From Mesonia aquimarina (GTDB taxonomy: Bacteria; Bacteroidota; Bacteroidia; Flavobacteriales; Flavobacteriaceae), in contig NZ_RCNV01000001.1 in NCBI RefSeq assembly GCF_003667275.1, positions 372,001 through 436,000 of the forward strand: a stretch of 64,000 nt of DNA, given 5' to 3'. Of this stretch, positions 1-64,000 are shown one piece after another. The position numbers and the translations under genes were made by a program. How positions within the stretch are numbered: the stretch's first letter is position 1; the number at the start of each line of letters is the position of its first letter. The notes beneath the pieces were generated by a model that saw nothing but the letters and a program-made list of their open reading frames with translations, did not search any database and was not told the DNA's origin.

Positions 1-1
1 G

Positions 2-973
2 GTTAAACAAATGATGCCTTGGTTTGGAACCATAACTGCACGCGAAAATTACAGCACTTCCCTAGCCGATGCCGCTTATGTTGATATTGCCATCGCGAAA
101 CGCAAATTAGCACTTTCAGTTACGCAAACCTATTACCAACTTTATGCACTGAAAGCGAAACAACAAATCTTACAAGAAAATATCGATTTATTAAATACGT
201 ATGAAGAATTAGCGCTAAACGCGGTAGAAGTAAATAAAGCTTCTTCAGTAGATGTCTTGCGCTTGCAAATTCGGCAAAATGAATTGGTAGAAAAAAGAGA
301 CTTATTAATGGGCGACGAACTTGCGATGGAAAGCAGATTTAATAATTTACTAAATAATGAAGTTGAAAACAGTATTCTAGTAGAAGACTCACTTAACATT
401 CCCCAAGAAGAACCCATTTTAGCGATAGAAGATTTAAAAGTCCATCCTGAATTAGAAAAATACGATAAACTCTACGCTTCGGTAAAAGAAGCAGAAGAAT
501 TAAATCAAACTCAGAATTCTCCTGCGATTGGTTTTGGACTCGATTATATTGCTGTAGAAAAACGTCCCGATATGAATTTTACCGATAACGGAAAAGATAT
601 TGTTATGCCAATGGTTTCGGTTTCAATTCCTATTTTTAACGAGAAAAATAAATCGGTTTCGCGACAACATGAAATTCAGCAACAAGAAATAGAAGCACAA
701 AAAAATGAGGTGAAAAATAATTTGGAAACCACTTTAAAAGAAGCTATTCAACAACGAATTTCAGCTAGAATAAGTTACCAAACCCAACTAAAAAATATTG
801 AACAGACAAAACAAGCCGAAGAAATTTTGTTGAAACAATATGAAACTGCCAGTTTAGATTTTAAAGATGTGCTTGACATTCAAGAATTACAGCTCAAGTT
901 TCAACTTCAGCTAATTGAAGCTATTAAAAATTATTATTTACAAACCGCAATTATAAACTATATCAGTAACTAA
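2..973 (+). CDS. TolC-family outer-membrane efflux protein (5' truncated)
   Basis: Outer-membrane channel component of a trans-envelope heavy-metal efflux system. The reading frame is already open at base 2, upstream of the first Met at base 11, and begins inside a KQMMPWFGT-like segment that is internal in this family, so the gene starts before the window. The visible 320 or so residues are rich in Gln, Glu, Lys and Leu with long helices, as expected of TolC periplasmic helical hairpins, and end in the family-like ...YYLQTAIINYISN tail. The DUF3347 lipoprotein follows after 11 bases, so both are probably in one transcript with the metal genes. The substrate is inferred from neighbours only. 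Family assignment is firm; the length is unknown. Confidence 0.85.
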   Translation, partial: VKQMMPWFGTITARENYSTSLADAAYVDIAIAKRKLALSVTQTYYQLYALKAKQQILQENIDLLNTYEELALNAVEVNKASSVDVLRLQIRQNELVEKRDLLMGDELAMESRFNNLLNNEVENSILVEDSLNIPQEEPILAIEDLKVHPELEKYDKLYASVKEAEELNQTQNSPAIGFGLDYIAVEKRPDMNFTDNGKDIVMPMVSVSIPIFNEKNKSVSRQHEIQQQEIEAQKNEVKNNLETTLKEAIQQRISARISYQTQLKNIEQTKQAEEILLKQYETASLDFKDVLDIQELQLKFQLQLIEAIKNYYLQTAIINYISN

Positions 974-984
974 ATTTTACACTT

Positions 985-1527
985 ATGAAACGACAATTAT
1001 TAATCACAGGATGCCTTTTAGCAGTTTTAAGTTTTACTTCTTGCAAAAACGAAGAGAAAAAAAATGAAAATTCTAATGTAGAACAAACTGAAAAAGAAAG
1101 AAAGGAAGAAAAGGAAAACACAGAAGATAAACCGCTCGCTTTTAAAACTGAAAATCAATATGAAACAATTCGTTTATACCTCGATTTAAAAGACGCGTTG
1201 GTAAAAAGTGATAGTTATTCTGCTAAAAAAATAGCAGAAATTATCATCTTAAAAAATGAAAATTCTGAAGCCGCAACATTTGCAAAACAAATTGTTGAAA
1301 ATGAAAATAATATAGAAGCGCAACGCGAAGCCTTTTTTAGTTTGAGTGAACATATGGAAAAACTTGTTACTGAAAATATTACCGGCGGAAAATTGTATAA
1401 GCAATATTGCCCAATGGCTTTTGATGGAAAAGGTGGTTTTTGGCTGTCTGAAAATAAAGAAATTATGAACCCCTATTTTGGTGATAAAATGCTGCATTGC
1501 GGTTCTATAAAAGAGACCATAAAATAA
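985..1527 (+). CDS. DUF3347 lipoprotein
   Basis: 180-residue envelope lipoprotein. The N-terminus has Lys/Arg, a hydrophobic stretch and a lipobox ending SFTSC (Cys20), so it is likely lipid-anchored. A Lys/Glu-rich linker (about residues 21-50) precedes a DUF3347 domain (about 55-180). The domain ends with the family motif YCPMAFDGKGGFW...NPYFGDKMLHCG, which carries two Cys and several Met/His that could bind a soft metal. The same domain forms the C-terminus of the adaptor at 6605-8281, which supports a shared role in periplasmic metal handling. It lies 11 bases after the TolC-like gene and 8 before the permease. The biochemical role of DUF3347 is not established; metal binding is inference. 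Confidence 0.85.
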   Translation: MKRQLLITGCLLAVLSFTSCKNEEKKNENSNVEQTEKERKEEKENTEDKPLAFKTENQYETIRLYLDLKDALVKSDSYSAKKIAEIIILKNENSEAATFAKQIVENENNIEAQREAFFSLSEHMEKLVTENITGGKLYKQYCPMAFDGKGGFWLSENKEIMNPYFGDKMLHCGSIKETIK

Positions 1528-1535
1528 AGTAATTT

Positions 1536-2759
1536 ATGAATTCTTTTTTTAAACAATGGGCAGAAGCCGCGCATACGAGTTTAGGCTTTTTCTGGATGGC
1601 ACTTTGGGCATTTGGATTAGGTTATTTAATCAGCAGCATGATTCAGGTTTTTGTAACTGAAAAAAAGATGCAACAAACGATGGGAAAAAATGAAAGCAAA
1701 AGCGTTTTATTAGGTACGTTTTTTGGTTTCATTAGCAGTTCGTGCAGTTTTGCCGCATTAGCTTCTACAAAATCGCTCTTTAAAAAAGGTGCTAGTTTTG
1801 TGGCTTCGATCGCTTTTTTACTGGCATCGACCAATTTGGTGATCGAGCTTGGGATCATCATTTCCATCTTTTTAGGTTGGCAATTTGTGGTGGGCGAATA
1901 TGTTGGCGGAATTTTACTCATTCTTATTTGTTGGTTGCTTATTCGATTGATTAATCCTAAAAAATTAATCAAAAAAGCACGCCAAAACCTCGACAAACAA
2001 GAGGAAGATGAAGATGAAAACGATAAATCGTGGAAAAAGAAAATAAAGTCTGAAGAAAGCTGGGCAAAAGTTTCTAAACAATATGGAATGGAATGGAAAA
2101 TGGTCTGGAAAGATGTTACCGTCGGTTTTACCATCGCCGGAATTGTTGCCGCTTTTGTTCCCGATTCTTTCTTTGAAACCTTATTTATAAATACCGGTAA
2201 CGGAAATTCTGATTTTAGCTTTTTCACCATTTTAGAACATATTATTGTAGGTCCGGTTGCCGCATTTTTAACTTTTATCGGTTCAATGGGAAATATTCCT
2301 TTAGCGGCTTTGCTTTTTGGTAAAGGCGTCAGTTTTGCCGGCGTTATGGCATTTATTTTTAGCGATTTGGTAGTTTTTCCGGTCTTAAGAATTAATGCTA
2401 AATATTATGGCTGGAAAATGTCTCTTTTCATTTTAGCACTCTTATTTACAGCTTTAATAGGCACTTCCTTAATTTTACATTACGGATTTGATTTCCTTAG
2501 TATTTTACCAGATTCATCTCAAGTAAATATTCAGGATCAAGAGTTTTTTAAAATCGATTATACCTTTTTTCTCAATTTAGCATTTATCGCTGTTTCGGGT
2601 TACCTAATTTATCTAGGCTTTTTCAAAAAGAAAGATTTAATGTATATGAAAGAAATGGCGCCTAAAAGTAAACTCTTAGAAAGCGTCTTAAAATACGCTG
2701 CTTTGGTTTGCTATGTTTGGTTGGCCGGCGGAATTGTAGTAAAATATTTAATTCACTAA
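1536..2759 (+). CDS. ArsP/YraQ-type permease (SO_0444-like putative metal efflux transporter)
   Basis: 407-residue polytopic inner-membrane protein of the permease family that includes ArsP/YraQ (PF03773) and the SO_0444 group annotated as putative Cu/Zn efflux transporters. It has two blocks of hydrophobic helices separated by a charged cytosolic loop (about residues 140-190, Lys/Glu/Asp-rich). The family's Cys motif appears as SSSCSFAA around Cys70, and a matching repeat with GSMGNIPLAALLFGKG lies in the second half, as expected of an internally duplicated transporter. It directly follows the DUF3347 lipoprotein with 8 bases between. Transport of copper or another soft metal is inferred from context, not shown by the sequence. 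Confidence 0.8.
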   Translation: MNSFFKQWAEAAHTSLGFFWMALWAFGLGYLISSMIQVFVTEKKMQQTMGKNESKSVLLGTFFGFISSSCSFAALASTKSLFKKGASFVASIAFLLASTNLVIELGIIISIFLGWQFVVGEYVGGILLILICWLLIRLINPKKLIKKARQNLDKQEEDEDENDKSWKKKIKSEESWAKVSKQYGMEWKMVWKDVTVGFTIAGIVAAFVPDSFFETLFINTGNGNSDFSFFTILEHIIVGPVAAFLTFIGSMGNIPLAALLFGKGVSFAGVMAFIFSDLVVFPVLRINAKYYGWKMSLFILALLFTALIGTSLILHYGFDFLSILPDSSQVNIQDQEFFKIDYTFFLNLAFIAVSGYLIYLGFFKKKDLMYMKEMAPKSKLLESVLKYAALVCYVWLAGGIVVKYLIH

Positions 2760-2816
2760 TTATAAATATGTTAACAAACGTTTAGCGGGTTATTAAGGGA
2801 TAGTGGTTCTTATTAT

Positions 2817-2835
2817 GTTTAATTTCGGATTAAAC
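2817..2835 (+). promoter_or_regulatory. Hairpin in the leader of the copper-storage gene
   Basis: Perfect 7-bp inverted repeat (GTTTAAT / ATTAAAC) around a TTCGG loop, 18 bases before the start codon at 2854. The UUCG-type loop would make a stable RNA stem. It has no T-run, so it is not a typical terminator. It could be a 5'-UTR structure or an operator; which one is unknown. Confidence 0.3.
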
Positions 2836-2853
2836 TAATAAAAAACTATACCT

Positions 2854-3174
2854 ATGAAAAATGAAAAACTAATTAACGCGCTAACCAATTGTGTAAACCA
2901 CTGTAATTATTGTGCCGATGCTTGCTTAAGTGAAGATAACGTACAAAAAATGGCCAAATGTATCCAAACCGATAGTGTTTGCGCTGAAGTATGTGAAGCA
3001 TTAAAAAATGTTTTATTAACGTCTTATGATGACGTTGACGCTCTTATAAAATATTGTTTAAAAGTTTGTAAGGCCTGCGCTGAAGAATGTGGAAAGCACG
3101 AAGCAGACCACTGTAAAAAATGTGCAGAAGCCTGTAATAACTGTGCTAAAGAATGTGAAAGTTATTTAGCATAA
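2854..3174 (+). CDS. Four-helix-bundle copper-storage protein (Csp-like)
   Basis: 106-residue protein with 16 cysteines, nearly all on helical faces in CxxxC, CxxC and similar spacing (for example NCVNHCNYCADAC near the N-terminus, and HCKKCAEACNNCAKEC near the C-terminus). This matches the Csp/DUF326 family, whose characterised members store many Cu(I) ions inside a four-helix bundle lined by Cys. No signal peptide or Tat motif is visible, so it should be cytosolic like Csp3. It sits between the permease and the metal-linked AraC regulator and is closed by its own terminator. Family assignment is strong; copper as ligand is family knowledge plus context. Confidence 0.9.
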   Translation: MKNEKLINALTNCVNHCNYCADACLSEDNVQKMAKCIQTDSVCAEVCEALKNVLLTSYDDVDALIKYCLKVCKACAEECGKHEADHCKKCAEACNNCAKECESYLA

Positions 3175-3199
3175 TATCACAGTTGAAATAAAGCTTTAC

Positions 3200-3230
3200 A
3201 AACCCGGAATTAATTTTCCGGGTTTATTTA
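3200..3230 (+). terminator. Rho-independent terminator after the Csp gene
   Basis: Eight-bp stem AAACCCGG (3200-3207) with CCGGGTTT (3218-3225), extendable by A-T pairs, followed by a T/A-rich tail. It lies 26 bases after the Csp stop and just before the AraC start at 3237, so it separates the two transcripts. Confidence 0.75.
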
Positions 3231-3236
3231 TTAATT

Positions 3237-3797
3237 ATGAAAAAAGAATTCTACATCAAAAATATGGTTTGCGACCGTTGCAAAATGGTGGTCCAACAAA
3301 TTGCAGAACGCTTTCATGTGGAAGCTGAAGAAATTCAGTTAGGAAAAGTCATACTGAATATCAGTCCAGATTTTAATCAAATTGAATTTGGAACAGCCCT
3401 GAAAAAAGATGGTTTCGAGTTAATGCAACATCCCGAAATTCAACTTACCGAGGCGATTAAGGTTGAATTAATTCATCTTATAGAAAACAACAATTCTGAA
3501 GAAAATAGTTCGAGCTATTTAGCCAATCGACTTCATAAAGATTACAGCTTGTTAAGCAAGACTTTCAAAAAAATTGAAGGGCAAACCATTGAAAAATTCT
3601 TCATTAAACTCAAAATTGAAAAAGTAAAAGAATTCATACAGATGAATAAACTTTCTTTTTCAGAAATCGCTTATCAACTCAATTATAATTCTATTAATCA
3701 TCTTTCTAATCAGTTTAAAAACCTAACAGGAATGACGATGAGCGAATACAAAAACAGTCAAGATTGGAACCGGATTCCACTCGATAAAATTGTGTAA
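3237..3797 (+). CDS. AraC-family regulator with N-terminal HMA-like metal-binding domain
   Basis: 186-residue one-component regulator candidate. Residues 1-70 resemble a heavy-metal-associated fold: MVCDRC (Cys12, Cys15) followed by a helix and a strand, similar to the GMSCSGC start of the adjacent CopA HMA domains. Residues about 90-175 form an AraC-type double helix-turn-helix, with LANRLHKDYSLLSKTFK and, further on, LSFSEIAYQLNY...HLSNQFKNLTGMTMSEYK. It starts 12 bases after the terminator hairpin and ends 69 bases before copA. Likely role, by inference: sensing Cu(I) or another thiophilic metal through the CxxC and controlling the island. Binding sites are not recognised. Confidence 0.85.
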   Translation: MKKEFYIKNMVCDRCKMVVQQIAERFHVEAEEIQLGKVILNISPDFNQIEFGTALKKDGFELMQHPEIQLTEAIKVELIHLIENNNSEENSSSYLANRLHKDYSLLSKTFKKIEGQTIEKFFIKLKIEKVKEFIQMNKLSFSEIAYQLNYNSINHLSNQFKNLTGMTMSEYKNSQDWNRIPLDKIV

Positions 3798-3839
3798 ATT
3801 CTATCGGTAATTCTGTAAATCGAAACGCAAAAAACACTT

Positions 3840-3847
3840 TAATTTTG
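3840..3847 (+). promoter_or_regulatory. Putative -7 box (TAATTTTG) upstream of copA
   Basis: Exact match to the Bacteroidetes -7 consensus TAnnTTTG, 19 bases before the copA ATG at 3867. No convincing -33 TTG is seen at the usual spacing. It would let copA be transcribed separately from the AraC gene. Confidence 0.45.
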
Positions 3848-3866
3848 GTAGATAAAGTTTAAAAAA

Positions 3867-4322
3867 ATGAAACACACTTATCATATAAACGGGATGTCTT
3901 GCTCGGGTTGCCAAAACCACGTGCAACAAACCTTGACCAAAGTTAGCGGAGTTAAAAATGTTGAAGTCGATCTGGCAAATTCGAAAGCTGAAATTGAAAT
4001 GGAACAGCACATTTCGCTTCGAACATTTCAAGAAGCTTTAAAAAAAGATGGTGGAAATTACTCAATTCATCTTCCTGAAGAACATTCCAATACCATGAAA
4101 CATACGTATCATATTCACGGGATGTCTTGCTCAGGTTGCCAAAACCACGTGCAACAAACCTTAGCCAAAGTTAGCGGAGTTAAAAATGTTGAAGTCGATC
4201 TGGCAAATTCGAAAGCTGAAGTTGAAATGGAAAAACACATTCCGCTTGAAACATTTCAAGAAGCTTTAAAAAATGACGGCGGAAGTTATTCTATTCATCT
4301 TCTTGAAGATGAAGTTCAACCA
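3867..4322 (+). repeat. Tandem duplication of the HMA-domain coding segment
   Basis: Bases 3867-4094 and 4095-4322 align with a 228-base offset and share long identical runs. Examples are the stretch encoding [13 protein letters not shown] and the one encoding [18 protein letters not shown]. Differences are few and mostly near the C-terminal end of each unit. It is an in-frame tandem repeat within copA. Confidence 0.85.
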
Positions 4323-6587
4323 CATAAAAAACAAAAAAAATCGCCTAAAAATGGTACGGGAGTTTATTACTGCCCGATGCATTGCGAAGGCGAAAAAACA
4401 TACGATCAACCCGGTGATTGCCCGGTCTGCGGAATGGATTTGGTAGAAGAAGTTTCTACAAAACCAACAGGAACACAATATACTTGCCCAATGCATCCTG
4501 AAGTGGTTGAAGACTCGCCCGGTGATTGCCCTAAATGCGGAATGGATCTCGTACCCAAAGAACCCGATCTTTCTGCAGAAGAAAAAAATTACCGCCAACT
4601 ACGTAAAAAATTCTGGTTGGCTTTTGCGTTCACCTTGCCGGTTTTTATCATTTCGATGTCAGAAATGCTCAACGATAATCCGCTTTATGACATTTTAGCG
4701 TTGAAGTATTGGAACTGGATTCAGTTAGGTTTATCGATTCCGGTAGTTTTTTATGCCGCTTGGATGTTTTTTGAACGCGCCTATAAATCTATCAAAACCT
4801 GGAACCTCAATATGTTCACACTAATTGGGATTGGCGCCGGAGTCGCGTGGATTTTTAGTGTCGTCGCTTTGTTGTTCCCTAATCTTTTTCCGCCACAATT
4901 TAAAACCGAAAGCGGAACGGTACACGTTTATTTTGAAGCCGCAACGGTTATTCTCACTTTGGTATTATTGGGCCAAGTAATGGAAGCGCGAGCCCATAGT
5001 AAAACCAATTCTGCCGTAAAAGAGTTGATTAAATTAAGTCCGAATGAAGCTACAAAAGTTGTTGACGGTAAAGAAGAAAAAATTGCGGTCGATCAAATTG
5101 AAGTCGGTGATGTTTTACGCGTAAAACCCGGAGAGAAAATCCCGGTAGATGGAATGATTACCGAAGGTTCAAGTTCTATTGACGAATCGATGATCACCGG
5201 GGAACCCATTCCTGTAGAAAAAAATAAAGACGACAAAGTAAGTTCTGGAACCATTAATGGGCAACAAAGCTTTTTGATGAAAGCAGAAAAAGTTGGTGAC
5301 GAAACCTTGCTTTCGCAAATTATTGAAATGGTGAATAAAGCTAGCCGAAGCCAAGCACCAATTCAGAAATTAGCCGATAAAATTTCAGCTTATTTTGTGC
5401 CGATCGTAGTAGGCGTTTCGATCATTACTTTTATCATTTGGGCATTAGTAGGTCCGAGTCCGGCTTATGTATATGCTTTTGTAAATGCCGTCGCCGTTTT
5501 AATTATCGCCTGCCCATGTGCGTTAGGTTTAGCCACGCCAATGTCGGTAATGGTCGGCGTAGGAAAAGGCGCGCAAAATGGAGTGCTTATTAAAAATGCG
5601 GAAGCGCTCGAAAAACTCAATAAAATCGATACGCTTATCGTAGATAAAACCGGAACGCTCACCGAAGGAAAACCAAAAGTTGAAAAAATAGGTTTTTCTA
5701 AAACTACTTCCGAAGAAAAAGTGCTTCAACTTATCGCTTCATTAAATCAATATAGTGAACATCCGTTAGCAAAAGCCACACTTAACTTTGCGAAAGAGAA
5801 AGATATTCAACTTCAGCCTACGCAAGATTTTAAATCGATCACCGGAAAAGGCGTTCAGGGAAAATTAGAAAATGAAACTTATTTCTTAGGAAATAAACGC
5901 TTGATGGAAGAAAATTCGATTCGTATTGAAAAAGATCTTCAGCAAGAAATCCTTCAACAGCAAGAAAAAGGAAAAACTGTTTCTTACCTCGCCAATCAAA
6001 ATGAAGCTTTAGGTTATGTGGTCATTGGTGATCCTATTAAAAAAAGTGCCAAAAAAGCAATTGCCAAACTTCATGAAAAAGGGATTGAAGTAATGATGCT
6101 TACCGGCGATAACGAACAAACCGCTGAAGCTGTTGCGAAAGAAATAGGATTAGATAATTTTAAAGCCAATATGCTTCCCGACGGCAAACAACAGGAAGTA
6201 GAACGTTTGCAAAATGAAGGAAAAAAAGTTGCCATGGCGGGCGACGGAATTAACGATGCTCCTGCCCTCGCCCAAAGTAATATAGGAATCGCTATGGGAA
6301 CGGGAACCGATGTTGCGATCGAAAGTGCAGAAGTTACCTTAGTAAAAGGCGATTTACACGGCATTGTAAAAGCGCTCAACCTAAGCGACAAAGTGATGAA
6401 AAATATTAAACAAAACCTATTTTTCGCGCTTATTTATAACAGTGTTGGCGTACCGATCGCGGCGGGAATTTTATTTCCGTTTTTTGGGATTTTACTTTCG
6501 CCAATGATCGCCGCTTTAGCGATGAGTTTTAGTTCAGTTTCTGTAATTACAAACGCGCTGCGCTTACGAGCGACCAAAATTGATTAA
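3867..6587 (+). CDS. copA: Copper-translocating P1B-type ATPase CopA with two HMA and two HMBD modules
   Basis: 906-residue inner-membrane ATPase exporting Cu(I) to the periplasm. The N-terminus holds two HMA domains (residues about 1-70 and 77-148, each with GMSCSGC), then two CPMH...GDCPxCGMDL heavy-metal-binding domains (about 167-195 and 204-232). The membrane core contains the CPC motif at residues 549-551, the phosphorylation loop DKTGT at Asp593, the SEHPLA motif, and GDGINDAP near residue 793. The C-terminal helices carry the family's N and M-S residues. The two HMA copies are almost identical at DNA level, which suggests a recent tandem duplication. An alternative start at 4095 would skip HMA1, but 3867 is preceded by a promoter-like box. 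The assignment is firm. Confidence 0.96.
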
Positions 6588-6604
6588 CATTTTAACCATA
6601 TAAA

Positions 6605-8281
6605 ATGAAAAAATACCTGATTTACTTGCTTTTATTGATAGGCGGAATTTTTCTAGGCTATCTGTTTTTTTATTCTTCTTCTGAAGAAAAACAGCAGCAC
6701 ACCCAAACCGAAGAAAACCAAATTTGGACGTGTTCGATGCATCCGCAAGTTGAACGTCAAGAACCCGGCGATTGCCCTATTTGCGGAATGGAACTGATTC
6801 CTGCTTCTTCTTCAGAAAACGGATTGACAAAAGATCAATTTAGAATGACAGAAAATGCGCAAGCCTTAGCAAATATTCAAACTACAATCATCGGAAATTC
6901 TGAAACTACCAGTTCAGCGCTTCAACTTTCCGGTAAAATTGAAGAAAATGAAGAAGCGAATGCAATTCAATCGGCTTATTTCGACGGGAGAATTGAAAAT
7001 TTGGCCGTAAATTTTAAAGGTGAAAAAATAAATCGCGGTCAGTTAATCGCTACTATTTACGCGCCAGAATTAGTTTCCGCGCAGCAAGAATTATTAACCG
7101 CTGCAAAATCTAAAGAAAGTCAGCCTAAACTATATCAAGCGGTTCGTAACAAATTAAAATCCTGGAAGCTTTCTGAAAATCAAATAAATGCTATTGAAAC
7201 TTCAGGAAAAGTAAAAGAAAATTTTCCTATTTATAGTTCTGTAAATGGAACGGTAACCGAAAAAATGGTTGAAGAAGGCGATTATGTAAAAAAAGGGCAA
7301 CCCATTGTAAAAGTAGCTAATCTCGATAATGTTTGGGCAGTTTTTGATGCGTATGAAAATCAAATTGAAACTTTAAAAAAAGGACAACAAATTGCTATAA
7401 AAACCAACGCTTATCCTAATCAGAATTTTGAGGCGGAAATTAGTTTTATCGATCCAGTTTTAAATTCATCTACGCGAACTGTAACGGTAAGAGCAGAATT
7501 AGCGAATAAAAATCAATTATTAAAACCCGGAATGTTTGTAATGGCTCAAGTTGAAACTGCAAATCAAAATTCAGCTGAAAAAGAAACTATAATAATTCCG
7601 AAAAGTGCAGTTTTATGGACCGGCGAACGTTCAATTGTTTACATTAAAACAAATGCAAAACAGCCTGTTTTTGAATTGCGAGAAGTACAACTTGGTGGCG
7701 ATTTAGGTGAAAATTATGAAATTGTAAACGGATTGGAAATTGGTGATGAAATTGTAACTAACGGGACTTTCACCGTAGATGCCGCCGCACAATTACAAGG
7801 TAAAAAGTCGATGATGAATCAAAATAGTGCAGAAAAAATAGTTTTAACGCCAGCGAAACAACAAGTAATTATTTCATTTTTGCAATCTTATTTAACATTG
7901 AAAGATGCTTTTGTAGCTTCTAATGAGGAAGAAATTCAATCGCTTTCTACAAAAATAATTCAGCAATTAAATGAAGAAGATTTTTCTGCTGAAAATGAAG
8001 ATTTTCAACAATATTTTTCCACCATACAAAAGAGTTTGCAAGAAATTCAGCAAAGCAATTCTATTGAAGAACAGCGAAAATTTTTTATTGCGCTTTCAGA
8101 AAGCACCGTAAAAATTGCTTCAATGCTGACTAATTTTCCTACCAATCTATACATTCAGAAATGTCCGATGGCAAACAATAATCAAGGAGCGCGATGGATT
8201 AGTTCAGAAAAAAAGATTAAAAATCCTTATTTTGGAAAAGCTATGCTAACCTGTGGTAGTGTAATAGATTCTATTCAATAG
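6605..8281 (+). CDS. RND efflux periplasmic adaptor (CusB-like) with HMBD and DUF3347 domains
   Basis: 558-residue membrane-fusion protein linking an RND pump to an outer-membrane channel. A single N-terminal hydrophobic segment (about residues 3-23) anchors it. A heavy-metal-binding domain (residues 40-66, CSMHP...GDCPICGMEL) follows, then the barrel-sandwich and beta-barrel domains of the CusB/HlyD family (about 85-400). A C-terminal DUF3347 domain (about 415-558) carries KCPMANNNQGARW and NPYFGKAMLTCG. Its start is 17 bases after copA, so the two are probably co-transcribed. The domain set is typical of Bacteroidetes metal-efflux adaptors; direct metal hand-off is inferred. Confidence 0.92.
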   Translation: MKKYLIYLLLLIGGIFLGYLFFYSSSEEKQQHTQTEENQIWTCSMHPQVERQEPGDCPICGMELIPASSSENGLTKDQFRMTENAQALANIQTTIIGNSETTSSALQLSGKIEENEEANAIQSAYFDGRIENLAVNFKGEKINRGQLIATIYAPELVSAQQELLTAAKSKESQPKLYQAVRNKLKSWKLSENQINAIETSGKVKENFPIYSSVNGTVTEKMVEEGDYVKKGQPIVKVANLDNVWAVFDAYENQIETLKKGQQIAIKTNAYPNQNFEAEISFIDPVLNSSTRTVTVRAELANKNQLLKPGMFVMAQVETANQNSAEKETIIIPKSAVLWTGERSIVYIKTNAKQPVFELREVQLGGDLGENYEIVNGLEIGDEIVTNGTFTVDAAAQLQGKKSMMNQNSAEKIVLTPAKQQVIISFLQSYLTLKDAFVASNEEEIQSLSTKIIQQLNEEDFSAENEDFQQYFSTIQKSLQEIQQSNSIEEQRKFFIALSESTVKIASMLTNFPTNLYIQKCPMANNNQGARWISSEKKIKNPYFGKAMLTCGSVIDSIQ

Positions 8282-8309
8282 TTTTCACTCGAAATAAGCT
8301 ATTTTTAAT

Positions 8310-8317
8310 TACATTTG
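8310..8317 (+). promoter_or_regulatory. Putative -7 box (TACATTTG) upstream of the DUF6660 gene
   Basis: Exact TAnnTTTG match ending 6 bases before the ATG at 8324. If used, the transcript would be leaderless or nearly so. No good -33 element is seen. It would give the small protein and the pump a promoter separate from copA. Confidence 0.4.
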
Positions 8318-8323
8318 TAACAG

Positions 8324-8641
8324 ATGCGAATTTTCACAATCATATTATCTATATTTTTTTTGGGACTAAATTTTGTTCCTTGCAATGATAATAGCACTGC
8401 TACAGAAGATTCTCAAGTTTTGATTGAACTGGATCAAAACGCAAACGATCATCAACATAATACTACTGGAGATTCTTGCTCTCCTTTTTGCCAATGTCAC
8501 TGCTGTCACGTTCACGTTACACAATTTAACATTGCAAATTTTCAACCTATTACTCCCGAAATTTCCACGGTAGAATTCATTCATTTTAATAGTTTTGGAA
8601 AAGAAATAAGCAAGCAACTTCTCCAACCGCCTCGGGTATAA
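8324..8641 (+). CDS. DUF6660-type small exported Cys/His-rich protein
   Basis: 105-residue protein with an N-terminal hydrophobic signal (about residues 3-19). Its central cluster (about residues 42-66) is dense in Cys and His: HQHN, CSPFCQCHCC, HVHV. This resembles the small DUF6660 proteins found beside CusA-type pumps in flavobacteria. The cluster could bind Cu or Zn in the periplasm, but nothing catalytic is visible. It lies between the adaptor and the pump gene. The C-terminal part (about 70-105) is unremarkable. The function is unknown; a periplasmic metal-binding or sensing role is inferred from composition and position. Confidence 0.75.
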   Translation: MRIFTIILSIFFLGLNFVPCNDNSTATEDSQVLIELDQNANDHQHNTTGDSCSPFCQCHCCHVHVTQFNIANFQPITPEISTVEFIHFNSFGKEISKQLLQPPRV

Positions 8642-8737
8642 TTTAGTTTTTCTAGGATACATGTGTCTATAAATCAGACACCTCTTTTCGCATTCGCGGA
8701 AAAAATCACCTTAAGTTTAACTGAATTATTAACATTC

Positions 8738-11700
8738 ATGATTAATAAAATTATAGATTTTTCAATCCGAAATAAATTTATAATCGGGTTGATGATATTA
8801 GCTTGGATTGGCACCGGAATTTGGAGTGTAAAGCAAGTTCCTATTGATGCCACGCCAGATATAACCAACAATCAAGTTCAAGTAATTACCCAAGCTCCAA
8901 ATTTAGGAACCGAAGATATTGAGCAATTTGTGACTTACCCGGTAGAAGTTGCCATGAGCAATCTGCCAAAAGTTAAAGAAATACGCTCTGTTTCGCGTTT
9001 TGGACTCTCCGTGGTCACCATTGTTTTTGAAGATGATGCTGGCAATTATTTACCACGCCAGTTGGTGGGCGAAAAATTGGATCAAATAAAAGAAGATATT
9101 CCTAAAGAATTCGGGAAACCCTTTATGGGACCAATTTCAACAGGTTTAGGCGAAATTTATCAATATACTTTAGAGGTTGACCAAGAATATAAAGACAAGT
9201 ATTCGCTTACAGAATTACGCAGCATTCAAGACTGGATTATTCGGAGACAAATGGCACTGGTTGCCGGTGTAGTTGAAGTAAACGCCTTTGGCGGAAAAAT
9301 AAAGCAATACGAAATTGCTGTACATCCTGACGAATTAAAAGCTATCGGAATTAGCATTAATCAGATTTTTGAAGCATTAAAGCAAAATAATCAAAACACC
9401 GGAGGCGCTTATATTGAAAAAAACCATCGAGCAAATTTTATTCGTGGCGAAGGTTTAGCGAGAAGTATTCAAGATTTAGAACAAATCGTTATTACCAATC
9501 AGCAAGGTATTCCTATAAAAATAAAAGATGTTGCTAACGTAAAAATCGGAAACGCTGTTCGCTACGGCGCTTTAACCAAAGACGGACAAGGAGAAACTGT
9601 TGGTGGAATGATTTTGATGTTGAAAGGTGCAAACTCCAATGAAGTTATTCAGCGTGTAAAAACACGCATGAATCAAATAGAAAAATCACTTCCAGAAGGT
9701 GTTCACGTAAAACCTTTTTTAGATCGGAGCAATCTTATAAAAAAAACAACTTCAACGGTTACCAATAATCTGGTAGAAGGTGGTTTAATTGTAATTTTTG
9801 TCTTGGTTTTATTACTTGGTAATTGGCGTGGCGGTTTAATTGTAGCTTCCACTATTCCACTTTCGCTATTGTTTGCTTTTATTTTAATGAACATTTTTGA
9901 TGTGTGGGCAAACTTGATGAGTTTAGGCGCTATAGATTTCGGAATTATTGTAGATGGTGCCGTTATAATTGTGGAAAGCACCGTGTTTTTCTTGTATGCT
10001 GCTGTAAAAAAAGGGAAAGAAATAAGTGATAAAAAGAGAGATAATATCGCTAAAAATTCATCTAAAAAAATGATGAATTCTGCTTTCTTCGGGCAGCTTA
10101 TCATTATGATTGTCTTTTTACCCATTTTAGCTTTAGAAGGCGTTGAAGGAAAAATGTTTGAACCCATGGCACTCACTTTTATCTTTGCCATGCTAGGTGC
10201 TATGATTCTTTGCTTGACTTATGTTCCTATGGCTTCTTCACTATTTTTACGTGCACCAAAAAAGCTGAAAAAAAGTTGGGGAGATAAAATTGTACTTCGA
10301 GTAGAAAACATCTATCAAAAAAGCCTGAATAAAGTCTTAAAAAAAGGAAGATTAGTTTTATTTGCAGCATTAGGCTTATTAGCATTCGCTGCAGTAACTT
10401 TTTCATCAATGGGAGGCGAATTTATCCCACAATTAGATGAAGGCGACATAGCTTTTCACGCTATCTTAAAGCCCGGAAGTTCGTTAAGCGAATCGATTAA
10501 AGCTACTACAAAAATAGAGCAACTTATAAAAGCTGAATTTCCAGAAGTAAAATCTGTTGTAAGTAGAATTGGCGTTGCAGATGTTCCTACCGATCCTATG
10601 CCTATGGATATTGCTGATATTTTTGTGATTTTAAAACCAAAATCAGATTGGGTTTCTGCTGAAAGTAAAGCCGAGCTCATTAAAAAGATTAAGGAACAAA
10701 TCAATATTATTCCCGGAGTTTCTTATGAATTTACTCAACCAATAGAAATGCGGTTTAATGAACTCTTAACCGGTGTTCGTGAAGATGTTGCGGTAAAATT
10801 ATTTGGTGAAAATTTACAGGTTTTGGCTGATAAAGCTAAAGAAATGGGAGAAATTATTGCTGAAATAGATGGTGTTGCCGATATGAAAGTGGAAGCTACT
10901 AGCGGTTTACCACAGATAACAGTACATTACAATAGAAATAAACTGGCACAATATGGTGTAAAAGTAAATCAGTTAAATACCTTAATTGAAACTGCTTTTG
11001 CCGGTGGAAAAGCAGGTGTTATTTTTGAAGGAGAAAAACGTTACGACCTGGTTGTTAGATTAATAGAAAATCAACGAAAGGAAATTGAAAATATTCAAAA
11101 TATTTATGTCAATTTACCGAACGGAAATTCTATTCCGCTTCGCGAATTAGCTCATATCAGCTATCAATCCGGACCGATGCAAATTAGCCGAGATAATACC
11201 AATCGCAGAACTTATGTTGGTATTAATATTAGAGATCGCGATGTAAAATCTGTTGTAGAAGATATTCAAACTAAACTCGATCAAGAATTTGATTTACCAA
11301 CTGGTTATTATATTCGCTACGGCGGCGCTTTTGAGAATTTAGAACGTGCCAGCAATCGATTAAAAATTGTAGTTCCCATCGCGTTATTATTAATTTTTAT
11401 CTTAATTTATTTTGCCTTAAAATCTTTTTCGCAAACACTTATGATTTACTTAGCCATTCCTATGGCTTGTATTGGTGGAGTTTTTGCCCTTTGGTTACGC
11501 GATATGCCGTTTAGCATTTCTGCCGGAGTTGGTTTTATTGTGCTTTTTGGTGTTGCTGTTTTAAACGGATTAGTGATGATTAATGGTTTAAATGAATTAA
11601 AAGCAGAAGGAAAAACAAATTTAACCGATAGAATTTTATTAGGAACAAAAAGACGGGTACGGCCAATTATGCTTACCGCTTTAACCGATATTTTCGGTTT

Positions 11701-13060
11701 TTTACCTATGGCAATTTCTACATCGTCAGGTGCAGAAGTGCAACAACCACTAGCTACTGTAGTTATTGGTGGTTTGTTAACCGCTACCCTGCTTACCCTT
11801 TTTATTCTTCCGGTTTTATACAAATGGATTGAACAACGAAAAGAAAAGAAAGGAGCGCTAAAAATCAAACCTGGTTTTGCCATAGTTCTATTGGCTTTAT
11901 GTTCTTCAAGTTTTTCTTTTGGTCAAGGAAAAACACCAACAATAAATTTAGAAGAGGCCGTAGAAAAAGCTAAAAAACAATATTATTTACTGCAAAATAA
12001 AAATTTGTCTATTGAACAGGAAAAAACCTATAAAAGTGAAGTAGTTGATTTAGGAACAACTAAAATTTTTACCGCAGGAGAAGAAATTAACAACGGCAGC
12101 GGAGTTTATACACTGGTGGGAATTAATCAGCAAGATATTGATTTATTAGGAATTGGTACCAAACAAAATCTCTTAGAAACTCGTATTGCTTTAGCTGAAA
12201 AAGTAGCCAATTTTTCGGAAATTGAATTAGAACTCGCCGTTAGAAAATCTTGGACGCAAGTCTATACGGATAAACAAAAATTTAAGCTCTATAAATCTTT
12301 AGATTCTATTTATAAAAAGTTCACAAAAGCGGCGCAATTAAATTTTGAAGTTGAAGCTATTTCTCAATTAGAATATAAATCGGCAATTATAAAAGCAAGA
12401 CAAATTTCACTTCAACAAAGTCAATATAAAAAAGCTTATAAAAACAGTTTAAAAAAATTCAATTTATGGTTAGCTAGCGATACTTTATTTTCAATAACAG
12501 ATGAAAAACCGATTATTGAAATTCCCATAAGAAAAAGTGATCGTATAGAAAATCATCCTGAAATTCAACTCGCTGAAAAGAAATTAGCTAACGCTGAAGC
12601 TACACATCGTCTAGCAAAAAATCAACTTCTACCTAAATTTAATGTTCAGTATGGATTTCAAGAAATAAATGGCAATGGCGGTTTTTATTCTTATCAAGCC
12701 GGAGTTTCTATTCCGTTATTTTCTGGAGCAGAAAAAAGACAACAAAAAAGTAGTGAAATTGAACAAGAAATTGCCTCAAATAATTTGAGTTTTACGGAAC
12801 AAAAAATTCAAATTGACTATGAAAATGCCTTAGAAAGTTTTTTTACTTGGCAAAAAAACTATCAATTTTACCAAACGGAAGCTTTGCCCTTGGCCGAAGA
12901 ACAAAAAAAAGGAGCATTATTGGCTTACAAAGAAGGTGCTATTACCTATACAGAATTTACACAGTGGGTGGCTGAAGCCGTTTCTACAGAAATGGCAGCA
13001 ATTGAAGCTGAAAAATCATATTGGGAAGCCTTATTTCAATTAATCTATTATCAACAATAA
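8738..13060 (+). CDS. CusA/CzcA heavy-metal RND pump fused to a C-terminal TolC domain
   Basis: 1440-residue fusion. Residues about 1-1040 are a heavy-metal RND pump with the usual 12 membrane helices and two periplasmic loops, starting MINKIIDFSIRNKF. TM4 carries DFGIIVDGAVII (Asp400, Asp406), which resembles the divalent-cation CzcA class more than the E. coli CusA motif. After LPVLYKWIEQ comes a hydrophobic stretch (about 1050-1065) ending SFGQ, like an internal signal peptide, and then a TolC-like outer-membrane domain (about 1070-1440). I chose the ATG at 8738 because an upstream GTG at 8663 would add 25 residues that do not look like the family. The next gene starts 2 bases later. Ion specificity is unresolved. 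Confidence 0.93.
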   Translation: MINKIIDFSIRNKFIIGLMILAWIGTGIWSVKQVPIDATPDITNNQVQVITQAPNLGTEDIEQFVTYPVEVAMSNLPKVKEIRSVSRFGLSVVTIVFEDDAGNYLPRQLVGEKLDQIKEDIPKEFGKPFMGPISTGLGEIYQYTLEVDQEYKDKYSLTELRSIQDWIIRRQMALVAGVVEVNAFGGKIKQYEIAVHPDELKAIGISINQIFEALKQNNQNTGGAYIEKNHRANFIRGEGLARSIQDLEQIVITNQQGIPIKIKDVANVKIGNAVRYGALTKDGQGETVGGMILMLKGANSNEVIQRVKTRMNQIEKSLPEGVHVKPFLDRSNLIKKTTSTVTNNLVEGGLIVIFVLVLLLGNWRGGLIVASTIPLSLLFAFILMNIFDVWANLMSLGAIDFGIIVDGAVIIVESTVFFLYAAVKKGKEISDKKRDNIAKNSSKKMMNSAFFGQLIIMIVFLPILALEGVEGKMFEPMALTFIFAMLGAMILCLTYVPMASSLFLRAPKKLKKSWGDKIVLRVENIYQKSLNKVLKKGRLVLFAALGLLAFAAVTFSSMGGEFIPQLDEGDIAFHAILKPGSSLSESIKATTKIEQLIKAEFPEVKSVVSRIGVADVPTDPMPMDIADIFVILKPKSDWVSAESKAELIKKIKEQINIIPGVSYEFTQPIEMRFNELLTGVREDVAVKLFGENLQVLADKAKEMGEIIAEIDGVADMKVEATSGLPQITVHYNRNKLAQYGVKVNQLNTLIETAFAGGKAGVIFEGEKRYDLVVRLIENQRKEIENIQNIYVNLPNGNSIPLRELAHISYQSGPMQISRDNTNRRTYVGINIRDRDVKSVVEDIQTKLDQEFDLPTGYYIRYGGAFENLERASNRLKIVVPIALLLIFILIYFALKSFSQTLMIYLAIPMACIGGVFALWLRDMPFSISAGVGFIVLFGVAVLNGLVMINGLNELKAEGKTNLTDRILLGTKRRVRPIMLTALTDIFGFLPMAISTSSGAEVQQPLATVVIGGLLTATLLTLFILPVLYKWIEQRKEKKGALKIKPGFAIVLLALCSSSFSFGQGKTPTINLEEAVEKAKKQYYLLQNKNLSIEQEKTYKSEVVDLGTTKIFTAGEEINNGSGVYTLVGINQQDIDLLGIGTKQNLLETRIALAEKVANFSEIELELAVRKSWTQVYTDKQKFKLYKSLDSIYKKFTKAAQLNFEVEAISQLEYKSAIIKARQISLQQSQYKKAYKNSLKKFNLWLASDTLFSITDEKPIIEIPIRKSDRIENHPEIQLAEKKLANAEATHRLAKNQLLPKFNVQYGFQEINGNGGFYSYQAGVSIPLFSGAEKRQQKSSEIEQEIASNNLSFTEQKIQIDYENALESFFTWQKNYQFYQTEALPLAEEQKKGALLAYKEGAITYTEFTQWVAEAVSTEMAAIEAEKSYWEALFQLIYYQQ

Positions 13061-13062
13061 TT

Positions 13063-14292
13063 ATGAAAACCTTATATAAACAATCAAATTTATTTCTATT
13101 GAATTTGAATTCTATAAAAAAACATCAATTTCAAACAGGTTTTTTACTCTTGTTTTTTTGTGTGTTTTTTATGGCTTGCAAAGAAAATCAAGTCGAAAAC
13201 AAACCGGTAAAACAAAATGTAAATTCTTCAGATAAAGAAGAAATCCATATATCAAAAAAGAAGGCTGAAGCGCTTAATCTAAAAATCGGTGTCGTAAAAA
13301 AAAGAAATATTAGCGGTTTTGTAGAAGCCAATGGGCGCTTAGAAGTTCCGCCACAAAACGAAGCGAGTTTAAGTTCTGTAGTAGGCGCAACAATACATTC
13401 AATTAATGTAATTGAAGGCGATGAGGTAAAAAAAGGACAAACACTTGCTTATTTAACCCACCCAAATTTAATTGAAATGCAAAGCAATTATTTAGAAGCA
13501 TACAATCATAAAAGCTATTTGTTACAAGAAAAAGAACGCCAAAAAAAATTATATGATGCCGGAGTTGGATCGGGTAAAAATTACCAAAAAGCACAAAGTG
13601 ATTTTCAAAAAAATGATGCAATTTTAAGTGGCTTAAAAGCAAAATTGCGTTTGCTAAATATTTCGATACAAAAAATTGAGCAAGGAGAAATTCAAGAACG
13701 TGTTCAAGTTAAAAGTCCGATTGATGGTTATATTCAAAAAGTGAATATAAAAACCGGGCAGTTTGTAGAAGCGCAAACACATTTGTTTGATATTATAAAC
13801 ACGCATCATATTCATGCAGATTTAATGGTTTATGAAAATGATATTTCTAAAATTGAAAAAGGTCAACATATCAAATTTAACGTTCAATCCTTACCGAATA
13901 AAGAATTATCAGCCGAAATTTATTCCATCGGAAAAACATTTGAAGAACAACCAAAAGCAGTACACGTACACGCCGAAATAAAAGGAAATAAAGAAAATTT
14001 ATTGCCGGGAATGTATATTCAAGGTCGTATAGAAACTGACAATCAGCAAAACTACGCGCTACCTGAAGATGCGATAGTACGAGAAGGTGATCGTTATTAT
14101 ATTTTTAAAGCTGAAGAAAAAAATGAAGAATGGTTTTTTGAACCGGTAGAAATAAAAACACTCCAAAGTCAATCTGGTTGGACAGCTATTGCTTTTTTAA
14201 ACAAAAAAGATGAAAAAGCTACCTATGCTTTTAATAATGCTTATTATTTGTTAGCAGAATCTCAAAAAGAAGAAGGCGGACATCATCATTAA
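13063..14292 (+). CDS. RND efflux periplasmic adaptor lipoprotein (CusB/CzcB-like)
   Basis: 409-residue membrane-fusion protein. The N-terminus carries a hydrophobic signal ending FFMAC, a lipobox, after about 38 residues. A barrel-sandwich hybrid (GDEVKKGQTLAYL), a helical hairpin (about 135-215) and a beta-barrel (about 250-340) follow, and the protein ends with three His. The ATG at 13063 is preferred over one at 13021 inside the pump gene because it lies 2 bases after the pump stop, which indicates translational coupling. It is the probable partner of the CusA-TolC fusion. It lacks the HMBD and DUF3347 modules of the first adaptor, so the island has two adaptor types. Confidence 0.9.
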   Translation: MKTLYKQSNLFLLNLNSIKKHQFQTGFLLLFFCVFFMACKENQVENKPVKQNVNSSDKEEIHISKKKAEALNLKIGVVKKRNISGFVEANGRLEVPPQNEASLSSVVGATIHSINVIEGDEVKKGQTLAYLTHPNLIEMQSNYLEAYNHKSYLLQEKERQKKLYDAGVGSGKNYQKAQSDFQKNDAILSGLKAKLRLLNISIQKIEQGEIQERVQVKSPIDGYIQKVNIKTGQFVEAQTHLFDIINTHHIHADLMVYENDISKIEKGQHIKFNVQSLPNKELSAEIYSIGKTFEEQPKAVHVHAEIKGNKENLLPGMYIQGRIETDNQQNYALPEDAIVREGDRYYIFKAEEKNEEWFFEPVEIKTLQSQSGWTAIAFLNKKDEKATYAFNNAYYLLAESQKEEGGHHH

Positions 14293-14318
14293 AATCACTA
14301 CTTTTAACAAAAAATAAG

Positions 14319-14927
14319 ATGCTCATTATTGGAATTGCCGGTGGAACCGGAAGCGGAAAAACAAGTCTTGTTAAAAAAATTTTAGATTCACTTAATTCAA
14401 ATGAAATTAACTTAATTTCTCAAGATTCTTATTACAAAGAAAACAATAAACTTAGCCAAAAAGAACGCGCTCAAATAAATTTTGATCATCCTGATGCCAT
14501 AGATTTTGAATTGTTGACAACACATTTAAAAGAACTAAAAACAGGAAAAACTATAGCGCAACCCACCTATTCTTTTATTGAGCACAACCGAATGGCAGCA
14601 ACGCAAAAAATTGAGCCTAAAAAAATAATTTTGGTAGAAGGAATTCTCATTTTCAATCATCAAGAATTACGCGATTTATTTGACGTGAAAATTTTTGTAG
14701 ATGCAGATACAGACGAGCGATTAATAAGAAGACTAAAAAGAGATATAAAAGAGCGCGGTAGAAACTTAGAAGAAGTGTTAACGCGATATCAAAACACCTT
14801 AAAACCTATGCATCAGCAATTCATAGAACCCAGCAAAGCATTTGCAGATATTATAATTCCAAACAATCATTACAATAGCACAGCTGTTAATATTGTTCAA
14901 GCAATTATAAAAAATGGTTTAGACTAA
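14319..14927 (+). CDS. udk: Uridine kinase
   Basis: 202-residue cytosolic kinase phosphorylating uridine/cytidine to UMP/CMP in pyrimidine salvage. It has the Walker A motif GGTGSGKT (residues 8-15), the segment SQDSYYK, FDHPDAIDF, and a lid with the RRLKRDIKERGR motif, all typical of Udk. Length matches the family. It begins 26 bases after the metal island and 18 bases before the FtsB-like gene. No link to metal handling is implied; this marks the end of the island. Confidence 0.93.
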   Translation: MLIIGIAGGTGSGKTSLVKKILDSLNSNEINLISQDSYYKENNKLSQKERAQINFDHPDAIDFELLTTHLKELKTGKTIAQPTYSFIEHNRMAATQKIEPKKIILVEGILIFNHQELRDLFDVKIFVDADTDERLIRRLKRDIKERGRNLEEVLTRYQNTLKPMHQQFIEPSKAFADIIIPNNHYNSTAVNIVQAIIKNGLD

Positions 14928-14932
14928 ATTTG

Positions 14933-14940
14933 TATCTTCG
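14933..14940 (+). promoter_or_regulatory. Putative -7 box (TATCTTCG) upstream of the FtsB-like gene
   Basis: TATCTTCG differs by one base from the TAnnTTTG consensus and lies 5 bases before the ATG at 14946. The same octamer precedes the DHH gene at 46541. No clear -33 element is seen. Confidence 0.35.
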
Positions 14941-14945
14941 TAGCG

Positions 14946-15269
14946 ATGAGTTTTCAAGAGTTACGTAATAAAAAATGGTTTAAGATTGTAAGCAACAAAT
15001 ACGTGCTTATAATCCTATTTTTTGGTGTTTGGATGTTTTTTTTAGACAGCAATTCTTGGCTTGTACACCAAGAATTAAATCAAGAAATTAACGAACTCAA
15101 CAACAACAAAAAATATTATAAAACAGAAATTAATAAAGATAAAGCTATTATTAAAAGTTTAGACGATTCTTTTGAACTTGAAAAATTTGCCCGCGAAAAA
15201 TATTTTATGAAACGCGAAAACGAAGATGTCTTTATTATTGAATATAAAGATAGCCTCAAAAAAGATTAA
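14946..15269 (+). CDS. FtsB/DivIC-type septum formation initiator
   Basis: 107-residue bitopic membrane protein of the divisome. A short cytosolic N-terminus, one membrane helix (about residues 20-37) and a periplasmic coiled coil (about 40-75, rich in Glu/Asn/Lys) precede a conserved C-terminal part with LEKFAREKYFMKRENEDVF, characteristic of the DivIC/FtsB family. The partner in division complexes is FtsL/FtsQ by family knowledge. It is followed immediately by mutA (1 base between the stop and the ATG). Confidence 0.85.
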   Translation: MSFQELRNKKWFKIVSNKYVLIILFFGVWMFFLDSNSWLVHQELNQEINELNNNKKYYKTEINKDKAIIKSLDDSFELEKFAREKYFMKRENEDVFIIEYKDSLKKD

Positions 15270-15270
15270 T

Positions 15271-16647
15271 ATGAGTAAAAAATTATTTGAAGATTTTCAG
15301 GAGGTTTCTGCTAAAGAATGGAAACAAAAAATTCAAGTAGATTTAAAAGGAGCCGATTACAAAAGTCTTATTTTTCGTAGCAACGAAGGAATTGATGTAA
15401 AACCATTTTATCATCAAGAAGATGTAACCGAAAAAAAGATTTCAGCAACACCAACCGATTGGAAAATTACAGAGCGTTTTGTAATTCATGATGAAGAAAA
15501 TATTCATATAAAGCTAAAGGAAAGCATAGATAAAGGTGCTGAAAGTTTGTGGCTTCAAATTGCTTCAGTAGAAGTCGACATCATTAAAATTCTAAAAGAA
15601 TTAGATTTAACTGAACTTCCTATATTTTTAGAATTTCAGTTTTTAAATAAAAATACAGCCGAGGAATTAAAAGCTTTTCTTCAAGATAAAAAGCATCAAA
15701 TTTCTGTCGGAATTGATATTATTGGAAATCTCGCAGAAAGCGGAAATTGGTTTAAAAACTTAAATACAGATCACGAAAAACTCGCTTCTTTTATTGAATT
15801 ACAAAATTCTATAGAAAGCGTAATTTCTATAAATACAGAAGTTTATCAAAACGGTGGTGCCAATTGTACGCAACAATTAGCTTATGCTATGGCACACGTT
15901 AATGAATATTTAAATCATATTTCAACGAATTTCTCTACGGAAGCTAAAAAATTTAAACCGACTTTTAAGGTAGCTTTAGGTTCTAATTATTTCTTTGAAA
16001 TCGCGAAACTAAAAACTTTGCGTAATTTATACGCCACCATTGCTTCGGCTTATGAAATGCCGGAAGAAATTAACATTCTCGCATTTCCTACAAAACGCAA
16101 CAAAACACTTTACGATTATAATGTAAATATGTTACGCACCACTACCGAATGCATGAGCGGAATTTTAGGCGGAGCCGATTTGGTTTGCAATTTCGCTTAC
16201 GATGAAATTTATCATCACGATAACGAATTTGGAAGAAGAATCGCCAGAAATCAGCTTTTAGTTCTAAAAAATGAAAGCTATTTTAATAAAGTAGCAAATA
16301 TTAGTGATGGGAGTTATTACATTGAAACCATTACGGAGCAGTTATCAGAAAAAGCTTTAGCAGTTTTTAAAACCATTGAAAAAGGCGGCGGTTTTCTTAC
16401 TGAATTAAAGGAAGGAACCATTCAGCGAAAAATAAAAGAAAGTGCCGATAAAGAAAAAACACAATTTGAAAATGGTGAAATCACCTTAGTCGGTACCAAT
16501 AAATATGTAAATGAAGAAGATAAAATGAAGCAAGACATTGAAGTTGACCCGTTTTTAAAACATGAAAAACGTAAAACTTTAATCGGACCCATTATTCAAA
16601 AACGGCTCGCTGAAAAAAGTGAACAAGAACGATTAGCAACCGAATAA
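15271..16647 (+). CDS. mutA: Methylmalonyl-CoA mutase small subunit
   Basis: 458-residue small (non-catalytic) subunit of the heterodimeric B12-dependent mutase that interconverts methylmalonyl-CoA and succinyl-CoA. It has the TIM-barrel mutase fold without a C-terminal cobalamin domain, and segments such as TTECMSGILGGADLVCNFAYDE and SYFNKVANISDGSYYIE near the barrel end. The ATG at 15271 starts MSKKLFEDF, whereas an upstream Met at 15226 would overlap the FtsB gene by 44 bases. The large subunit is normally next; here a GIY-YIG gene and repeats separate them. Confidence 0.93.
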   Translation: MSKKLFEDFQEVSAKEWKQKIQVDLKGADYKSLIFRSNEGIDVKPFYHQEDVTEKKISATPTDWKITERFVIHDEENIHIKLKESIDKGAESLWLQIASVEVDIIKILKELDLTELPIFLEFQFLNKNTAEELKAFLQDKKHQISVGIDIIGNLAESGNWFKNLNTDHEKLASFIELQNSIESVISINTEVYQNGGANCTQQLAYAMAHVNEYLNHISTNFSTEAKKFKPTFKVALGSNYFFEIAKLKTLRNLYATIASAYEMPEEINILAFPTKRNKTLYDYNVNMLRTTTECMSGILGGADLVCNFAYDEIYHHDNEFGRRIARNQLLVLKNESYFNKVANISDGSYYIETITEQLSEKALAVFKTIEKGGGFLTELKEGTIQRKIKESADKEKTQFENGEITLVGTNKYVNEEDKMKQDIEVDPFLKHEKRKTLIGPIIQKRLAEKSEQERLATE

Positions 16648-16677
16648 TTATTGCTGAAATTTTAATGTAAAAAGAAC

Positions 16678-16707
16678 CGTCATGCTGAACTTGTTTCAGC
16701 ATCGCAT
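16678..16707 (+). repeat. REP-like palindromic element, copy 1
   Basis: 30-base element with an 8-bp inverted repeat (ATGCTGAA 16682-16689 / TTCAGCAT 16695-16702), flanked by CGTC and CGCAT. It matches the element at 17047-17076 at 28 of 30 positions and stands directly upstream of the GIY-YIG gene. Confidence 0.85.
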
Positions 16708-16718
16708 AATTCTTAAAT

Positions 16719-16997
16719 ATGAAATTATCTTATGTTTATATACTTTCTAATAAATATAGAACAACATTTTATATTGGAGTTACAAACGATTTAAAACAAA
16801 GGCTTTATGAACATAGTGAAGAAACCGGTTCTAAGTTTACTTCAAAATATAATATAAAAGATTTATTGTATTTTGAAAAGTTTACTGAAATAAATCAAGC
16901 TATTTTAAGAGAAAAACAATTAAAGAATTGGAAAAAGGACTGGAAAATAAATTTAATAAAAGATAATAATCCTAAACTTGAAACATTAGTCTTATAA
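16719..16997 (+). CDS. Small GIY-YIG nuclease-domain protein
   Basis: 92-residue stand-alone GIY-YIG domain of the UPF0213/YhbQ-like group. The first strand has YVYIL (replacing GIY) and FYIGVTND (YIG). A conserved Arg lies in LKQRLYEH and the catalytic-type Glu in ILREKQLKNWKKDWK near residues 66-76. It lies between mutA and mutB, which are usually adjacent, and is flanked by REP-like palindromes on both sides. That layout suggests a mobile or domesticated unit and recalls the way RAYT transposases sit between REP sequences. The nuclease fold is firm; activity and any role in spreading repeats are inference. Confidence 0.88.
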   Translation: MKLSYVYILSNKYRTTFYIGVTNDLKQRLYEHSEETGSKFTSKYNIKDLLYFEKFTEINQAILREKQLKNWKKDWKINLIKDNNPKLETLVL

Positions 16998-17009
16998 ATA
17001 TTAAGCAAA

Positions 17010-17039
17010 ATGAGAACCTGAATCAAGTTCAGGTTGACG
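17010..17039 (-). repeat. REP-like palindromic element, inverted copy 2
   Basis: Its sequence matches the reverse complement of copy 1 at 24 of 30 positions. The hairpin arms differ (AACCTGAA 17015-17022 / TTCAGGTT 17028-17035), yet the differences are compensatory, so base pairing is kept. With copy 3 it forms an inverted pair. Confidence 0.75.
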
Positions 17040-17046
17040 CTAACAA

Positions 17047-17076
17047 CGTCATGCTGAACTCATTTCAGCATCGCAT
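17047..17076 (+). repeat. REP-like palindromic element, copy 3
   Basis: Direct copy of the 16678-16707 element with two mismatches in the loop region (CTCATTT for CTTGTTT). It lies 7 bases after the inverted copy 2. Confidence 0.85.
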
Positions 17077-17132
17077 TAAATTATTAAAAAATAAAATTCA
17101 GTGTAAAAGTTAGAAAGATGTTTAAGTTTATT

Positions 17133-17160
17133 TCCTGCAAGCTTTTAAAACTTTTCAGGA
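17133..17160. repeat. Imperfect palindrome upstream of mutB
   Basis: Two 14-base half-sites (TCCTGCAAGCTTTT and AAAACTTTTCAGGA) pair at 12 of 14 positions counting one G-T. It lies 32 bases before mutB, downstream of the REP cluster. It resembles a degenerate intergenic hairpin repeat; a leader structure is also possible. Confidence 0.45.
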
Positions 17161-17191
17161 GATAAATCATAACCAAGAATCAGTAAAGACG

Positions 17192-19318
17192 ATGAGCAGA
17201 AAAGACCTTCAACATATAGAACTAAAAAAAGCACCTGCAAAAAAACAAGATGCTTCCAGCTATAAAACTGCGGAAAATATTAACATTAAAAAAGTATATT
17301 CAGCAGACGATCTTGAAAATTTACAGCATCTAAATTATGCAGCGGGAATTCCGCCATATTTACGCGGACCTTATTCTACTATGTACGTAAAACGCCCGTG
17401 GACCATTCGTCAATATGCGGGTTTTTCTACAGCGGAAGAAAGTAATGCTTTTTATAGAAGAAATCTTGCCGCAGGACAAAAAGGACTTTCTGTAGCGTTT
17501 GATTTAGCAACACATCGCGGTTACGATAGTGATCATGAACGTGTAGCTGGAGATGTTGGTATGGCAGGCGTAGCGATAGATTCTGTTGAAGATATGAAAG
17601 TACTTTTTGATCAGATTCCGCTCGATAAAATGTCCGTTTCGATGACTATGAATGGTGCGGTTTTGCCAATAATGGCTTTTTATATTGTCGCTGCTGAAGA
17701 ACAAGGCGTAAAACCCGAACAACTTTCAGGAACTATTCAGAATGACATTTTAAAGGAATTTATGGTTCGAAACACCTACATTTATCCACCGACGCCTTCC
17801 ATGAAAATCATTTCAGATATTTTTGAATATACGTCTAAAAACATGCCTCGTTTCAACAGCATTAGTATTTCAGGATACCATATGCAAGAAGCGGGCGCAA
17901 CTTGTGATATTGAATTGGCTTACACTTTAGCCGACGGTTTAGAATATATCAGAAAAGGACTTGAAGCAGGAATGGATATTGACAGCTTCGCTCCTCGCCT
18001 ATCGTTTTTCTGGGCAATCGGGATGAATCATTTTATGGAAATCGCCAAAATGCGCGCCGGAAGAATGCTTTGGGCAAAATTGGTCAAACAGTTCAACCCA
18101 AAAAATTCAAAGTCCTTATCATTACGAACACATTGCCAAACAAGCGGATGGAGTTTAACAGAGCAAGACCCGTTTAATAACGTTGCCAGAACCTGTATTG
18201 AAGCTGCTGCTGCTGCTTTCGGCGGGACGCAAAGTTTACATACCAACGCTTTGGATGAAGCAATCGCCTTACCAACAGATTTTTCTGCACGAATTGCCAG
18301 AAATACACAGCTTTATTTACAAGATGAAACCCAAATTACTAAAACAGTAGACCCTTGGGCTGGAAGTTATTATGTCGAAAAACTGACTGATGATATTGCG
18401 CAAAAAGCTTGGAAACTGATTGAAGAAGTTGAAGAGTTAGGCGGAATGACAAAAGCGATTGAAAAGGGAATTCCGAAAATGCGTATCGAAGAAGCCGCGG
18501 CTAAAAAGCAAGCACGAATTGATAGCGGGCAAGATATTATTGTAGGAACAAATCGTTACCGTAGAGAAAAGGAAGACCCAATTGTTACGCTAGAAGTTGA
18601 CAATAAAACCGTTCGAAAACAACAAATTGAACGTTTAGAAAAAATAAAAGCCGAACGAAATACTTCAAAAACAGAAGCTGCTTTAGCGAAATTAACGGAA
18701 GCTGCAGAAAAAGAAGAAGGAAATTTATTAGCTTTAGCCGTAGATGCAGCAAGAGAACGAGCCAGCATCGGAGAAATTAGTATGGCTTTAGAAAAAGTTT
18801 ACGGAAGACATAAAGCACAAATTAAATCGTTTAGTGGCGTGTATAGCAAAGAAATAAAAGACGATGCTTCATTCAATAAAGCAAAAGAATTAGCAAATGA
18901 ATTCGCGGAATTAGATGGTAGACGTCCTCGAATTATGATTGCTAAAATGGGACAAGATGGTCATGATCGCGGAGCAAAAGTAGTTGCTACAGGTTACGCC
19001 GATGTTGGTTTTGATGTTGATATTGGTCCGCTTTTCCAAACACCTCAAGAAGCTGCCAAGCAAGCTGTTGAAAATGATGTGCATGTCTTAGGCGTTTCTT
19101 CGTTAGCTGCAGGACATAAAACCTTGGTTCCGCAGGTAATTGAAGAGTTAAAAAAATTAGGTCGCGAAGATATTATGGTCATTGTTGGTGGTGTAATTCC
19201 TTCAGCAGATTATGATTATTTATTTGATGCCGGCGCAGTTGCTGTTTTTGGTCCGGGTACAAAAATTAGCGATGCTGCTATTCAGATTTTACAAATTCTA
19301 ATTGATTCTGTTGAGTAA
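17192..19318 (+). CDS. mutB: Methylmalonyl-CoA mutase large (catalytic) subunit
   Basis: 708-residue catalytic subunit. The N-terminal TIM barrel (about 40-560) carries [42 protein letters not shown] and [17 protein letters not shown]-terminal cobalamin-binding Rossmann domain (about 570-708) has the DGHDRGAKV motif, whose His (about residue 591) is the lower cobalt ligand, followed by [12 protein letters not shown] and a GGVIP loop. It works with the mutA product to feed propionate carbon into the TCA cycle. The distance from mutA (544 bases) is unusual and is filled by the GIY-YIG/REP unit. The gene at 19324 follows after 5 bases. Confidence 0.97.
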
Positions 19319-19323
19319 TTTCT

Positions 19324-20010
19324 ATGTACAAGTTATTAAAGCTATTTCTTATCGTATTATTTCTATCTTCTGTCTCCTGTAAAAGTCCGTACGTGTCTTT
19401 ATATTCAAACGAAGAGGAAGTCAGTTTTACTGATGAAAATATTTCTGAAAATGAAAAAATAGAATTTACATATATTCCATCTATTGTTTATAGCTCACCT
19501 GGTGGTTCTAATTCAAGAAATGGATCTGAAGCTTTTAGAGGTTATTATAAAGATAATATTGACTCAATAATAAACTTAAGAAGTAATAAAATTAACATAA
19601 GTGATAAAGTTATTCTAAGAAAAAATTCAGATGCCGAGAATTCTATTGAAAAAAACTTAATTCAAATAATAAAGTTGATTGACTTAGAAAATTCTATTGA
19701 AAAAAAAGAACTGCCTCTAGATTTGAAAACTATTTTAGATAAAAGCTCTACTAAATTTTCTTTTTTAACTTTTATTAATTTAAACATGATGACTTATTCA
19801 GAAAAGCATTCCTTAGAACATCATTTAAATCATAATAACACTTTAGAAATAAGAAATATAACAACATATATATTTATTTTTGACAATAGTAAAAAGCAAA
19901 TTATACATTTTTACAAATCACCAAAAATAAACGGGGATTTAACCTACTCAAAACATTATTCAATGGTTGAAAACCAAATTTTAAAGTTTTTGAATAATTA
20001 CGATAAATAA
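19324..20010 (+). CDS. Unrecognised lipoprotein A
   Basis: 228-residue protein I do not recognise. The N-terminus (KLLKLFLIVLFLSSVSC) is a lipoprotein signal with Cys at residue 19 or so. The mature part is Asn/Ser/Lys/Glu-rich without known motifs. It contains a phrase repeated within the protein (NSIEK twice, near residues 105 and 125) and ends HYSMVENQILKFLNNYDK. Its codons are more A/T-rich than mutB. It starts 5 bases after mutB, so it may be read through from it, and it ends at an intrinsic terminator. The function is unknown; possibly strain-specific. Confidence 0.65.
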   Translation: MYKLLKLFLIVLFLSSVSCKSPYVSLYSNEEEVSFTDENISENEKIEFTYIPSIVYSSPGGSNSRNGSEAFRGYYKDNIDSIINLRSNKINISDKVILRKNSDAENSIEKNLIQIIKLIDLENSIEKKELPLDLKTILDKSSTKFSFLTFINLNMMTYSEKHSLEHHLNHNNTLEIRNITTYIFIFDNSKKQIIHFYKSPKINGDLTYSKHYSMVENQILKFLNNYDK

Positions 20011-20019
20011 AATAACAAT

Positions 20020-20048
20020 AGAGAATGAAAAAATGGTTCTCTTTTTTT
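20020..20048 (+). terminator. Intrinsic terminator after lipoprotein A
   Basis: Six-bp stem AGAGAA (20020-20025) / TTCTCT (20037-20042) running straight into a T tract to 20048. It lies 9 bases after the stop codon. Confidence 0.6.
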
Positions 20049-20108
20049 AATTTAAAAAATACGAAATACAAAAACACAACGTTTCATATATAAACAAACC
20101 TATTTATT

Positions 20109-21008
20109 ATGAAATACGCTCTAATTATTTTCTCCGCATTTATTTTATTTTCTTGTAATTCTGATGATGATATAAACTCACCAGAAAATCCTTCTGAATC
20201 ATCTTTAATAGTTAGTTCATATAAAGAAACTATTAATAGACCTGCTGTTAATGAAAATGAAAGTTTTAAAGAATTAACTGTCGGTGATATTCTTCAAAAT
20301 AAATTTACTAACTATACAATTGAAAGTTATATTAATGATGAATTAATGGATAGTAATAATCATAAACATTATGAGTACAAAAATAACCAACTTATAAACT
20401 TTTACCCTCAATCTGAAGCTGACCTAGAAACCAAACAACAATTGTTTTATGACGAGAATCAAAGTCTAACAGGTATTTATTGGGAAAAAACAGACCGTTA
20501 TTATAGAATTATACACAAAGATGATAATATTGATTATTTTGAGTGGTTATCAGGCCCTTTTGATGATTCTAACACAGAGGTTTCTATACGATTTATTTTA
20601 AAATTTGATGAGAATGATAATGTTGTAAGAGCTGGAATTGATCGAGATTTAGATGATATAATGGATTTTGAAAATAAATTTACCTATGATGAAAACAACA
20701 ATATTGTTCAGTTAGAAATGCATAATGGTAAAACTATTAGTCCAAGCTACTCTACTATTAAAAATACAAAGTCTTTTGTGTTAGACAATTCTTATGGCAA
20801 AAGAGTGCGAAGGTTATTTTGTAGTCAAGTTTATGCTAATTCAGTAGATTTTGAATCTATAATTGGATTGGAACATTCTACCAATTTAAGAACAGATCAA
20901 GTGAGTTCTGCTTTATCATTAGAAACAAATGAAACTGGTTTTTACACAAAATATCAAAAAGAGCACTATGAAAACTCAACTTATACTATAGAGTTCTTTT
21001 TTGAATAA
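20109..21008 (+). CDS. Unrecognised lipoprotein B (Asp-rich start)
   Basis: 299-residue protein I do not recognise. It starts with a signal peptide ending LFSC, followed by NSDDD, the lipobox-plus-Asp pattern common in surface lipoproteins of Bacteroidetes. The body has tandem-like phrases of the type YDENQSLTGIYWEK, FDENDNVVRAGID and YDENNNIVQLEM, which resemble the short beta-repeats of RHS/YD-like or similar bacteroidete surface proteins. No catalytic motif is seen. It stands alone between two terminators. A surface or periplasmic location is inferred from the lipobox. Confidence 0.65.
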   Translation: MKYALIIFSAFILFSCNSDDDINSPENPSESSLIVSSYKETINRPAVNENESFKELTVGDILQNKFTNYTIESYINDELMDSNNHKHYEYKNNQLINFYPQSEADLETKQQLFYDENQSLTGIYWEKTDRYYRIIHKDDNIDYFEWLSGPFDDSNTEVSIRFILKFDENDNVVRAGIDRDLDDIMDFENKFTYDENNNIVQLEMHNGKTISPSYSTIKNTKSFVLDNSYGKRVRRLFCSQVYANSVDFESIIGLEHSTNLRTDQVSSALSLETNETGFYTKYQKEHYENSTYTIEFFFE

Positions 21009-21053
21009 AAATTTTTATTTAGAAGTTCTAATTAATTTTAAAAAGCTTTCGAT

Positions 21054-21083
21054 AAAACAGGGAACGAAAAAGTTCCCTGTTTT
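21054..21083. terminator. Bidirectional terminator between lipoprotein B and batD
   Basis: Perfect 12-bp stem AAAACAGGGAAC (21054-21065) / GTTCCCTGTTTT (21072-21083) with a 6-base loop. The flanking A and T runs serve both convergent transcripts. It lies 45 bases after the + gene and 4 bases after the - gene's stop. Confidence 0.9.
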
Positions 21084-21087
21084 AATT

Positions 21088-22401
21088 TTAAGGATTAATC
21101 CAATTTACTCTATCAGTTGGTTTACCAAATTGATTTTTTAAATAGTTTTTTCTAATTTTTTTTAATCGGTTTTTATGAAGTAGAAACTCATATTCATCTT
21201 CAATTTTTTCTTCTTTACTGTAAAAATTTTTTACTAAATAGGTAAGTGTAGGTTCGTTTAGATTAAGTTCATCTAGCCATCTATAAAATGTATTTACGGT
21301 TTTTTCTTTATTTTTTTGCTTTAATGTTTTCAGAAATTTATTAAAATAATACTTCTCTGAATTTCTATAAGCTTCTCTTGCCTTAATAACCTGTCTAACA
21401 ATTTTTTTAAAACTATAAATTAATGCTAGTAAAATTAGTACACTTAATAGTAATACTAGCGTGAATTGTTTTACACTAAGTCCTAAAATTTTTGTCTTAG
21501 TTTTCTTTTCAACGCTTTCTGCTATTTTCGCTTCTTCAAGTTTTAAAGAATCTCTTACGCTTGTTAGCATTCCCAAGTCTGGATTTCTAGCTACATTTAT
21601 AGTAAACGATTTTAATGTTCGTTTAAAAAGCTTTTTCTGATAAGGATTATACCAAGTATATATCTTTTCAGGAATTGTAATTTCTCCTTCTTTTTCAAAT
21701 AAATATCGGACGGTTTCTGTGCGTTGAGCGCTAATTGAAGTTTTAGATTTAAAATTATCTATAAATTGTTTACCTTCATATAAACTGACGTGAGGAAAAC
21801 TATCCCATACCGTTGGTGGAATAAGCTCAGGAACTGTTCCTGCTGCTTTTCGAGTTATAGTCCTTGTTAATACATCTCCAACTTTTACTTTGTTTTTGTT
21901 ACCCGACCAATTTTCACGAACACTTAAACTTGAAGCGACTAACCATTGGTCATTTTCAAAATTTGGTGGAACAGGTTTTACCTTAATGGTTTTTTCCTTT
22001 GTTTTTACAATTCGTTTAGCTCCTTTATAATCTCCGGGAGCTGGGGTTTCTACTTCAATTTCTAAAGCAGGAAAAATAACGTCATCTTCGCTAAAGGGAA
22101 ATACATTATAAATTAACTCCACTCCCGCATAATTTTGCCCCTTACTTACAAAAGATCTGCTTACAGGTCTAAAATATACTGAGAAAGCGCCATTTACTTT
22201 CAAATTATCTAGATCTATTCCTTTTGTGAACCAGGTAGATGTATAAACAGTTATACTAACTTGTAAAGGTTCTCCTACATATACACTAGACTTATTTAGG
22301 TCTACGTTTGCCCATACAGTTTGAGAATTCAATTTTGAAGTTCCTAATACAAATAGAAATACAATTAAAAAACCATAAATTATGTTACCATTTTTCTCCA
22401 T
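21088..22401 (-). CDS. batD: BatD-family protein
   Basis: 437-residue envelope protein of the Bacteroides aerotolerance (Bat) cluster. A signal peptide (about residues 8-27, ending SQ) leads into Ig-like beta domains with the family start VWANVDLNKSSVYVGEPLQVSI. One membrane helix near residues 310-330 is followed by a basic cytosolic tail. The last gene of the operon, it overlaps the BatBC reading frame by 17 bases. BatD is proposed to work with the VWA proteins BatA and BatB in stress resistance; the mechanism is not known. Confidence 0.9.
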   Translation of the reverse strand: MEKNGNIIYGFLIVFLFVLGTSKLNSQTVWANVDLNKSSVYVGEPLQVSITVYTSTWFTKGIDLDNLKVNGAFSVYFRPVSRSFVSKGQNYAGVELIYNVFPFSEDDVIFPALEIEVETPAPGDYKGAKRIVKTKEKTIKVKPVPPNFENDQWLVASSLSVRENWSGNKNKVKVGDVLTRTITRKAAGTVPELIPPTVWDSFPHVSLYEGKQFIDNFKSKTSISAQRTETVRYLFEKEGEITIPEKIYTWYNPYQKKLFKRTLKSFTINVARNPDLGMLTSVRDSLKLEEAKIAESVEKKTKTKILGLSVKQFTLVLLLSVLILLALIYSFKKIVRQVIKAREAYRNSEKYYFNKFLKTLKQKNKEKTVNTFYRWLDELNLNEPTLTYLVKNFYSKEEKIEDEYEFLLHKNRLKKIRKNYLKNQFGKPTDRVNWINP

Positions 22402-24109
22402 CGGTTTGCTGAGGTTTCATATTATATTTTTTTGCTTGATATTTAAATTTTCGTTGTAAAAACAAGGCAGGATCATCGTTAACCTTTCGCATTAATACTT
22501 TTTCTTTACTCGGTTTTTGTACACTTGCTTCAATATTTTCTGGCACTTCATCTAGTTCTTTTCCTTTCCGTATACTGGTATTTACCGTTTCTTCTTTTCG
22601 TTCTTTCTTCATATCTTCTTTAGTAGCTTCTTGTCCACCGCCACTGAGATCCTCCATATCTTTATTCTGCATATTTTTTGCCTGCTCTCCCTCTTGAGAT
22701 TCTTCAGCATTTTTAGGAGTCATTTTATCTGTAGCTGGCAATAACTTTTCTAAGGCATTACTATTCTGCCTAGCAGCGGTTAAATTAGGATCTTTCTCTA
22801 CTGCTAAACCAAAAGCAAATTGCGCTGCTGCATAATCTCCATTTTTAAAATAAGCCAAACCTAAATTATAGGCTCCTTCAGCAGTAGTATCTTTAGCAAA
22901 AGCAGAAATAGCACTTTCATAATTATTTGCTTTAAAATAAGCAATTCCTTTTCTTAAAGGATCTGAATAGGTTTCTGCCGCATTTTTATAATTTTCAGCA
23001 TCGCTAAGTCGTTGACCTTGATAATCTTTGGTAAACCATATATCTGAAAAACTATTTTCACTATTACAGGAGCACAAGAGCAAAAAACCTAGTGTGTATA
23101 ACACCCAGCCTTTTCTATACCAAAACAGCAGGCAAATTGCCATTGGTATAACTAATAATAAGCCGACATCGCGCCACACGTCTTCTTTTTCTTCTGCCTT
23201 TGAGGTGAATACTAAATTTTCACTGATTTTTTTGGCTATAAATTCTACATCACTATCATCAAGTGTTAAGTGCTGAACATCTACTTTTTCTACTTCTTGT
23301 AAAATTGAAATTATATTAGGATCTATAGAGGACCGTACTATTTTTCCATTTTTATCTTTAAGATTATATTTTCCGTTAGGTGCTGGTATTTCTCCTCCGC
23401 TTGGTGTATTCATTGGTAAAATGATAATCTTGTTTTTTGAATTACTCACAAAACTTGTCAGAATTGAAATTTCTTCATTTCCAAAATCATCTGAAATAAC
23501 CACTAATGTACCAGGCGCTTTTGTTACTTGTGTTAACGAATCGCCTAATTGAAGTGCCGCTTGAAGATTTGAACCAGAAAAAGGCATGGTTGAAGGTCTT
23601 AATCCTTCTACGTGACTTTTTATAATTTCATAATCTTTTGTTAATGGTACAACAGTGTGTGCTGTTCCTGCAAATGCAACTAAAGCCATCCTGGCTCTAG
23701 GATTATATTTTATAAGATCTTGAATTTTAAATTTAGCTCGTTCTAATCGATTAGGCTGTATATCTTCAGCCATCATACTTTGCGATAAATCTAATAAGAC
23801 CACCACGGGGGTTTCTAGTTTTTGACCTGGTATTTTTACTTTTTTCCAGGTAGGACCTGCAAGTGCTAGAATTCCAAAAACCATAGTAAATAGCAAAACC
23901 AAATGCATCCAAAACTTAGCTATATTGCTACCTTTAGAAATAGTATATTTACGTAGATGAGGTGCTATAATTTTTTTCCATTTCATTTCCTGTCGCATCG
24001 ATAATAAACTTATAATTACCAATACAAAAACCACAACCAACAACCATAAAAATTGCGGTCTTAAAAAGTGAAAATCACTCCAATTTATAGGAAATAAATC
24101 ATCATACAT
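22385..24109 (-). CDS. batB: BatB-BatC fusion: VWA domain plus TPR domain
   Basis: 574-residue inner-membrane protein. Two N-terminal helices (about 19-37 and 64-84) precede a von Willebrand A domain with a complete MIDAS start DLSQS (Asp107, Ser109, Ser111). Another hydrophobic block lies at about 312-347. TPR repeats (about 375-460, GIAYFKANNYESAISAF and AYNLGLAYFKNGDYAAAQ) follow, and then a Glu/Lys-rich tail. In many Bacteroidetes batB and batC are separate genes; here they are one frame. The LLLCSC at the junction looks like the remains of a BatC lipoprotein signal. It overlaps both neighbours by 8-17 bases. Confidence 0.88.
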   Translation of the reverse strand: MYDDLFPINWSDFHFLRPQFLWLLVVVFVLVIISLLSMRQEMKWKKIIAPHLRKYTISKGSNIAKFWMHLVLLFTMVFGILALAGPTWKKVKIPGQKLETPVVVLLDLSQSMMAEDIQPNRLERAKFKIQDLIKYNPRARMALVAFAGTAHTVVPLTKDYEIIKSHVEGLRPSTMPFSGSNLQAALQLGDSLTQVTKAPGTLVVISDDFGNEEISILTSFVSNSKNKIIILPMNTPSGGEIPAPNGKYNLKDKNGKIVRSSIDPNIISILQEVEKVDVQHLTLDDSDVEFIAKKISENLVFTSKAEEKEDVWRDVGLLLVIPMAICLLFWYRKGWVLYTLGFLLLCSCNSENSFSDIWFTKDYQGQRLSDAENYKNAAETYSDPLRKGIAYFKANNYESAISAFAKDTTAEGAYNLGLAYFKNGDYAAAQFAFGLAVEKDPNLTAARQNSNALEKLLPATDKMTPKNAEESQEGEQAKNMQNKDMEDLSGGGQEATKEDMKKERKEETVNTSIRKGKELDEVPENIEASVQKPSKEKVLMRKVNDDPALFLQRKFKYQAKKYNMKPQQTDGEKW

Positions 24110-25109
24110 GTGTTTCCTGTTTTTGCTTTACTAGTTTAATTAGCTTAATTAAATTTAAAAACAACATTAATATTAATATTATGACAATAGCAATTCCTAA
24201 AGGATAATAATATAACAGCGTTATCGGTTTATTTTGTTCCTCTTCATACTCGATAGGTTCTAATTTATCAAGCTCCGTATAAATTTGCTCTAAACGTTTT
24301 TTATCTTTAGCTCTAAAATATTGACCCTTAGTAAGACTCGCTATATCTTTTAGTGTATTTTCATCTAGATCATTACCCGCTCCTCCCGGATTTCCTATAC
24401 CAATAGTATAAATTTTAATACTATCTTTTTTTGCTAAGCCAGCAGCGTCTAAAGGTAGAATGTCGGTTCCGGCATCTACTCCATCAGTAAGCAATAGCAT
24501 TACTTTTGTTTTAATCGTATCCTTATCAAACATTGTTACCCCTTTGGTAATTGCTTTCCCAATATGCGTCATTTGACCAGCCATACCAACATCTGCTTCT
24601 TCTAACATTTGATCTACAACTTGTAAATCTGGAGTAAATGGTGCTTGTATATAAGAACTCGAACCGAAAAAAATTAATCCCATCCGATCTCCTTCTCTTT
24701 TATGAATAAACTCATGCATTACATTTTTAACAGCATCCCATCTTCTTACTTTTTCACCATTTATAAGCCAATCTTTTTGGGCCATACTAAAAGAAATATC
24801 AGCTGCTATCAAAAAGTTTCGTGAAGTTTTCACTTTCATTTCCGGCTCTCCAACAATTTGAGGAGAAGCCAATGAACATAAAGTTAAAACCCAACATAGA
24901 AATAAACACAACCAAATAAAGAAATTTCTTTTCTTAATGAATGCTGCTTTTTTGGGTTTTTGCTTTGTATAATTTACCGCATTATTAAATACAGGATAAA
25001 ATAAGGCAGCACTTTTTAATCTTACAGCCGGAAAAATCAGATATACCAAAAATGGTAACGGAATAAGAAAAAAGACCCAAAGATTTGCTATTTCAAAGTT
25101 ATCTGGCAT
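24102..25109 (-). CDS. batA: BatA: membrane-anchored VWA protein
   Basis: 335-residue protein with N-terminal helices at about 10-28 and 62-82, a VWA domain with MIDAS residues DISFS (Asp104, Ser106, Ser108), and a C-terminal membrane helix at about 300-322. The loop TDGVDAGTD carries further metal-site residues. It overlaps the DUF4381 gene by 11 bases and BatBC by 8. It is probably a metal-dependent protein-interaction module working with MoxR ATPase and BatB. Confidence 0.92.
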   Translation of the reverse strand: MPDNFEIANLWVFFLIPLPFLVYLIFPAVRLKSAALFYPVFNNAVNYTKQKPKKAAFIKKRNFFIWLCLFLCWVLTLCSLASPQIVGEPEMKVKTSRNFLIAADISFSMAQKDWLINGEKVRRWDAVKNVMHEFIHKREGDRMGLIFFGSSSYIQAPFTPDLQVVDQMLEEADVGMAGQMTHIGKAITKGVTMFDKDTIKTKVMLLLTDGVDAGTDILPLDAAGLAKKDSIKIYTIGIGNPGGAGNDLDENTLKDIASLTKGQYFRAKDKKRLEQIYTELDKLEPIEYEEEQNKPITLLYYYPLGIAIVIILILMLFLNLIKLIKLVKQKQETHV

Positions 25110-25584
25110 GCGTTTTTATCCATTTTTTTGAATTTAATATAATAGCCGCTCTTACATTTGAGTCTACCTCATCATTTGTGTAAATAGCCGTTTCAATGTC
25201 TTTTTTTAAGCTAGAAAAATTAACTTTTTTTCCTGTTTGATCTAAAAATTCCAGCCATTGAGCGCCATATAAATTGCCTACTTTATTTCGATCAAACGTC
25301 TGAATTGCTACTTTTTTCAAAATAATTAACGCGTCTACTATAGAAGTTATTTCTTCTAATTTTTTAAGCGCACGCCTACGATAAGCGTTTTTAATATATT
25401 TTTTTATAAGAATAAAAGAAGTACATACAAGTATAATACATAAAACAACAGCCAATACCTTCCAGCCTATTGTTTCAAAAGTAAATGCAACTGGTTCGGG
25501 TTCGTAAAGTTTTTGTAATTGTAAAGATTTTAATTCTTTAGTTTGAGCAATAGAGTCTTGTATTTGAATTAAGTAAATCATCAT
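25099..25584 (-). CDS. DUF4381-like membrane protein of the Bat operon
   Basis: 161-residue protein. One membrane helix (about residues 40-62) follows a short N-terminal segment with LYEPEPVAFTFETIGWKVL, a pattern like the PEP-W-PxxxGW start of DUF4381. A cytosolic helix-rich tail follows (YRRRALKKLEEI onward). Its position between DUF58 and batA, with overlaps at both ends (1 and 11 bases), is standard for this family. No enzymatic motif is visible. Confidence 0.8.
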   Translation of the reverse strand: MMIYLIQIQDSIAQTKELKSLQLQKLYEPEPVAFTFETIGWKVLAVVLCIILVCTSFILIKKYIKNAYRRRALKKLEEITSIVDALIILKKVAIQTFDRNKVGNLYGAQWLEFLDQTGKKVNFSSLKKDIETAIYTNDEVDSNVRAAIILNSKKWIKTHAR

Positions 25585-26525
25585 TATCTCGCTATCTGTA
25601 ATTTACCAAAAACCTCTTTTAATTGATCATCTAATTTTTGAACCGTATCTACCATAAATACCGGAACATGGTATTTTCTCATTTCATTTTTGAAGCTATT
25701 ATAATCCTTAGTAAATCCTTGTTGAAATGCTTTGTTTATTGTCTGACTTTTTCCATTTATAACAATTTGATTAGTAAGGTTTCCGGCTACAAATTTTTCG
25801 TTTGGAATAGCATACTCTAAAGGATCTGCAATTTTTGCTAAAATCAAATCATTATGACGAGAAATAGATGCAATTGCTTTTATAAGTTTTGGAGAATAAC
25901 GTATAAAATCGCTAATAATGATTACGGTAAAATCATGGGTTACTAGATTATTAATACGTTGAATCACTTTTTTTAAAGCAGGTTCAAATTCAATGGGTCT
26001 AGAGTTTATTAATTCTTGATTACGTTGAACAATTTTCTCAAAAAAATGTACTGTATTTTTCCTACTTCGCTTTGGCGAAATCACATCAAAATCATTATCA
26101 GCAAAAACAATTCCGCCTACTCGATCTCCTTCTTTGAGAGTTCTAAAAGCCGCAATAGCTGCTAACTCTGCTGCAACAACTGATTTTGTCCTCTTTTGTG
26201 AGCCAAAAAACATAGATTTAGATTGATCTACTACAATAAGGACCGGTTTTTCTTTTTCTTCAGTGTAAACTCTTGTATGCGTTTTTTGTGTTCTAGCGGT
26301 GACTTTCCAATCTATATTGCGAATGTCATCTCCTTTTACATAATTTCTAACCTCTTCAAATTCTAATCCTCTTCCACGAAGTTTTGAAGCATGTTTCCCT
26401 GACAGCACACTATTTACTTTATGCTTTCGGGATAAAAAACTAAGACTTCTTGCCGAATGTTCTTTCTTGAGCAATTCGGGTAAAGAAATAAAAACGTCTT
26501 TCGGGTATTTTTTTGATTCGGTCAT
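25584..26525 (-). CDS. DUF58 (VWA-like) protein
   Basis: 313-residue cytosolic protein of the DUF58 family. The signature G-RGLEFEEVRNYVKGDD-R-IDWKVTARTQKTHTRVY (about residues 50-85) is complete, followed by a VWA-like core with VVDQSKSM. In known systems, DUF58 proteins sit next to MoxR ATPases and are thought to be adaptors or substrates of the ATPase. It lies 35 bases after moxR and overlaps the DUF4381 gene by 1 base. Confidence 0.93.
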   Translation of the reverse strand: MTESKKYPKDVFISLPELLKKEHSARSLSFLSRKHKVNSVLSGKHASKLRGRGLEFEEVRNYVKGDDIRNIDWKVTARTQKTHTRVYTEEKEKPVLIVVDQSKSMFFGSQKRTKSVVAAELAAIAAFRTLKEGDRVGGIVFADNDFDVISPKRSRKNTVHFFEKIVQRNQELINSRPIEFEPALKKVIQRINNLVTHDFTVIIISDFIRYSPKLIKAIASISRHNDLILAKIADPLEYAIPNEKFVAGNLTNQIVINGKSQTINKAFQQGFTKDYNSFKNEMRKYHVPVFMVDTVQKLDDQLKEVFGKLQIAR

Positions 26526-26560
26526 ATAAGTAAATTTCTTACTACTGAAATAGTCAAAAA

Positions 26561-27526
26561 CTAAGCAACAACAGCTACTTGTTTTAATATTTCATCTATA
26601 ACATTATCTGCAGAAATTCCTTCAGCATTAGCTTCATAACTTAAAATAATTCGGTGCCGCAAACAGTCGTGTACAACTGCACGAATATTATCTGGTGCAA
26701 CAAAATCTTTTCCGTTTAACCAAGCATGGACTCTACACGCTCTATCTATTGCAATAGAACCTCTAGGACTTGCACCAAAATCTAACCACGAGTCAAGTTG
26801 TTCGTTATATTTTGAAGGATAACGACTAGCTGATATAATATCAACTATATATTTTTCCATAACTTCTGAAATAGTAATTTTTGCTATTTCTTTTCTAGCA
26901 TCAAAAATTACTTGAGGTTCTAAAAGTTCATGTTTTTTTTCTTGTTCTTTTTTTTGTTCTTCTCTATTAAGTCTAAGTATGGCTAATTCAGCATCATCAT
27001 CGGGATAATCTATAGTTACGTGCATTAAAAACCGATCCATTTGAGCTTCCGGTAATGGATAAGTTCCTTCTTGTTCTATCGGGTTTTGAGTTGCCATAAC
27101 CATAAAAAGAGGTTCCATGGCGTAGGTTTTTCCTGCTACAGATACCTGACGTTCTTCCATTGCTTCTAATAATGCTGCTTGCACCTTAGCAGGAGATCTA
27201 TTAATTTCATCTGCTAAAATTAAGTTACTAAAAATGGGACCTTGCTGAAAAACAAACTTATCTTTTAATTCCGGTTGGTATATTTCGGTTCCTGTAATAT
27301 CTGAGGGCAATAAATCTGGTGTAAATTGTATACGACTCAACCCACAATTCAACTCTTTAGCGAGTGTTTTAATTGCTCTAGTTTTTGCTAAACCCGGTAA
27401 GCCTTCTAAAAGCATGTTACCATTTGCTAAAAGCACTAAAATTATACGCTCTATTAAATTATCTTGTCCTATAATGGCATTTCCCATTCTAGATTTAAGC
27501 TCAAGTACAGAATCGTGTGGTGTCAT
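26561..27526 (-). CDS. MoxR-family AAA+ ATPase
   Basis: 321-residue AAA+ ATPase. Walker A is GLPGLAKT (residues 42-49), Walker B is LILADEINR followed by SPAKVQAALLEAMEE, and sensor 1 is MATQNP. A C-terminal lid domain carries GASPRGS. MoxR ATPases act as chaperones for VWA-containing complexes, consistent with the downstream DUF58, batA and batBC genes. It begins 24 bases after the HAD gene on the same strand, so it may also be read from there. Confidence 0.95.
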   Translation of the reverse strand: MTPHDSVLELKSRMGNAIIGQDNLIERIILVLLANGNMLLEGLPGLAKTRAIKTLAKELNCGLSRIQFTPDLLPSDITGTEIYQPELKDKFVFQQGPIFSNLILADEINRSPAKVQAALLEAMEERQVSVAGKTYAMEPLFMVMATQNPIEQEGTYPLPEAQMDRFLMHVTIDYPDDDAELAILRLNREEQKKEQEKKHELLEPQVIFDARKEIAKITISEVMEKYIVDIISASRYPSKYNEQLDSWLDFGASPRGSIAIDRACRVHAWLNGKDFVAPDNIRAVVHDCLRHRIILSYEANAEGISADNVIDEILKQVAVVA

Positions 27527-27550
27527 AATTTAAATGTTTACGTAAATTTT

Positions 27551-28594
27551 TTATTTTTGAAAGCTAAATATTTGTTTAAAGTCATTTTTCATATCAACAA
27601 CTAACCAGTCTTTTTCTTTAGCTTCTTCTAGGGCTGTTTCTAAATGTCCACTTAATGTTTTTGTATCATAAGCATATTCGCGTTCACTATCTGTATGATG
27701 TAAGATAACACACATTGTCTTATAATTAGAGCTACTTGTGTATTGCATCATGGCTTGATCTCCATCGCTATTACCTCCACAAAACACTGGTTTTTTTCCA
27801 ATGAATCTATGAATAGATTCTGGTTTCCCTGTTTTATCATCTACAAAAATATCTCCTGATACTTTTGATAATTTTGGTGTTCCATCAATTACTTCATATT
27901 TTACTTCTCCATAACTTCCTATCACTTGATAAGGAGGAATTCCGTAAGCTTCTTCCGTAAAAACACGCATAAAGTCTGCACCACCACCGCTTACAATAAA
28001 GGTTTTAAATTCATGTGCTCTTAGATAGTCTAACAATTGTAGCATAGGAAGATATAAAACCTCTTTATAAAGTTTATTATATTTTTTACTTTTAGTAGTA
28101 TCAATCCATTGTTTTACTGATTGAGTAAAATCTTCCTCTGTTCGCTCTGAATGTGTTTTATTAACTAAATCTATTAACCCCTTCATTCCGGCTTTTTTTA
28201 AAGGTTCAAAATTTCCTTCTACGGCAGCACTTACAATGGAATCATTTTTCCACTCTGGTTTATTAGGGTAATTTTTTTTCAAATAGTCTAACATAAATTG
28301 CGCCTGATTAGGCACAGGCTGCTCTGGCCATAAGGTTCCATCATTATCAAAAACGGCAATCCTATCGTTTACTGGAATAAAATCTGAAGAAGTAGAATCA
28401 GTGACGGTATTTACCCAACTTAGAATTCTATTTTTTGGCTCATCGTGCCAAACAGTTAATGCATCTGTAGTATTTTTAGTTGATTTTTTTACTTCTTTTT
28501 CTACTCTAGGTTCTTTATCAGAATTAGTTTGTTGATTACAGCTAATTCCAAAAATCAATAATAATGCTGAAGCTAAAAGTTTAATTTTTTTCAT
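27551..28594 (-). CDS. Exported HAD-family phosphatase (lipoprotein)
   Basis: 347-residue HAD hydrolase. A signal peptide ends with a lipobox (FGISC, Cys19), so it should sit in the periplasm or on the outer membrane. Motif I is FDNDGTLW, motif II is FIVSGGGADFMR, and motif IV is CGGNSDGDQAM. This set matches the HAD group related to phosphoserine phosphatase (PF12710). It is unusual for HAD enzymes, which are mostly cytosolic, to carry a lipobox. It lies 10 bases downstream of the envelope protein gene and near the sulfatase. Substrate unknown. Confidence 0.88.
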   Translation of the reverse strand: MKKIKLLASALLLIFGISCNQQTNSDKEPRVEKEVKKSTKNTTDALTVWHDEPKNRILSWVNTVTDSTSSDFIPVNDRIAVFDNDGTLWPEQPVPNQAQFMLDYLKKNYPNKPEWKNDSIVSAAVEGNFEPLKKAGMKGLIDLVNKTHSERTEEDFTQSVKQWIDTTKSKKYNKLYKEVLYLPMLQLLDYLRAHEFKTFIVSGGGADFMRVFTEEAYGIPPYQVIGSYGEVKYEVIDGTPKLSKVSGDIFVDDKTGKPESIHRFIGKKPVFCGGNSDGDQAMMQYTSSSNYKTMCVILHHTDSEREYAYDTKTLSGHLETALEEAKEKDWLVVDMKNDFKQIFSFQK

Positions 28595-28604
28595 AATTAT
28601 AATT

Positions 28605-29306
28605 TTAAAAGAGTACTTTAATTCCTGTGTAAAGCATAGGCTTGGTATTTATCACATCATATTGTGGTTCAAAAAATAAATTATAAACTGTATCTGTTTC
28701 ATTAAATATTTTACCGAAACCAGCGCCCAATGGTACTTCGTGTTGTCCGGTTCTAAAGTTAAAAAGCATTCTTGGATGACTTCTAAAATACCAACCACGC
28801 TCAAAATCATGATAAATTCCCGGTTGAAATTCCATAGAAAATACATTCTTTCCTGTTTGTAGTGTAGCTAGAGATATAAATTTCCATTTACCTAGTTTAC
28901 TTACAGAAACAAAATTAACTCCTCCTGCAAATTTGGTTTCATGGAAATAGCTAATTACAGCACCGAAACCAAAATTATGTTTTCCATCTTCTGTCTGAAA
29001 TAATCTAGCAACTAAAAAATTAGCACTGTTAAATTGGTTTTCATTTAATCGATTTGATTCATCATAATTATACTGCTCAGGATAATCATCTCCATAATTA
29101 AACTCATATTCAGCTGAAAAACGATAAAACCATTTACCGGAACTCATATTAGCTAATAGCTGTAATCTGGATTGATCATTACTATAGAAACGATTCCAAA
29201 GACCAACTGTAGGACTCGGATCTATAGGGTTATTAGCGTCTTGTGCATTAATTTTTTCTATATGAAAAGCTGAAAAAATAACTAATACAAGTAAAAACTT
29301 TTTCAT
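28605..29306 (-). CDS. Unrecognised exported protein, probable outer-membrane barrel
   Basis: 233-residue protein with a clear signal peptide (cleavage likely after INAQ, about residue 22). The mature part alternates aromatic and polar residues in strands such as WFYRFSAEYEFNYG, NFGFGAVISYFHE and TVYNLFFEPQYDVIN, and ends with hydrophobic VLF. This pattern fits a small beta-barrel. No family name comes to mind. It lies in the same direction as and 10 bases before the HAD phosphatase, and downstream of the sulfatase's terminator, so it is separated from that gene. Confidence 0.7.
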   Translation of the reverse strand: MKKFLLVLVIFSAFHIEKINAQDANNPIDPSPTVGLWNRFYSNDQSRLQLLANMSSGKWFYRFSAEYEFNYGDDYPEQYNYDESNRLNENQFNSANFLVARLFQTEDGKHNFGFGAVISYFHETKFAGGVNFVSVSKLGKWKFISLATLQTGKNVFSMEFQPGIYHDFERGWYFRSHPRMLFNFRTGQHEVPLGAGFGKIFNETDTVYNLFFEPQYDVINTKPMLYTGIKVLF

Positions 29307-29465
29307 AAGTATGATATTTAAAGAAACACAGTTCTAGCATTCCTACTTTCCAGGCAGGTTCTTCAATAAAATTTTCAAAAAGATAATAAGTTCTTTTATA
29401 ACAAGTATTAAGGCTCAAATACTTGATTAAGCATTAGTCAAAGTTTTATAAACAAAAAGATATTT

Positions 29466-29510
29466 AAAATTCGGAGTCTTTATTATTTTATATCTAAGAC
29501 TCCGAATTTT
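29466..29510 (-). terminator. Terminator downstream of the sulfatase
   Basis: 15-bp stem (29466-29480 with 29496-29510) separated by a 15-base A/T-rich loop. Read on the - strand it lies 22 bases after the sulfatase stop and ends in T-rich sequence. The remaining region to 29306 shows no other structure. Confidence 0.75.
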
Positions 29511-29531
29511 TATTATCAGAAAATCACTTAA

Positions 29532-31040
29532 TTAATTGCGAGATGGTGTTTTCATTTCTTGAACAACTTCATCCACAGATAATGAAGATCCTTTAACAGG
29601 AGGATATTCTTTAAATGAAGCTAAAAATTTAGAAGCCAATTCTTGTGCAGGAACAAACATCCACATATTATCTGCATACCAGCGAACATACAGTGCAGAT
29701 TTCCAAGATACTTCATAAGGATCAGCTCTTAAATTTATCACTATAGGCCAACTGGGTGATTTACGATAGGCTTCAGCAATCGATCCTTCCATTATTGTAA
29801 AATGCAATTTAAAGTTGTTATATCGAATTGCGTTTAGATTACCTCCCGCATCAAAATAAAATATTTCTTCTCTAGGGCTTTCCTTTTCTTTCCCTTGGAA
29901 AAAGGGCATCATATTATATCCATCTAAATGCGCATTAAAGGTTTTACCATTAGCTTTATAACCATTCAACATTTTTTTCACTAAATCTGGCTCACCTGCT
30001 GCTGCTGCTAGTGTTGGCATCATGTCTTCGTGAGAAAAAATATCATTATATACAGTACCAGGCTCAATTACACCAGGCCAACGAATAGCACAAGGAACAC
30101 GAAATCCACCTTCCCATGTAGTTCCTTTTTCTCCTGCAAACGGCGTGGTTCCACCATCGGGCCAAGTAAATTTCTCAGCACCATTATCAGTAGAATACAT
30201 AATAATTGTATTATCTATGATACCTAATTCTTCTAGTTTATCGAGCACAACTCCAATTGCTTTATCGTGTTCTACCATACCGTCCGGATATAAACCTATT
30301 CCTGTTACTCCATCACTTTCATCCTTTAAGTGAGTCCAAACGTGCATACGTGTTGAATTTAACCATACAAAAAAGGGTTTTCCATCAGCGTGGGCTTTTT
30401 CTATGAAATCTATAGCCGCTGCTGTAAACTCCTCATCTACAGTTTCCATACGTTTTTTTGTTAAAGGACCGGTATCTTCTATACGTCCATCAGAATAAGA
30501 ATGAATAACTCCTCTTGGTCCATATTTTTTCCGAAACTCTTGGCTTTCTGGATAATAATAGCTTTCTGGCTCTTCTTCAGCATTTAAGTGATATAGGTTA
30601 CCAAAGAACTCATCAAAACCATGATTTGTAGGTAAATGTTCATCTCTATCGCCTAAGTGATTCTTTCCAAATTGACCTGAAGTATAGCCGTGGGGTTTTA
30701 AAACTTCTGCAATAGTTGGCTGATTATCTTTAATTCCCTGTTTAGCACCTGGCATGCCAATAGTTAATAACCCTGTCCTAAAAGGATGTTGTCCTAAAAT
30801 GAAAGCAGCTCTACCCGCTGTACAAGATTGTTGTCCATACCAATCGGTAAACATAGCTCCTTCTTTAGCTATTCGGTCAATATTAGGAGTTTCATATCCC
30901 ATCATTCCGTTATTGTACACACTTGGATTGGACCATCCAATATCATCTCCTCAAATAACCAGGATGTTGGGCTTGTCTTGTGCTACTGCTGTAACGCAAG
31001 CAAGCATAAGTGTAATTAATAGTAAAGTTGGTTTTTTCAT
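29532..31040 (-). pseudogene. Arylsulfatase with in-frame TGA at codon 30
   Basis: Type I sulfatase of 502 codons plus stop when read from the ATG at 31040. The start gives a signal peptide (MKKPTLLLITLMLACVTAVAQ), then NILVI, a TGA at 30951-30953, then GDDIGW. The expected residue at the stop is Trp (TGG in relatives as I recall them), so one G-to-A change explains it. The frame stays open afterwards to 29532. The formylglycine motif CTAGR (Cys73 of the full frame) is intact. A restart at GTG 30920 or later would lose the signal peptide and the Asp-Asp metal ligands, so the product would be neither exported nor complete. It is probably a recent loss, or a sequence error. Confidence 0.85.
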
Positions 31041-31395
31041 AATAAAAAATAATTAAATGGTTAAAAGATGTAATATTTATATAAACGGTTTAAATGAATC
31101 AGTATCTTATTTGTAAGAAACCACTCATCCATATATCCACTAAATTAGCAAAAAAACGATACTCCTAAATACTATTGCGTTAACTTTTTTAAGTTACAAT
31201 AAAAAAATAATTAATTAAAGTGTAAAAATATTAACATATAACCAATATAAAGTAAATTTTATTGATATAAAAATAATACTGACTTAACCATTTATTCATT
31301 GTTTAAAAAAAATAACTTTAAAAAAGCTTAGGTTAGAATTATAGTTTTCAATTGCTTAAATTTGATTTTATAAATTTTAGTTTAAAACTCTACCG
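31041..31395. other. AT-rich intergenic region between divergent genes
   Basis: 355 bases between the sulfatase start (-) and the SDR gene (+). It is strongly A/T-rich. I see a putative -7 box for the SDR gene (31357-31364) but no open frame, tRNA or terminator. I could not identify a - strand promoter for the sulfatase. Confidence 0.6.
31357..31364 (+). promoter_or_regulatory. Putative -7 box (TAAATTTG) upstream of the SDR gene
   Basis: Exact TAnnTTTG match 31 bases before the ATG at 31396. A possible -33 element TTAG lies at 31333-31336 with 20-base spacing. Confidence 0.45.
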
Positions 31396-32283
31396 ATGAA
31401 CTTCACAAAAAAAATGTTACGCGATGATGCGTTAAATGGAAAAAATATTATTGTTACCGGTGGCGGAAGCGGTCTCGGAAAAGCTATGACCAAATATTTT
31501 TTAGAATTAGGTGCGCAAGTCGCAATTACTTCTAGAAATCTAGAAAAGTTAAAGACAACAGCTAAAGAACTGGAACAGGAAACGAACGGAAAATGTTTTG
31601 CTATTCAATGTGATGTTCGTCATTATGATCAAGTTGAAAAAATGCGCGATGAAGCTATTGAAAAAATGGGAAGCATCGATGTTTTACTGAATAATGCTGC
31701 CGGAAATTTTATTTCTCCTACCGAGCGTCTTTCTGCAAACGCTTTTGATACTATTATTGATATTGTTCTGAAAGGAAGTAAAAACTGTACACTTGCTTTT
31801 GGTAAACATTGGATCGATAAAAAAGAAACTGAAAAAACGGTTTTAAATATTGTGACTACTTATGCGTGGACCGGCTCTGCCTATGTAGTTCCATCAGCAA
31901 CAGCTAAAGCCGGTGTGTTAGCGATGACGCGTTCTCTTGCGGTAGAATGGGCAAAATACGGAATCCGATTTAACGCTATTGCGCCTGGACCATTCCCTAC
32001 CAAAGGAGCTTGGGATAGACTACTACCGGGCGATTTAAAAGATAAATTTGATTTGGCTAAAAAAGTTCCTTTAAAACGAGTGGGCGAACATCAAGAATTA
32101 GCCAATTTAGCAGCTTATTTAGTTTCAGATTTTTCTGCCTATTTAAATGGCGAAGTCATTACAATAGATGGTGGCGAATGGCTTAAAGGCGCAGGACAGT
32201 TTAATTTACTAGAGCAAATTCCAGAAAAAATGTGGGATCAACTTGAAGAAATGATTAAACAGAAAAAAAATAAAGGCTCATAA
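31396..32283 (+). CDS. 2,4-dienoyl-CoA reductase-like SDR
   Basis: 295-residue NADP(H)-type short-chain dehydrogenase. The Gly-rich TGGGSGLG motif lies at residues 21-28 and NNAAGNF at 99-105. The usual YxxxK is absent (SATAK), but Tyr156 and Lys171 are 15 residues apart. That is the same spacing as Tyr199/Lys214 in mitochondrial 2,4-dienoyl-CoA reductase, and the flanking TYAWTGSAYVVPSATAKAG and PGPFPTKGAWDRL segments match that enzyme closely. Role, by inference: reducing dienoyl-CoA in unsaturated fatty-acid breakdown. It stands alone with its own promoter-like box. Confidence 0.85.
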   Translation: MNFTKKMLRDDALNGKNIIVTGGGSGLGKAMTKYFLELGAQVAITSRNLEKLKTTAKELEQETNGKCFAIQCDVRHYDQVEKMRDEAIEKMGSIDVLLNNAAGNFISPTERLSANAFDTIIDIVLKGSKNCTLAFGKHWIDKKETEKTVLNIVTTYAWTGSAYVVPSATAKAGVLAMTRSLAVEWAKYGIRFNAIAPGPFPTKGAWDRLLPGDLKDKFDLAKKVPLKRVGEHQELANLAAYLVSDFSAYLNGEVITIDGGEWLKGAGQFNLLEQIPEKMWDQLEEMIKQKKNKGS

Positions 32284-32370
32284 TTTTAATCATAAAAAAA
32301 GTGTTAACAACTTCCATTTTCAATTGGAAGAATAAATTGTATTTTTACTCTCTAAATTTAAGAGGAGTTA

Positions 32371-33135
32371 ATGGGTAAAATCATTGCAATTGCGAATCAA
32401 AAAGGTGGCGTAGGAAAAACCACTACATCAGTCAACTTGGCTGCTTCATTAGGAGTTTTAGAGAAAAAAGTATTATTGATCGATGCCGATCCGCAGGCAA
32501 ACGCTACTTCCGGTTTAGGAATAGATGTTGAATCTGTGGAGCTAGGTACTTACCAGCTGTTAGAGCATACACAAAAAGCTGAAGAGGCGATTCTTAAAAC
32601 TGACTCTCCAAACTTAGATCTTATTCCCGCACATATAGATCTGGTTGCCATAGAGATAGAGCTGGTAGATCAAGACCAACGTGAATCTATGCTTAGAAAT
32701 GCTGTAGAACATTTGCGCGATCAGTACGATTATATTCTTATAGATTGTGCACCGTCACTTGGTCTTCTAACTTTAAATGCACTTACTGCGGCAGATTCTG
32801 TTATTATTCCAATTCAATGTGAATATTTTGCTCTTGAAGGTTTAGGGAAATTATTAAATACGATAAAAAGCGTTCAAAAAGTTCATAATACAAAATTAGA
32901 TATCGAAGGTCTTTTATTAACAATGTACGATTCGCGTCTTCGTTTATCTAATCAAGTTGTAGATGAAGTTAAAAAGCATTTTGACGAAATGGTTTTTGAT
33001 ACCATTATTCAACGAAACGTGCGCTTAAGTGAGGCTCCCAGTTATGGAGAAAGTATCATAAATTATGACGCAGGAAGTAGAGGTGCCAGCAATTATTTAA
33101 GCTTGGCCGAAGAAATTATAAAGAAAAATTCTTAA
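32371..33135 (+). CDS. parA: ParA/Soj chromosome-partitioning ATPase
   Basis: 254-residue deviant Walker ATPase driving chromosome segregation with ParB. The N-terminus carries the deviant Walker A KGGVGKTTT (residues 11-19), then DADPQANAT and the DCAPSLGLLTLNAL segment. The start ATG has an unusually good ribosome-binding site for this window (AGAGGAG, 4 bases upstream). It lies 6 bases before parB. I found no parS palindrome nearby. Confidence 0.96.
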   Translation: MGKIIAIANQKGGVGKTTTSVNLAASLGVLEKKVLLIDADPQANATSGLGIDVESVELGTYQLLEHTQKAEEAILKTDSPNLDLIPAHIDLVAIEIELVDQDQRESMLRNAVEHLRDQYDYILIDCAPSLGLLTLNALTAADSVIIPIQCEYFALEGLGKLLNTIKSVQKVHNTKLDIEGLLLTMYDSRLRLSNQVVDEVKKHFDEMVFDTIIQRNVRLSEAPSYGESIINYDAGSRGASNYLSLAEEIIKKNS

Positions 33136-33141
33136 GGATTT

Positions 33142-34047
33142 ATGGCGAAGGCAACGAAAAAGCAAGCATTAGGACGCGGACTTTCTGCATTATTGAAAGA
33201 CCCCGAAAATGATATAAAATCAGCTAAAGATAAAAATGCCGATAAAGTAGTTGGCAGTATTGTTGAACTGGATATTGAAGCCATTGAAGTAAATCCTTTT
33301 CAACCGAGAACAAGTTTTAACGAAGATGCTTTGCAAGAGTTAGCTTCTTCTATTAAAGAACTTGGGGTAATTCAACCTATTACGGTAAGAAAAATTGATT
33401 TCAATAAATACCAATTGGTTTCTGGTGAGCGTCGTTATAGAGCTTCAAAATTAGTCGGATTAAAAACCATTCCTGCTTACATAAGAATAGCAAACGATCA
33501 AGAATCTTTAGAAATGGCGCTTGTTGAAAATATTCAGCGTCAAGATTTAGATCCTATAGAAATTGCACTTTCTTACCAACGCTTGTTAGATGAAATTGAT
33601 TTAACGCAAGAACAACTAAGCGACAGAATTGGTAAAAATCGTTCTACAATCGCAAATTATTTACGCCTTTTAAAATTAGATCCGATTATTCAAACAGGAA
33701 TGCGTGACGGTTTTTTATCGATGGGTCATGGGCGTGCATTAATCAACTTAGAAGATCTAGAAGAACAATTAAAGATTTACGAAAAAGTAATACAAAACTC
33801 TTTATCGGTTAGAGAAACTGAAAAATTAGTTAGAGAATTACAAAACGGAAAAACAACCTCTTCTCAAAAAAAATCGGCACCAAAAATGCCTAAGGAAGTA
33901 AAAAGCGCTGTAAAAAATTTCTCTGAATATTTTGGAGCAAAAGTGGATGTTAAATTAAATAATAAAGGAAAAGGAAAAGTTATCATTCCATTTTCATCAG
34001 AAGAAGATTTTAACCGATTAAAAAAATTAATTGAAGGTGAATCGTAA
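33142..34047 (+). CDS. parB: ParB/Spo0J chromosome-partitioning protein
   Basis: 301-residue centromere-binding CTPase. It begins KKQALGRGLSALL, has the ParB N-terminal domain with VNPFQPRT, LVSGERRYRASK and ENIQRQDLDPIEIALSY, and then the helix-turn-helix TQEQLSDRIGKNRSTIANYLRLLKL (about residues 155-180). A C-terminal dimer domain completes it. It overlaps the next gene by about 17 bases. Partner of the upstream ParA. Confidence 0.96.
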   Translation: MAKATKKQALGRGLSALLKDPENDIKSAKDKNADKVVGSIVELDIEAIEVNPFQPRTSFNEDALQELASSIKELGVIQPITVRKIDFNKYQLVSGERRYRASKLVGLKTIPAYIRIANDQESLEMALVENIQRQDLDPIEIALSYQRLLDEIDLTQEQLSDRIGKNRSTIANYLRLLKLDPIIQTGMRDGFLSMGHGRALINLEDLEEQLKIYEKVIQNSLSVRETEKLVRELQNGKTTSSQKKSAPKMPKEVKSAVKNFSEYFGAKVDVKLNNKGKGKVIIPFSSEEDFNRLKKLIEGES

Positions 34048-34621
34048 TTTTTTCTTATTACTTTTTTTTAGTTTAACCTTTAGCCTATTTTCTTTTGGGC
34101 AAAATGATAGCTTAGCAACACGTACAGAAAATATTGCTAGAGTTAATCCTGAAACTACAAAAAACTTCAAAGAATATAATCCGCTAGCACCTGCCAAAGC
34201 AGCCTTTTATTCTGCTGTTTTACCAGGTTTAGGACAAGCATATAACGGTAGCTACTGGAAAATCCCCTTAGTTTACGCTGCTATTGGCGGTGGAGTTTAT
34301 GCATTTATTTACAATAACAACCAATATAATAAATATAGAGATGCCTATAAAAGTCGATTGGCAGGAGAAACAGATGATGAGTTTATAAATGTACTTTCTG
34401 ATGATGCCTTAATCGATGCGCAGAAAAGATTCCGCAGAAATAAAGAAATCTCTATTTTAGTAACTATTGCCGCTTATGCTTTAAATATAATTGATGCCAA
34501 TGTAGAAGCGCATTTACAGCAATTTAATGTAAGTGAAGATTTGTCATTAAGACCTAATTTAGGAATTGATGAATTTTCAGGAAAAGCAAATTATAATCTT
34601 TCGGTTAATTTTAATTTTTAG
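34031..34621 (+). CDS. DUF5683 membrane protein
   Basis: 196-residue exported/membrane protein of the DUF5683 family common between parB and dapB in flavobacteria. A signal peptide ends FSFGQ. The family segment KAAFYSAVLPGLGQAYNGSYWKIPLVYAAIGGG follows (about residues 55-90), with a second hydrophobic part at about 145-162. The start is uncertain: TTG at 34031 or GTG at 34037, both inside parB; no ATG is available. No function is established. Confidence 0.85.
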   Translation: MKVNRNFFLLLFFSLTFSLFSFGQNDSLATRTENIARVNPETTKNFKEYNPLAPAKAAFYSAVLPGLGQAYNGSYWKIPLVYAAIGGGVYAFIYNNNQYNKYRDAYKSRLAGETDDEFINVLSDDALIDAQKRFRRNKEISILVTIAAYALNIIDANVEAHLQQFNVSEDLSLRPNLGIDEFSGKANYNLSVNFNF

Positions 34622-34633
34622 AAGAATACACCT

Positions 34634-35344
34634 ATGAAAATTGCACTTTTAGGCTATGGAAGAATGGGAAAGACCATTGAAAAAATAGCATTAAAAAGAA
34701 ATCATACTATTATTTACAAAACCTCTTCGGCTTTAGAGGAAGATCAACTTAAACAAGCAGATGTTGCTATAGATTTTAGCATTCCGGATGCTGCTTTCAC
34801 AAATATTACAACTTGTTTTAAACATCAAATTCCTGTTATTTGTGGAACGACCGGTTGGTTAGATAAATATGATGAAGCCATAAAAATTTGTAATGAAAAT
34901 AAAGCTGCATTTCTATACGCTTCAAATTTTAGTTTAGGTGTAAATTTATTTTTTGAATTAAATACACAACTTGCCAAGTTGATGAAAAACTTTGATGAAT
35001 ATAAAGTTGATGTAGAAGAAATTCATCATACAAAAAAACTAGATAAACCTAGTGGTACAGCAATTACCTTAACTGATCAAATAATTGAAAACTCCACTTA
35101 TACAGATTGGAAATTAATTGAAGAAAACAAACAAGTATCTGAAAATATAATTCCTGTTGAAGCCAAACGAATAGAAGATGTTCCCGGTACACACCTTATC
35201 AAGTATGCTTCCGAAATTGATGATATCGAAATAAAGCATACGGCACATTCTCGAGAAGGCTTTGCCCTTGGCGCATTGGTAGCAGCAGAATTTATACAAG
35301 ACAAAACAGGAATTTTTAGTATGAAAGATGTCTTAAATATGTAA
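34634..35344 (+). CDS. dapB: 4-hydroxy-tetrahydrodipicolinate reductase
   Basis: 236-residue cytosolic reductase in the diaminopimelate/lysine pathway. The nucleotide-binding loop is GYGRMGKTIE at the N-terminus, and the catalytic segment EIHHTKKLDKPSGTA (about residues 132-146) is complete, including the paired His and the Lys-Lys-Asp-x-Pro-Ser-Gly-Thr-Ala stretch. It ends HSREGFALGALVAAEF. It lies 12 bases after the DUF5683 gene and 50 bases before lepB. Confidence 0.96.
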   Translation: MKIALLGYGRMGKTIEKIALKRNHTIIYKTSSALEEDQLKQADVAIDFSIPDAAFTNITTCFKHQIPVICGTTGWLDKYDEAIKICNENKAAFLYASNFSLGVNLFFELNTQLAKLMKNFDEYKVDVEEIHHTKKLDKPSGTAITLTDQIIENSTYTDWKLIEENKQVSENIIPVEAKRIEDVPGTHLIKYASEIDDIEIKHTAHSREGFALGALVAAEFIQDKTGIFSMKDVLNM

Positions 35345-35394
35345 CTTTAACAGCTTTCTAACTACTTATTTATTGAACACATAGATTTTACAGC

Positions 35395-36969
35395 ATGACA
35401 ATTACGCAATGGTTAATCGTTTTTATAGCAATTCAAATAATTCACTTTCTAGCCACCTGGAAACTTTATAAAAAAGCCGGAAGAAAAGCCTGGGAAGCAA
35501 TTATCCCGGTGTACAATGCGGTGGTTTTAATGAAAATTATTAACCGTCCGTGGTGGTGGACAATCTTACTGTTTATACCGATTGTTAACTTAATTATGAT
35601 TCCCGTTGTTTGGGTAGAAACCATAAGAAGCTTTGGAAGACATTCTACGGCAGATACTTGGCTTACAATTTTAACCTTAGGCTTTTATATTTTTTACGTA
35701 AATTATGGATTAGACGTAAACTATATTGAAGAGCGTAGTTTAAAACCAAGAACGACGGCTGGAGAATGGGTGAGTTCAATTTTGTTTGCTGTGGTTGCCG
35801 CAACTATTGTACATACGTATTTTATTCAACCCTTTACGATCCCTACTTCTTCGTTAGAAAAAACTTTATTAGTAGGCGATTTTTTATTTGTTAGTAAATT
35901 TAATTACGGTGCCCGTGCTCCAAAAACTACGGTTTCGTTCCCAATGGTACACGATACTATTCCCGGACTCGGTATAAAATCTTATACTAACTGGCCACAA
36001 CTCCCCTATTTTAGATTTCCCGGTTTTGAAAAAGTTGAACGTAACGACATTGTCGTTTTTAATTGGCCGGTAGATACCGTTCCTTTTTTTGGTTATCGTG
36101 GTAACCAAAGCTTTAAAAAACCGATTGATAAAAAATCTAATTACGTAAAACGTGCTGTAGGTATTCCTGGAGATTCATTAAAAATCGTAGACGGTAAAGT
36201 TTTTATTGATAACAAACCGCTTCAACTCCCTAAAAGAGCAAAACCACAATATTCTTACGTAGTGCAAGGAAAAGGCAGAGGTTTTGATTTACGTTCGCTA
36301 TACCGAACCTATGATATTACCGATCCGGTACAAATGATTAATCAGGAGAAACGCTTATATCACTTTGTTTCTCTTACGGAAGAAACAGTAGAAAAATTTA
36401 AAAATCACCCTAATGTAGCTTCAATTGAGCGAGTTATTTCGGCGCAAGGAAAAAGTAGTGGATCTATTTTTCCTCAAAGTGATGATTACAAATGGAATCG
36501 CGATCAACTAGGTTCTATTTATATTCCAGAACAAGGAGAAACAGTAGCTATTTCAGTTGAATCGCTTCCTTTTTATAAACGGATTATAGAAGTTTATGAA
36601 GGTGAAGAAATGGGAATTGATCGTAAAATAACTCAAAACGGAACTACAATTCTTCTAAATGGTAACCCAATTAAAGAGTACACTTTTAAACAAAACTATT
36701 ATTTTATGATGGGTGATAACCGCCATAATAGTGAAGATAGTAGATTTTGGGGATTTGTACCGGAAAATCACATAGTTGGTAAACCAATTTTTATCTGGAT
36801 GAGTTTAGACAGCAACGCTTCAGGTTTTGATAAAATTCGTTGGGAACGTCTCTTTACAACCGTTGGCGGCGATGGTAAACCGGTTTCTTATTTTAGTTAT
36901 TTTTTAATTGCCTTAGTTATCCTAATCGGAATTAATTTCTTTAGAAAAAAGAAGAAAAAATCGGCTTAG
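35395..36969 (+). CDS. lepB: Signal peptidase I with N-terminal membrane domain
   Basis: 524-residue enzyme cleaving signal peptides at the outer face of the inner membrane. Residues about 1-110 form a hydrophobic domain (DUF5684-like) found in Bacteroidetes LepB proteins. The S26 peptidase core starts near 120. The nucleophile Ser153 sits in PTSSLEKTL (Leu where Met is usual) and the general base Lys252 in YVKRAVGIPGDSL. The box GDNRHNSEDSRFWGFVP is near residue 440. There is a long insertion between Lys252 and that box. A C-terminal helix ends in Lys-rich sequence. Confidence 0.95.
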   Translation: MTITQWLIVFIAIQIIHFLATWKLYKKAGRKAWEAIIPVYNAVVLMKIINRPWWWTILLFIPIVNLIMIPVVWVETIRSFGRHSTADTWLTILTLGFYIFYVNYGLDVNYIEERSLKPRTTAGEWVSSILFAVVAATIVHTYFIQPFTIPTSSLEKTLLVGDFLFVSKFNYGARAPKTTVSFPMVHDTIPGLGIKSYTNWPQLPYFRFPGFEKVERNDIVVFNWPVDTVPFFGYRGNQSFKKPIDKKSNYVKRAVGIPGDSLKIVDGKVFIDNKPLQLPKRAKPQYSYVVQGKGRGFDLRSLYRTYDITDPVQMINQEKRLYHFVSLTEETVEKFKNHPNVASIERVISAQGKSSGSIFPQSDDYKWNRDQLGSIYIPEQGETVAISVESLPFYKRIIEVYEGEEMGIDRKITQNGTTILLNGNPIKEYTFKQNYYFMMGDNRHNSEDSRFWGFVPENHIVGKPIFIWMSLDSNASGFDKIRWERLFTTVGGDGKPVSYFSYFLIALVILIGINFFRKKKKKSA

Positions 36970-36985
36970 AAAATTAGCACTTTTT

Positions 36986-37618
36986 ATGGAAAAACTTTTG
37001 GTACATCCCGCATATTTTGGTTCTATTCATCAGTTTTCAGCGATAAGTCAAACGCAAAAATTAATCTTTGAAAACGAAGATAATTACCAAAAACAAACCT
37101 ATAGAACGCGTCAATATATTTATGGTGCAAATGGAAAATTGCTATTAAATATCCCTATAAAACATAACAAGCAAAAAAAAACGCATCAAAAATATAGAGA
37201 CGTTCGCATAGAGAATAGTTTTTTATGGCAATTAAACCATTGGCGTTCTTTAGAAGCTGCTTACCGAACTTCTCCTTTTTTTGAGTTTTATGAAGATGAA
37301 ATAAAACCGCTTTATGAAAAGCGATTTAGTTTTTTATTAGATTTTAACCTGACTTGTTTTGAAACAATTTCAGCTTGTTTGCAGCTTGATAAAGATTTCA
37401 GTAAAACTGAAGAATATCAAACACCGGAAGAAGTTGACCAACAGGTTACAGATTACCGAAATTTAATCGATGCAAAAAAAGAGGTCGAATTTCAACAAGA
37501 AAAATACACACAGGTTTTTGAAGAAAAATTTGGCTTTATAAAAAATCTTTCGGTGCTAGATTTGTTGTTTAATGAAGGGCCAAATTCTCTAAATTATTTA
37601 GAACAGCAATCGCTTTAA
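36986..37618 (+). CDS. WbqC-family protein
   Basis: 210-residue protein of the WbqC family (PF08889). The N-terminus LLVHPAYFGSIHQFSAI and the segments QTYRTRQYI, LLLNIPIKH and WRSLEAAYRTSPFFEFYEDE are the recognisable family signature. Related proteins occur in polysaccharide clusters, yet in flavobacteria it usually follows lepB as here (16 bases). No catalytic residue is established. It converges with the - strand EEP gene, with only 12 bases between the stops and no visible terminator. Confidence 0.88.
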   Translation: MEKLLVHPAYFGSIHQFSAISQTQKLIFENEDNYQKQTYRTRQYIYGANGKLLLNIPIKHNKQKKTHQKYRDVRIENSFLWQLNHWRSLEAAYRTSPFFEFYEDEIKPLYEKRFSFLLDFNLTCFETISACLQLDKDFSKTEEYQTPEEVDQQVTDYRNLIDAKKEVEFQQEKYTQVFEEKFGFIKNLSVLDLLFNEGPNSLNYLEQQSL

Positions 37619-37630
37619 AAACTGAAAAGA

Positions 37631-38692
37631 TTATTTACTTTTTTCTTTCTTAATTTTAGTCTTTTTCTCTTGTTGTTTTTTAAAACTTAAGCGCGTCATA
37701 ATAGGATAATGATCAGAAAGTTGAACATCGTAATTTTTAAATTCGTTCACTTGAAAATCAGGATCAGTTAAAATTACGTCAATTCGAAGCGGAATAAAGT
37801 CAAATACATAGGTTTCTCCAAAACCATTTCCGGCCTCGGTAAAAGTATCTTTAAAACCGGAAGATATTTTTCGGTACACATACGAAAAAGCACTGTTATT
37901 AAAATCGCCACAAATAATCGTTTTGTAAGGTGTTTTTTCTAATGCTTCTAATAGTAATTCAGTTTGGTATTGTTGCTTTCTAAAGGAATTCCCTACCCTA
38001 CTAATGAGCTTATCACTATCTTCTTCTTGCAATTTTTTTACTTCAGGAATTAATTTCAAACTTTCTAAATGAACATTAAAAACGCGAACCGTATCTTGTT
38101 TTATTTTGATATCGACAAAAATGGCATTATTGTAGGTGTCAGGAAAATCTAACGAACCTTTATTAATAATTGGGTAGTTAGAAAAAATAGCTTGACCAAA
38201 AGAGGAGTTTTCCCTCAATTCTATATACTTATTTTTAAAGCCTTCAAAAGCAACATTTTCTTTATCATAATAGTCCTGAATACTTAAAACATCGGGAGAT
38301 TTTTCATGAACAAAAGAAATAATTTGTTCTGTAACAGAATCATTTTTAATCCAATCAAACCGATTAAACTGCCGGACATTATAACTCATCACACTAATTT
38401 CATCATCAGAAGTTTGAACTTTTTCTGAAACTCTATATAGCGATAAAATATGATTGAACCCTAAAACAAGTACCAACAAAGAAAGTATGAATTGCTTTTT
38501 AAATTTTACTGCCCAAAAAATTAGAAAAATAATATTGCTGATGAGTAAAATTGGTATTCCTAAACTTAAAATAGAAAGAAAAGGAAAGGTCCTTGGAGGA
38601 ATATATGGTAAAATATATGCCAAGAGTAAAGCTGTAGCAAATAAGCTGTTTAAGAAGAAAATAAATTTATCGAATATAGATAATTTCTTCAT
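37631..38692 (-). CDS. Membrane-anchored endonuclease/exonuclease/phosphatase-family protein
   Basis: 353-residue protein. Three hydrophobic segments (about residues 12-30, 38-62, 68-87) are followed by an EEP domain with VMSYNVRQFNRFD, LSIQDYYD, NVHLESLKL, GDFNNSAFSYVY and a final SDHYPIM. All catalytic motif positions (Asn, Gln, His, Asp/Asn, Asp/His) appear present, although Glu in motif II is Gln (SIQDY). The substrate may be a phosphodiester or phospholipid; unknown. It is the last gene of the - strand run starting at 43908, 7 bases after the rhomboid gene. Confidence 0.88.
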   Translation of the reverse strand: MKKLSIFDKFIFFLNSLFATALLLAYILPYIPPRTFPFLSILSLGIPILLISNIIFLIFWAVKFKKQFILSLLVLVLGFNHILSLYRVSEKVQTSDDEISVMSYNVRQFNRFDWIKNDSVTEQIISFVHEKSPDVLSIQDYYDKENVAFEGFKNKYIELRENSSFGQAIFSNYPIINKGSLDFPDTYNNAIFVDIKIKQDTVRVFNVHLESLKLIPEVKKLQEEDSDKLISRVGNSFRKQQYQTELLLEALEKTPYKTIICGDFNNSAFSYVYRKISSGFKDTFTEAGNGFGETYVFDFIPLRIDVILTDPDFQVNEFKNYDVQLSDHYPIMTRLSFKKQQEKKTKIKKEKSK

Positions 38693-38699
38693 TATTAAT

Positions 38700-39605
38700 T
38701 TATTCTTTACCGGCGTTAAATAGAAAATCCTTTTCTTCTTTACTCAAACTTTCATATCCGCTTTTGCTTATTTTATCGAGAATAGCATCTACCTTTTTCT
38801 GCTTATCATCTTTATTCATCGAATAATTAGCTGTAGCCCTTTTTTTCGTGGTAGATTTTTTATTTCTATAAACAGTTTTAAATGGTGCTTTTTTTTTCGA
38901 AGAAAATAAATTGACAACGCTATCTGTTATCCTCTCAAACCAAGCACCAATATCATTACCTTTTGATAGCTGAGAAGTGTACATATAACCTAATAAAGCT
39001 CCCCCCAGATGTGCCAAATGTCCACCAGGATTATTCATTGGAATTTGTACAACATCTAAAACCACAAAAAAAGCAGCTATCCACCAAAGTTTTATATTTC
39101 CTAGTAGCATTAACCGCACTTTCATATTAGGTGCTTGTGTGGCAACTCCAACCAGAATAGCCATTACTGCTGCTGAAGCCCCAATAAGATAAGAGCGTCC
39201 TGTACCTTGAAAAACCGGAAATAAATTATAGCTTAACATATATAATAATGCACCGGAAATAGCTCCTAAAAAGTAATAATTCAGTAGGCGTTTTGCAGAG
39301 AAAAAAGTCAAAAAAATACGGCCAGAAAAATACAGAATTATCATATTAGATAAAATATGCCAAATTCCTCCGTGTAAAAAAGCATAGGTTAAAATGCTCC
39401 AAGGTTTGTAAATAAACTCACCTAACTCTTTAGGAAAAACTAACCATTTTAATAAAAATTCGTCAGAAATATTTAATAAAAAAGCTAAGGTTTTAAAAAG
39501 GAATAAAGCGATGAAAGCTACCACGTTTATCGCGATTAACTTTTCAGTTATTCCCGCCATATTGTACTGATATTGTAACTTATCGCGCCAATTCATTAGT
39601 TCCAC
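38700..39605 (-). CDS. Rhomboid-family intramembrane protease 1
   Basis: 301-residue polytopic protein. The catalytic dyad is predicted as Ser144 in IGASAAV (GxSx with Ala rather than Gly after Ser) and His199 in HLAHLGGALLGY. The HGGIWHILSNM segment (about 78-88) contains the conserved His and Asn. A long basic cytosolic C-terminal tail (about 215-301) is rich in Lys. It overlaps the upstream rhomboid gene by 10 bases. Substrates are unknown. Confidence 0.9.
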   Translation of the reverse strand: MELMNWRDKLQYQYNMAGITEKLIAINVVAFIALFLFKTLAFLLNISDEFLLKWLVFPKELGEFIYKPWSILTYAFLHGGIWHILSNMIILYFSGRIFLTFFSAKRLLNYYFLGAISGALLYMLSYNLFPVFQGTGRSYLIGASAAVMAILVGVATQAPNMKVRLMLLGNIKLWWIAAFFVVLDVVQIPMNNPGGHLAHLGGALLGYMYTSQLSKGNDIGAWFERITDSVVNLFSSKKKAPFKTVYRNKKSTTKKRATANYSMNKDDKQKKVDAILDKISKSGYESLSKEEKDFLFNAGKE

Positions 39606-40363
39606 CTATTATTATTAAACTGATTTTTCTTCCAGAACCACATCGTAATAAAACCAAATAATGCTCCACCAATATGAGCAAAATGTGCTATTCCTGCTCC
39701 CATTAACGAATAACCAGTAATCCCTGAAAATAAGTCTAATAAAATTAATCCCGGAATAAAATATTTTGCTTTAATAGGAACGGGTATAAACATTAAAAAT
39801 AATTTCATATTAGGGAACAACATTCCAAACGCTACTAATATACCATAAATTGCACCTGAAGCTCCAACTGCAGAAGACGAATAGGCACTAATCATAGCTT
39901 TTACATTAGAACCCTCAACCGCATCAGGAATATTTACATTATAACTACCCGAACTCATTAAACTTCTAAATGCCTCATCCAGTAAATTTTGAATTTGCTC
40001 ACCATTCATTCCGGCATCCAACAACATATTATAACCCGACTGAAAATTGAAATAATTCACTAAGGTATGCAGCAAAACCGCACCAAAACCAGCCGAAAAA
40101 TACAAGAAAATAAACTTGTTTTTTCCTAAAGTTTGCTCGAGCATGCTACCAAACATAAACAAGGCAAACATATTAAACAGAATATGACTAAAGCTACCGT
40201 GCATAAACATATGCGTCAAAATTTGCCATATTCTAAAATTTTCGTTTTCAGGAAACCACATCGCAAATAATTGATAAGCATAATCACCCAAAAATTGGCT
40301 CCCAATAAAAACAATTATATTTATGATGAGTAATACCTTAACGGTCTCTGTTATTCTAGCCAT
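39596..40363 (-). CDS. Rhomboid-family intramembrane protease 2
   Basis: 255-residue polytopic protein. Ser169 lies in VGASGAIYGI and His230 in HFAHIGGALFGF, the standard rhomboid dyad, and HGSFSHILFNMFAL supplies the oxyanion His/Asn. There is an extra hydrophilic insertion (about 105-160) between helices, longer than in rhomboid 1. It starts directly after the mutL stop with no gap. The tandem of two rhomboids after mutL is a frequent flavobacterial arrangement. Confidence 0.93.
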   Translation of the reverse strand: MARITETVKVLLIINIIVFIGSQFLGDYAYQLFAMWFPENENFRIWQILTHMFMHGSFSHILFNMFALFMFGSMLEQTLGKNKFIFLYFSAGFGAVLLHTLVNYFNFQSGYNMLLDAGMNGEQIQNLLDEAFRSLMSSGSYNVNIPDAVEGSNVKAMISAYSSSAVGASGAIYGILVAFGMLFPNMKLFLMFIPVPIKAKYFIPGLILLDLFSGITGYSLMGAGIAHFAHIGGALFGFITMWFWKKNQFNNNRWN

Positions 40364-42220
40364 TTATATGAATTTTTTTTCTAAATCTTCAGCCGTTAAA
40401 CGGACAAATATTTTTTTATTAGCTGGTGTTAAATTTGGTTCTTTACAAGCAAACAAACCATTTACAATGGCTAGTTGTTCTTGTGTATTCAATACATTTC
40501 CGGTTTTTATAGCCATACTTTTAGAAAGTGATTTTGCTAACAAATCGGTTTGTTGAAAACCACTGTCAGGCACATCATGTTCAAAATCTGAAAGCAATTG
40601 TTCCAACAAAATAGAAACTTCACTTTCTGCTATTAAATTAGGAATACCGGTAATTTCAACATCATCTTCTTCCAATTTTGAAAACACAAAACCAGTTTGC
40701 TCTAATGAACTTTTTAATTCGTGTAACATCGCAATTTCGTGCGCATTAAACTGTAATTGTAAGGGAAATAATAGTTGTTGACTCACTGCCGCTTTCACGG
40801 TAATATTCTTCAATAATTCCTCGTATAAAATTCTGGAATGTGCACGATGTTGATCAATAACAATCATCCCGGTTTTTAAAGAACTAATTATATATTTTTT
40901 TTGAACTTGAAATGTTCTGTTAGGTGTTTCTTCCGGATCTTCATCAAATAAACGACCGCTAACTTCCTCGCTTTCAAATTCTATATTAGTAAAATTTTCT
41001 GAGTCCTCATTATTCAAGCCCGTATATAAGGCCTCCCAATTTTCTTTTGATGCTTTTTGTTTTGGAAAACTACTGCGCATTGGTTGATTCTTTACCGATA
41101 TATTTGATGAATTTTCAAACGGATTAAAATCACGATCAACTTCTATCGTAGGATTAGAAATTGCTTTTTCTTTGTAATTATAAGGTGTATCTAAATTGGC
41201 ATCACGATCAAAATCTAAAATTGGTGCTACATTAAATTGCCCTAAACTGTGCTTAATGGCGCTTCTTAAAATTGCATACAAGGCATGCTCATCATCAAAC
41301 TTAATTTCAGTTTTTGTTGGGTGAATATTTATATCAATACTTTTAGGATCTACCGTTAAATATAAAAAATAAGCCGGATGTTTTTTGTCTTTCAACAAAC
41401 CTTCGAAGGCAGCATTTACAGCGTGATTTAAATACGGACTCTTGATATAGCGATTATTTACAAAGAAAAATTGCTCGCCGCGAGTTCGTTTAGAAAACTC
41501 CGGTTTCCCTACAAATCCTTCAATTTTAATAATATCGGTTTCTTCTTCTACCGGAACTAATTTTTCATTGGTTTTAGCACCAAAAATATTTACAATTCGC
41601 TGCCGTTGATTAGTTTCAGGTAACTGAAAAAGTTCATTGCCGTTATGATGGAGTGAAAAAGAAATCTGTGGATGCGCCATCGCAACACGCTGAAATTCGT
41701 CTATAATATGACGCGTTTCTACTGCATTAGATTTTAAGAAATTTCTTCTTGCGGGAATATTATAAAATAAATTTTTTACGCTAACTACCGTGCCGGTTGG
41801 AGTCACGCAAGGTTCTTGACTTTTTACTTTGCTTCCTTTAATTTTAAGTTGCGTACCAATATCACTTTCAGCTTGTTTAGTTTTTAACTCCACATGTGCA
41901 ATAGCAGCAATAGAGGCCAAAGCTTCGCCACGAAAACCTTTTGTTTTTAGATCAAACAAATCTTCAGCTAATTTAATTTTAGAAGTAGCGTGCCGTTCAA
42001 AACTTAAACGTGCATCGGTTTCGCTCATGCCTTTACCGTTATCAGCAACTTGAATTAAAGTTTTGCCGGCATCTTTTATTAATAAGTCTATGCGTGTACT
42101 GCTAGCATCAACTGCATTTTCTATAAGTTCTTTTACTACAGAAGCCGGACGCTGAACCACTTCTCCTGCTGCAATCTGATTGGCTACATGATCGGGAAGT
42201 ACCTGAATAATATCTGTCAT
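40364..42220 (-). CDS. mutL: DNA mismatch repair protein MutL
   Basis: 618-residue mismatch-repair ATPase. The N-terminal GHKL domain has ELIENAVDA, VADNGKGM and KGFRGEALASIA. The C-terminal domain carries DQHRAHSRILYE at residues 456-467, where the endonuclease motif DQHAxxExxxxE has Ser462 in place of Glu, and the region usually holding CPHGRP reads ACKEPNL. Nicking activity may therefore be weak or absent, as judged from motif alone. It overlaps the small upstream gene by 1 base (TAATG). Confidence 0.94.
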   Translation of the reverse strand: MTDIIQVLPDHVANQIAAGEVVQRPASVVKELIENAVDASSTRIDLLIKDAGKTLIQVADNGKGMSETDARLSFERHATSKIKLAEDLFDLKTKGFRGEALASIAAIAHVELKTKQAESDIGTQLKIKGSKVKSQEPCVTPTGTVVSVKNLFYNIPARRNFLKSNAVETRHIIDEFQRVAMAHPQISFSLHHNGNELFQLPETNQRQRIVNIFGAKTNEKLVPVEEETDIIKIEGFVGKPEFSKRTRGEQFFFVNNRYIKSPYLNHAVNAAFEGLLKDKKHPAYFLYLTVDPKSIDINIHPTKTEIKFDDEHALYAILRSAIKHSLGQFNVAPILDFDRDANLDTPYNYKEKAISNPTIEVDRDFNPFENSSNISVKNQPMRSSFPKQKASKENWEALYTGLNNEDSENFTNIEFESEEVSGRLFDEDPEETPNRTFQVQKKYIISSLKTGMIVIDQHRAHSRILYEELLKNITVKAAVSQQLLFPLQLQFNAHEIAMLHELKSSLEQTGFVFSKLEEDDVEITGIPNLIAESEVSILLEQLLSDFEHDVPDSGFQQTDLLAKSLSKSMAIKTGNVLNTQEQLAIVNGLFACKEPNLTPANKKIFVRLTAEDLEKKFI

Positions 42221-42507
42221 TAGTTTGAATAGAATATTGACAAGTCAAAATCAATGATGAATAAGAATATCGCCAATAAAATTGTTATAATAATGGCAAT
42301 GCGAATATTTGTTTGCCGATCTGCTTTATCTTTTACATCGGCCCAAGCTAATTTAAATTTATTTATTAAACCATGGTTTTCGCCCGTTGTTGTTCTAAAT
42401 TCATCAAATTTAGTTTTAATTTCAAAAGGGTTTCCTTTGCCTTTATCGTCATAATAACGTGGCGAATAGCTAAACTTCTTATTCTTTTTTGATTTTAAAA
42501 GTCCCAT
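42220..42507 (-). CDS. Small C-terminal-anchored membrane protein next to ribH
   Basis: 95-residue protein from the ATG at 42507 (start MGLLKSKKNKKFSYSPRYYDDK). An upstream Met at 42525 is possible but unlikely. It has a basic, aromatic N-terminus and one membrane helix near the C-terminus (about residues 70-88). Proteins of this kind are sometimes labelled riboflavin synthase subunit because they neighbour ribH, yet no riboflavin-related motif is visible. Function unknown. Confidence 0.78.
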   Translation of the reverse strand: MGLLKSKKNKKFSYSPRYYDDKGKGNPFEIKTKFDEFRTTTGENHGLINKFKLAWADVKDKADRQTNIRIAIIITILLAIFLFIIDFDLSIFYSN

Positions 42508-42624
42508 AATTATAAGTGATTTCAAAGTTACTTAAAATCAAATACAATGCCGAGTTGCTTTTGTGAAAATTTGTTAAGAATGAAGCTTAAAAAGTAAAGT
42601 TATTGATTTGAATAAATTGAAGAA

Positions 42625-43131
42625 TTAGCCCTTATAAAAATTAGCGTCTTTTCTTAGCTGCGCCATTTTAATCGCAGCAACGGCAGCTTCAGCACCTTTG
42701 TTACCGTGTTCGCCACCAGAACGATCTATGGATTGTTGCATAGTATCATCAGTTAACACGCAAAATATAACAGGAATATCGTGTTGAATATTTAGGTCTT
42801 TTATACCCTGAGTTACCCCTTCACAAACAAAATCAAAATGTTTGGTTTCGCCTTTGATAACACTCCCTACTACGACAATAGCATCTAGCATTTCAAAAGT
42901 TTCTTGCATTTTTTTACAAGCATAGATCAGCTCAAAACTTCCCGGCACATTCCAACGAACAATGTTTTCCTTAAAAACATTGTTTTCAATCCAAACATCA
43001 AAAGCACCTTGAAAAAGGTTTTCGGTAATGTTATCATTCCATTCAGAAACAATAATCCCAAACCGAAAGTCTTTCGCGTTTGGGATTGTATCTTTATTGT
43101 AAGCTGATAAATTTTTTCCTGCTGTTGCCAT
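42625..43131 (-). CDS. ribH: 6,7-dimethyl-8-ribityllumazine synthase
   Basis: 168-residue enzyme joining the pyrimidine and dihydroxybutanone-phosphate precursors of riboflavin. Characteristic segments are VSEWNDNITENLFQGA, VPGSFELIYACKK, VVVGSVIKGETKHFDFV (His is the catalytic residue of GETxHF), CEGVTQGI and GNKGAEAAVAAIKMA. Length is standard. It begins 6 bases after the TPR gene. Only this riboflavin gene is here. Confidence 0.96.
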   Translation of the reverse strand: MATAGKNLSAYNKDTIPNAKDFRFGIIVSEWNDNITENLFQGAFDVWIENNVFKENIVRWNVPGSFELIYACKKMQETFEMLDAIVVVGSVIKGETKHFDFVCEGVTQGIKDLNIQHDIPVIFCVLTDDTMQQSIDRSGGEHGNKGAEAAVAAIKMAQLRKDANFYKG

Positions 43132-43137
43132 AAAATT

Positions 43138-43908
43138 TTATTGCATTGCTTTTGCTTGACCTAAATATACAGGCACTTGCTCTGCTTCAGGAGCATCAGA
43201 AAATTCTTCTTCAATTCTAGAAAGATGTTTCTCTGCTGCTGCTGCATCACCAACTTTTAAGGCAGTAGTTCCAGCTTTTAATAAAAAGCGTGGTGTGGTG
43301 AATTTGTTTGTTTTCATAGAAGCAGCTTTTTCATAAAATCCTAAAGCTTCTTCAGGTTGGTTTAATTGCATGAACGCATCACCAATTGCACCTTTTGCTA
43401 AAGGAGCTATGATTTGATCATCACTAGAAAACTTCTCTAAATGATCTATAGCTTTTTGATAATCGCCTGTATTTAAAAAAGCAATCCCCGCATAGTAATG
43501 TGCCAAATTAGCAGCATCGGTTCCTGAGTATTCGTTTGTAATATCTACAAAACCAAATTTTCCGGCACCACCATTTAAAGCTAAAGTATAAAGCGAATCT
43601 TGTTGAGCAATATCTGCTTGTAAAGCGCTCTCAAAATAAACTTGTGCTTGCGATAATTCATCTGCAGCTTCAAGTTCTTGCGGTTGCGCAATAAACTTAT
43701 TATAACCAAGGTAGCCTAAAACAGCAATAACGATTACACTAATAACAATAATAATAGGTTGCTGATTTCTTGCAGCCCACTCTTCTGTTTTATTAGCACC
43801 TTCATCTAGGTTATTAAAAACCTCTGCTGTTGTAGATTGTTCTTCAACTTGAACCTCTTCTTCTTTTTTATTTTTAGGTTTGTAACCTCGTTTTCTATAT
43901 GCTGCCAT
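43138..43908 (-). CDS. Membrane-anchored TPR protein
   Basis: 256-residue protein. A Lys-rich cytosolic N-terminus precedes a single membrane helix (about 51-68, PIIIVISVIVIAVLGYLGYN), and the rest forms tetratricopeptide repeats such as AHYYAGIAFLNTGDYQKAIDHLEKF and GDAFMQLNQPEEALGFYEKAA. The layout resembles YfgM-like ancillary proteins of the Sec translocon or BAM region, but that is only structural analogy. It is the first gene of the - strand run to 37631 and has a TAnnTTTG-type box upstream. Confidence 0.85.
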   Translation of the reverse strand: MAAYRKRGYKPKNKKEEEVQVEEQSTTAEVFNNLDEGANKTEEWAARNQQPIIIVISVIVIAVLGYLGYNKFIAQPQELEAADELSQAQVYFESALQADIAQQDSLYTLALNGGAGKFGFVDITNEYSGTDAANLAHYYAGIAFLNTGDYQKAIDHLEKFSSDDQIIAPLAKGAIGDAFMQLNQPEEALGFYEKAASMKTNKFTTPRFLLKAGTTALKVGDAAAAEKHLSRIEEEFSDAPEAEQVPVYLGQAKAMQ

Positions 43909-43928
43909 AAAATTTGCTTATTGAAGGG

Positions 43929-43936
43929 CAAAAATA
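43929..43936 (-). promoter_or_regulatory. Putative -7 box (TATTTTTG) upstream of the TPR gene
   Basis: Exact TAnnTTTG match on the - strand, 20 bases before the ATG at 43908. A clear -33 TTG is missing. It would start the transcript TPR-ribH-mutL-rhomboids. Confidence 0.4.
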
Positions 43937-44056
43937 AAATTTTTATCCATATTTAAAAGAGAAAACATTTGTTATTTTTTAATACTTTGGCAAAAAGTAA
44001 ATTCTGTTCACAAATATTTTACTAAAAAACAAAAAAGTACTGAATATCAGTTTTTT

Positions 44057-45136
44057 ATGATTTTAAAAAAACTCGCCTTACTAAATTATAAAAATTTTGA
44101 ATCGAAATCTTTTCAGTTTAATTCAAAAATCAACTGCCTTGTTGGTTATAATGGAGTTGGCAAAACTAATGTTTTAGATAGTATTTATCATTTAGCATAC
44201 GGCAAAAGTTATTTTAACCCAATTACAAGTCAAAATATTAATCATGAAGCTGATTTTTTTGTAATTGATGGTGCGTTTGAAAAAGAAGATAGAGAAGAAA
44301 AAATTGTGGTTAGTGCCAAACGCGGGCAAAAAAAAGTCATTAAAAGAAATAATAAAGCCTATGAAAAATTTAGAGAACACATTGGCTTAATTCCGGTAGT
44401 TATCATTTCTCCGGCAGATCGCGATTTAATTATTGAAGGAAGTGAAACCCGTCGAAAATTTATGGACGGTATTATTTCTCAGCACCACCCTAACTATTTA
44501 GATATTTTACTGAAATACAATAAAACACTTTCGCAACGAAACTCATTATTAAAATATTTTGCAGCAAACCACACTTTTGATGCAACAACTTTAGCTGTTT
44601 ATGATGAGCAATTAAAACAATTTGGCAAAAAAATTCATGAAGAACGCATTAAATTTTTAGAAGCTTTCACTCCTATTTTTAATAAGCGTTATCAAAGTAT
44701 TAGTAATGCAAAAGAAGATGTGCAATTGCAGTATAAAAGTCAGTTGTTTAAAAGTGAATTGAGCCAACTTTTAACTGAAAATCTACCTAAGGATCGTGCA
44801 TTACAATATACTAGCGTAGGAACCCACAAAGATGATTTAACCTTGAAAATTAAAAATCATTCGGTGAAAAAATTTGGATCGCAAGGTCAACAAAAATCTT
44901 TTTTAATTGCTTTAAAATTAGCACAATACGATTTTATAAAACAGCAAACCAATACAAAACCAATTTTACTGCTGGATGATATTTTTGATAAGCTTGATGA
45001 ACAACGCGTTTCTCATATCATTCAATTGGTAACTGAAGATGATTTAGGGCAATTATTTATAAGTGACACGCACGCAGACAGAACCGAAAAAGTGGTGAAA
45101 TCTAGTGCTCGCGATTACAAAATGATTGAACTTTAA
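44057..45136 (+). CDS. recF: DNA replication/repair protein RecF
   Basis: 359-residue SMC-like ATPase that helps load RecA at gaps. Walker A is GYNGVGKT (residues 30-37), the signature motif is in [19 protein letters not shown], and Walker B is [28 protein letters not shown] at the N-terminus is typical. Length is standard. It is divergent from the TPR gene. Confidence 0.95.
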
Positions 45137-45181
45137 ATTAGGTTTTAACTTCAAAAATTAGCCTCTCTTTTTAAAAAATAA

Positions 45182-45189
45182 TAGCTTTG
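45182..45189 (+). promoter_or_regulatory. Putative promoter (TAGCTTTG) of the lipocalin-like gene
   Basis: Exact TAnnTTTG match 5 bases before the ATG at 45195, with TTAG at 45158-45161 as a possible -33 element (20-base spacing). Confidence 0.45.
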
Positions 45190-45194
45190 TTCTT

Positions 45195-45635
45195 ATGAAA
45201 AAAACCATTCAATTTTTTTTATCCATTAGCTTTTTTTGGCTTGCGTTTTCTTGTCAACAAAAACCTGAAAAAGAAGATATTCAACTCCTAAATGGTTATT
45301 GGGAAATTAAGGAAGTAACACAAAAAGACGGTACAAAAAGAGGCTATAAATTTAATGAAACCGTAGATTTTATTTCATTGGACAGTACCGGAAAAGGCTT
45401 CAGAAAAAAAGTAATGCCACAATTAGACGGAACCTACAAAACATTTGCAGATCGTGAACAGCTTGAAGCAAAAATGAAAAACGATAGTCTTTATTTATAT
45501 TACACTACTGATTTGGCTAATTGGAAAGAAGAAGTCATTTTAATAGAGAAAGATAAATTCAGTGTAAAAAATAAACGTGGAATACAATATACTTATCAAC
45601 GATTTAACGGATATTTAGACGATGGCAAGAAGTGA
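45195..45635 (+). CDS. Lipocalin-like lipoprotein
   Basis: 146-residue exported lipoprotein with signal peptide ending AFSC (Cys20). The mature domain begins LLNGYWEIKEVTQKDG and continues through several beta-strands, resembling the lipocalin-like family of Bacteroidetes (GxW start, about 120 residues). No ligand residues can be assigned. It overlaps the DUF721 gene by 14 bases. Confidence 0.75.
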   Translation: MKKTIQFFLSISFFWLAFSCQQKPEKEDIQLLNGYWEIKEVTQKDGTKRGYKFNETVDFISLDSTGKGFRKKVMPQLDGTYKTFADREQLEAKMKNDSLYLYYTTDLANWKEEVILIEKDKFSVKNKRGIQYTYQRFNGYLDDGKK

Positions 45636-45915
45636 TGAACATAAAAGTATTAGTGAAGTTTTAAAGAGTTTTGTTGACGAAAATAAACTTCAAAAAGGAT
45701 TGAATAAAGTTCACGTTCGTGAGGCTTGGGATTCGCAGATGGGACCGGCAATAAAAAATTATACTACCGCTTTAAAATTAGAAGGCACCACACTTTATGT
45801 ACAATTAAGTTCTTCTGTTTTACGAGAGGAGTTGAGTTATGGAAAAGAAAAAATAATTAATATGCTCAACGAGAATTTAGGAAAAGATCTGATAAAAAAA
45901 TTAGTGCTTCGGTAA
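45622..45915 (+). CDS. DUF721 protein
   Basis: 97-residue cytosolic protein of the DUF721 (DciA-like) family. The family core is AWDSQMGPAIKNYTTALKLEGTTLYVQLSSSVLREELSY, followed by INMLNENLGKDLIKKLVLR. Characterised members (DciA) load the replicative helicase in some bacteria. Its place two genes after recF fits a replication/repair neighbourhood. Helicase loading here is inference. It is closed by a strong terminator. Confidence 0.88.
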   Translation: MARSDEHKSISEVLKSFVDENKLQKGLNKVHVREAWDSQMGPAIKNYTTALKLEGTTLYVQLSSSVLREELSYGKEKIINMLNENLGKDLIKKLVLR

Positions 45916-45935
45916 TATTATAAAATTTTAAACAC

Positions 45936-45967
45936 AAAAAAACCTCACAAAATTGTGAGGTTTTTTT
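45936..45967. terminator. Bidirectional terminator between DUF721 and ndk
   Basis: A/T-flanked hairpin with stem AACCTCAC (45941-45948) / GTGAGGTT (45955-45962), extended by A and T runs on both sides to 45936 and 45967. It serves both convergent genes. Confidence 0.9.
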
Positions 45968-45992
45968 ATAACAATTAATCTACAAAATAGAC

Positions 45993-46412
45993 TTAAAACA
46001 TTTCGCGTCCAGCAAAATGAAATGCACCTTCTATAGCTGCATTTTCGTCGCTATCACTTCCGTGAACAGCATTTTCTCCAATAGATTTTGCGTATTTTTT
46101 TCTAATTGTTCCTTCAGCAGCTTCTTCTGGATTAGTAGCACCAATTAAGGTTCTAAAATCTTCAACCGCATTATCTTTTTCAAGAATTGCAGCTACAATT
46201 GGTCCACGAGTCATAAACTCAACCAACTCGCCAAAAAATGGACGCTCACTGTGAATTGCATAAAACTGCTCCGCATCAGCTTTAGTCATTTGCGTAAGCT
46301 TCATTGCTACAATTCTAAAACCAGAAGTTGTAATTTGTTCTAAGATTGCCCCAATGTGCCCATTTTCAACCGCATCAGGTTTAATCATCGTAAATGTTCT
46401 ATTATCTGCCAT
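45993..46412 (-). CDS. ndk: Nucleoside diphosphate kinase
   Basis: 139-residue enzyme transferring the gamma phosphate between NTPs and NDPs. It has [16 protein letters not shown] near the start, [16 protein letters not shown] and the active-site motif NAVHGSDS, with the phosphorylated His at residue 117. Full length for the family. It has its own TAnnTTTG box upstream and a shared terminator downstream. Confidence 0.97.
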
Positions 46413-46436
46413 TACGTTATTCTTTTAAATTTTGTG

Positions 46437-46444
46437 CAAAAGTA
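46437..46444 (-). promoter_or_regulatory. Putative -7 box (TACTTTTG) of ndk
   Basis: Exact TAnnTTTG match on the - strand, 24 bases before the ndk ATG. No -33 TTG is seen at the usual distance. Confidence 0.45.
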
Positions 46445-46526
46445 ATCATTTATACTGATTTTTCTTATACTTAAAAACTAAATCTAGTTGATTAAAATAA
46501 AATAAGGCAAAAAAAATTATAAATTG

Positions 46527-46534
46527 TATCTTCG
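46527..46534 (+). promoter_or_regulatory. Putative -7 box (TATCTTCG) of the DHH gene
   Basis: One mismatch to TAnnTTTG, 6 bases before the ATG at 46541; the same octamer precedes the FtsB-like gene. Confidence 0.35.
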
Positions 46535-46540
46535 TGGCTT

Positions 46541-47557
46541 ATGACTACACAAGAAATTGCTGATTTAAAAAAATTGTTGGACACCCCTACAGATATTGTA
46601 ATTGTTCCACATAAAAATCCTGATGGAGATGCTATTGGTTCATGTTTAGCCTTACATCATTTTTTAAAAGAAAAAGGGCATACAAGTTATGTAATTGCTC
46701 CTAACGATTATCCTGATTTTTTAAAGTGGTTACCGGGAGAAAAAGAGGTTATAAAATTTGATCAAGAAATTGATAAATCCAAAAAAATTATTGATAAAGC
46801 TCAATTAATTTTCACCTTAGATTTCAATCATTTTTCACGTACCGGAACAATGGAGGAAACATTACAAAATGCTTCGGCAACTTTTGCTATGATAGATCAT
46901 CACCAACAACCCGATGATTATGCAGAATTTACCTACAGTGATGTTTCTTGCTCTTCTACTTGCCAAATGGTGTATCACTTTATAGAGAAATTAGAAGAAA
47001 CAAATAAAATTAGCTCAGTAATTGCTACTTGCCTTTATATTGGTATAATGACAGATACCGGAAGTTTTCGTTTTCCTTCTACCTCCAGCACAACGCACCG
47101 TGTTATAGCAGATTTAATTGATAAAGGAGCAGAAAACGCATTAATACATCAACAAACTTTTGATACCAACTCATACGAGCGTTTGCAACTCTTAGGTGTT
47201 GCCTTAAATAATTTAACGATAATTGAAGGCTGCAATACCGCTTATATCTGCCTTTCGCAAAAAGAATTAGACGATCATCAATTTAAAAAAGGAGATACAG
47301 AAGGTTTTGTAAATTATGGGCTTTCGGTAAAAGGAATAATTTTTGCCGCTATATTTATTGAACATAAAGCAGAAAATATTATAAAAATCTCATTACGTTC
47401 TAAAGGTGATTTCAATGTAAATGAATTTGCCAGAGAATATTTTGAAGGCGGCGGACATATAAATGCTGCGGGAGGAAAAAGCGATAAAAATTTACAAGAA
47501 ACCATTGCTTATTTTGAAGATATTGTAAAAAAACATCAGAAAAAATTAAATTCATGA
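46541..47557 (+). CDS. DHH-family oligoribonuclease/pAp phosphatase (NrnA-like)
   Basis: 338-residue DHH/DHHA1 phosphoesterase. The motifs are IVPHKNPDGDAIGSCLAL (Asp ligands), FTLDFNHFSRTG, IDHHQQPDD (the DHH motif), TDTGSFRF and, in the DHHA1 domain, GGGHINAAGG. This set matches the bifunctional NrnA enzymes that degrade nano-RNAs and dephosphorylate pAp. It overlaps gldI by 4 bases (ATGA), so the two are translationally coupled. Confidence 0.93.
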   Translation: MTTQEIADLKKLLDTPTDIVIVPHKNPDGDAIGSCLALHHFLKEKGHTSYVIAPNDYPDFLKWLPGEKEVIKFDQEIDKSKKIIDKAQLIFTLDFNHFSRTGTMEETLQNASATFAMIDHHQQPDDYAEFTYSDVSCSSTCQMVYHFIEKLEETNKISSVIATCLYIGIMTDTGSFRFPSTSSTTHRVIADLIDKGAENALIHQQTFDTNSYERLQLLGVALNNLTIIEGCNTAYICLSQKELDDHQFKKGDTEGFVNYGLSVKGIIFAAIFIEHKAENIIKISLRSKGDFNVNEFAREYFEGGGHINAAGGKSDKNLQETIAYFEDIVKKHQKKLNS

Positions 47558-48120
47558 AACAGAAAATAAGCATAATATTGTTACTTTGTTTTACTGCAAT
47601 TGCTTGTAAAACACCAGAAGCTCGCAGGCCGGTCGCAAATAATTCAGGTTCATTTATTAAAGAATCCGTAGACCGAAACAAGAAACTTATAAAAAAGGAA
47701 GAAAATAAAATTTTAAATATTATTCATCAAGATTCTGCTAACAATTACATTAGTTCTAGTAATGGATTTTGGTATTATTACAACACACAAATAAATGCTG
47801 ATTCTTTACAAACACCGCAATACGGAGAGTTAGTAACCTTTAAATATGATATTTCTACTTTAGAAGGAAACGCAATTTATTCAGCTCAAGAAATTGGACT
47901 ACGTGAATATGTAATTGATAAAGAAGATTTATTTACAGGACTCCGCCAAGCCTTAAAAATTTTAAAAGAAGGAGAAACTGCAACATTTTTATTTCCTTCG
48001 CATAAGGCTTTCGGTTATTATGGAGATAGCGATAAAATTGGAAGAAATGTTCCTATTCGCTCTACTATAACACTTACAACAATAGAACAAATTGAAAATC
48101 AAAACCAGAATAATCCTTAA
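47554..48120 (+). CDS. gldI: GldI, gliding-motility-associated FKBP-type lipoprotein
   Basis: 188-residue lipoprotein with signal peptide ending AIAC (Cys18) and an FKBP-like peptidyl-prolyl isomerase domain (about 65-180, with FWYYYNTQINADS, QYGELVTFKYDIS and SHKAFGYYGDSDKIG). GldI is needed for gliding in Flavobacterium johnsoniae and for folding of motility/secretion components. Its start overlaps the DHH gene stop, and the cyclophilin-FKBP gene follows after 4 bases. Confidence 0.88.
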   Translation: MKQKISIILLLCFTAIACKTPEARRPVANNSGSFIKESVDRNKKLIKKEENKILNIIHQDSANNYISSSNGFWYYYNTQINADSLQTPQYGELVTFKYDISTLEGNAIYSAQEIGLREYVIDKEDLFTGLRQALKILKEGETATFLFPSHKAFGYYGDSDKIGRNVPIRSTITLTTIEQIENQNQNNP

Positions 48121-48124
48121 ACAC

Positions 48125-49171
48125 ATGAAAAAACAACATTTACTTTTACTTTTAGCATTTGCATTTACAGCACTTTCTTGCAACAGTAAATACCCAGATT
48201 TAGATGATGGTATGTATGCAGAATTTGTAACCAACAAAGGTACTTTTGTGGCAGAACTTTATTACAAAGCTACTCCAATAACAGTAGCAAATTTCGTAAG
48301 CCTTGCTGAAGGAACCAACAAAAAAGTGGATTCTAGCTACGCCGGAAAAAAGTTTTATGATGGCTTAACCTTCCATAGAATTATAGACAATTTTATGATT
48401 CAAGGCGGAGATCCAAAAGGAAACGGCTCTGGCGGACCAGGTTATAGCTTCCCTGATGAATTTAATGATACGTTACAACACGATACTAAAGGAATTTTAT
48501 CTATGGCTAACTCTGGTCCAAACACCAACGGAAGCCAGTTCTTTATTACCTTAAAAGAAACACCGCATTTAAACGGAAGACACAGCATTTTTGGTAAAAT
48601 AGTTGAAGGACAACAAGTGATAGATTCTTTAGGGAAAGTAGAAACCGCCGCTCAAGATAAGCCTGTTAAAGAGGTAGTTATTAAAAAGCTAAACATTATT
48701 AGAAAAGGAAAAGAAGCTAAAGATTTTAATGCTTCAAAAGTTTTTGAAGAAAAATTAGCCGATATTGAAGCTGAAAAAGAAAAGAAACAGCAAGCCTTAG
48801 AAAACGAAATTAAAACTTTAGCTGAAGGTTACGAAAAAACTGACAGTGGTTTACGTTATAAAATAACTGAAACCAACGAAGAAGGTGAAAAGCCAAATGG
48901 TGGCGATCAAGTTAAAGTGCACTACACAGGAATGTTAGCAAACGGAGAGAAATTTGATTCTTCATACGACAGAGGAAAACCATTAGAATTTCCTGTTGGT
49001 GTTGGTAAAGTAATTCCGGGTTGGGATGAAGGAATTCGATTATTAAAAACAGGAGAAAAAGCACGCTTAATAATTCCTCCTTACTTAGGTTATGGAGAGC
49101 GCGGTGCCGGTGGCGTTATACCTCCAAATGCAATTTTAATTTTTGATGTAGAATTAGTTGGTATTAACTAA
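48125..49171 (+). CDS. Cyclophilin-FKBP fusion lipoprotein (peptidyl-prolyl isomerase)
   Basis: 348-residue exported folding enzyme. A signal peptide ends TALSC (Cys19). A cyclophilin domain follows (about 28-195, with FHRIIDNFMIQGGDPKGNG and NGSQFFITL), then a Lys/Glu-rich coiled linker and a C-terminal FKBP domain (about 245-348, VKVHYTGMLANGEKFDSS, PPYLGYGERG). The ATG at 48125 is chosen because an upstream Met at 48092 lies inside gldI. Two PPIase genes in tandem suggest a dedicated envelope-folding pair. Confidence 0.92.
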   Translation: MKKQHLLLLLAFAFTALSCNSKYPDLDDGMYAEFVTNKGTFVAELYYKATPITVANFVSLAEGTNKKVDSSYAGKKFYDGLTFHRIIDNFMIQGGDPKGNGSGGPGYSFPDEFNDTLQHDTKGILSMANSGPNTNGSQFFITLKETPHLNGRHSIFGKIVEGQQVIDSLGKVETAAQDKPVKEVVIKKLNIIRKGKEAKDFNASKVFEEKLADIEAEKEKKQQALENEIKTLAEGYEKTDSGLRYKITETNEEGEKPNGGDQVKVHYTGMLANGEKFDSSYDRGKPLEFPVGVGKVIPGWDEGIRLLKTGEKARLIIPPYLGYGERGAGGVIPPNAILIFDVELVGIN

Positions 49172-49194
49172 TAAGCATCAAAAAAAAGCATAAA

Positions 49195-49226
49195 AAAAGC
49201 TTCCTGATAAAATTCAGGAAGCTTTT
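49195..49226. terminator. Bidirectional terminator between PPIase and CsbD genes
   Basis: 13-bp perfect stem AAAAGCTTCCTGA (49195-49207) / TCAGGAAGCTTTT (49214-49226), loop TAAAAT, with flanking A and T runs. Confidence 0.9.
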
Positions 49227-49250
49227 CTTTTTCATAGCAATTTACGTTTA

Positions 49251-49436
49251 TTATAAACGCTCAATTTCATTTTTTAACTCTTCTTTTGTTTTTCCGGTTT
49301 TTTCTTGAAGCCTTCCTAACATTTCGTCAAACTTTCCTTCAGAAAAAGTAACATCATCATCTGTTACATCTCCGTATTGTTGTTTAAATTTACCTTTTAC
49401 TTGGTTCCATTTTCCTTCTAATTCTGTCTGGTTCAT
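49251..49436 (-). CDS. CsbD-family small protein
   Basis: 61-residue soluble protein matching the CsbD family: NQTELEGKWNQVKGKFKQQYG at the N-terminus and a GRLQEKTGKTKEELKNEIERL tail, with almost no hydrophobic core. Family members are induced under general stress in several bacteria, but a molecular role is not known. It stands alone with the terminator just downstream. Confidence 0.88.
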   Translation of the reverse strand: MNQTELEGKWNQVKGKFKQQYGDVTDDDVTFSEGKFDEMLGRLQEKTGKTKEELKNEIERL

Positions 49437-49526
49437 AGCATTAGTTTTTTAAGGGTTAATAATAATTAAAGGTAAATTTTATAACACCATTTTATCCTAA
49501 ATAATTCACATACTTATCTTAAGAAG

Positions 49527-50642
49527 ATGTTATATTTAAAATCAAATCTTAAATCATTTTACAAATTTTTAGTATGCTTCCTTTTCTTTGGAACAATTAT
49601 AAGTTGTTCTTCTCAAAAAATTTCTACGGAAACTGGCTATAAGATTCAGTTTTTAGATGAATATATCATAGAGAAAGATCTTCAATTTAAAAACACGACA
49701 ATAGGTGGTTTATCTGAAATAGATTTTGATGGAGAAAATTTTTATATAGCTTGTGATCAACCATCAAATCCGCGTTTTTATAAAGCCAAAATTAGCATAA
49801 AAGAGAAAAAAATTGATACGTTAATTTTTTCTGAAGTAATAAAATTAAATAAAAAATCAGCTCCAAAAAATGTACTCGATTTAGAGGGAATTAGATTTAA
49901 ACCATCAACCAAAAGTTTTACACTAAGTAGTGAAGGTTCTATAAATAACGGTGTAAATGCTTCAATTTTTCAAGTTGATATTAAAGGAAATATTTTAAAA
50001 AATTATAATTTGCCCGATAATTTTTTAATTGATGAAAATAAAAATCCGCGACATAATTCTATGTTTGAAGGCTTAACAGCAGATTTTTTAAACGATGGAA
50101 TTTGGGTAAGTACAGAAATGCCACTAACAACTGACGGACCTAAAGCAAAAATTTTTGGCACAAAATCCTACGTTCGGTTTACACATTTTAATGCCTCTCT
50201 AAAACCCGACAAACAATTTGCTTATCAACTTTCTAAAATAAAACGCTTACCATATTTGCCTTTTTCGTTAAACGGACTCACGGCTATTTTAAATTATGAT
50301 GAAAATAGATTTATTACAGTGGAACGCACTTTTGCCGCCGGAAGAGGAAAAAAATCATATAAAATTTTACTATTTGATGTCAACGCAAATACTGCAAGTT
50401 CTACCTTAAAAACAGACAAGTTAAAAAAGCGAAAAATTACTCCCGCAAAAAAACAATTGATTTTTGATTTTGATAACGTCAGAAAAAAACTCGCACATAA
50501 AAGTATTGATAATATTGAAGGAATTTGCTTTGGCCCAATTTTGCCCAATGGCAATAAAACGCTACTTTTAATCGCCGATAATAATTTCAATAGCTTCCAG
50601 CCACAACTCAACCAATTAATTTTAATGGAAGTTATTGATTAA
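49527..50642 (+). CDS. Esterase-like/phytase-like beta-propeller lipoprotein
   Basis: 371-residue exported protein with a signal peptide ending IISC (Cys28 or so). The mature part resembles the PF13449 esterase-like family: LSEIDFDGENFYIACDQ, VLDLEGIRFKP, NSMFEGLTADFLNDGIWVSTE and NIEGICFGP, with repeated DxEG/EG elements of a propeller. It is annotated elsewhere as phytase-like, yet the substrate is uncertain. It is followed after 22 bases by the phosphohistidine-phosphatase-like gene, so a phosphorus-related role is possible but not shown. Confidence 0.8.
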   Translation: MLYLKSNLKSFYKFLVCFLFFGTIISCSSQKISTETGYKIQFLDEYIIEKDLQFKNTTIGGLSEIDFDGENFYIACDQPSNPRFYKAKISIKEKKIDTLIFSEVIKLNKKSAPKNVLDLEGIRFKPSTKSFTLSSEGSINNGVNASIFQVDIKGNILKNYNLPDNFLIDENKNPRHNSMFEGLTADFLNDGIWVSTEMPLTTDGPKAKIFGTKSYVRFTHFNASLKPDKQFAYQLSKIKRLPYLPFSLNGLTAILNYDENRFITVERTFAAGRGKKSYKILLFDVNANTASSTLKTDKLKKRKITPAKKQLIFDFDNVRKKLAHKSIDNIEGICFGPILPNGNKTLLLIADNNFNSFQPQLNQLILMEVID

Positions 50643-50664
50643 CAAAATATTAAACCAAAAAAAA

Positions 50665-51195
50665 ATGAAACTAAAAAAAATACTCTTTTTATTTTTAACT
50701 GTACTATTTATTTTTTCTTGTAAAGAAAATTCAAAAAAAGATACTGACATGGCTTCAGAAAAAACAACATATTACCTTATTCGTCACGCCGAAAAAAATA
50801 AAAGTCAAAAAACTAACGATCCTATTTTGCTACCAATGGGTAAAGTTCGCGCCAATTATTGGGCAGATTTATTGGTTGATAAAAATATAGATATGATTTA
50901 CAGCACAGATTATAAAAGAACCAAACAAACAGCAGAACCAACGGCAAAAAAATTAGGTTTAAAAATTAAAATATATGATGCCGGGAATCTTTACTCTGAA
51001 GAATTTCAAGAAACTACCAAAGGTAAAAATGTACTAATTGTAGGGCATCAAGATACTACGCCAAAATTTGTCAATAAAATTATTGGTGAAAATAAATACC
51101 CGATGATTGCCGATGATAATAATACAGATTTTTATACGGTAACAATTTTTCCTGATGGTAAAATTGAACACAATCTTACGCGCTATAATCTTTAA
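50665..51195 (+). CDS. Histidine-phosphatase-superfamily lipoprotein
   Basis: 176-residue exported lipoprotein (signal ending LFIFSC, Cys16 or so) with the phosphoglycerate-mutase fold. The catalytic motif is LIRHAEKN, the second His is in VGHQDTTP, and YSTDYKRTKQTAEPTA matches the family. The start at 50665 is favoured over 50635 because it has a normal signal peptide. Its last 4 bases overlap the end of the convergent DUF6503 gene. The phosphomonoester substrate is unknown. Confidence 0.85.
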   Translation: MKLKKILFLFLTVLFIFSCKENSKKDTDMASEKTTYYLIRHAEKNKSQKTNDPILLPMGKVRANYWADLLVDKNIDMIYSTDYKRTKQTAEPTAKKLGLKIKIYDAGNLYSEEFQETTKGKNVLIVGHQDTTPKFVNKIIGENKYPMIADDNNTDFYTVTIFPDGKIEHNLTRYNL

Positions 51196-51971
51196 TTACA
51201 TTTTTTATCGCGTACACTTAATTTTATATCACTGGTTTCTATGGTAGAAATTTGCTTTAGTTTACCTTCTTCAAATAAGCGCTCTAACTCATCTACAGCT
51301 GGAGCGTTTTCTTTTTTAGGCGCATAATTTTTATAATCTGCAAAACGTACTCCTTCAATATTTCTAACATTATAGGCCTCTCTAAAACGCACTCCTCCAT
51401 CATTCACTTCGTAAGAATAAGCCATATAATCTATCGTTAAGCTATCTTTATTCACCCAATATACATAAACATCTTCGTAGTCTGTCCCTCCTCCTACTTC
51501 ATCAAAAGTAACTTCAACTTCATAATAAGGCTTTTTATTTATTGTGGTTTCGCCTAATAAAAATTTATTTACAGAAGGGTCATTCAGACTAAAAGGAATT
51601 TGCGCAAAATAATGTACAGAATTTACAGAATTACGGTAATTGGTTTTCATAGAATCTACCAAGGTAACTTCCTGATTGTTTTTTAAACGAGTAAAACCTT
51701 CATTGTTTAAAATATCGGTTAGTGTATCGCCATTTTCTGATATTTGTATACGCTGCAATTTAAAAAAACCACAGTCGCGTGTACTTTTATAAGTTTTATC
51801 TCTAAAATTGAACGATAAATTGGAAGCTTCTAATTTTTTACTACCTGATTTTTCTACAACCTGAGTTAATATTTCAGCTCCTTTACCACCATCATCTTTA
51901 GGTTGCTTTTGGTCTTGTTTACAAGAATAAAAAAATAGTAAGCCGATAAAAAATATAGAAAACTGTTTCAT
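51192..51971 (-). CDS. DUF6503-family lipoprotein
   Basis: 259-residue lipoprotein with signal ending FYSC (Cys17). The N-terminal part GAEILTQVVEKSGSKKLEASNLSF, CGFFKLQR and YEVEVTFDEVGGGTDYEDVYVYWVNKDS match my memory of the DUF6503 family, which includes entries mislabelled as aldolase. The function is unknown. The 3' end overlaps the convergent gene by 4 bases, with no terminator between. Confidence 0.75.
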   Translation of the reverse strand: MKQFSIFFIGLLFFYSCKQDQKQPKDDGGKGAEILTQVVEKSGSKKLEASNLSFNFRDKTYKSTRDCGFFKLQRIQISENGDTLTDILNNEGFTRLKNNQEVTLVDSMKTNYRNSVNSVHYFAQIPFSLNDPSVNKFLLGETTINKKPYYEVEVTFDEVGGGTDYEDVYVYWVNKDSLTIDYMAYSYEVNDGGVRFREAYNVRNIEGVRFADYKNYAPKKENAPAVDELERLFEEGKLKQISTIETSDIKLSVRDKKCN

Positions 51972-51990
51972 GAATTGTAATTTTGAGTCA

Positions 51991-51998
51991 CAAAAATA
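51991..51998 (-). promoter_or_regulatory. Putative promoter (TATTTTTG) of the DUF6503 gene
   Basis: Exact TAnnTTTG match on the - strand 19 bases before the ATG at 51971. A TTAG at 52018-52015 stands 16 bases upstream, a slightly short spacing. Confidence 0.4.
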
Positions 51999-52143
51999 AG
52001 GAAAGATTTTAGAGCTAAGCTTTTATTTTTCAAAGAAATTTAAAGCCATTTTTTGTAACAAATTTACTTTTAAAAAGTCATTTAAGTAGTAACTCATTAT
52101 TTTGAAATTAGGAATGCTTAAAATTCTGTTTATTTAGCAATAC

Positions 52144-52177
52144 TTTGCTTTTAAATAGAAAAAGCTTCCTATTTTAG
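52144..52177 (+). promoter_or_regulatory. Weak putative promoter of smpB
   Basis: TTTG (52144-52147) and TATTTTAG (52170-52177, one mismatch to TAnnTTTG) with 22-base spacing, just before the ATG at 52183. Confidence 0.3.
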
Positions 52178-52182
52178 CATTT

Positions 52183-52644
52183 ATGGAAAAGAACAACATC
52201 AATATAAAAAATAGAAAAGCAAGATTTCAATACGAAATTATTGATAAATATACTGCCGGAATAAAATTAGCGGGTACAGAAATAAAATCAATTCGACAAG
52301 GAAAAGCCGGGATTGCAGAGAGTTTTTGCGAATTTCATAAAGGTGAGTTATATGTAATAAATATGCACGTTGAAGAATATTCTCATGCAACACATTTTAA
52401 TCACAGCCCCAAAAGTGAACGAAAATTACTTTTAAATAAAAATGAATTACGAAAATTAGAAAAGCAAGTCACCCATTCTGGTCTTACTATTATTCCGTTA
52501 CGACTTTTTATAAACAACAGAGGTTTAGCTAAGTTGAGCATCGCACTTTGTAAGGGTAAAAAATTACACGATAAGCGTGAAACCATCAAAGATCGTGAAA
52601 GTAAGCGAAAGCTAGATCGGGTTAAAAAAGAATTTAACAACTAA
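52183..52644 (+). CDS. smpB: SsrA-binding protein SmpB
   Basis: 153-residue tmRNA-binding protein for trans-translation. It has NRKARFQYEIIDKYTAGIKLAGTEIKSIRQGKAGI, VEEYSHATHFNHSPKSERKLLLN and the C-terminal KGKKLHDKRETIKDRESKR tail typical of SmpB. Length matches. It lies 6 bases before the DUF5686 gene. The tmRNA gene itself was not seen in this window. Confidence 0.97.
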   Translation: MEKNNINIKNRKARFQYEIIDKYTAGIKLAGTEIKSIRQGKAGIAESFCEFHKGELYVINMHVEEYSHATHFNHSPKSERKLLLNKNELRKLEKQVTHSGLTIIPLRLFINNRGLAKLSIALCKGKKLHDKRETIKDRESKRKLDRVKKEFNN

Positions 52645-52650
52645 AATTAT

Positions 52651-55110
52651 ATGTTTAAATATTTACTAGTCAGTTTTTTTTGTTTCAGTTCTTGGCTCAG
52701 TTTTAGTCAAATTACCGGACAAGTCACCAATACAAACGGAGAAAAATTACCCTACGTAAATATTTATATTGAAAATACCTTTACAGGAACAACCAGTAAT
52801 CAAGACGGAAATTACGCTTTAGAAATTGAAAAAAAGGGAGAAATGACCGTGGTTTTTCAGTTTTTGGGTTACAAAACACTGAAGAAAAAAATTACTATCA
52901 ATAAATTTCCGCACACGCTTAACGCTAGCTTAGCTGAAGAATCTACCAGTTTAGATGAAGTCGTTCTCAAATCTAATGAGAATCCTGCTAATCGCGTAAT
53001 TAGAAAAGCAATTGAATTTAGAAAACAAAACAAACTCAAAATTCAGCACTATACCGCCGATTTTTATTCCCGTGGACTCTGGAAAATTGAAGATGCACCA
53101 GAAAAAATTTTAGGTGCAGAAGTTGGCGATCTCGGCGGAAGTTTAGATTCTACCCGTAGCGGAATTATTTATTTGTCAGAAACCATTTCAAAAATAAAAT
53201 ATCAAGCACCAGATAATTTTCACGAAAAAATAAGCGCTTCAAAAGTTAGCGGAGACGATAATGGTTTTAGCATAAACAGCGCGCGCGATGCCAATTTTTC
53301 TTTTTATGACAATACTATAGAAATTAACGCAAAAGTAGTTTCACCAATCGCAGAATACGCATTCAACTACTACAAATATGAGCTAGACGGAATTTTTTAC
53401 GATGAAAACCAAAAACTCATCAATAAAATAAAAGTAATTCCCAAACGAAAAAAAGACCGCGTATTTTCTGGCTACATTTATATTGTGGAAGACGAATGGC
53501 AAATTTACGGTGTAAATTTAACAACAACCGGAAGCGCCATTCAAGTAGAACCGATTGAAGAAATTACCTTTAAACAAAATTTCACCTATTCAACAAAAGA
53601 CAATTTATGGGTAAAATTATCGCAAAAAGTAGATTTTAGCTGGAAAATTTTCGGCATAAAAGGAAATGGTCGTTTTAACGCCGCCTACAGCAATTACAAT
53701 TTTAACCCCGATTTTTCTGAAAATACCTTCAGTAAAGAAATTTTAAGCTTTACTGAAAATGCAAACAAAAAAGACTCATTGTATTGGCAAGAAATTCGTC
53801 CAATTCCATTAACAGAAGAAGAAGCAAACGATTACGTCAAAAAAGATAGCATTCAAGAAATTCGTTCTTCAAAAAAATACAAAGATTCTGTAGATACAGA
53901 ACGCAATAGATTTAATGTAGGCGACATTCTTTTTGGCTATCATTGGGCAGATTCATACAACGGACTTTCTTTTGATATTAGCGCTCCCATATCGGGAATT
54001 CAGTTTAATACCGTACAAGGCTGGAATCTAAGCTTAGATACATACTTTAGAAAAGAGCAAAAAGACAATCAAAAATATTGGGAACTTTTTAGTAGTATGA
54101 ATTACGGTTTTGCCGACCAACGCTACCGAATGACCGGCGGTTTTCGAAAGAAATTTAATAATAAATCACGTCCGTATTTAACGATTAAAGGCGGGGTTGA
54201 AGCTAGGCAAATTAACGATACAGAACCTATTAGACCAATTGTAAGTACAATCGCCAGTGTATTATTTGATAAAAACTACTTAAAACTTTACGATCGTTCA
54301 TTTATTGAAGCTTCCTATTCTGAAGAACTTTTCAACGGATTTAGACTTTACGCCACAGCAAGTTTTGAACGGAGAAATCCGCTTTTTGATGATGTTGATA
54401 TTATTGAGGATGAAGAAGAATATACAGCTAACAATCCGTTGCAACCCAATAATTTTAATTCTACTCCTTTTGAAGAGCACAATATTGCTAAACTTCGCGT
54501 AACCGGTAGAATAAATTTTGATCAAAAGTATTACAATTATCCTGATGGCAAATACAACGTTTCCAATTCAGATTACCCAACATTATACGCAACCTACGAA
54601 AAAGGATTTGCGTCAAGCATAGAGGCCTATAATTTTGATCATTTTATGCTCACCGCTTTACAATCATTTGACTTACAAAATAAAGGCGATTTATCTTATT
54701 CAATAAAAGGTGGCGCTTTTTTTAATGCGGAAGATATTTCTTATGTAGATTTTAAACATTTCAACGGAAATTTAACCCACGTAAAATTAAGTGAATCTAT
54801 TACACAATTTAATTTGTTGCCGTATTACGGATTAAGTACAAATGAAGAATATGGAGAGTTTCACCTAGAACATAATTTTCAGGGGTGGATTTTAGGGAAG
54901 ATTCCGTTTATTAATAAGCTGAATTTTAATATGGTTGCCGGCATAAATGCACTTTGGACAACCGGAAATAAACCCTATTCAGAATATTCTGTTGGAATGA
55001 GTAATATCGGAATAGGGAAATTTAGATTTCTACGAGTTGATTACGTTCGCGCCTATAACGGAAGTTGGCAAGACGACGGCGTAATGTTTGGTATTAGCAT
55101 TGGTTTATAA
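52651..55110 (+). CDS. DUF5686 outer-membrane protein with carboxypeptidase-like regulatory domain
   Basis: 819-residue outer-membrane protein. A signal peptide (to about residue 20, SQ) leads into a CarboxypepD_reg-like domain (ITGQVTNTNGEKLPYVNIYIEN, about 22-100) and then a long DUF5686 beta-barrel with aromatic-rich strands, ending in VMFGISIGL. This architecture is standard for the family in Bacteroidetes, where the carboxypeptidase-like domain resembles that of TonB-dependent receptors. No plug or transport substrate is visible. Its 3' end overlaps the convergent porin-like gene by 6 bases. Confidence 0.9.
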   Translation: MFKYLLVSFFCFSSWLSFSQITGQVTNTNGEKLPYVNIYIENTFTGTTSNQDGNYALEIEKKGEMTVVFQFLGYKTLKKKITINKFPHTLNASLAEESTSLDEVVLKSNENPANRVIRKAIEFRKQNKLKIQHYTADFYSRGLWKIEDAPEKILGAEVGDLGGSLDSTRSGIIYLSETISKIKYQAPDNFHEKISASKVSGDDNGFSINSARDANFSFYDNTIEINAKVVSPIAEYAFNYYKYELDGIFYDENQKLINKIKVIPKRKKDRVFSGYIYIVEDEWQIYGVNLTTTGSAIQVEPIEEITFKQNFTYSTKDNLWVKLSQKVDFSWKIFGIKGNGRFNAAYSNYNFNPDFSENTFSKEILSFTENANKKDSLYWQEIRPIPLTEEEANDYVKKDSIQEIRSSKKYKDSVDTERNRFNVGDILFGYHWADSYNGLSFDISAPISGIQFNTVQGWNLSLDTYFRKEQKDNQKYWELFSSMNYGFADQRYRMTGGFRKKFNNKSRPYLTIKGGVEARQINDTEPIRPIVSTIASVLFDKNYLKLYDRSFIEASYSEELFNGFRLYATASFERRNPLFDDVDIIEDEEEYTANNPLQPNNFNSTPFEEHNIAKLRVTGRINFDQKYYNYPDGKYNVSNSDYPTLYATYEKGFASSIEAYNFDHFMLTALQSFDLQNKGDLSYSIKGGAFFNAEDISYVDFKHFNGNLTHVKLSESITQFNLLPYYGLSTNEEYGEFHLEHNFQGWILGKIPFINKLNFNMVAGINALWTTGNKPYSEYSVGMSNIGIGKFRFLRVDYVRAYNGSWQDDGVMFGISIGL

Positions 55111-55647
55111 AAAAGAATAGCCCAATGCAATAGAATAAAAGGCATTCTTTCCTTTTGTATTATCCGCCACATCATTAAAACCAAAATTATAACGAGCATC
55201 TACTCTCAAACCAAATGGAAAATCGAAACCTGCTCCTACGGCTGCAGAAAAATCAAATTCGTTTGCTTCAATTTGATCTCCAATTCCATCAGTATCAGGA
55301 AAGTCATCGTTTATCACAAAACCAAATTGTGGTCCCGCTTGCAAATTTAATCCACTAATTAAATAATATTTTAAAACCACAGGAACATTAATATAATCTA
55401 AGTTAAATTCTTCCGAATCAAATTCTGCCCCTTGTTGCGAATACAGCAAATCTGCTTGAATGCCTAGCTTATCACTAAATTTTACACCGGCAAAAAATCC
55501 TGCTTGAAAACCCGTTTTCTGTTCAGCGTTAGTTGCATCACTTAAAGTAGCAAAATTAGCTCCGGCTTTTACACCAAGATCTAAACCTTGTGCGCTAAGC
55601 GTAGATGAACAAAAAATAACAGTAAGTAAAAAAAGTAACTTTTTCAT
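55105..55647 (-). CDS. Porin-family small beta-barrel protein
   Basis: 180-residue outer-membrane protein. Signal peptide of about 19 residues ends in LSAQ. The mature part LDLGVKAGANFATLSD..., GFQAGFFAGVKFSDKLGIQADLLYSQQGAEF, and final NAFYSIALGYSFL shows the 8-strand barrel pattern (PF13568/PorT-like). It ends in aromatic Phe-Leu, as outer-membrane proteins do. The role may be structural or transport; unknown. Overlaps the DUF5686 gene by 6 bases at its 3' end. Confidence 0.85.
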   Translation of the reverse strand: MKKLLFLLTVIFCSSTLSAQGLDLGVKAGANFATLSDATNAEQKTGFQAGFFAGVKFSDKLGIQADLLYSQQGAEFDSEEFNLDYINVPVVLKYYLISGLNLQAGPQFGFVINDDFPDTDGIGDQIEANEFDFSAAVGAGFDFPFGLRVDARYNFGFNDVADNTKGKNAFYSIALGYSFL

Positions 55648-55698
55648 AAGAATAGTTTTTATGGTTAAAATAATAACGAGAGTAAATAAAAATAATTG

Positions 55699-56340
55699 CT
55701 AGTTTTTATCTTCTAATAAGGGTACAAATCTAAAATCACCATAGGCTTTTTTCTCAAATTCAGTTCCGGATTTGCGTTTATAAAGATACATCGTCTGGTT
55801 TTCTAAACCTACAGGAATAACCAGCTTTCCTCCTATTTTTAATTGACTCAATAATGGTTTTGGAACATACGGAGCACCGGCGGTAACAATAATTTTATCA
55901 TAATCTTTATAAGCCGGCAAACCTTTATAACCATCTCCAAAACTTAAATATTTCGGTCGATAACCTAACTGATTTAAAAAGCGTTTTGTTTTTAAATACA
56001 ATTCTTGCTGGCGTTCTATGCTATAAACTTTTGCTCCTAATTCACATAAAACCGCAGTTTGATAACCGCTTCCAGTACCAATCTCTAAGACTTTTTCACC
56101 AGGTTTAACTTCTAATAACTGACTCTGAAAAGCAACCGTAAAGGGTTGAGAAATGGTTTGATCTGCAGCAATAGGAAAAGCTTTATCTTGGTATGCATGA
56201 TCTTCAAAACTACTATCCATAAAAAGATGACGTGGTATTTTACCAATTGCATCCAATACTTTTTTATCAGTAATTCCCTTTTCTTTTACCGTTTCTACCA
56301 ATTGTTTACGTTTACCTTGTTGCCTAAATGAATCTTTCAC
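55699..56340 (-). CDS. pcm: Protein-L-isoaspartate O-methyltransferase
   Basis: 213-residue repair methyltransferase acting on isoaspartyl residues. SAM-binding motif I is LEIGTGSGYQTAVLCEL (about residues 78-94), preceded by ISQPFTVAFQSQLLE. KIIVTAGAPYVPKPLL and LVIPVGLE are also typical. The GTG at 56340 (start KDSFRQQGKRKQLVE) fits the usual family length better than an ATG at 56370 that would add ten unusual residues. The start therefore is uncertain. Confidence 0.92.
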   Translation of the reverse strand: MKDSFRQQGKRKQLVETVKEKGITDKKVLDAIGKIPRHLFMDSSFEDHAYQDKAFPIAADQTISQPFTVAFQSQLLEVKPGEKVLEIGTGSGYQTAVLCELGAKVYSIERQQELYLKTKRFLNQLGYRPKYLSFGDGYKGLPAYKDYDKIIVTAGAPYVPKPLLSQLKIGGKLVIPVGLENQTMYLYKRKSGTEFEKKAYGDFRFVPLLEDKN

Positions 56341-56383
56341 CCCGTTGAATTTTACTACAAAAGTAGCCAAAATTGAAGAAAAC

Positions 56384-56391
56384 TATCTTTG
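56384..56391 (+). promoter_or_regulatory. Isolated TAnnTTTG match (TATCTTTG)
   Basis: Exact consensus match on the + strand, 192 bases before the Gfo/Idh ATG. No clear -33 element. Possible distal promoter of the 56583 gene. Confidence 0.25.
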
Positions 56392-56556
56392 CTTTTACTT
56401 GAAAAAAGTCAACAATTTAAAAGCCTTTCCGCTAAATTACTATGAGTTAATTTATTTGCTCTATAATAATATCAAATCGAAATACGTCATTATAATCAAA
56501 AAGCCATCGAATACTTATTTCCTAAAAAATAAATATTACTTTCCTAAAAGAAATAG

Positions 56557-56564
56557 TATTTTTG
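56557..56564 (+). promoter_or_regulatory. Putative promoter (TATTTTTG) of the Gfo/Idh gene
   Basis: Exact TAnnTTTG match 18 bases before the ATG at 56583. TTAC at 56536-56539 is a possible -33 element with 17-base spacing. Confidence 0.45.
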
Positions 56565-56582
56565 TGACAAACCATAAAAAAT

Positions 56583-57548
56583 ATGCTAAAAGTAGGAGTT
56601 TTAGGCGCTGGCCATTTAGGCAAAATTCATTTGCGCTTATTAAATGAATCCAAAAAATACGAATTGGTTGGCTTTTATGATGCGAACGAGCAATATGCTG
56701 AAGATGTAGCTACCGAATTCAATTATCATCGTTTTAAAAGTGTAGAAGAATTAATAAAAGCGGTAGATGTGGTAGATGTGGTTACTCCTACGCTTTCGCA
56801 CTACAATGTTGCGGTAAAAGCCATTCAAGCCGGCAAACATTTATTTATAGAAAAACCTATTACCAATACGGTTGAAGAGGCGGAAGAATTAACACGCTTA
56901 GCTAATGAAAAAGGTGTAAAAGGACAAGTTGGGCACGTAGAACGTTTCAACCCCGCATTTCAAGCAGTGGTTCCAAAAATTGAGAATCCTATGTTTATTG
57001 AAGCGCATCGCTTAGCAGAATTTAATCCACGCGGAACCGACGTTCCTGTTGTACTCGATTTAATGATTCACGATATAGATGCGGTATTAAGCGTGGTAAA
57101 ATCTAAAGTAAAAAAAGTAAATGCTAGCGGAGTTTCAGTCATTAGTGATACGCCAGATATTGCCAACGCAAGAATTGAATTTGAAAATGGTTGCGTAGCA
57201 AATTTAACCGCCAGTAGAATTTCACTAAAACAAATGCGTAAATCTCGCTTTTTTCAACGCGACGCTTATATTTCAGTTGACTATTTAGAGAAAAAATGCG
57301 AGGTGGTAAAAATGAAAAATGCACCGCAAGAACCCGATGAATTTGCCATGATTCTACAAAATGCCGAAGGCGAGAAAAAACAAATTTATTTTGATAATCC
57401 AGAGGTTTCTCCTAATAATGCCATTTTAGACGAGTTAGAAACCTTTGCAGATGCAATCAATAATAACACCAAAACTAGAGTAACTTTTGAAGAAGCCACC
57501 GAAGCACTAAAAGTAGCTAAAGCGGTTATCAAAAGTTTTGATGAATAA
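56583..57548 (+). CDS. Gfo/Idh/MocA-family oxidoreductase
   Basis: 321-residue NAD(P)-dependent oxidoreductase. The Rossmann start is VGVLGAGHLGKIHLRLL, followed by VDVVDVVTPTLSHYNVAVKAIQAGKHLFIEKPIT, which includes the conserved EKP Lys, and GQVGHVERFNPAF. The second domain contains DLMIHDIDAV. The substrate cannot be read from sequence. It is followed by the 3-hydroxyacyl-CoA dehydrogenase gene after 18 bases. Likely an uncharacterised flavobacterial family member. Confidence 0.88.
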   Translation: MLKVGVLGAGHLGKIHLRLLNESKKYELVGFYDANEQYAEDVATEFNYHRFKSVEELIKAVDVVDVVTPTLSHYNVAVKAIQAGKHLFIEKPITNTVEEAEELTRLANEKGVKGQVGHVERFNPAFQAVVPKIENPMFIEAHRLAEFNPRGTDVPVVLDLMIHDIDAVLSVVKSKVKKVNASGVSVISDTPDIANARIEFENGCVANLTASRISLKQMRKSRFFQRDAYISVDYLEKKCEVVKMKNAPQEPDEFAMILQNAEGEKKQIYFDNPEVSPNNAILDELETFADAINNNTKTRVTFEEATEALKVAKAVIKSFDE

Positions 57549-57566
57549 AAACAAAAACAATTACTT

Positions 57567-58454
57567 ATGAAAAACATTGCTGTTATTGGCGCCGGAACAA
57601 TGGGAAATGGTATTGCACATACTTTTGCTCAGTTCGGTTACAACGTAAATTTAATTGATATTTCTGAAGAAAATCTTTCTAAAGGAATTGCAACCATCAC
57701 CAAAAATTTGGACAGAATGGTGGCAAAAGAAAAAATTTCTGAAGATGAGAAAAAGAAAACACTAGAAAATATTAGTGTATTTACTTCGATTGAAGAAGGC
57801 GTAGAAGCAATAGATTTAGTAGTTGAAGCTGCTACAGAGAACAAAAAAATTAAGCTGAATATTTTCCGTCAATTAGACGAAATCTGTCCAAAAGATGCCA
57901 TTTTAGCTTCAAATACAAGTTCAATTTCTATTACTAAAATAGCTTCAGTAACCAATAGACCCGAAAAAGTTATCGGAATGCATTTTATGAATCCGGTACC
58001 TATTATGAAATTGGTAGAAATTATTAGAGGTTATAATACTTCTAATGAGGTTACAGAAACTATAATGGAACTTTCTAAAAACTTGAAAAAAGTTCCTACA
58101 GAAGTAAACGATTATCCTGGTTTTGTTGCTAATAGAATTTTAATGCCGATGATTAATGAAGCAATAGAAACGCTTTACAATAATGTTGCCGGTGTTCAAG
58201 AAATTGATACGGTAATGAAATTAGGAATGGCGCACCCAATGGGACCATTACAATTAGCAGATTTTATTGGATTAGATGTTTGCCTTTCTATTTTAGAAGT
58301 AATGTACGACGGATTTAAAAACCCAAAATACGCTCCGTGCCCATTATTAGTAAATATGGTACAAGCCGGAAAAACAGGCGTAAAATCTGGAGAAGGGTTT
58401 TACGATTACAGCGAAAGCAAAAAAGCTGAAAAAGTTTCTGCACAATTTGTATAA
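57567..58454 (+). CDS. 3-hydroxybutyryl/3-hydroxyacyl-CoA dehydrogenase
   Basis: 295-residue NAD-dependent enzyme of beta-oxidation or butanoate metabolism. It carries IGAGTMGNGIAHTFAQFG, ASNTSSISITKIA, GMHFMNPVPIMKLVEIIRG (catalytic His in HFMNP), and the C-terminal domain GFVANRILMPMINEA. Length fits short monofunctional enzymes such as Hbd. It lies between the Gfo/Idh and DUF1015 genes (18 and 9 bases). With the mutase and dienoyl-CoA reductase, it supports fatty-acid breakdown. Confidence 0.93.
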   Translation: MKNIAVIGAGTMGNGIAHTFAQFGYNVNLIDISEENLSKGIATITKNLDRMVAKEKISEDEKKKTLENISVFTSIEEGVEAIDLVVEAATENKKIKLNIFRQLDEICPKDAILASNTSSISITKIASVTNRPEKVIGMHFMNPVPIMKLVEIIRGYNTSNEVTETIMELSKNLKKVPTEVNDYPGFVANRILMPMINEAIETLYNNVAGVQEIDTVMKLGMAHPMGPLQLADFIGLDVCLSILEVMYDGFKNPKYAPCPLLVNMVQAGKTGVKSGEGFYDYSESKKAEKVSAQFV

Positions 58455-58463
58455 AATTAATAT

Positions 58464-59702
58464 ATGCCTAAGATTCTTCCCTTTCGAGCCGTACGGCCAA
58501 CTAGAGACAAAGTAAGCTTAATTGCAGCTCGCTCCTATCAGAGCTATACCCAAGCCGAAAGGGAAGCACGCTTAGATAATAATCCCTTTTCTTTTCTTCA
58601 TATTGTAAATCCCGGTTATAAATATCACAAAGAAATTTCGGGGCAAGAACGTTTTACGTTGGTAAAAAACCGCTACCAAGAATTTCGAGAAGACGGTATT
58701 TTTATTCAAGATCAAAAACCCACTTATTATGTTTACAAAATCATAAATCGGGAAGGCGAAAGCTTTAGTGGAATTATTGCCGCAGCTAGTATAGAAGATT
58801 ATGAAAAAAACACGATAAAACGGCATGAAGATACCATTGCATATCGTGAAAATACGTTTAAAGATTATTTAAAAATTGTTGGTTTTAATGCAGAACCGGT
58901 TTTATTAACACATCCCGATAACTCGGTTTTAAGCGAAATCATAAAATCTGTAACCACAACAAGAGCCGAATATGAATTTACCACCACTTTTAGAGATACC
59001 CATTATTTATGGTTGGTAAATGATGATGAACAAGTAGAAATCATAAAAAAAGAATATCAGAATATTCCAAAAATGTATATTGCAGACGGGCATCACCGTT
59101 CTGCTTCCTCCTATTTATTGGCAAAAGATATTCAGGAAAATTCAAAAAAATCTGACGGAAATGACGCTTATAATTATTTTATGAGTTTTATAATTCCGGA
59201 AAGCGATTTAAGAATACATGAATTTAATCGCTTGATTAAAGATTTAAACAAACTTTCAAAAGAAGAATTTCTTATAAAATTAGATGCTATTTTTAGAATT
59301 GAAAACTGGGGACTAGAATATTATAAACCAAAACAAAAGCATCATTTCAGCATGTATTTAGACGGCGAATTTTACGCACTTCATTTAAGAAATAGTGCAT
59401 ACAAATTTACCAATGCTCTTTCTAAATTAGATGCCCAAGTACTTTATGAAACCGTTTTAGAACCAATTTTAGGCATAACTGATTTAAGAAATGATAGTCG
59501 CATAGATTATTCACACGGTAAAAACGGAATGACTTATGTAAAAGGCGCTGTAGACAGCGGCGATTTTAAAGTCGGTTTTGGAATGTTACCGGTTAGTGTT
59601 GAAGAAATGAAACAAATTGCTGAAGAAGGCTTAACCATGCCGCCAAAATCTACTTATATTCAGCCTAAGTTAAGAAGCGGCGTTACTATTTACGAATTTT
59701 AA
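58464..59702 (+). CDS. DUF1015 protein
   Basis: 412-residue protein of the DUF1015 family. N-terminal KILPFRAVRPTRDKVSLIAAR, central TRAEYEFTTTFRDTHYLWLV, MYIADGHHRSASSYLLA and C-terminal GFGMLPVSVEEMKQIAEEGLTMPPKSTYI segments match the family, whose members remain poorly characterised (proposed kinase/ATP-binding relation). It lies 9 bases after the dehydrogenase and 10 bases before the YggS-type gene. No function assigned. Confidence 0.9.
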   Translation: MPKILPFRAVRPTRDKVSLIAARSYQSYTQAEREARLDNNPFSFLHIVNPGYKYHKEISGQERFTLVKNRYQEFREDGIFIQDQKPTYYVYKIINREGESFSGIIAAASIEDYEKNTIKRHEDTIAYRENTFKDYLKIVGFNAEPVLLTHPDNSVLSEIIKSVTTTRAEYEFTTTFRDTHYLWLVNDDEQVEIIKKEYQNIPKMYIADGHHRSASSYLLAKDIQENSKKSDGNDAYNYFMSFIIPESDLRIHEFNRLIKDLNKLSKEEFLIKLDAIFRIENWGLEYYKPKQKHHFSMYLDGEFYALHLRNSAYKFTNALSKLDAQVLYETVLEPILGITDLRNDSRIDYSHGKNGMTYVKGAVDSGDFKVGFGMLPVSVEEMKQIAEEGLTMPPKSTYIQPKLRSGVTIYEF

Positions 59703-59712
59703 CCGAAGCGAT

Positions 59713-60366
59713 ATGAATATTGCTGAAAACATAAAAAAATACACAGAGGAAATTTCTCCTCAAGCTATTCTAGTAGCTGTTTCTAAAACTAAACCTAATC
59801 AAGCTATTCTTGAAGCTTACGAAGCCGGACAACGTGTTTTTGGCGAAAATAAAATTCAAGAAATGACCGATAAATATGAAGCGCTACCAAAAGATATTGA
59901 ATGGCACATGATTGGGCACGTGCAAACCAATAAGGTGAAATATATGGCACCTTATGTTAGTTTAGTTCATGCGGTTCATAAACTTAAACTGCTGAAAGAA
60001 ATAAATAAAAGAGCAAAACAAGAAAACCGTATCATAGAATGTTTACTTCAACTAAAAATTGCAGAAGAAGATTCTAAATACGGAATGGAAGCAAGTGATG
60101 CTGAAAAAATTTTAACTTCCGAAGCTTATGCTGTCATGGAAAATGTAAAAATTGTCGGACTTATGGGAATGGCAACTTTTACAGATGATGAAAAACAGGT
60201 AGAGAAAGAATTTGAATTTCTAAAAAAACAATACGATAAATTAGCTGAAAAAAGTCAGTTTAAATATTTATCTATGGGAATGAGTGGCGATTATAAAATT
60301 GCCCTAAAACACGGAAGTAATATGATTAGAATTGGAAGTTCAATTTTTGGAGAACGTAATTACTAA
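59713..60366 (+). CDS. YggS-type PLP homeostasis protein
   Basis: 217-residue PLP-binding TIM-barrel protein. The PLP Lys is Lys25 in LVAVSKTKP. Other signatures are FGENKIQEMTDKYE, EWHMIGHVQTNKVKYMA, and the phosphate-site end LSMGMSGDYKIALKHGSNMIRIGSSIFGER. YggS/PLPBP proteins buffer free pyridoxal phosphate. Length is normal. The nuclease gene follows 9 bases after the stop. Confidence 0.95.
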   Translation: MNIAENIKKYTEEISPQAILVAVSKTKPNQAILEAYEAGQRVFGENKIQEMTDKYEALPKDIEWHMIGHVQTNKVKYMAPYVSLVHAVHKLKLLKEINKRAKQENRIIECLLQLKIAEEDSKYGMEASDAEKILTSEAYAVMENVKIVGLMGMATFTDDEKQVEKEFEFLKKQYDKLAEKSQFKYLSMGMSGDYKIALKHGSNMIRIGSSIFGERNY

Positions 60367-60375
60367 AAACTATTG

Positions 60376-61737
60376 TTGTACGCGATACTCGATATAGAAA
60401 CCACCGGCGGAAAATTTAATGAAGAAGGCATTACCGAAATCGCTATTTATAAATTTGACGGACAAGAAGTTGTAGATCAATTTATCAGCTTAGTAAATCC
60501 GGAACGTCCCATTCAGCCTTTTGTAGTAGGTCTTACCGGGATAAACAACGAAATGTTGCGTAATGCTCCAAAATTTTACGAAGTTGCCAAGCGTATTATA
60601 GAAATTACCGAAGATTGCGTAATTGTGGCGCACAATGCCAAGTTTGATTATAGAATTTTACGCACCGAATACCGAAGGTTGGGTTACGATTTTCAACGAA
60701 AATCACTTTGTACGGTAGAGCTTTCCAAAAAATTAATTCCTAATATGCCTTCTTATAGTTTAGGAAAGTTGGTTAAAAATTTAGGAATTCCGTTAACCGA
60801 TAGACATCGTGCTAACGGCGATGCATTAGCAACAGTAAAACTTTTTAAACTTTTAATTAATAAAGATTCTCATAAAGAAATTGTTTCGAGATCGGTTAGA
60901 AGTAACCCCAAAATTCAAATCGATACTAAATTAATTAGAATAATTGATGAACTGCCATCAATCACTGGGGTCTATTATATACACAATACGCAAGGAGATG
61001 TAATTTATATTGGTAAAAGTAAAAATATAAAAAAACGAATCAATCAGCATTTTACAAACACCAATCATAAATCTAAAAAAATACAGCACGAAGTTTCTGT
61101 GGTAACTTACGAAGCCTGCGGAAATGAGCTTTTAGCTTTATTAAAAGAAAATGAGGAAATTAAAAAAAATAAACCCAAATACAATCGTGCGTTAAAAAAG
61201 GATATTTTCAGTCACGCTTTATACAAAGAAAAAAACAAGGATGGTTACCTTGAACTAAAAATAGGAAAAGCCTCTAAAGACAAAAAAAGTATCATAACTT
61301 TTACCAATCTTAATCAAGCCAAAAGCAGTTTAGAAAAAATTGTAGAAGAATTTAATTTATGTGAAAAGTTAACCGGTATTCATAAAACTAAAGGAGGTTG
61401 TTTTCGATTTAGCATAAAAGAATGCGATGGAGCTTGTATTGGATTAGAATCAGCTGAAAATTATAATAAAAAAGTAAAAAAAGTAATTGAAAAATATACT
61501 TACCGAAATAAGAACATGCTTATTTTAGATCGTGGTCGCGAAGCAGATGAAAAAAGTGTTTTACTTATAGAAGATGGTATGTTTAAAGGCATGGGATATT
61601 TTAATTTAAATTTTCAAGTGACTAATATAGATATTGTTAAAAATATTATTACCCCGATGCAGAACAATCGGGATACGCAACATATCATTCAAAATTACCT
61701 TAGAAAAAGAAAGCCTTTTAAAATTATAGAATTTTAA
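60376..61737 (+). CDS. DnaQ-like exonuclease fused to a GIY-YIG/UvrC-like nuclease
   Basis: 453-residue fusion. Residues 1-170 are a DEDD exonuclease domain (LDIETTGG, Asp6 and Glu8; VIVAHNAKFDYRIL; HRANGDALAT). From about 197 a GIY-YIG domain (ITGVYYIHNTQGDVIYIGKSKNIKKRINQHF) follows, and then a UvrC/Cho-like part (EACGNELLALLKENEEIKK, GGCFRFSIKECDGACIG). The start is TTG: one at 60373 and one at 60376 are possible, and MYAILD (60376) fits the family. It may act in DNA repair; activity is unproven. Confidence 0.9.
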   Translation: MYAILDIETTGGKFNEEGITEIAIYKFDGQEVVDQFISLVNPERPIQPFVVGLTGINNEMLRNAPKFYEVAKRIIEITEDCVIVAHNAKFDYRILRTEYRRLGYDFQRKSLCTVELSKKLIPNMPSYSLGKLVKNLGIPLTDRHRANGDALATVKLFKLLINKDSHKEIVSRSVRSNPKIQIDTKLIRIIDELPSITGVYYIHNTQGDVIYIGKSKNIKKRINQHFTNTNHKSKKIQHEVSVVTYEACGNELLALLKENEEIKKNKPKYNRALKKDIFSHALYKEKNKDGYLELKIGKASKDKKSIITFTNLNQAKSSLEKIVEEFNLCEKLTGIHKTKGGCFRFSIKECDGACIGLESAENYNKKVKKVIEKYTYRNKNMLILDRGREADEKSVLLIEDGMFKGMGYFNLNFQVTNIDIVKNIITPMQNNRDTQHIIQNYLRKRKPFKIIEF

Positions 61738-61776
61738 TGCTCATTTTTTTATTTTTATCATTCAATAAAATTTACA

Positions 61777-62610
61777 GTGACTAAAAAACAAGCCGCAAAT
61801 AAAAAAGACAATTGGAGAGAACGACTTCACGAAGTAATTTATGAGGCAGATACTCCTACAGGAAAAATTTTCGATGTTGTCCTGTTAATTGTCATCTTGT
61901 TAAGTATTATTTTTGTCGTAATAGAGAGTGTAAAAGGCCTAGATCCCTGGGTTTATGATTTTCTAACTTATGCAGAATGGATTGTAACTATACTTTTTAC
62001 CTTAGAGTATATTGCAAGAATTGTAGTTATAAAAAGACCATTTCGTTATATTTTTAGCTTCTACGGAATTATAGACTTACTTTCTACCCTTCCGCTTTAT
62101 TTATCATTGATCATTACCGGAAGCTCAGCTCTATTCACTATAAGAGCTTTACGTTTACTTAGAGTTTTTAGAATTTTAAAAATTAATCGTTACATAGGCG
62201 AAGGAAATAAACTAATGGTTGCATTGCGTGACAGCCGACCAAAAATTTTAGTATTTCTTTTTGCGGTAGTTGTACTTTCCCTAATTTTTGGGACAGTAAT
62301 GTATATGGTTGAAGGCGCAGAAAGCGGTTTTACGAGTATTCCAGCAAGTGTTTATTGGTGTATTGTAACCTTAACTACTGTTGGCTTTGGTGATATACAT
62401 CCCATAACACCTCTAGGCCAATTTATAGCATCACTAATTATGATCATGGGATACGGGATCATCGCCGTTCCTACAGGAATTGTAAGTGCAGAATATTCTA
62501 AAGCAAGCCGAAAAGAAATCGTTAACAATACACAATCTTGCTATAATTGCAATGAAAAACAACATTTTAATAAGGCTGATTATTGTCATCATTGCGGATA
62601 TAAACTCTAA
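61777..62610 (+). CDS. Voltage-gated-like potassium channel with C-terminal zinc ribbon
   Basis: 277-residue membrane channel. Six membrane helices (about residues 25-235) include an S4-like helix with IRALRLLRVFRILKINRY, and the pore has the filter TVGFGD (Phe where Tyr is usual). The C-terminal tail has CYNC and CHHC (a four-Cys zinc ribbon, about residues 254-275). The start is GTG at 61777; no better ATG upstream is seen. Ion selectivity for K+ is inferred from the filter; the zinc ribbon is unusual. Its stop overlaps the miaA ATG by 1 base. Confidence 0.88.
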   Translation: MTKKQAANKKDNWRERLHEVIYEADTPTGKIFDVVLLIVILLSIIFVVIESVKGLDPWVYDFLTYAEWIVTILFTLEYIARIVVIKRPFRYIFSFYGIIDLLSTLPLYLSLIITGSSALFTIRALRLLRVFRILKINRYIGEGNKLMVALRDSRPKILVFLFAVVVLSLIFGTVMYMVEGAESGFTSIPASVYWCIVTLTTVGFGDIHPITPLGQFIASLIMIMGYGIIAVPTGIVSAEYSKASRKEIVNNTQSCYNCNEKQHFNKADYCHHCGYKL

Positions 62611-63524
62611 TGCAAAATAAGTATTTAATTTCTATTGTAGGGCCTACAGCTATCGGCAAAACTTCTAAAAGTATAGCGTTAGCAAAGTACTTTTCTTCTG
62701 AAATAATTTCGGCAGATTCTAGACAGTTTTTTAAAGAAATGAAAATTGGTACCGCGGTTCCTTCAACTGAAGAATTAGCGGCAGTAAAGCATCATTTTAT
62801 TCAGCATATTTCTATTGAAAAAAATTATTCAGTAGGTGTTTTTGAACGTGACGTAATTAAAAAAATAAACCAATTATTTGAGGAAAATGATTTTTTGTTC
62901 CTTGTAGGTGGTAGCGGATTGTATACAAAAGCTATAAATAAAGGTTTAAATGAATTTCCAAAAGTTGATCCTGCAATTAGGGAAAAATTAAATCTACAAG
63001 TTGATGTAGAGGGCTTAATTCCCCTTCAAAAAAAATTAGCAGAATTAGATCCGGAATATGCTAAAAAAGTGGACTTAGAAAATCCACAACGTGTAATTAG
63101 AGCTTTAGAAATTTGTTTAGGAAGCAATCATAACTATTCTTATTATTTAAACAAACCTTCTAAGAAAAGAAATTTTTCAAGTCTAAAAATTGGCTTGACT
63201 GCTCCTCGAGAGATTATATATAAACGCATTGAACAGCGTGTAGATATAATGATTCAAGAAGGCTTACTTGAGGAAGCCCAAAAATTATATTCATTTAAAA
63301 ACTTAAATGCTCTAAATACTGTTGGTTACAAAGAAATTTTCGCGTATTTAGATGGGGAGTTTTCTCTAGATTTTGCCATTGAGGAAATTAAAAAAAATAC
63401 ACGAAGATTTGCTAAAAGGCAATTAACTTGGTATAGAAAAGATTCCGATATCAAATGGTTTGAATATGATTGTTCAACTGAAGAAATTATCAATTACATA
63501 AAACAAAAAACAACTTCACGATAA
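62610..63524 (+). CDS. miaA: tRNA dimethylallyltransferase
   Basis: 304-residue enzyme adding dimethylallyl to A37 of tRNAs that read UNN codons. It has the Walker A loop GPTAIGKT (residues 11-18), ISADSRQFFKEMKIGTA, VGGSGLYTKAI, LNTVGYKEIFAYLDGE and the KNTRRFAKRQLTWYRKD end segment. Length is standard. It overlaps the channel gene by 1 base (TAATG), which suggests coupling, and ends inside the stem of a terminator. Confidence 0.96.
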   Translation: MQNKYLISIVGPTAIGKTSKSIALAKYFSSEIISADSRQFFKEMKIGTAVPSTEELAAVKHHFIQHISIEKNYSVGVFERDVIKKINQLFEENDFLFLVGGSGLYTKAINKGLNEFPKVDPAIREKLNLQVDVEGLIPLQKKLAELDPEYAKKVDLENPQRVIRALEICLGSNHNYSYYLNKPSKKRNFSSLKIGLTAPREIIYKRIEQRVDIMIQEGLLEEAQKLYSFKNLNALNTVGYKEIFAYLDGEFSLDFAIEEIKKNTRRFAKRQLTWYRKDSDIKWFEYDCSTEEIINYIKQKTTSR

Positions 63525-63544
63525 TATATCGTGAAGCAGTTTTT
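63514..63544 (+). terminator. Terminator overlapping the miaA stop codon
   Basis: Ten-bp stem CTTCACGATA (63514-63523) / TATCGTGAAG (63527-63536) with a 3-base loop, then CAG and a T run. It includes the miaA stop codon and lies between convergent genes, ahead of the - strand regulator's stop at 63569. Confidence 0.8.
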
Positions 63545-63568
63545 GAAACTGAAATTGCTTTCTATTTT

Positions 63569-64000
63569 TTATGCACTTTCTTCTTTATTTCTAATCACTA
63601 ACCTAAATCCTTCTCCGTGAATATTTAAAATTTCTACATTTTCGTCTTTCTTTAAATACTTACGTAATTTAGCAATGTACACATCCATACTTCTTGAGGT
63701 GAAATAATTATCATCTCTCCAAATTTTAGTAAGTGCTAATTCACGAGGCATTAAATCATTTTCGTGCAAAGCCAAAAGACGTAATAATTCGTTTTCTTTT
63801 GGAGATAGTTTTGAAGGCTCCTCGTCTTTAAAAGTTAAAAAACGAAGTTTTGAATTTAAATGAAAAGCACCAATTGTAAACTCAAATTGTTTGCTATCTG
63901 CAATGCTATCAGTAGCTTTACGCTGCATAATAGCTTTTATTTTCATCAATAAAACTTCGCTATCAAAAGGTTTGTTTAGGTAATCGTCTGCACCTACTTT
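63569..64000 (-). CDS. OmpR-family response regulator (5' truncated by window edge)
   Basis: C-terminal 143 or so residues of a DNA-binding response regulator. The frame is open to base 64000 and reads GADDYLNKPFDSEVLLMKIKAIMQRK, the end of a receiver domain including the conserved Lys-Pro, so the gene starts outside. A winged-helix domain follows (about the last 100 residues) with LSPKENELLRLLALHENDLMPRELALTKIW and DVYIAKLRKYLKKD, typical of OmpR/PhoB members. The predicted Met at 63949 is internal. The cognate kinase is not in the window. Confidence 0.9.
   Translation of the reverse strand, partial: KVGADDYLNKPFDSEVLLMKIKAIMQRKATDSIADSKQFEFTIGAFHLNSKLRFLTFKDEEPSKLSPKENELLRLLALHENDLMPRELALTKIWRDDNYFTSRSMDVYIAKLRKYLKKDENVEILNIHGEGFRLVIRNKEESA

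Follow-up and report, generated by a model that had tools for sequence, protein, structure and literature searches.

The window, that is the whole stretch of 64,000 nucleotides of Mesonia aquimarina DNA that was analysed, contains a short stand-alone gene of a GIY-YIG nuclease that lies between two presumed methylmalonyl-CoA mutase genes and is bounded by small tagged palindromes (Table 1). We take the upstream ORF to be mutA, the gene of the small subunit of the mutase, and the downstream one is presumably mutB, coding for the large subunit. The initial annotation described three palindromic elements around a GIY-YIG gene of 92 residues, and both the coordinates and the protein family proved to be exact; the two direct copies, said to match at 28 of 30 positions, indeed do so (93%). 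Folding of each of the three hairpins gives a 4-nt CGTC tag, an 8-bp stem and a 5-nt loop, with DNA folding z-scores of -3.06, -3.47 and -3.62. The stem of the right hairpin is unlike that of the left one, yet it still pairs. Two of the three stems start with AT and one with AA, and the tails read CGCAT, CTCAT and CGCAT.

Table 1. Features of the mutA-mutB junction in the window (positions counted from the first letter of the window).
Feature	Position	Strand	Remarks
mutA-like ORF (context)	15226..16647	+	name from the initial annotation
whole hairpin-GIY-hairpin unit	16678..17039	+	362 bp tag to tag
left CGTC-tagged hairpin (REP)	16678..16707	+	tag outward; 11 nt gap to start codon
stand-alone GIY-YIG nuclease gene, 92 aa	16719..16997 (incl. 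stop codon)	+	PF01541 E 4.4e-15
right CGTC-tagged hairpin	17010..17039	-	tag outward; 12 nt past stop codon
third hairpin, second left-type copy	17047..17076	+	7 nt past right hairpin
mutB-like ORF (context)	17192..19318	+	name from the initial annotation

In the passages devoted to them, the CGTC REPs are defined by one end that carries CGTC (or TGTC/CCTC) as an unpaired tag, a stem of 8-9 bp and a loop of 4-5 nt; a stem start of AT, present almost always, and a tail that is mostly CCA are usual there and not obligatory (Di Nocera, De Gregorio, Rocco 2013, PMC3733652). The window hairpins resemble this description in the YGTC tag, the 8-bp stem, the 5-nt loop and the occurrence of dispersed and paired copies, and differ from it in the tail (CGCAT or CTCAT, not CCA) and in the one stem that starts with AA, which is a minor departure. 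The same passages equate Neisseria dRS3 and Rickettsia RPE-4/RPE-6 with CGTC-REP members and state that CGTC REPs 'apparently lack a dedicated transposase' (PMC3733652). Unlike the CGTC REPs described there, for which an associated transposase gene is not reported, those of the window enclose a cognate GIY-YIG gene between two hairpins.

The pattern YGTCANNCTGAANNNNNTTCAGNNTC, which leaves two stem positions free, has 60 copies in the M. aquimarina genome and from 0 to 56 in 15 congeners, and the same pattern read backwards has no copy in this genome or in any of the 15 congeners. At the two free positions 57 of the 60 copies are complementary, against a mean of 15.8 and a maximum of 28 in 2000 runs in which the right arms were shuffled; the compensatory change of both arms, noted initially for the inverted window copy, is real and general. 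Confinement of the elements to this single place, which the initial annotation had named as an argument against a mobile unit, was not found, the family being dispersed. Among 17 loci fetched from the own genome there are eight REPIN-like pairs of 70-129 bp with tags outward, and the right end ATGA-GAACCTGAA is common to the GIY unit and seven of these eight. Several of the pairs are seen by eye inside the loop of a larger palindrome (GAGGCTGTCTAAAAAG...), and therefore the pairs are not all independent insertions. This palindrome, which is terminator-like and repeated (GAGGCTGTCTAAAAAG...CTTTTTAGACAGCCTC), holds REPIN-like pairs in its loop at L001, L002, L003, L008, L009, L014 and L016, and the two together make a composite repeat of about 150 bp (by eye).

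Six PF01541 matches are present in the own genome. Three are small GIY genes, each beside a different tagged hairpin (L018, L019, L020), one is a small GIY gene without a tagged hairpin (L023), and the remaining two are long proteins; the hairpin sets of L019 and L020 are rather alike (0.73). A second hairpin family (CTGAGCNTGTCGAAG) has 26 of its 27 own-genome copies on contig C1 (G000; 150,616 bp; L018, L020), where its GIY gene is located as well, which would be either regional crowding or an acquired region.

A mutB gene was found in each of the 16 genomes that represent the genus. The mutA-mutB gap measures 15-104 bp and contains no gene in 13 of the 15 congeners, three of which (L030, L031, L035) have at the junction a lone composite hairpin, consisting of the left outer half and the right outer half. 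In one further congener (L038, G005) other ORFs are located between mutA and mutB, and in another (L039) a mutA ORF was not found upstream of mutB and a PF01541 match is absent from that contig. The suggestion that the unit looks inserted is in keeping with the absence of the gene from the junction in all 15 congeners, read directly in 14 and from the lack of a PF01541 match on the contig in the fifteenth; fixation of the gene at this locus in relatives, the second outcome said to speak against a mobile unit, is thereby not observed. The junction of G005 carries a different insertion, of about 950 bp, with other small ORFs.

The nearest relatives of the window gene are situated in four congeners (L078, L079, L081, L103) at one other common locus, here called locus X, beside a gene that we take to encode thiamin pyrophosphokinase. 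This neighbour gene was found in seven of the 16 genomes, four with the unit and three without it, and in G012 the unit is absent from locus X next to a neighbour protein that is 95% identical. Similarity between the window locus and L078 is confined to window positions 16678-17090, and that with L081 likewise begins at 16678, where the tag starts; for L079 and L103 the starting point is the ATG and not the tag. Since the unit occupies one fixed locus in four congeners, it would move rarely. At L077 (G011:C8:13861-17085) a complete hairpin-GIY-hairpin unit is tandemly duplicated with a period of 423 nt, and the repeat starts at the tagged hairpin.

Among the small GIY genes of the genus, 13 of 65 have hairpins on both sides, 15 upstream and 21 downstream, and several small GIY clades are without tagged hairpins; the protein comparison comprised 60 proteins with a length of 75 aa or more, of which a few are cut upstream of the YVYI motif. 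None of 29 control GIY proteins (14 UvrC, 15 DnaQ-like) has a tagged hairpin within 150 nt, and within 300 nt the same 29 have one upstream and one downstream match. Palindromes of other kinds are visible beside the clades of L082, L058, L074, L085, L095, L056 and L069 (by eye; uncounted). A further small GIY clade (L074, L085, L095, L089, L101, L056, L069, L093) lies, as judged by eye, between longer palindromes of the CACTTCGAGTGA...TATCGAGAAG and TTCGATAC types, which are uncounted by the detector and may be another REP class. L083 (G014:C1:292300-296500) contains a tandem array of three genes from yet another small GIY-YIG clade (MEKYFVYI...), spaced by about 484 nt; the same terminator-like palindrome stands downstream of every copy, and tagged REPs are absent.

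The ends of such units were compared in Sinorhizobium and Shinella. Sinorhizobium meliloti Ak57 has the unit between gltA and lpxB. Sinorhizobium K101, with flanks 95-96% identical to those of Ak57, has no unit there and retains one composite hairpin. Shinella has a unit at a locus unrelated to that of Ak57, between amidohydrolase and carbon-nitrogen hydrolase genes, and the homology of the two runs exactly from CGTC to TGACA, with 301 of 387 alignment columns identical. No target-site duplication was noticed by eye at the own-genome pairs or at the Sinorhizobium/Shinella junctions. Judged by these alignments and by the mutA-mutB and locus X comparisons, hairpin-GIY-hairpin units have defined ends and are present or absent at homologous sites, as is expected of a DNA transposable element. 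Next to the full unit of Ak57 there is a further stretch between hairpins that, by eye, resembles only the 3' end of such a GIY gene and looks like what an internal deletion would leave. The GIY gene of K101 (L302) appears by eye to be flanked by CCTC-tagged hairpins, which the detector does not count.

Beyond the genus, the best 80 of at least 552 relatives were taken from a profile search across bacteria, and the sample therefore leans to close relatives; four of the 80 loci (L165, L166, L170, L200) also belong to the genus set. The detector required a YGTC tag and a stem with a minimum length of 5 bp and A as its first base, and matches with six A or six T in a row were dropped because terminators were to be avoided. 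Degenerate tags, CCTC tags and long stems escape it, and its false matches in shuffled flanks amount to 3.6% upstream and 3.9% downstream (the upstream match of L147, for example, falls in the gene start). Within these best 80 of at least 552, tagged hairpins were found at up to 200 nt upstream of 56 genes, downstream of 62, on both sides of 47 and on neither side of nine, two of which are truncated genes; no tagged hairpin was detected at the two Clostridia, the Fibrobacter and the Neomarinimicrobiota loci of this set. The loci with both hairpins belong to Bacteroidetes, Ignavibacteria, several candidate-phyla-radiation groups, Gastranaerophilales, Deltaproteobacteria, Nitrospirae, Atribacteria and Rickettsia, and this recurrence in several phyla supports the analogy, drawn in the initial annotation, with RAYT/REPIN systems that would use a GIY-YIG enzyme.

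It could be argued that REPs and small GIY genes merely gather together in variable intergenic DNA, and tagged hairpins do occur near other ORFs of the same loci too, upstream of 27 and downstream of 29 out of 295. Such a coincidence is hardly conceivable in view of the both-side counts: hairpins flank 46 of 78 GIY genes with full flanks (two loci at contig edges were dropped from the 80), as compared with two of the 295 other ORFs, for which hairpins at up to 200 nt from the GIY gene were disregarded, and with 0.13% of flanks after shuffling. Moreover, both nearest tags point outward in 30 of these 46 loci, the tag-to-tag length is nearly constant (326-377 bp in 23 of the 24 units with both hairpins close and outward), and homology ends at the tags. 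On these grounds, together with the controls, the coincidence is regarded as refuted. Of 23 units with close, outward hairpins, 21 have unlike stems on the two sides.

Further searches extend this distribution. In 20 of these genomes PF01541 gave 123 matches. Thirty loci were scanned, two of them coding for long proteins; a hairpin is present at 15 and hairpins on both sides at ten, and, as judged from hairpins and protein starts, no fewer than 11 of the 15 are already contained in the set of 80. GIY relatives occur in all 23 genomes of the genus Rickettsia (98 matches). A scan of 30 of these loci showed a hairpin at 27 and hairpins on both sides at 19; nine of the 30 have stops inside the match, and the 21 loci without internal stops all have a hairpin, 15 of them on both sides. 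Two Rickettsia GIY protein subfamilies (58-60% identity in this search) carry two different hairpins. A search of a plasmid collection matched 33 records, and 14 loci were examined, drawn from 30 among the matches listed; of 12 GIY loci scanned, 11 have a hairpin and eight have both. The Aeromonas caviae locus of this collection has both hairpins, and the detector finds none in Sinorhizobium K101 or in Rhizobium K1/93 (L293). In Neisseria gonorrhoeae (L289) dRS3-like hairpins stand at -118 and +38, in a non-canonical orientation. The Planktothrix agardhii plasmid p1 (L294) has a GIY gene with flanking hairpins, whose neighbours are an MmeI-type restriction-modification gene on one side and the DISARM gene drmA on the other.

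Hairpin and nuclease are also matched to each other. Hairpin similarity tracks protein similarity with a Mantel r of 0.54 in the 80-locus set (L165, L166, L170, L200, L100, L111 and hairpin-less loci left out), of 0.41 for pairs below 60% protein identity and of 0.68 for 17 genus loci, and in each case none of 999 permutations was as high; host relatedness contributes to these values, which are uncorrected for kinship. For ten pairs of paralogues within the same genome the hairpin similarities are just 0.24-0.73. A GIY relative at E up to 1e-25 is present in 23 of 120 Flavobacteriaceae (119 genera), and at least five hairpin copies were counted in 17 of these 23 as against eight of the other 97 (Fisher 3.6e-10), and at least three copies in 20 of 23 as against 10 of 97. 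The exceptions are two GIY-bearing genomes with zero copies and two without a close GIY that have 37 and 75. Within the genus the second hairpin family is found in six of 16 genomes; five of these six also have its GIY clade, which is absent from the remaining ten (p 0.0014). The window family shows a weaker trend with its own GIY (p 0.015), and G005, G012 and G010 lack this GIY yet have 36, 34 and 25 hairpin copies. G007 has the second-family GIY gene and a single match to the hairpin pattern of that family, located next to this gene.

One alternative is that a RAYT or another transposase moves the REPs and the GIY gene is only carried along. GTAG REPs behave so, being moved by RAYT according to the passages on them (PMC3733652). 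A search for the Y1_Tnp (RAYT-type) family gave no match at E 0.001 in the own genome and matches in five of 14 control genomes, and matched hairpins recur with the GIY gene in several phyla; RAYT was set aside as the mobiliser, and a passenger gene is very improbable altogether. The likeness to RAYT / TnpA-REP REPtrons is in the architecture, namely a small selected nuclease gene between its own REPs and gene-less paired copies elsewhere, and the difference is in the enzyme, GIY-YIG here and not an HUH tyrosine transposase (none of the Y1_Tnp family in the own genome), and in the tag, CGTC as opposed to GTAG.

The protein of 92 aa matches PF01541 and the overlapping T5orf172 and no other Pfam family. 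Its catalytic-type residues Y7, Y18, G20, R28 and E65 are kept in 70-71 of 71 alignment rows. Among the four locus X units dN/dS is 0.06-0.21 (five of six pairs defined), and between these units and the window gene it is 0.09-0.26, with dS near or beyond saturation; all nine defined comparisons are below 0.3, so by this measure the gene is under purifying selection. The AlphaFold2 model has a mean pLDDT of 89.9, and its best match is 1zg2 (UPF0213; E 2.5e-4), the sole one below 0.001, followed by Slx1-Slx4 entries and UvrC, with I-TevI at rank 17. Among solved structures 1zg2 is the best match both in sequence and in fold, which places the protein close to the UPF0213 / prokaryotic Slx1-like stand-alone GIY-YIG proteins, for which no link with REPs was found in the literature searched. 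Slx1 is described as a structure-specific nuclease of branched DNA in the part of PMC1564403 that deals with it, and the predicted Slx1-like fold suits a hairpin or cruciform substrate. A defence gene was set aside, there being no PADLOC match at E 0.001, and so was an intron endonuclease, TIGR01453 giving 22.2 bits with the 92-aa protein against a cut-off of 56.05.

The predicted fold and the purifying selection would also fit a host function, in which a structure-specific nuclease trims or resolves REP cruciforms and the flanking hairpins are binding sites for autoregulation or translation control, with no part played in a mobile element. As a rule there is one unit per family per genome, and in many units a hairpin stands 5-25 nt before the start codon, as such control would have it. 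The downstream hairpin, however, is equally constant, homology between unrelated loci stops at the tags, and the unit is present or absent among relatives; we consider a host function improbable.

The main rival is a homing-type parasite. REPs would spread by other means, and a free-standing GIY-YIG endonuclease of the homing type would cut hairpins or REPINs that lack it and be copied into them by break repair. GIY-YIG is indeed a homing-endonuclease superfamily, as its treatment in PMC1564403 has it, and the lone composite hairpins at the junction of three of the 15 congeners (L030, L031, L035), like the one retained at the empty site of Sinorhizobium K101, are what a pre-insertion target would look like. 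Deletion between hairpin arms, however, explains lone hairpins equally well, the lone hairpin match of G007 stands beside the gene itself, and the predicted fold resembles Slx1 and UvrC more closely than I-TevI. The unit shares with I-TevI-type homing endonucleases the catalytic superfamily and differs from them in that no further Pfam domain was matched in its 92 aa and the fold match is weak; the mobility of homing endonucleases is tied to DNA cutting, and for the present unit such a tie is a proposal. A homing parasite is thus unlikely, less so than the other alternatives.

We favour, as the somewhat better-than-even reading, that the unit is a compact mobile element with a small nuclease dedicated to its own CGTC-REP family, as RAYT is to GTAG REPs. 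The computed basis comprises the architecture, hairpin-protein matching, co-occurrence, tag-to-tag ends, presence/absence, purifying selection and the predicted UPF0213/Slx1-like fold; cutting and transposition by the nuclease are what we infer from it. The hairpins would form on single-stranded or cruciform DNA, and the nuclease would bind its cognate hairpin and cut it, once folded, at the YGTC tag or next to it. The DNA bounded by the tags, a stretch of about 350 bp when the gene is included and of about 80 bp in a gene-less REPIN, would then be copied or moved with the assistance of host replication or repair. The gene would mostly stay put, kept by selection, and the gene-less REPs and REPINs, derivatives of the hairpin-GIY-hairpin unit, would spread. 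There is about an even chance that this holds more widely, REP-GIY-REP being a new transposable-element class driven by a GIY-YIG Slx1-like hairpin nuclease, with the CGTC-REP superfamily (Rickettsia palindromic elements and Neisseria dRS3 among its members) as gene-less derivatives and the nuclease as the dedicated enzyme said to be lacking in 2013. A link between GIY-YIG genes and REPs was not recognised from the titles and abstracts of papers that searches of open-licence PMC full texts listed, and a report elsewhere is possible. Nor was this link seen in passages of PMC12306157, PMC6006769 and PMC5896051, which cite PMC3733652, or of PMC10928387, PMC9465073 and PMC1564403; in the matched text of PMC9465073 the two terms sought occur just in a gene table and in a reference.

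CGTC REPs constitute one of two large superfamilies of tagged bacterial REPs, and their spread was unexplained as of the account given in PMC3733652. The GIY-YIG nuclease is a candidate for the missing enzyme behind this widespread class of bacterial repeats, and a cognate, selected nuclease gene that is bounded by the repeats makes the spread of CGTC REPs directly testable. If the favoured reading is true, REP systems have at least two separate origins with enzymes that are not related to each other, the known DNA-mobilising enzymes are joined by a very small nuclease linked to hairpins, and many genes annotated merely as 'GIY-YIG nuclease family protein' would gain a role. Should mobilisation by the nuclease be shown, the unit would represent a new class of element; otherwise it would be a variant of REP-plus-enzyme systems.
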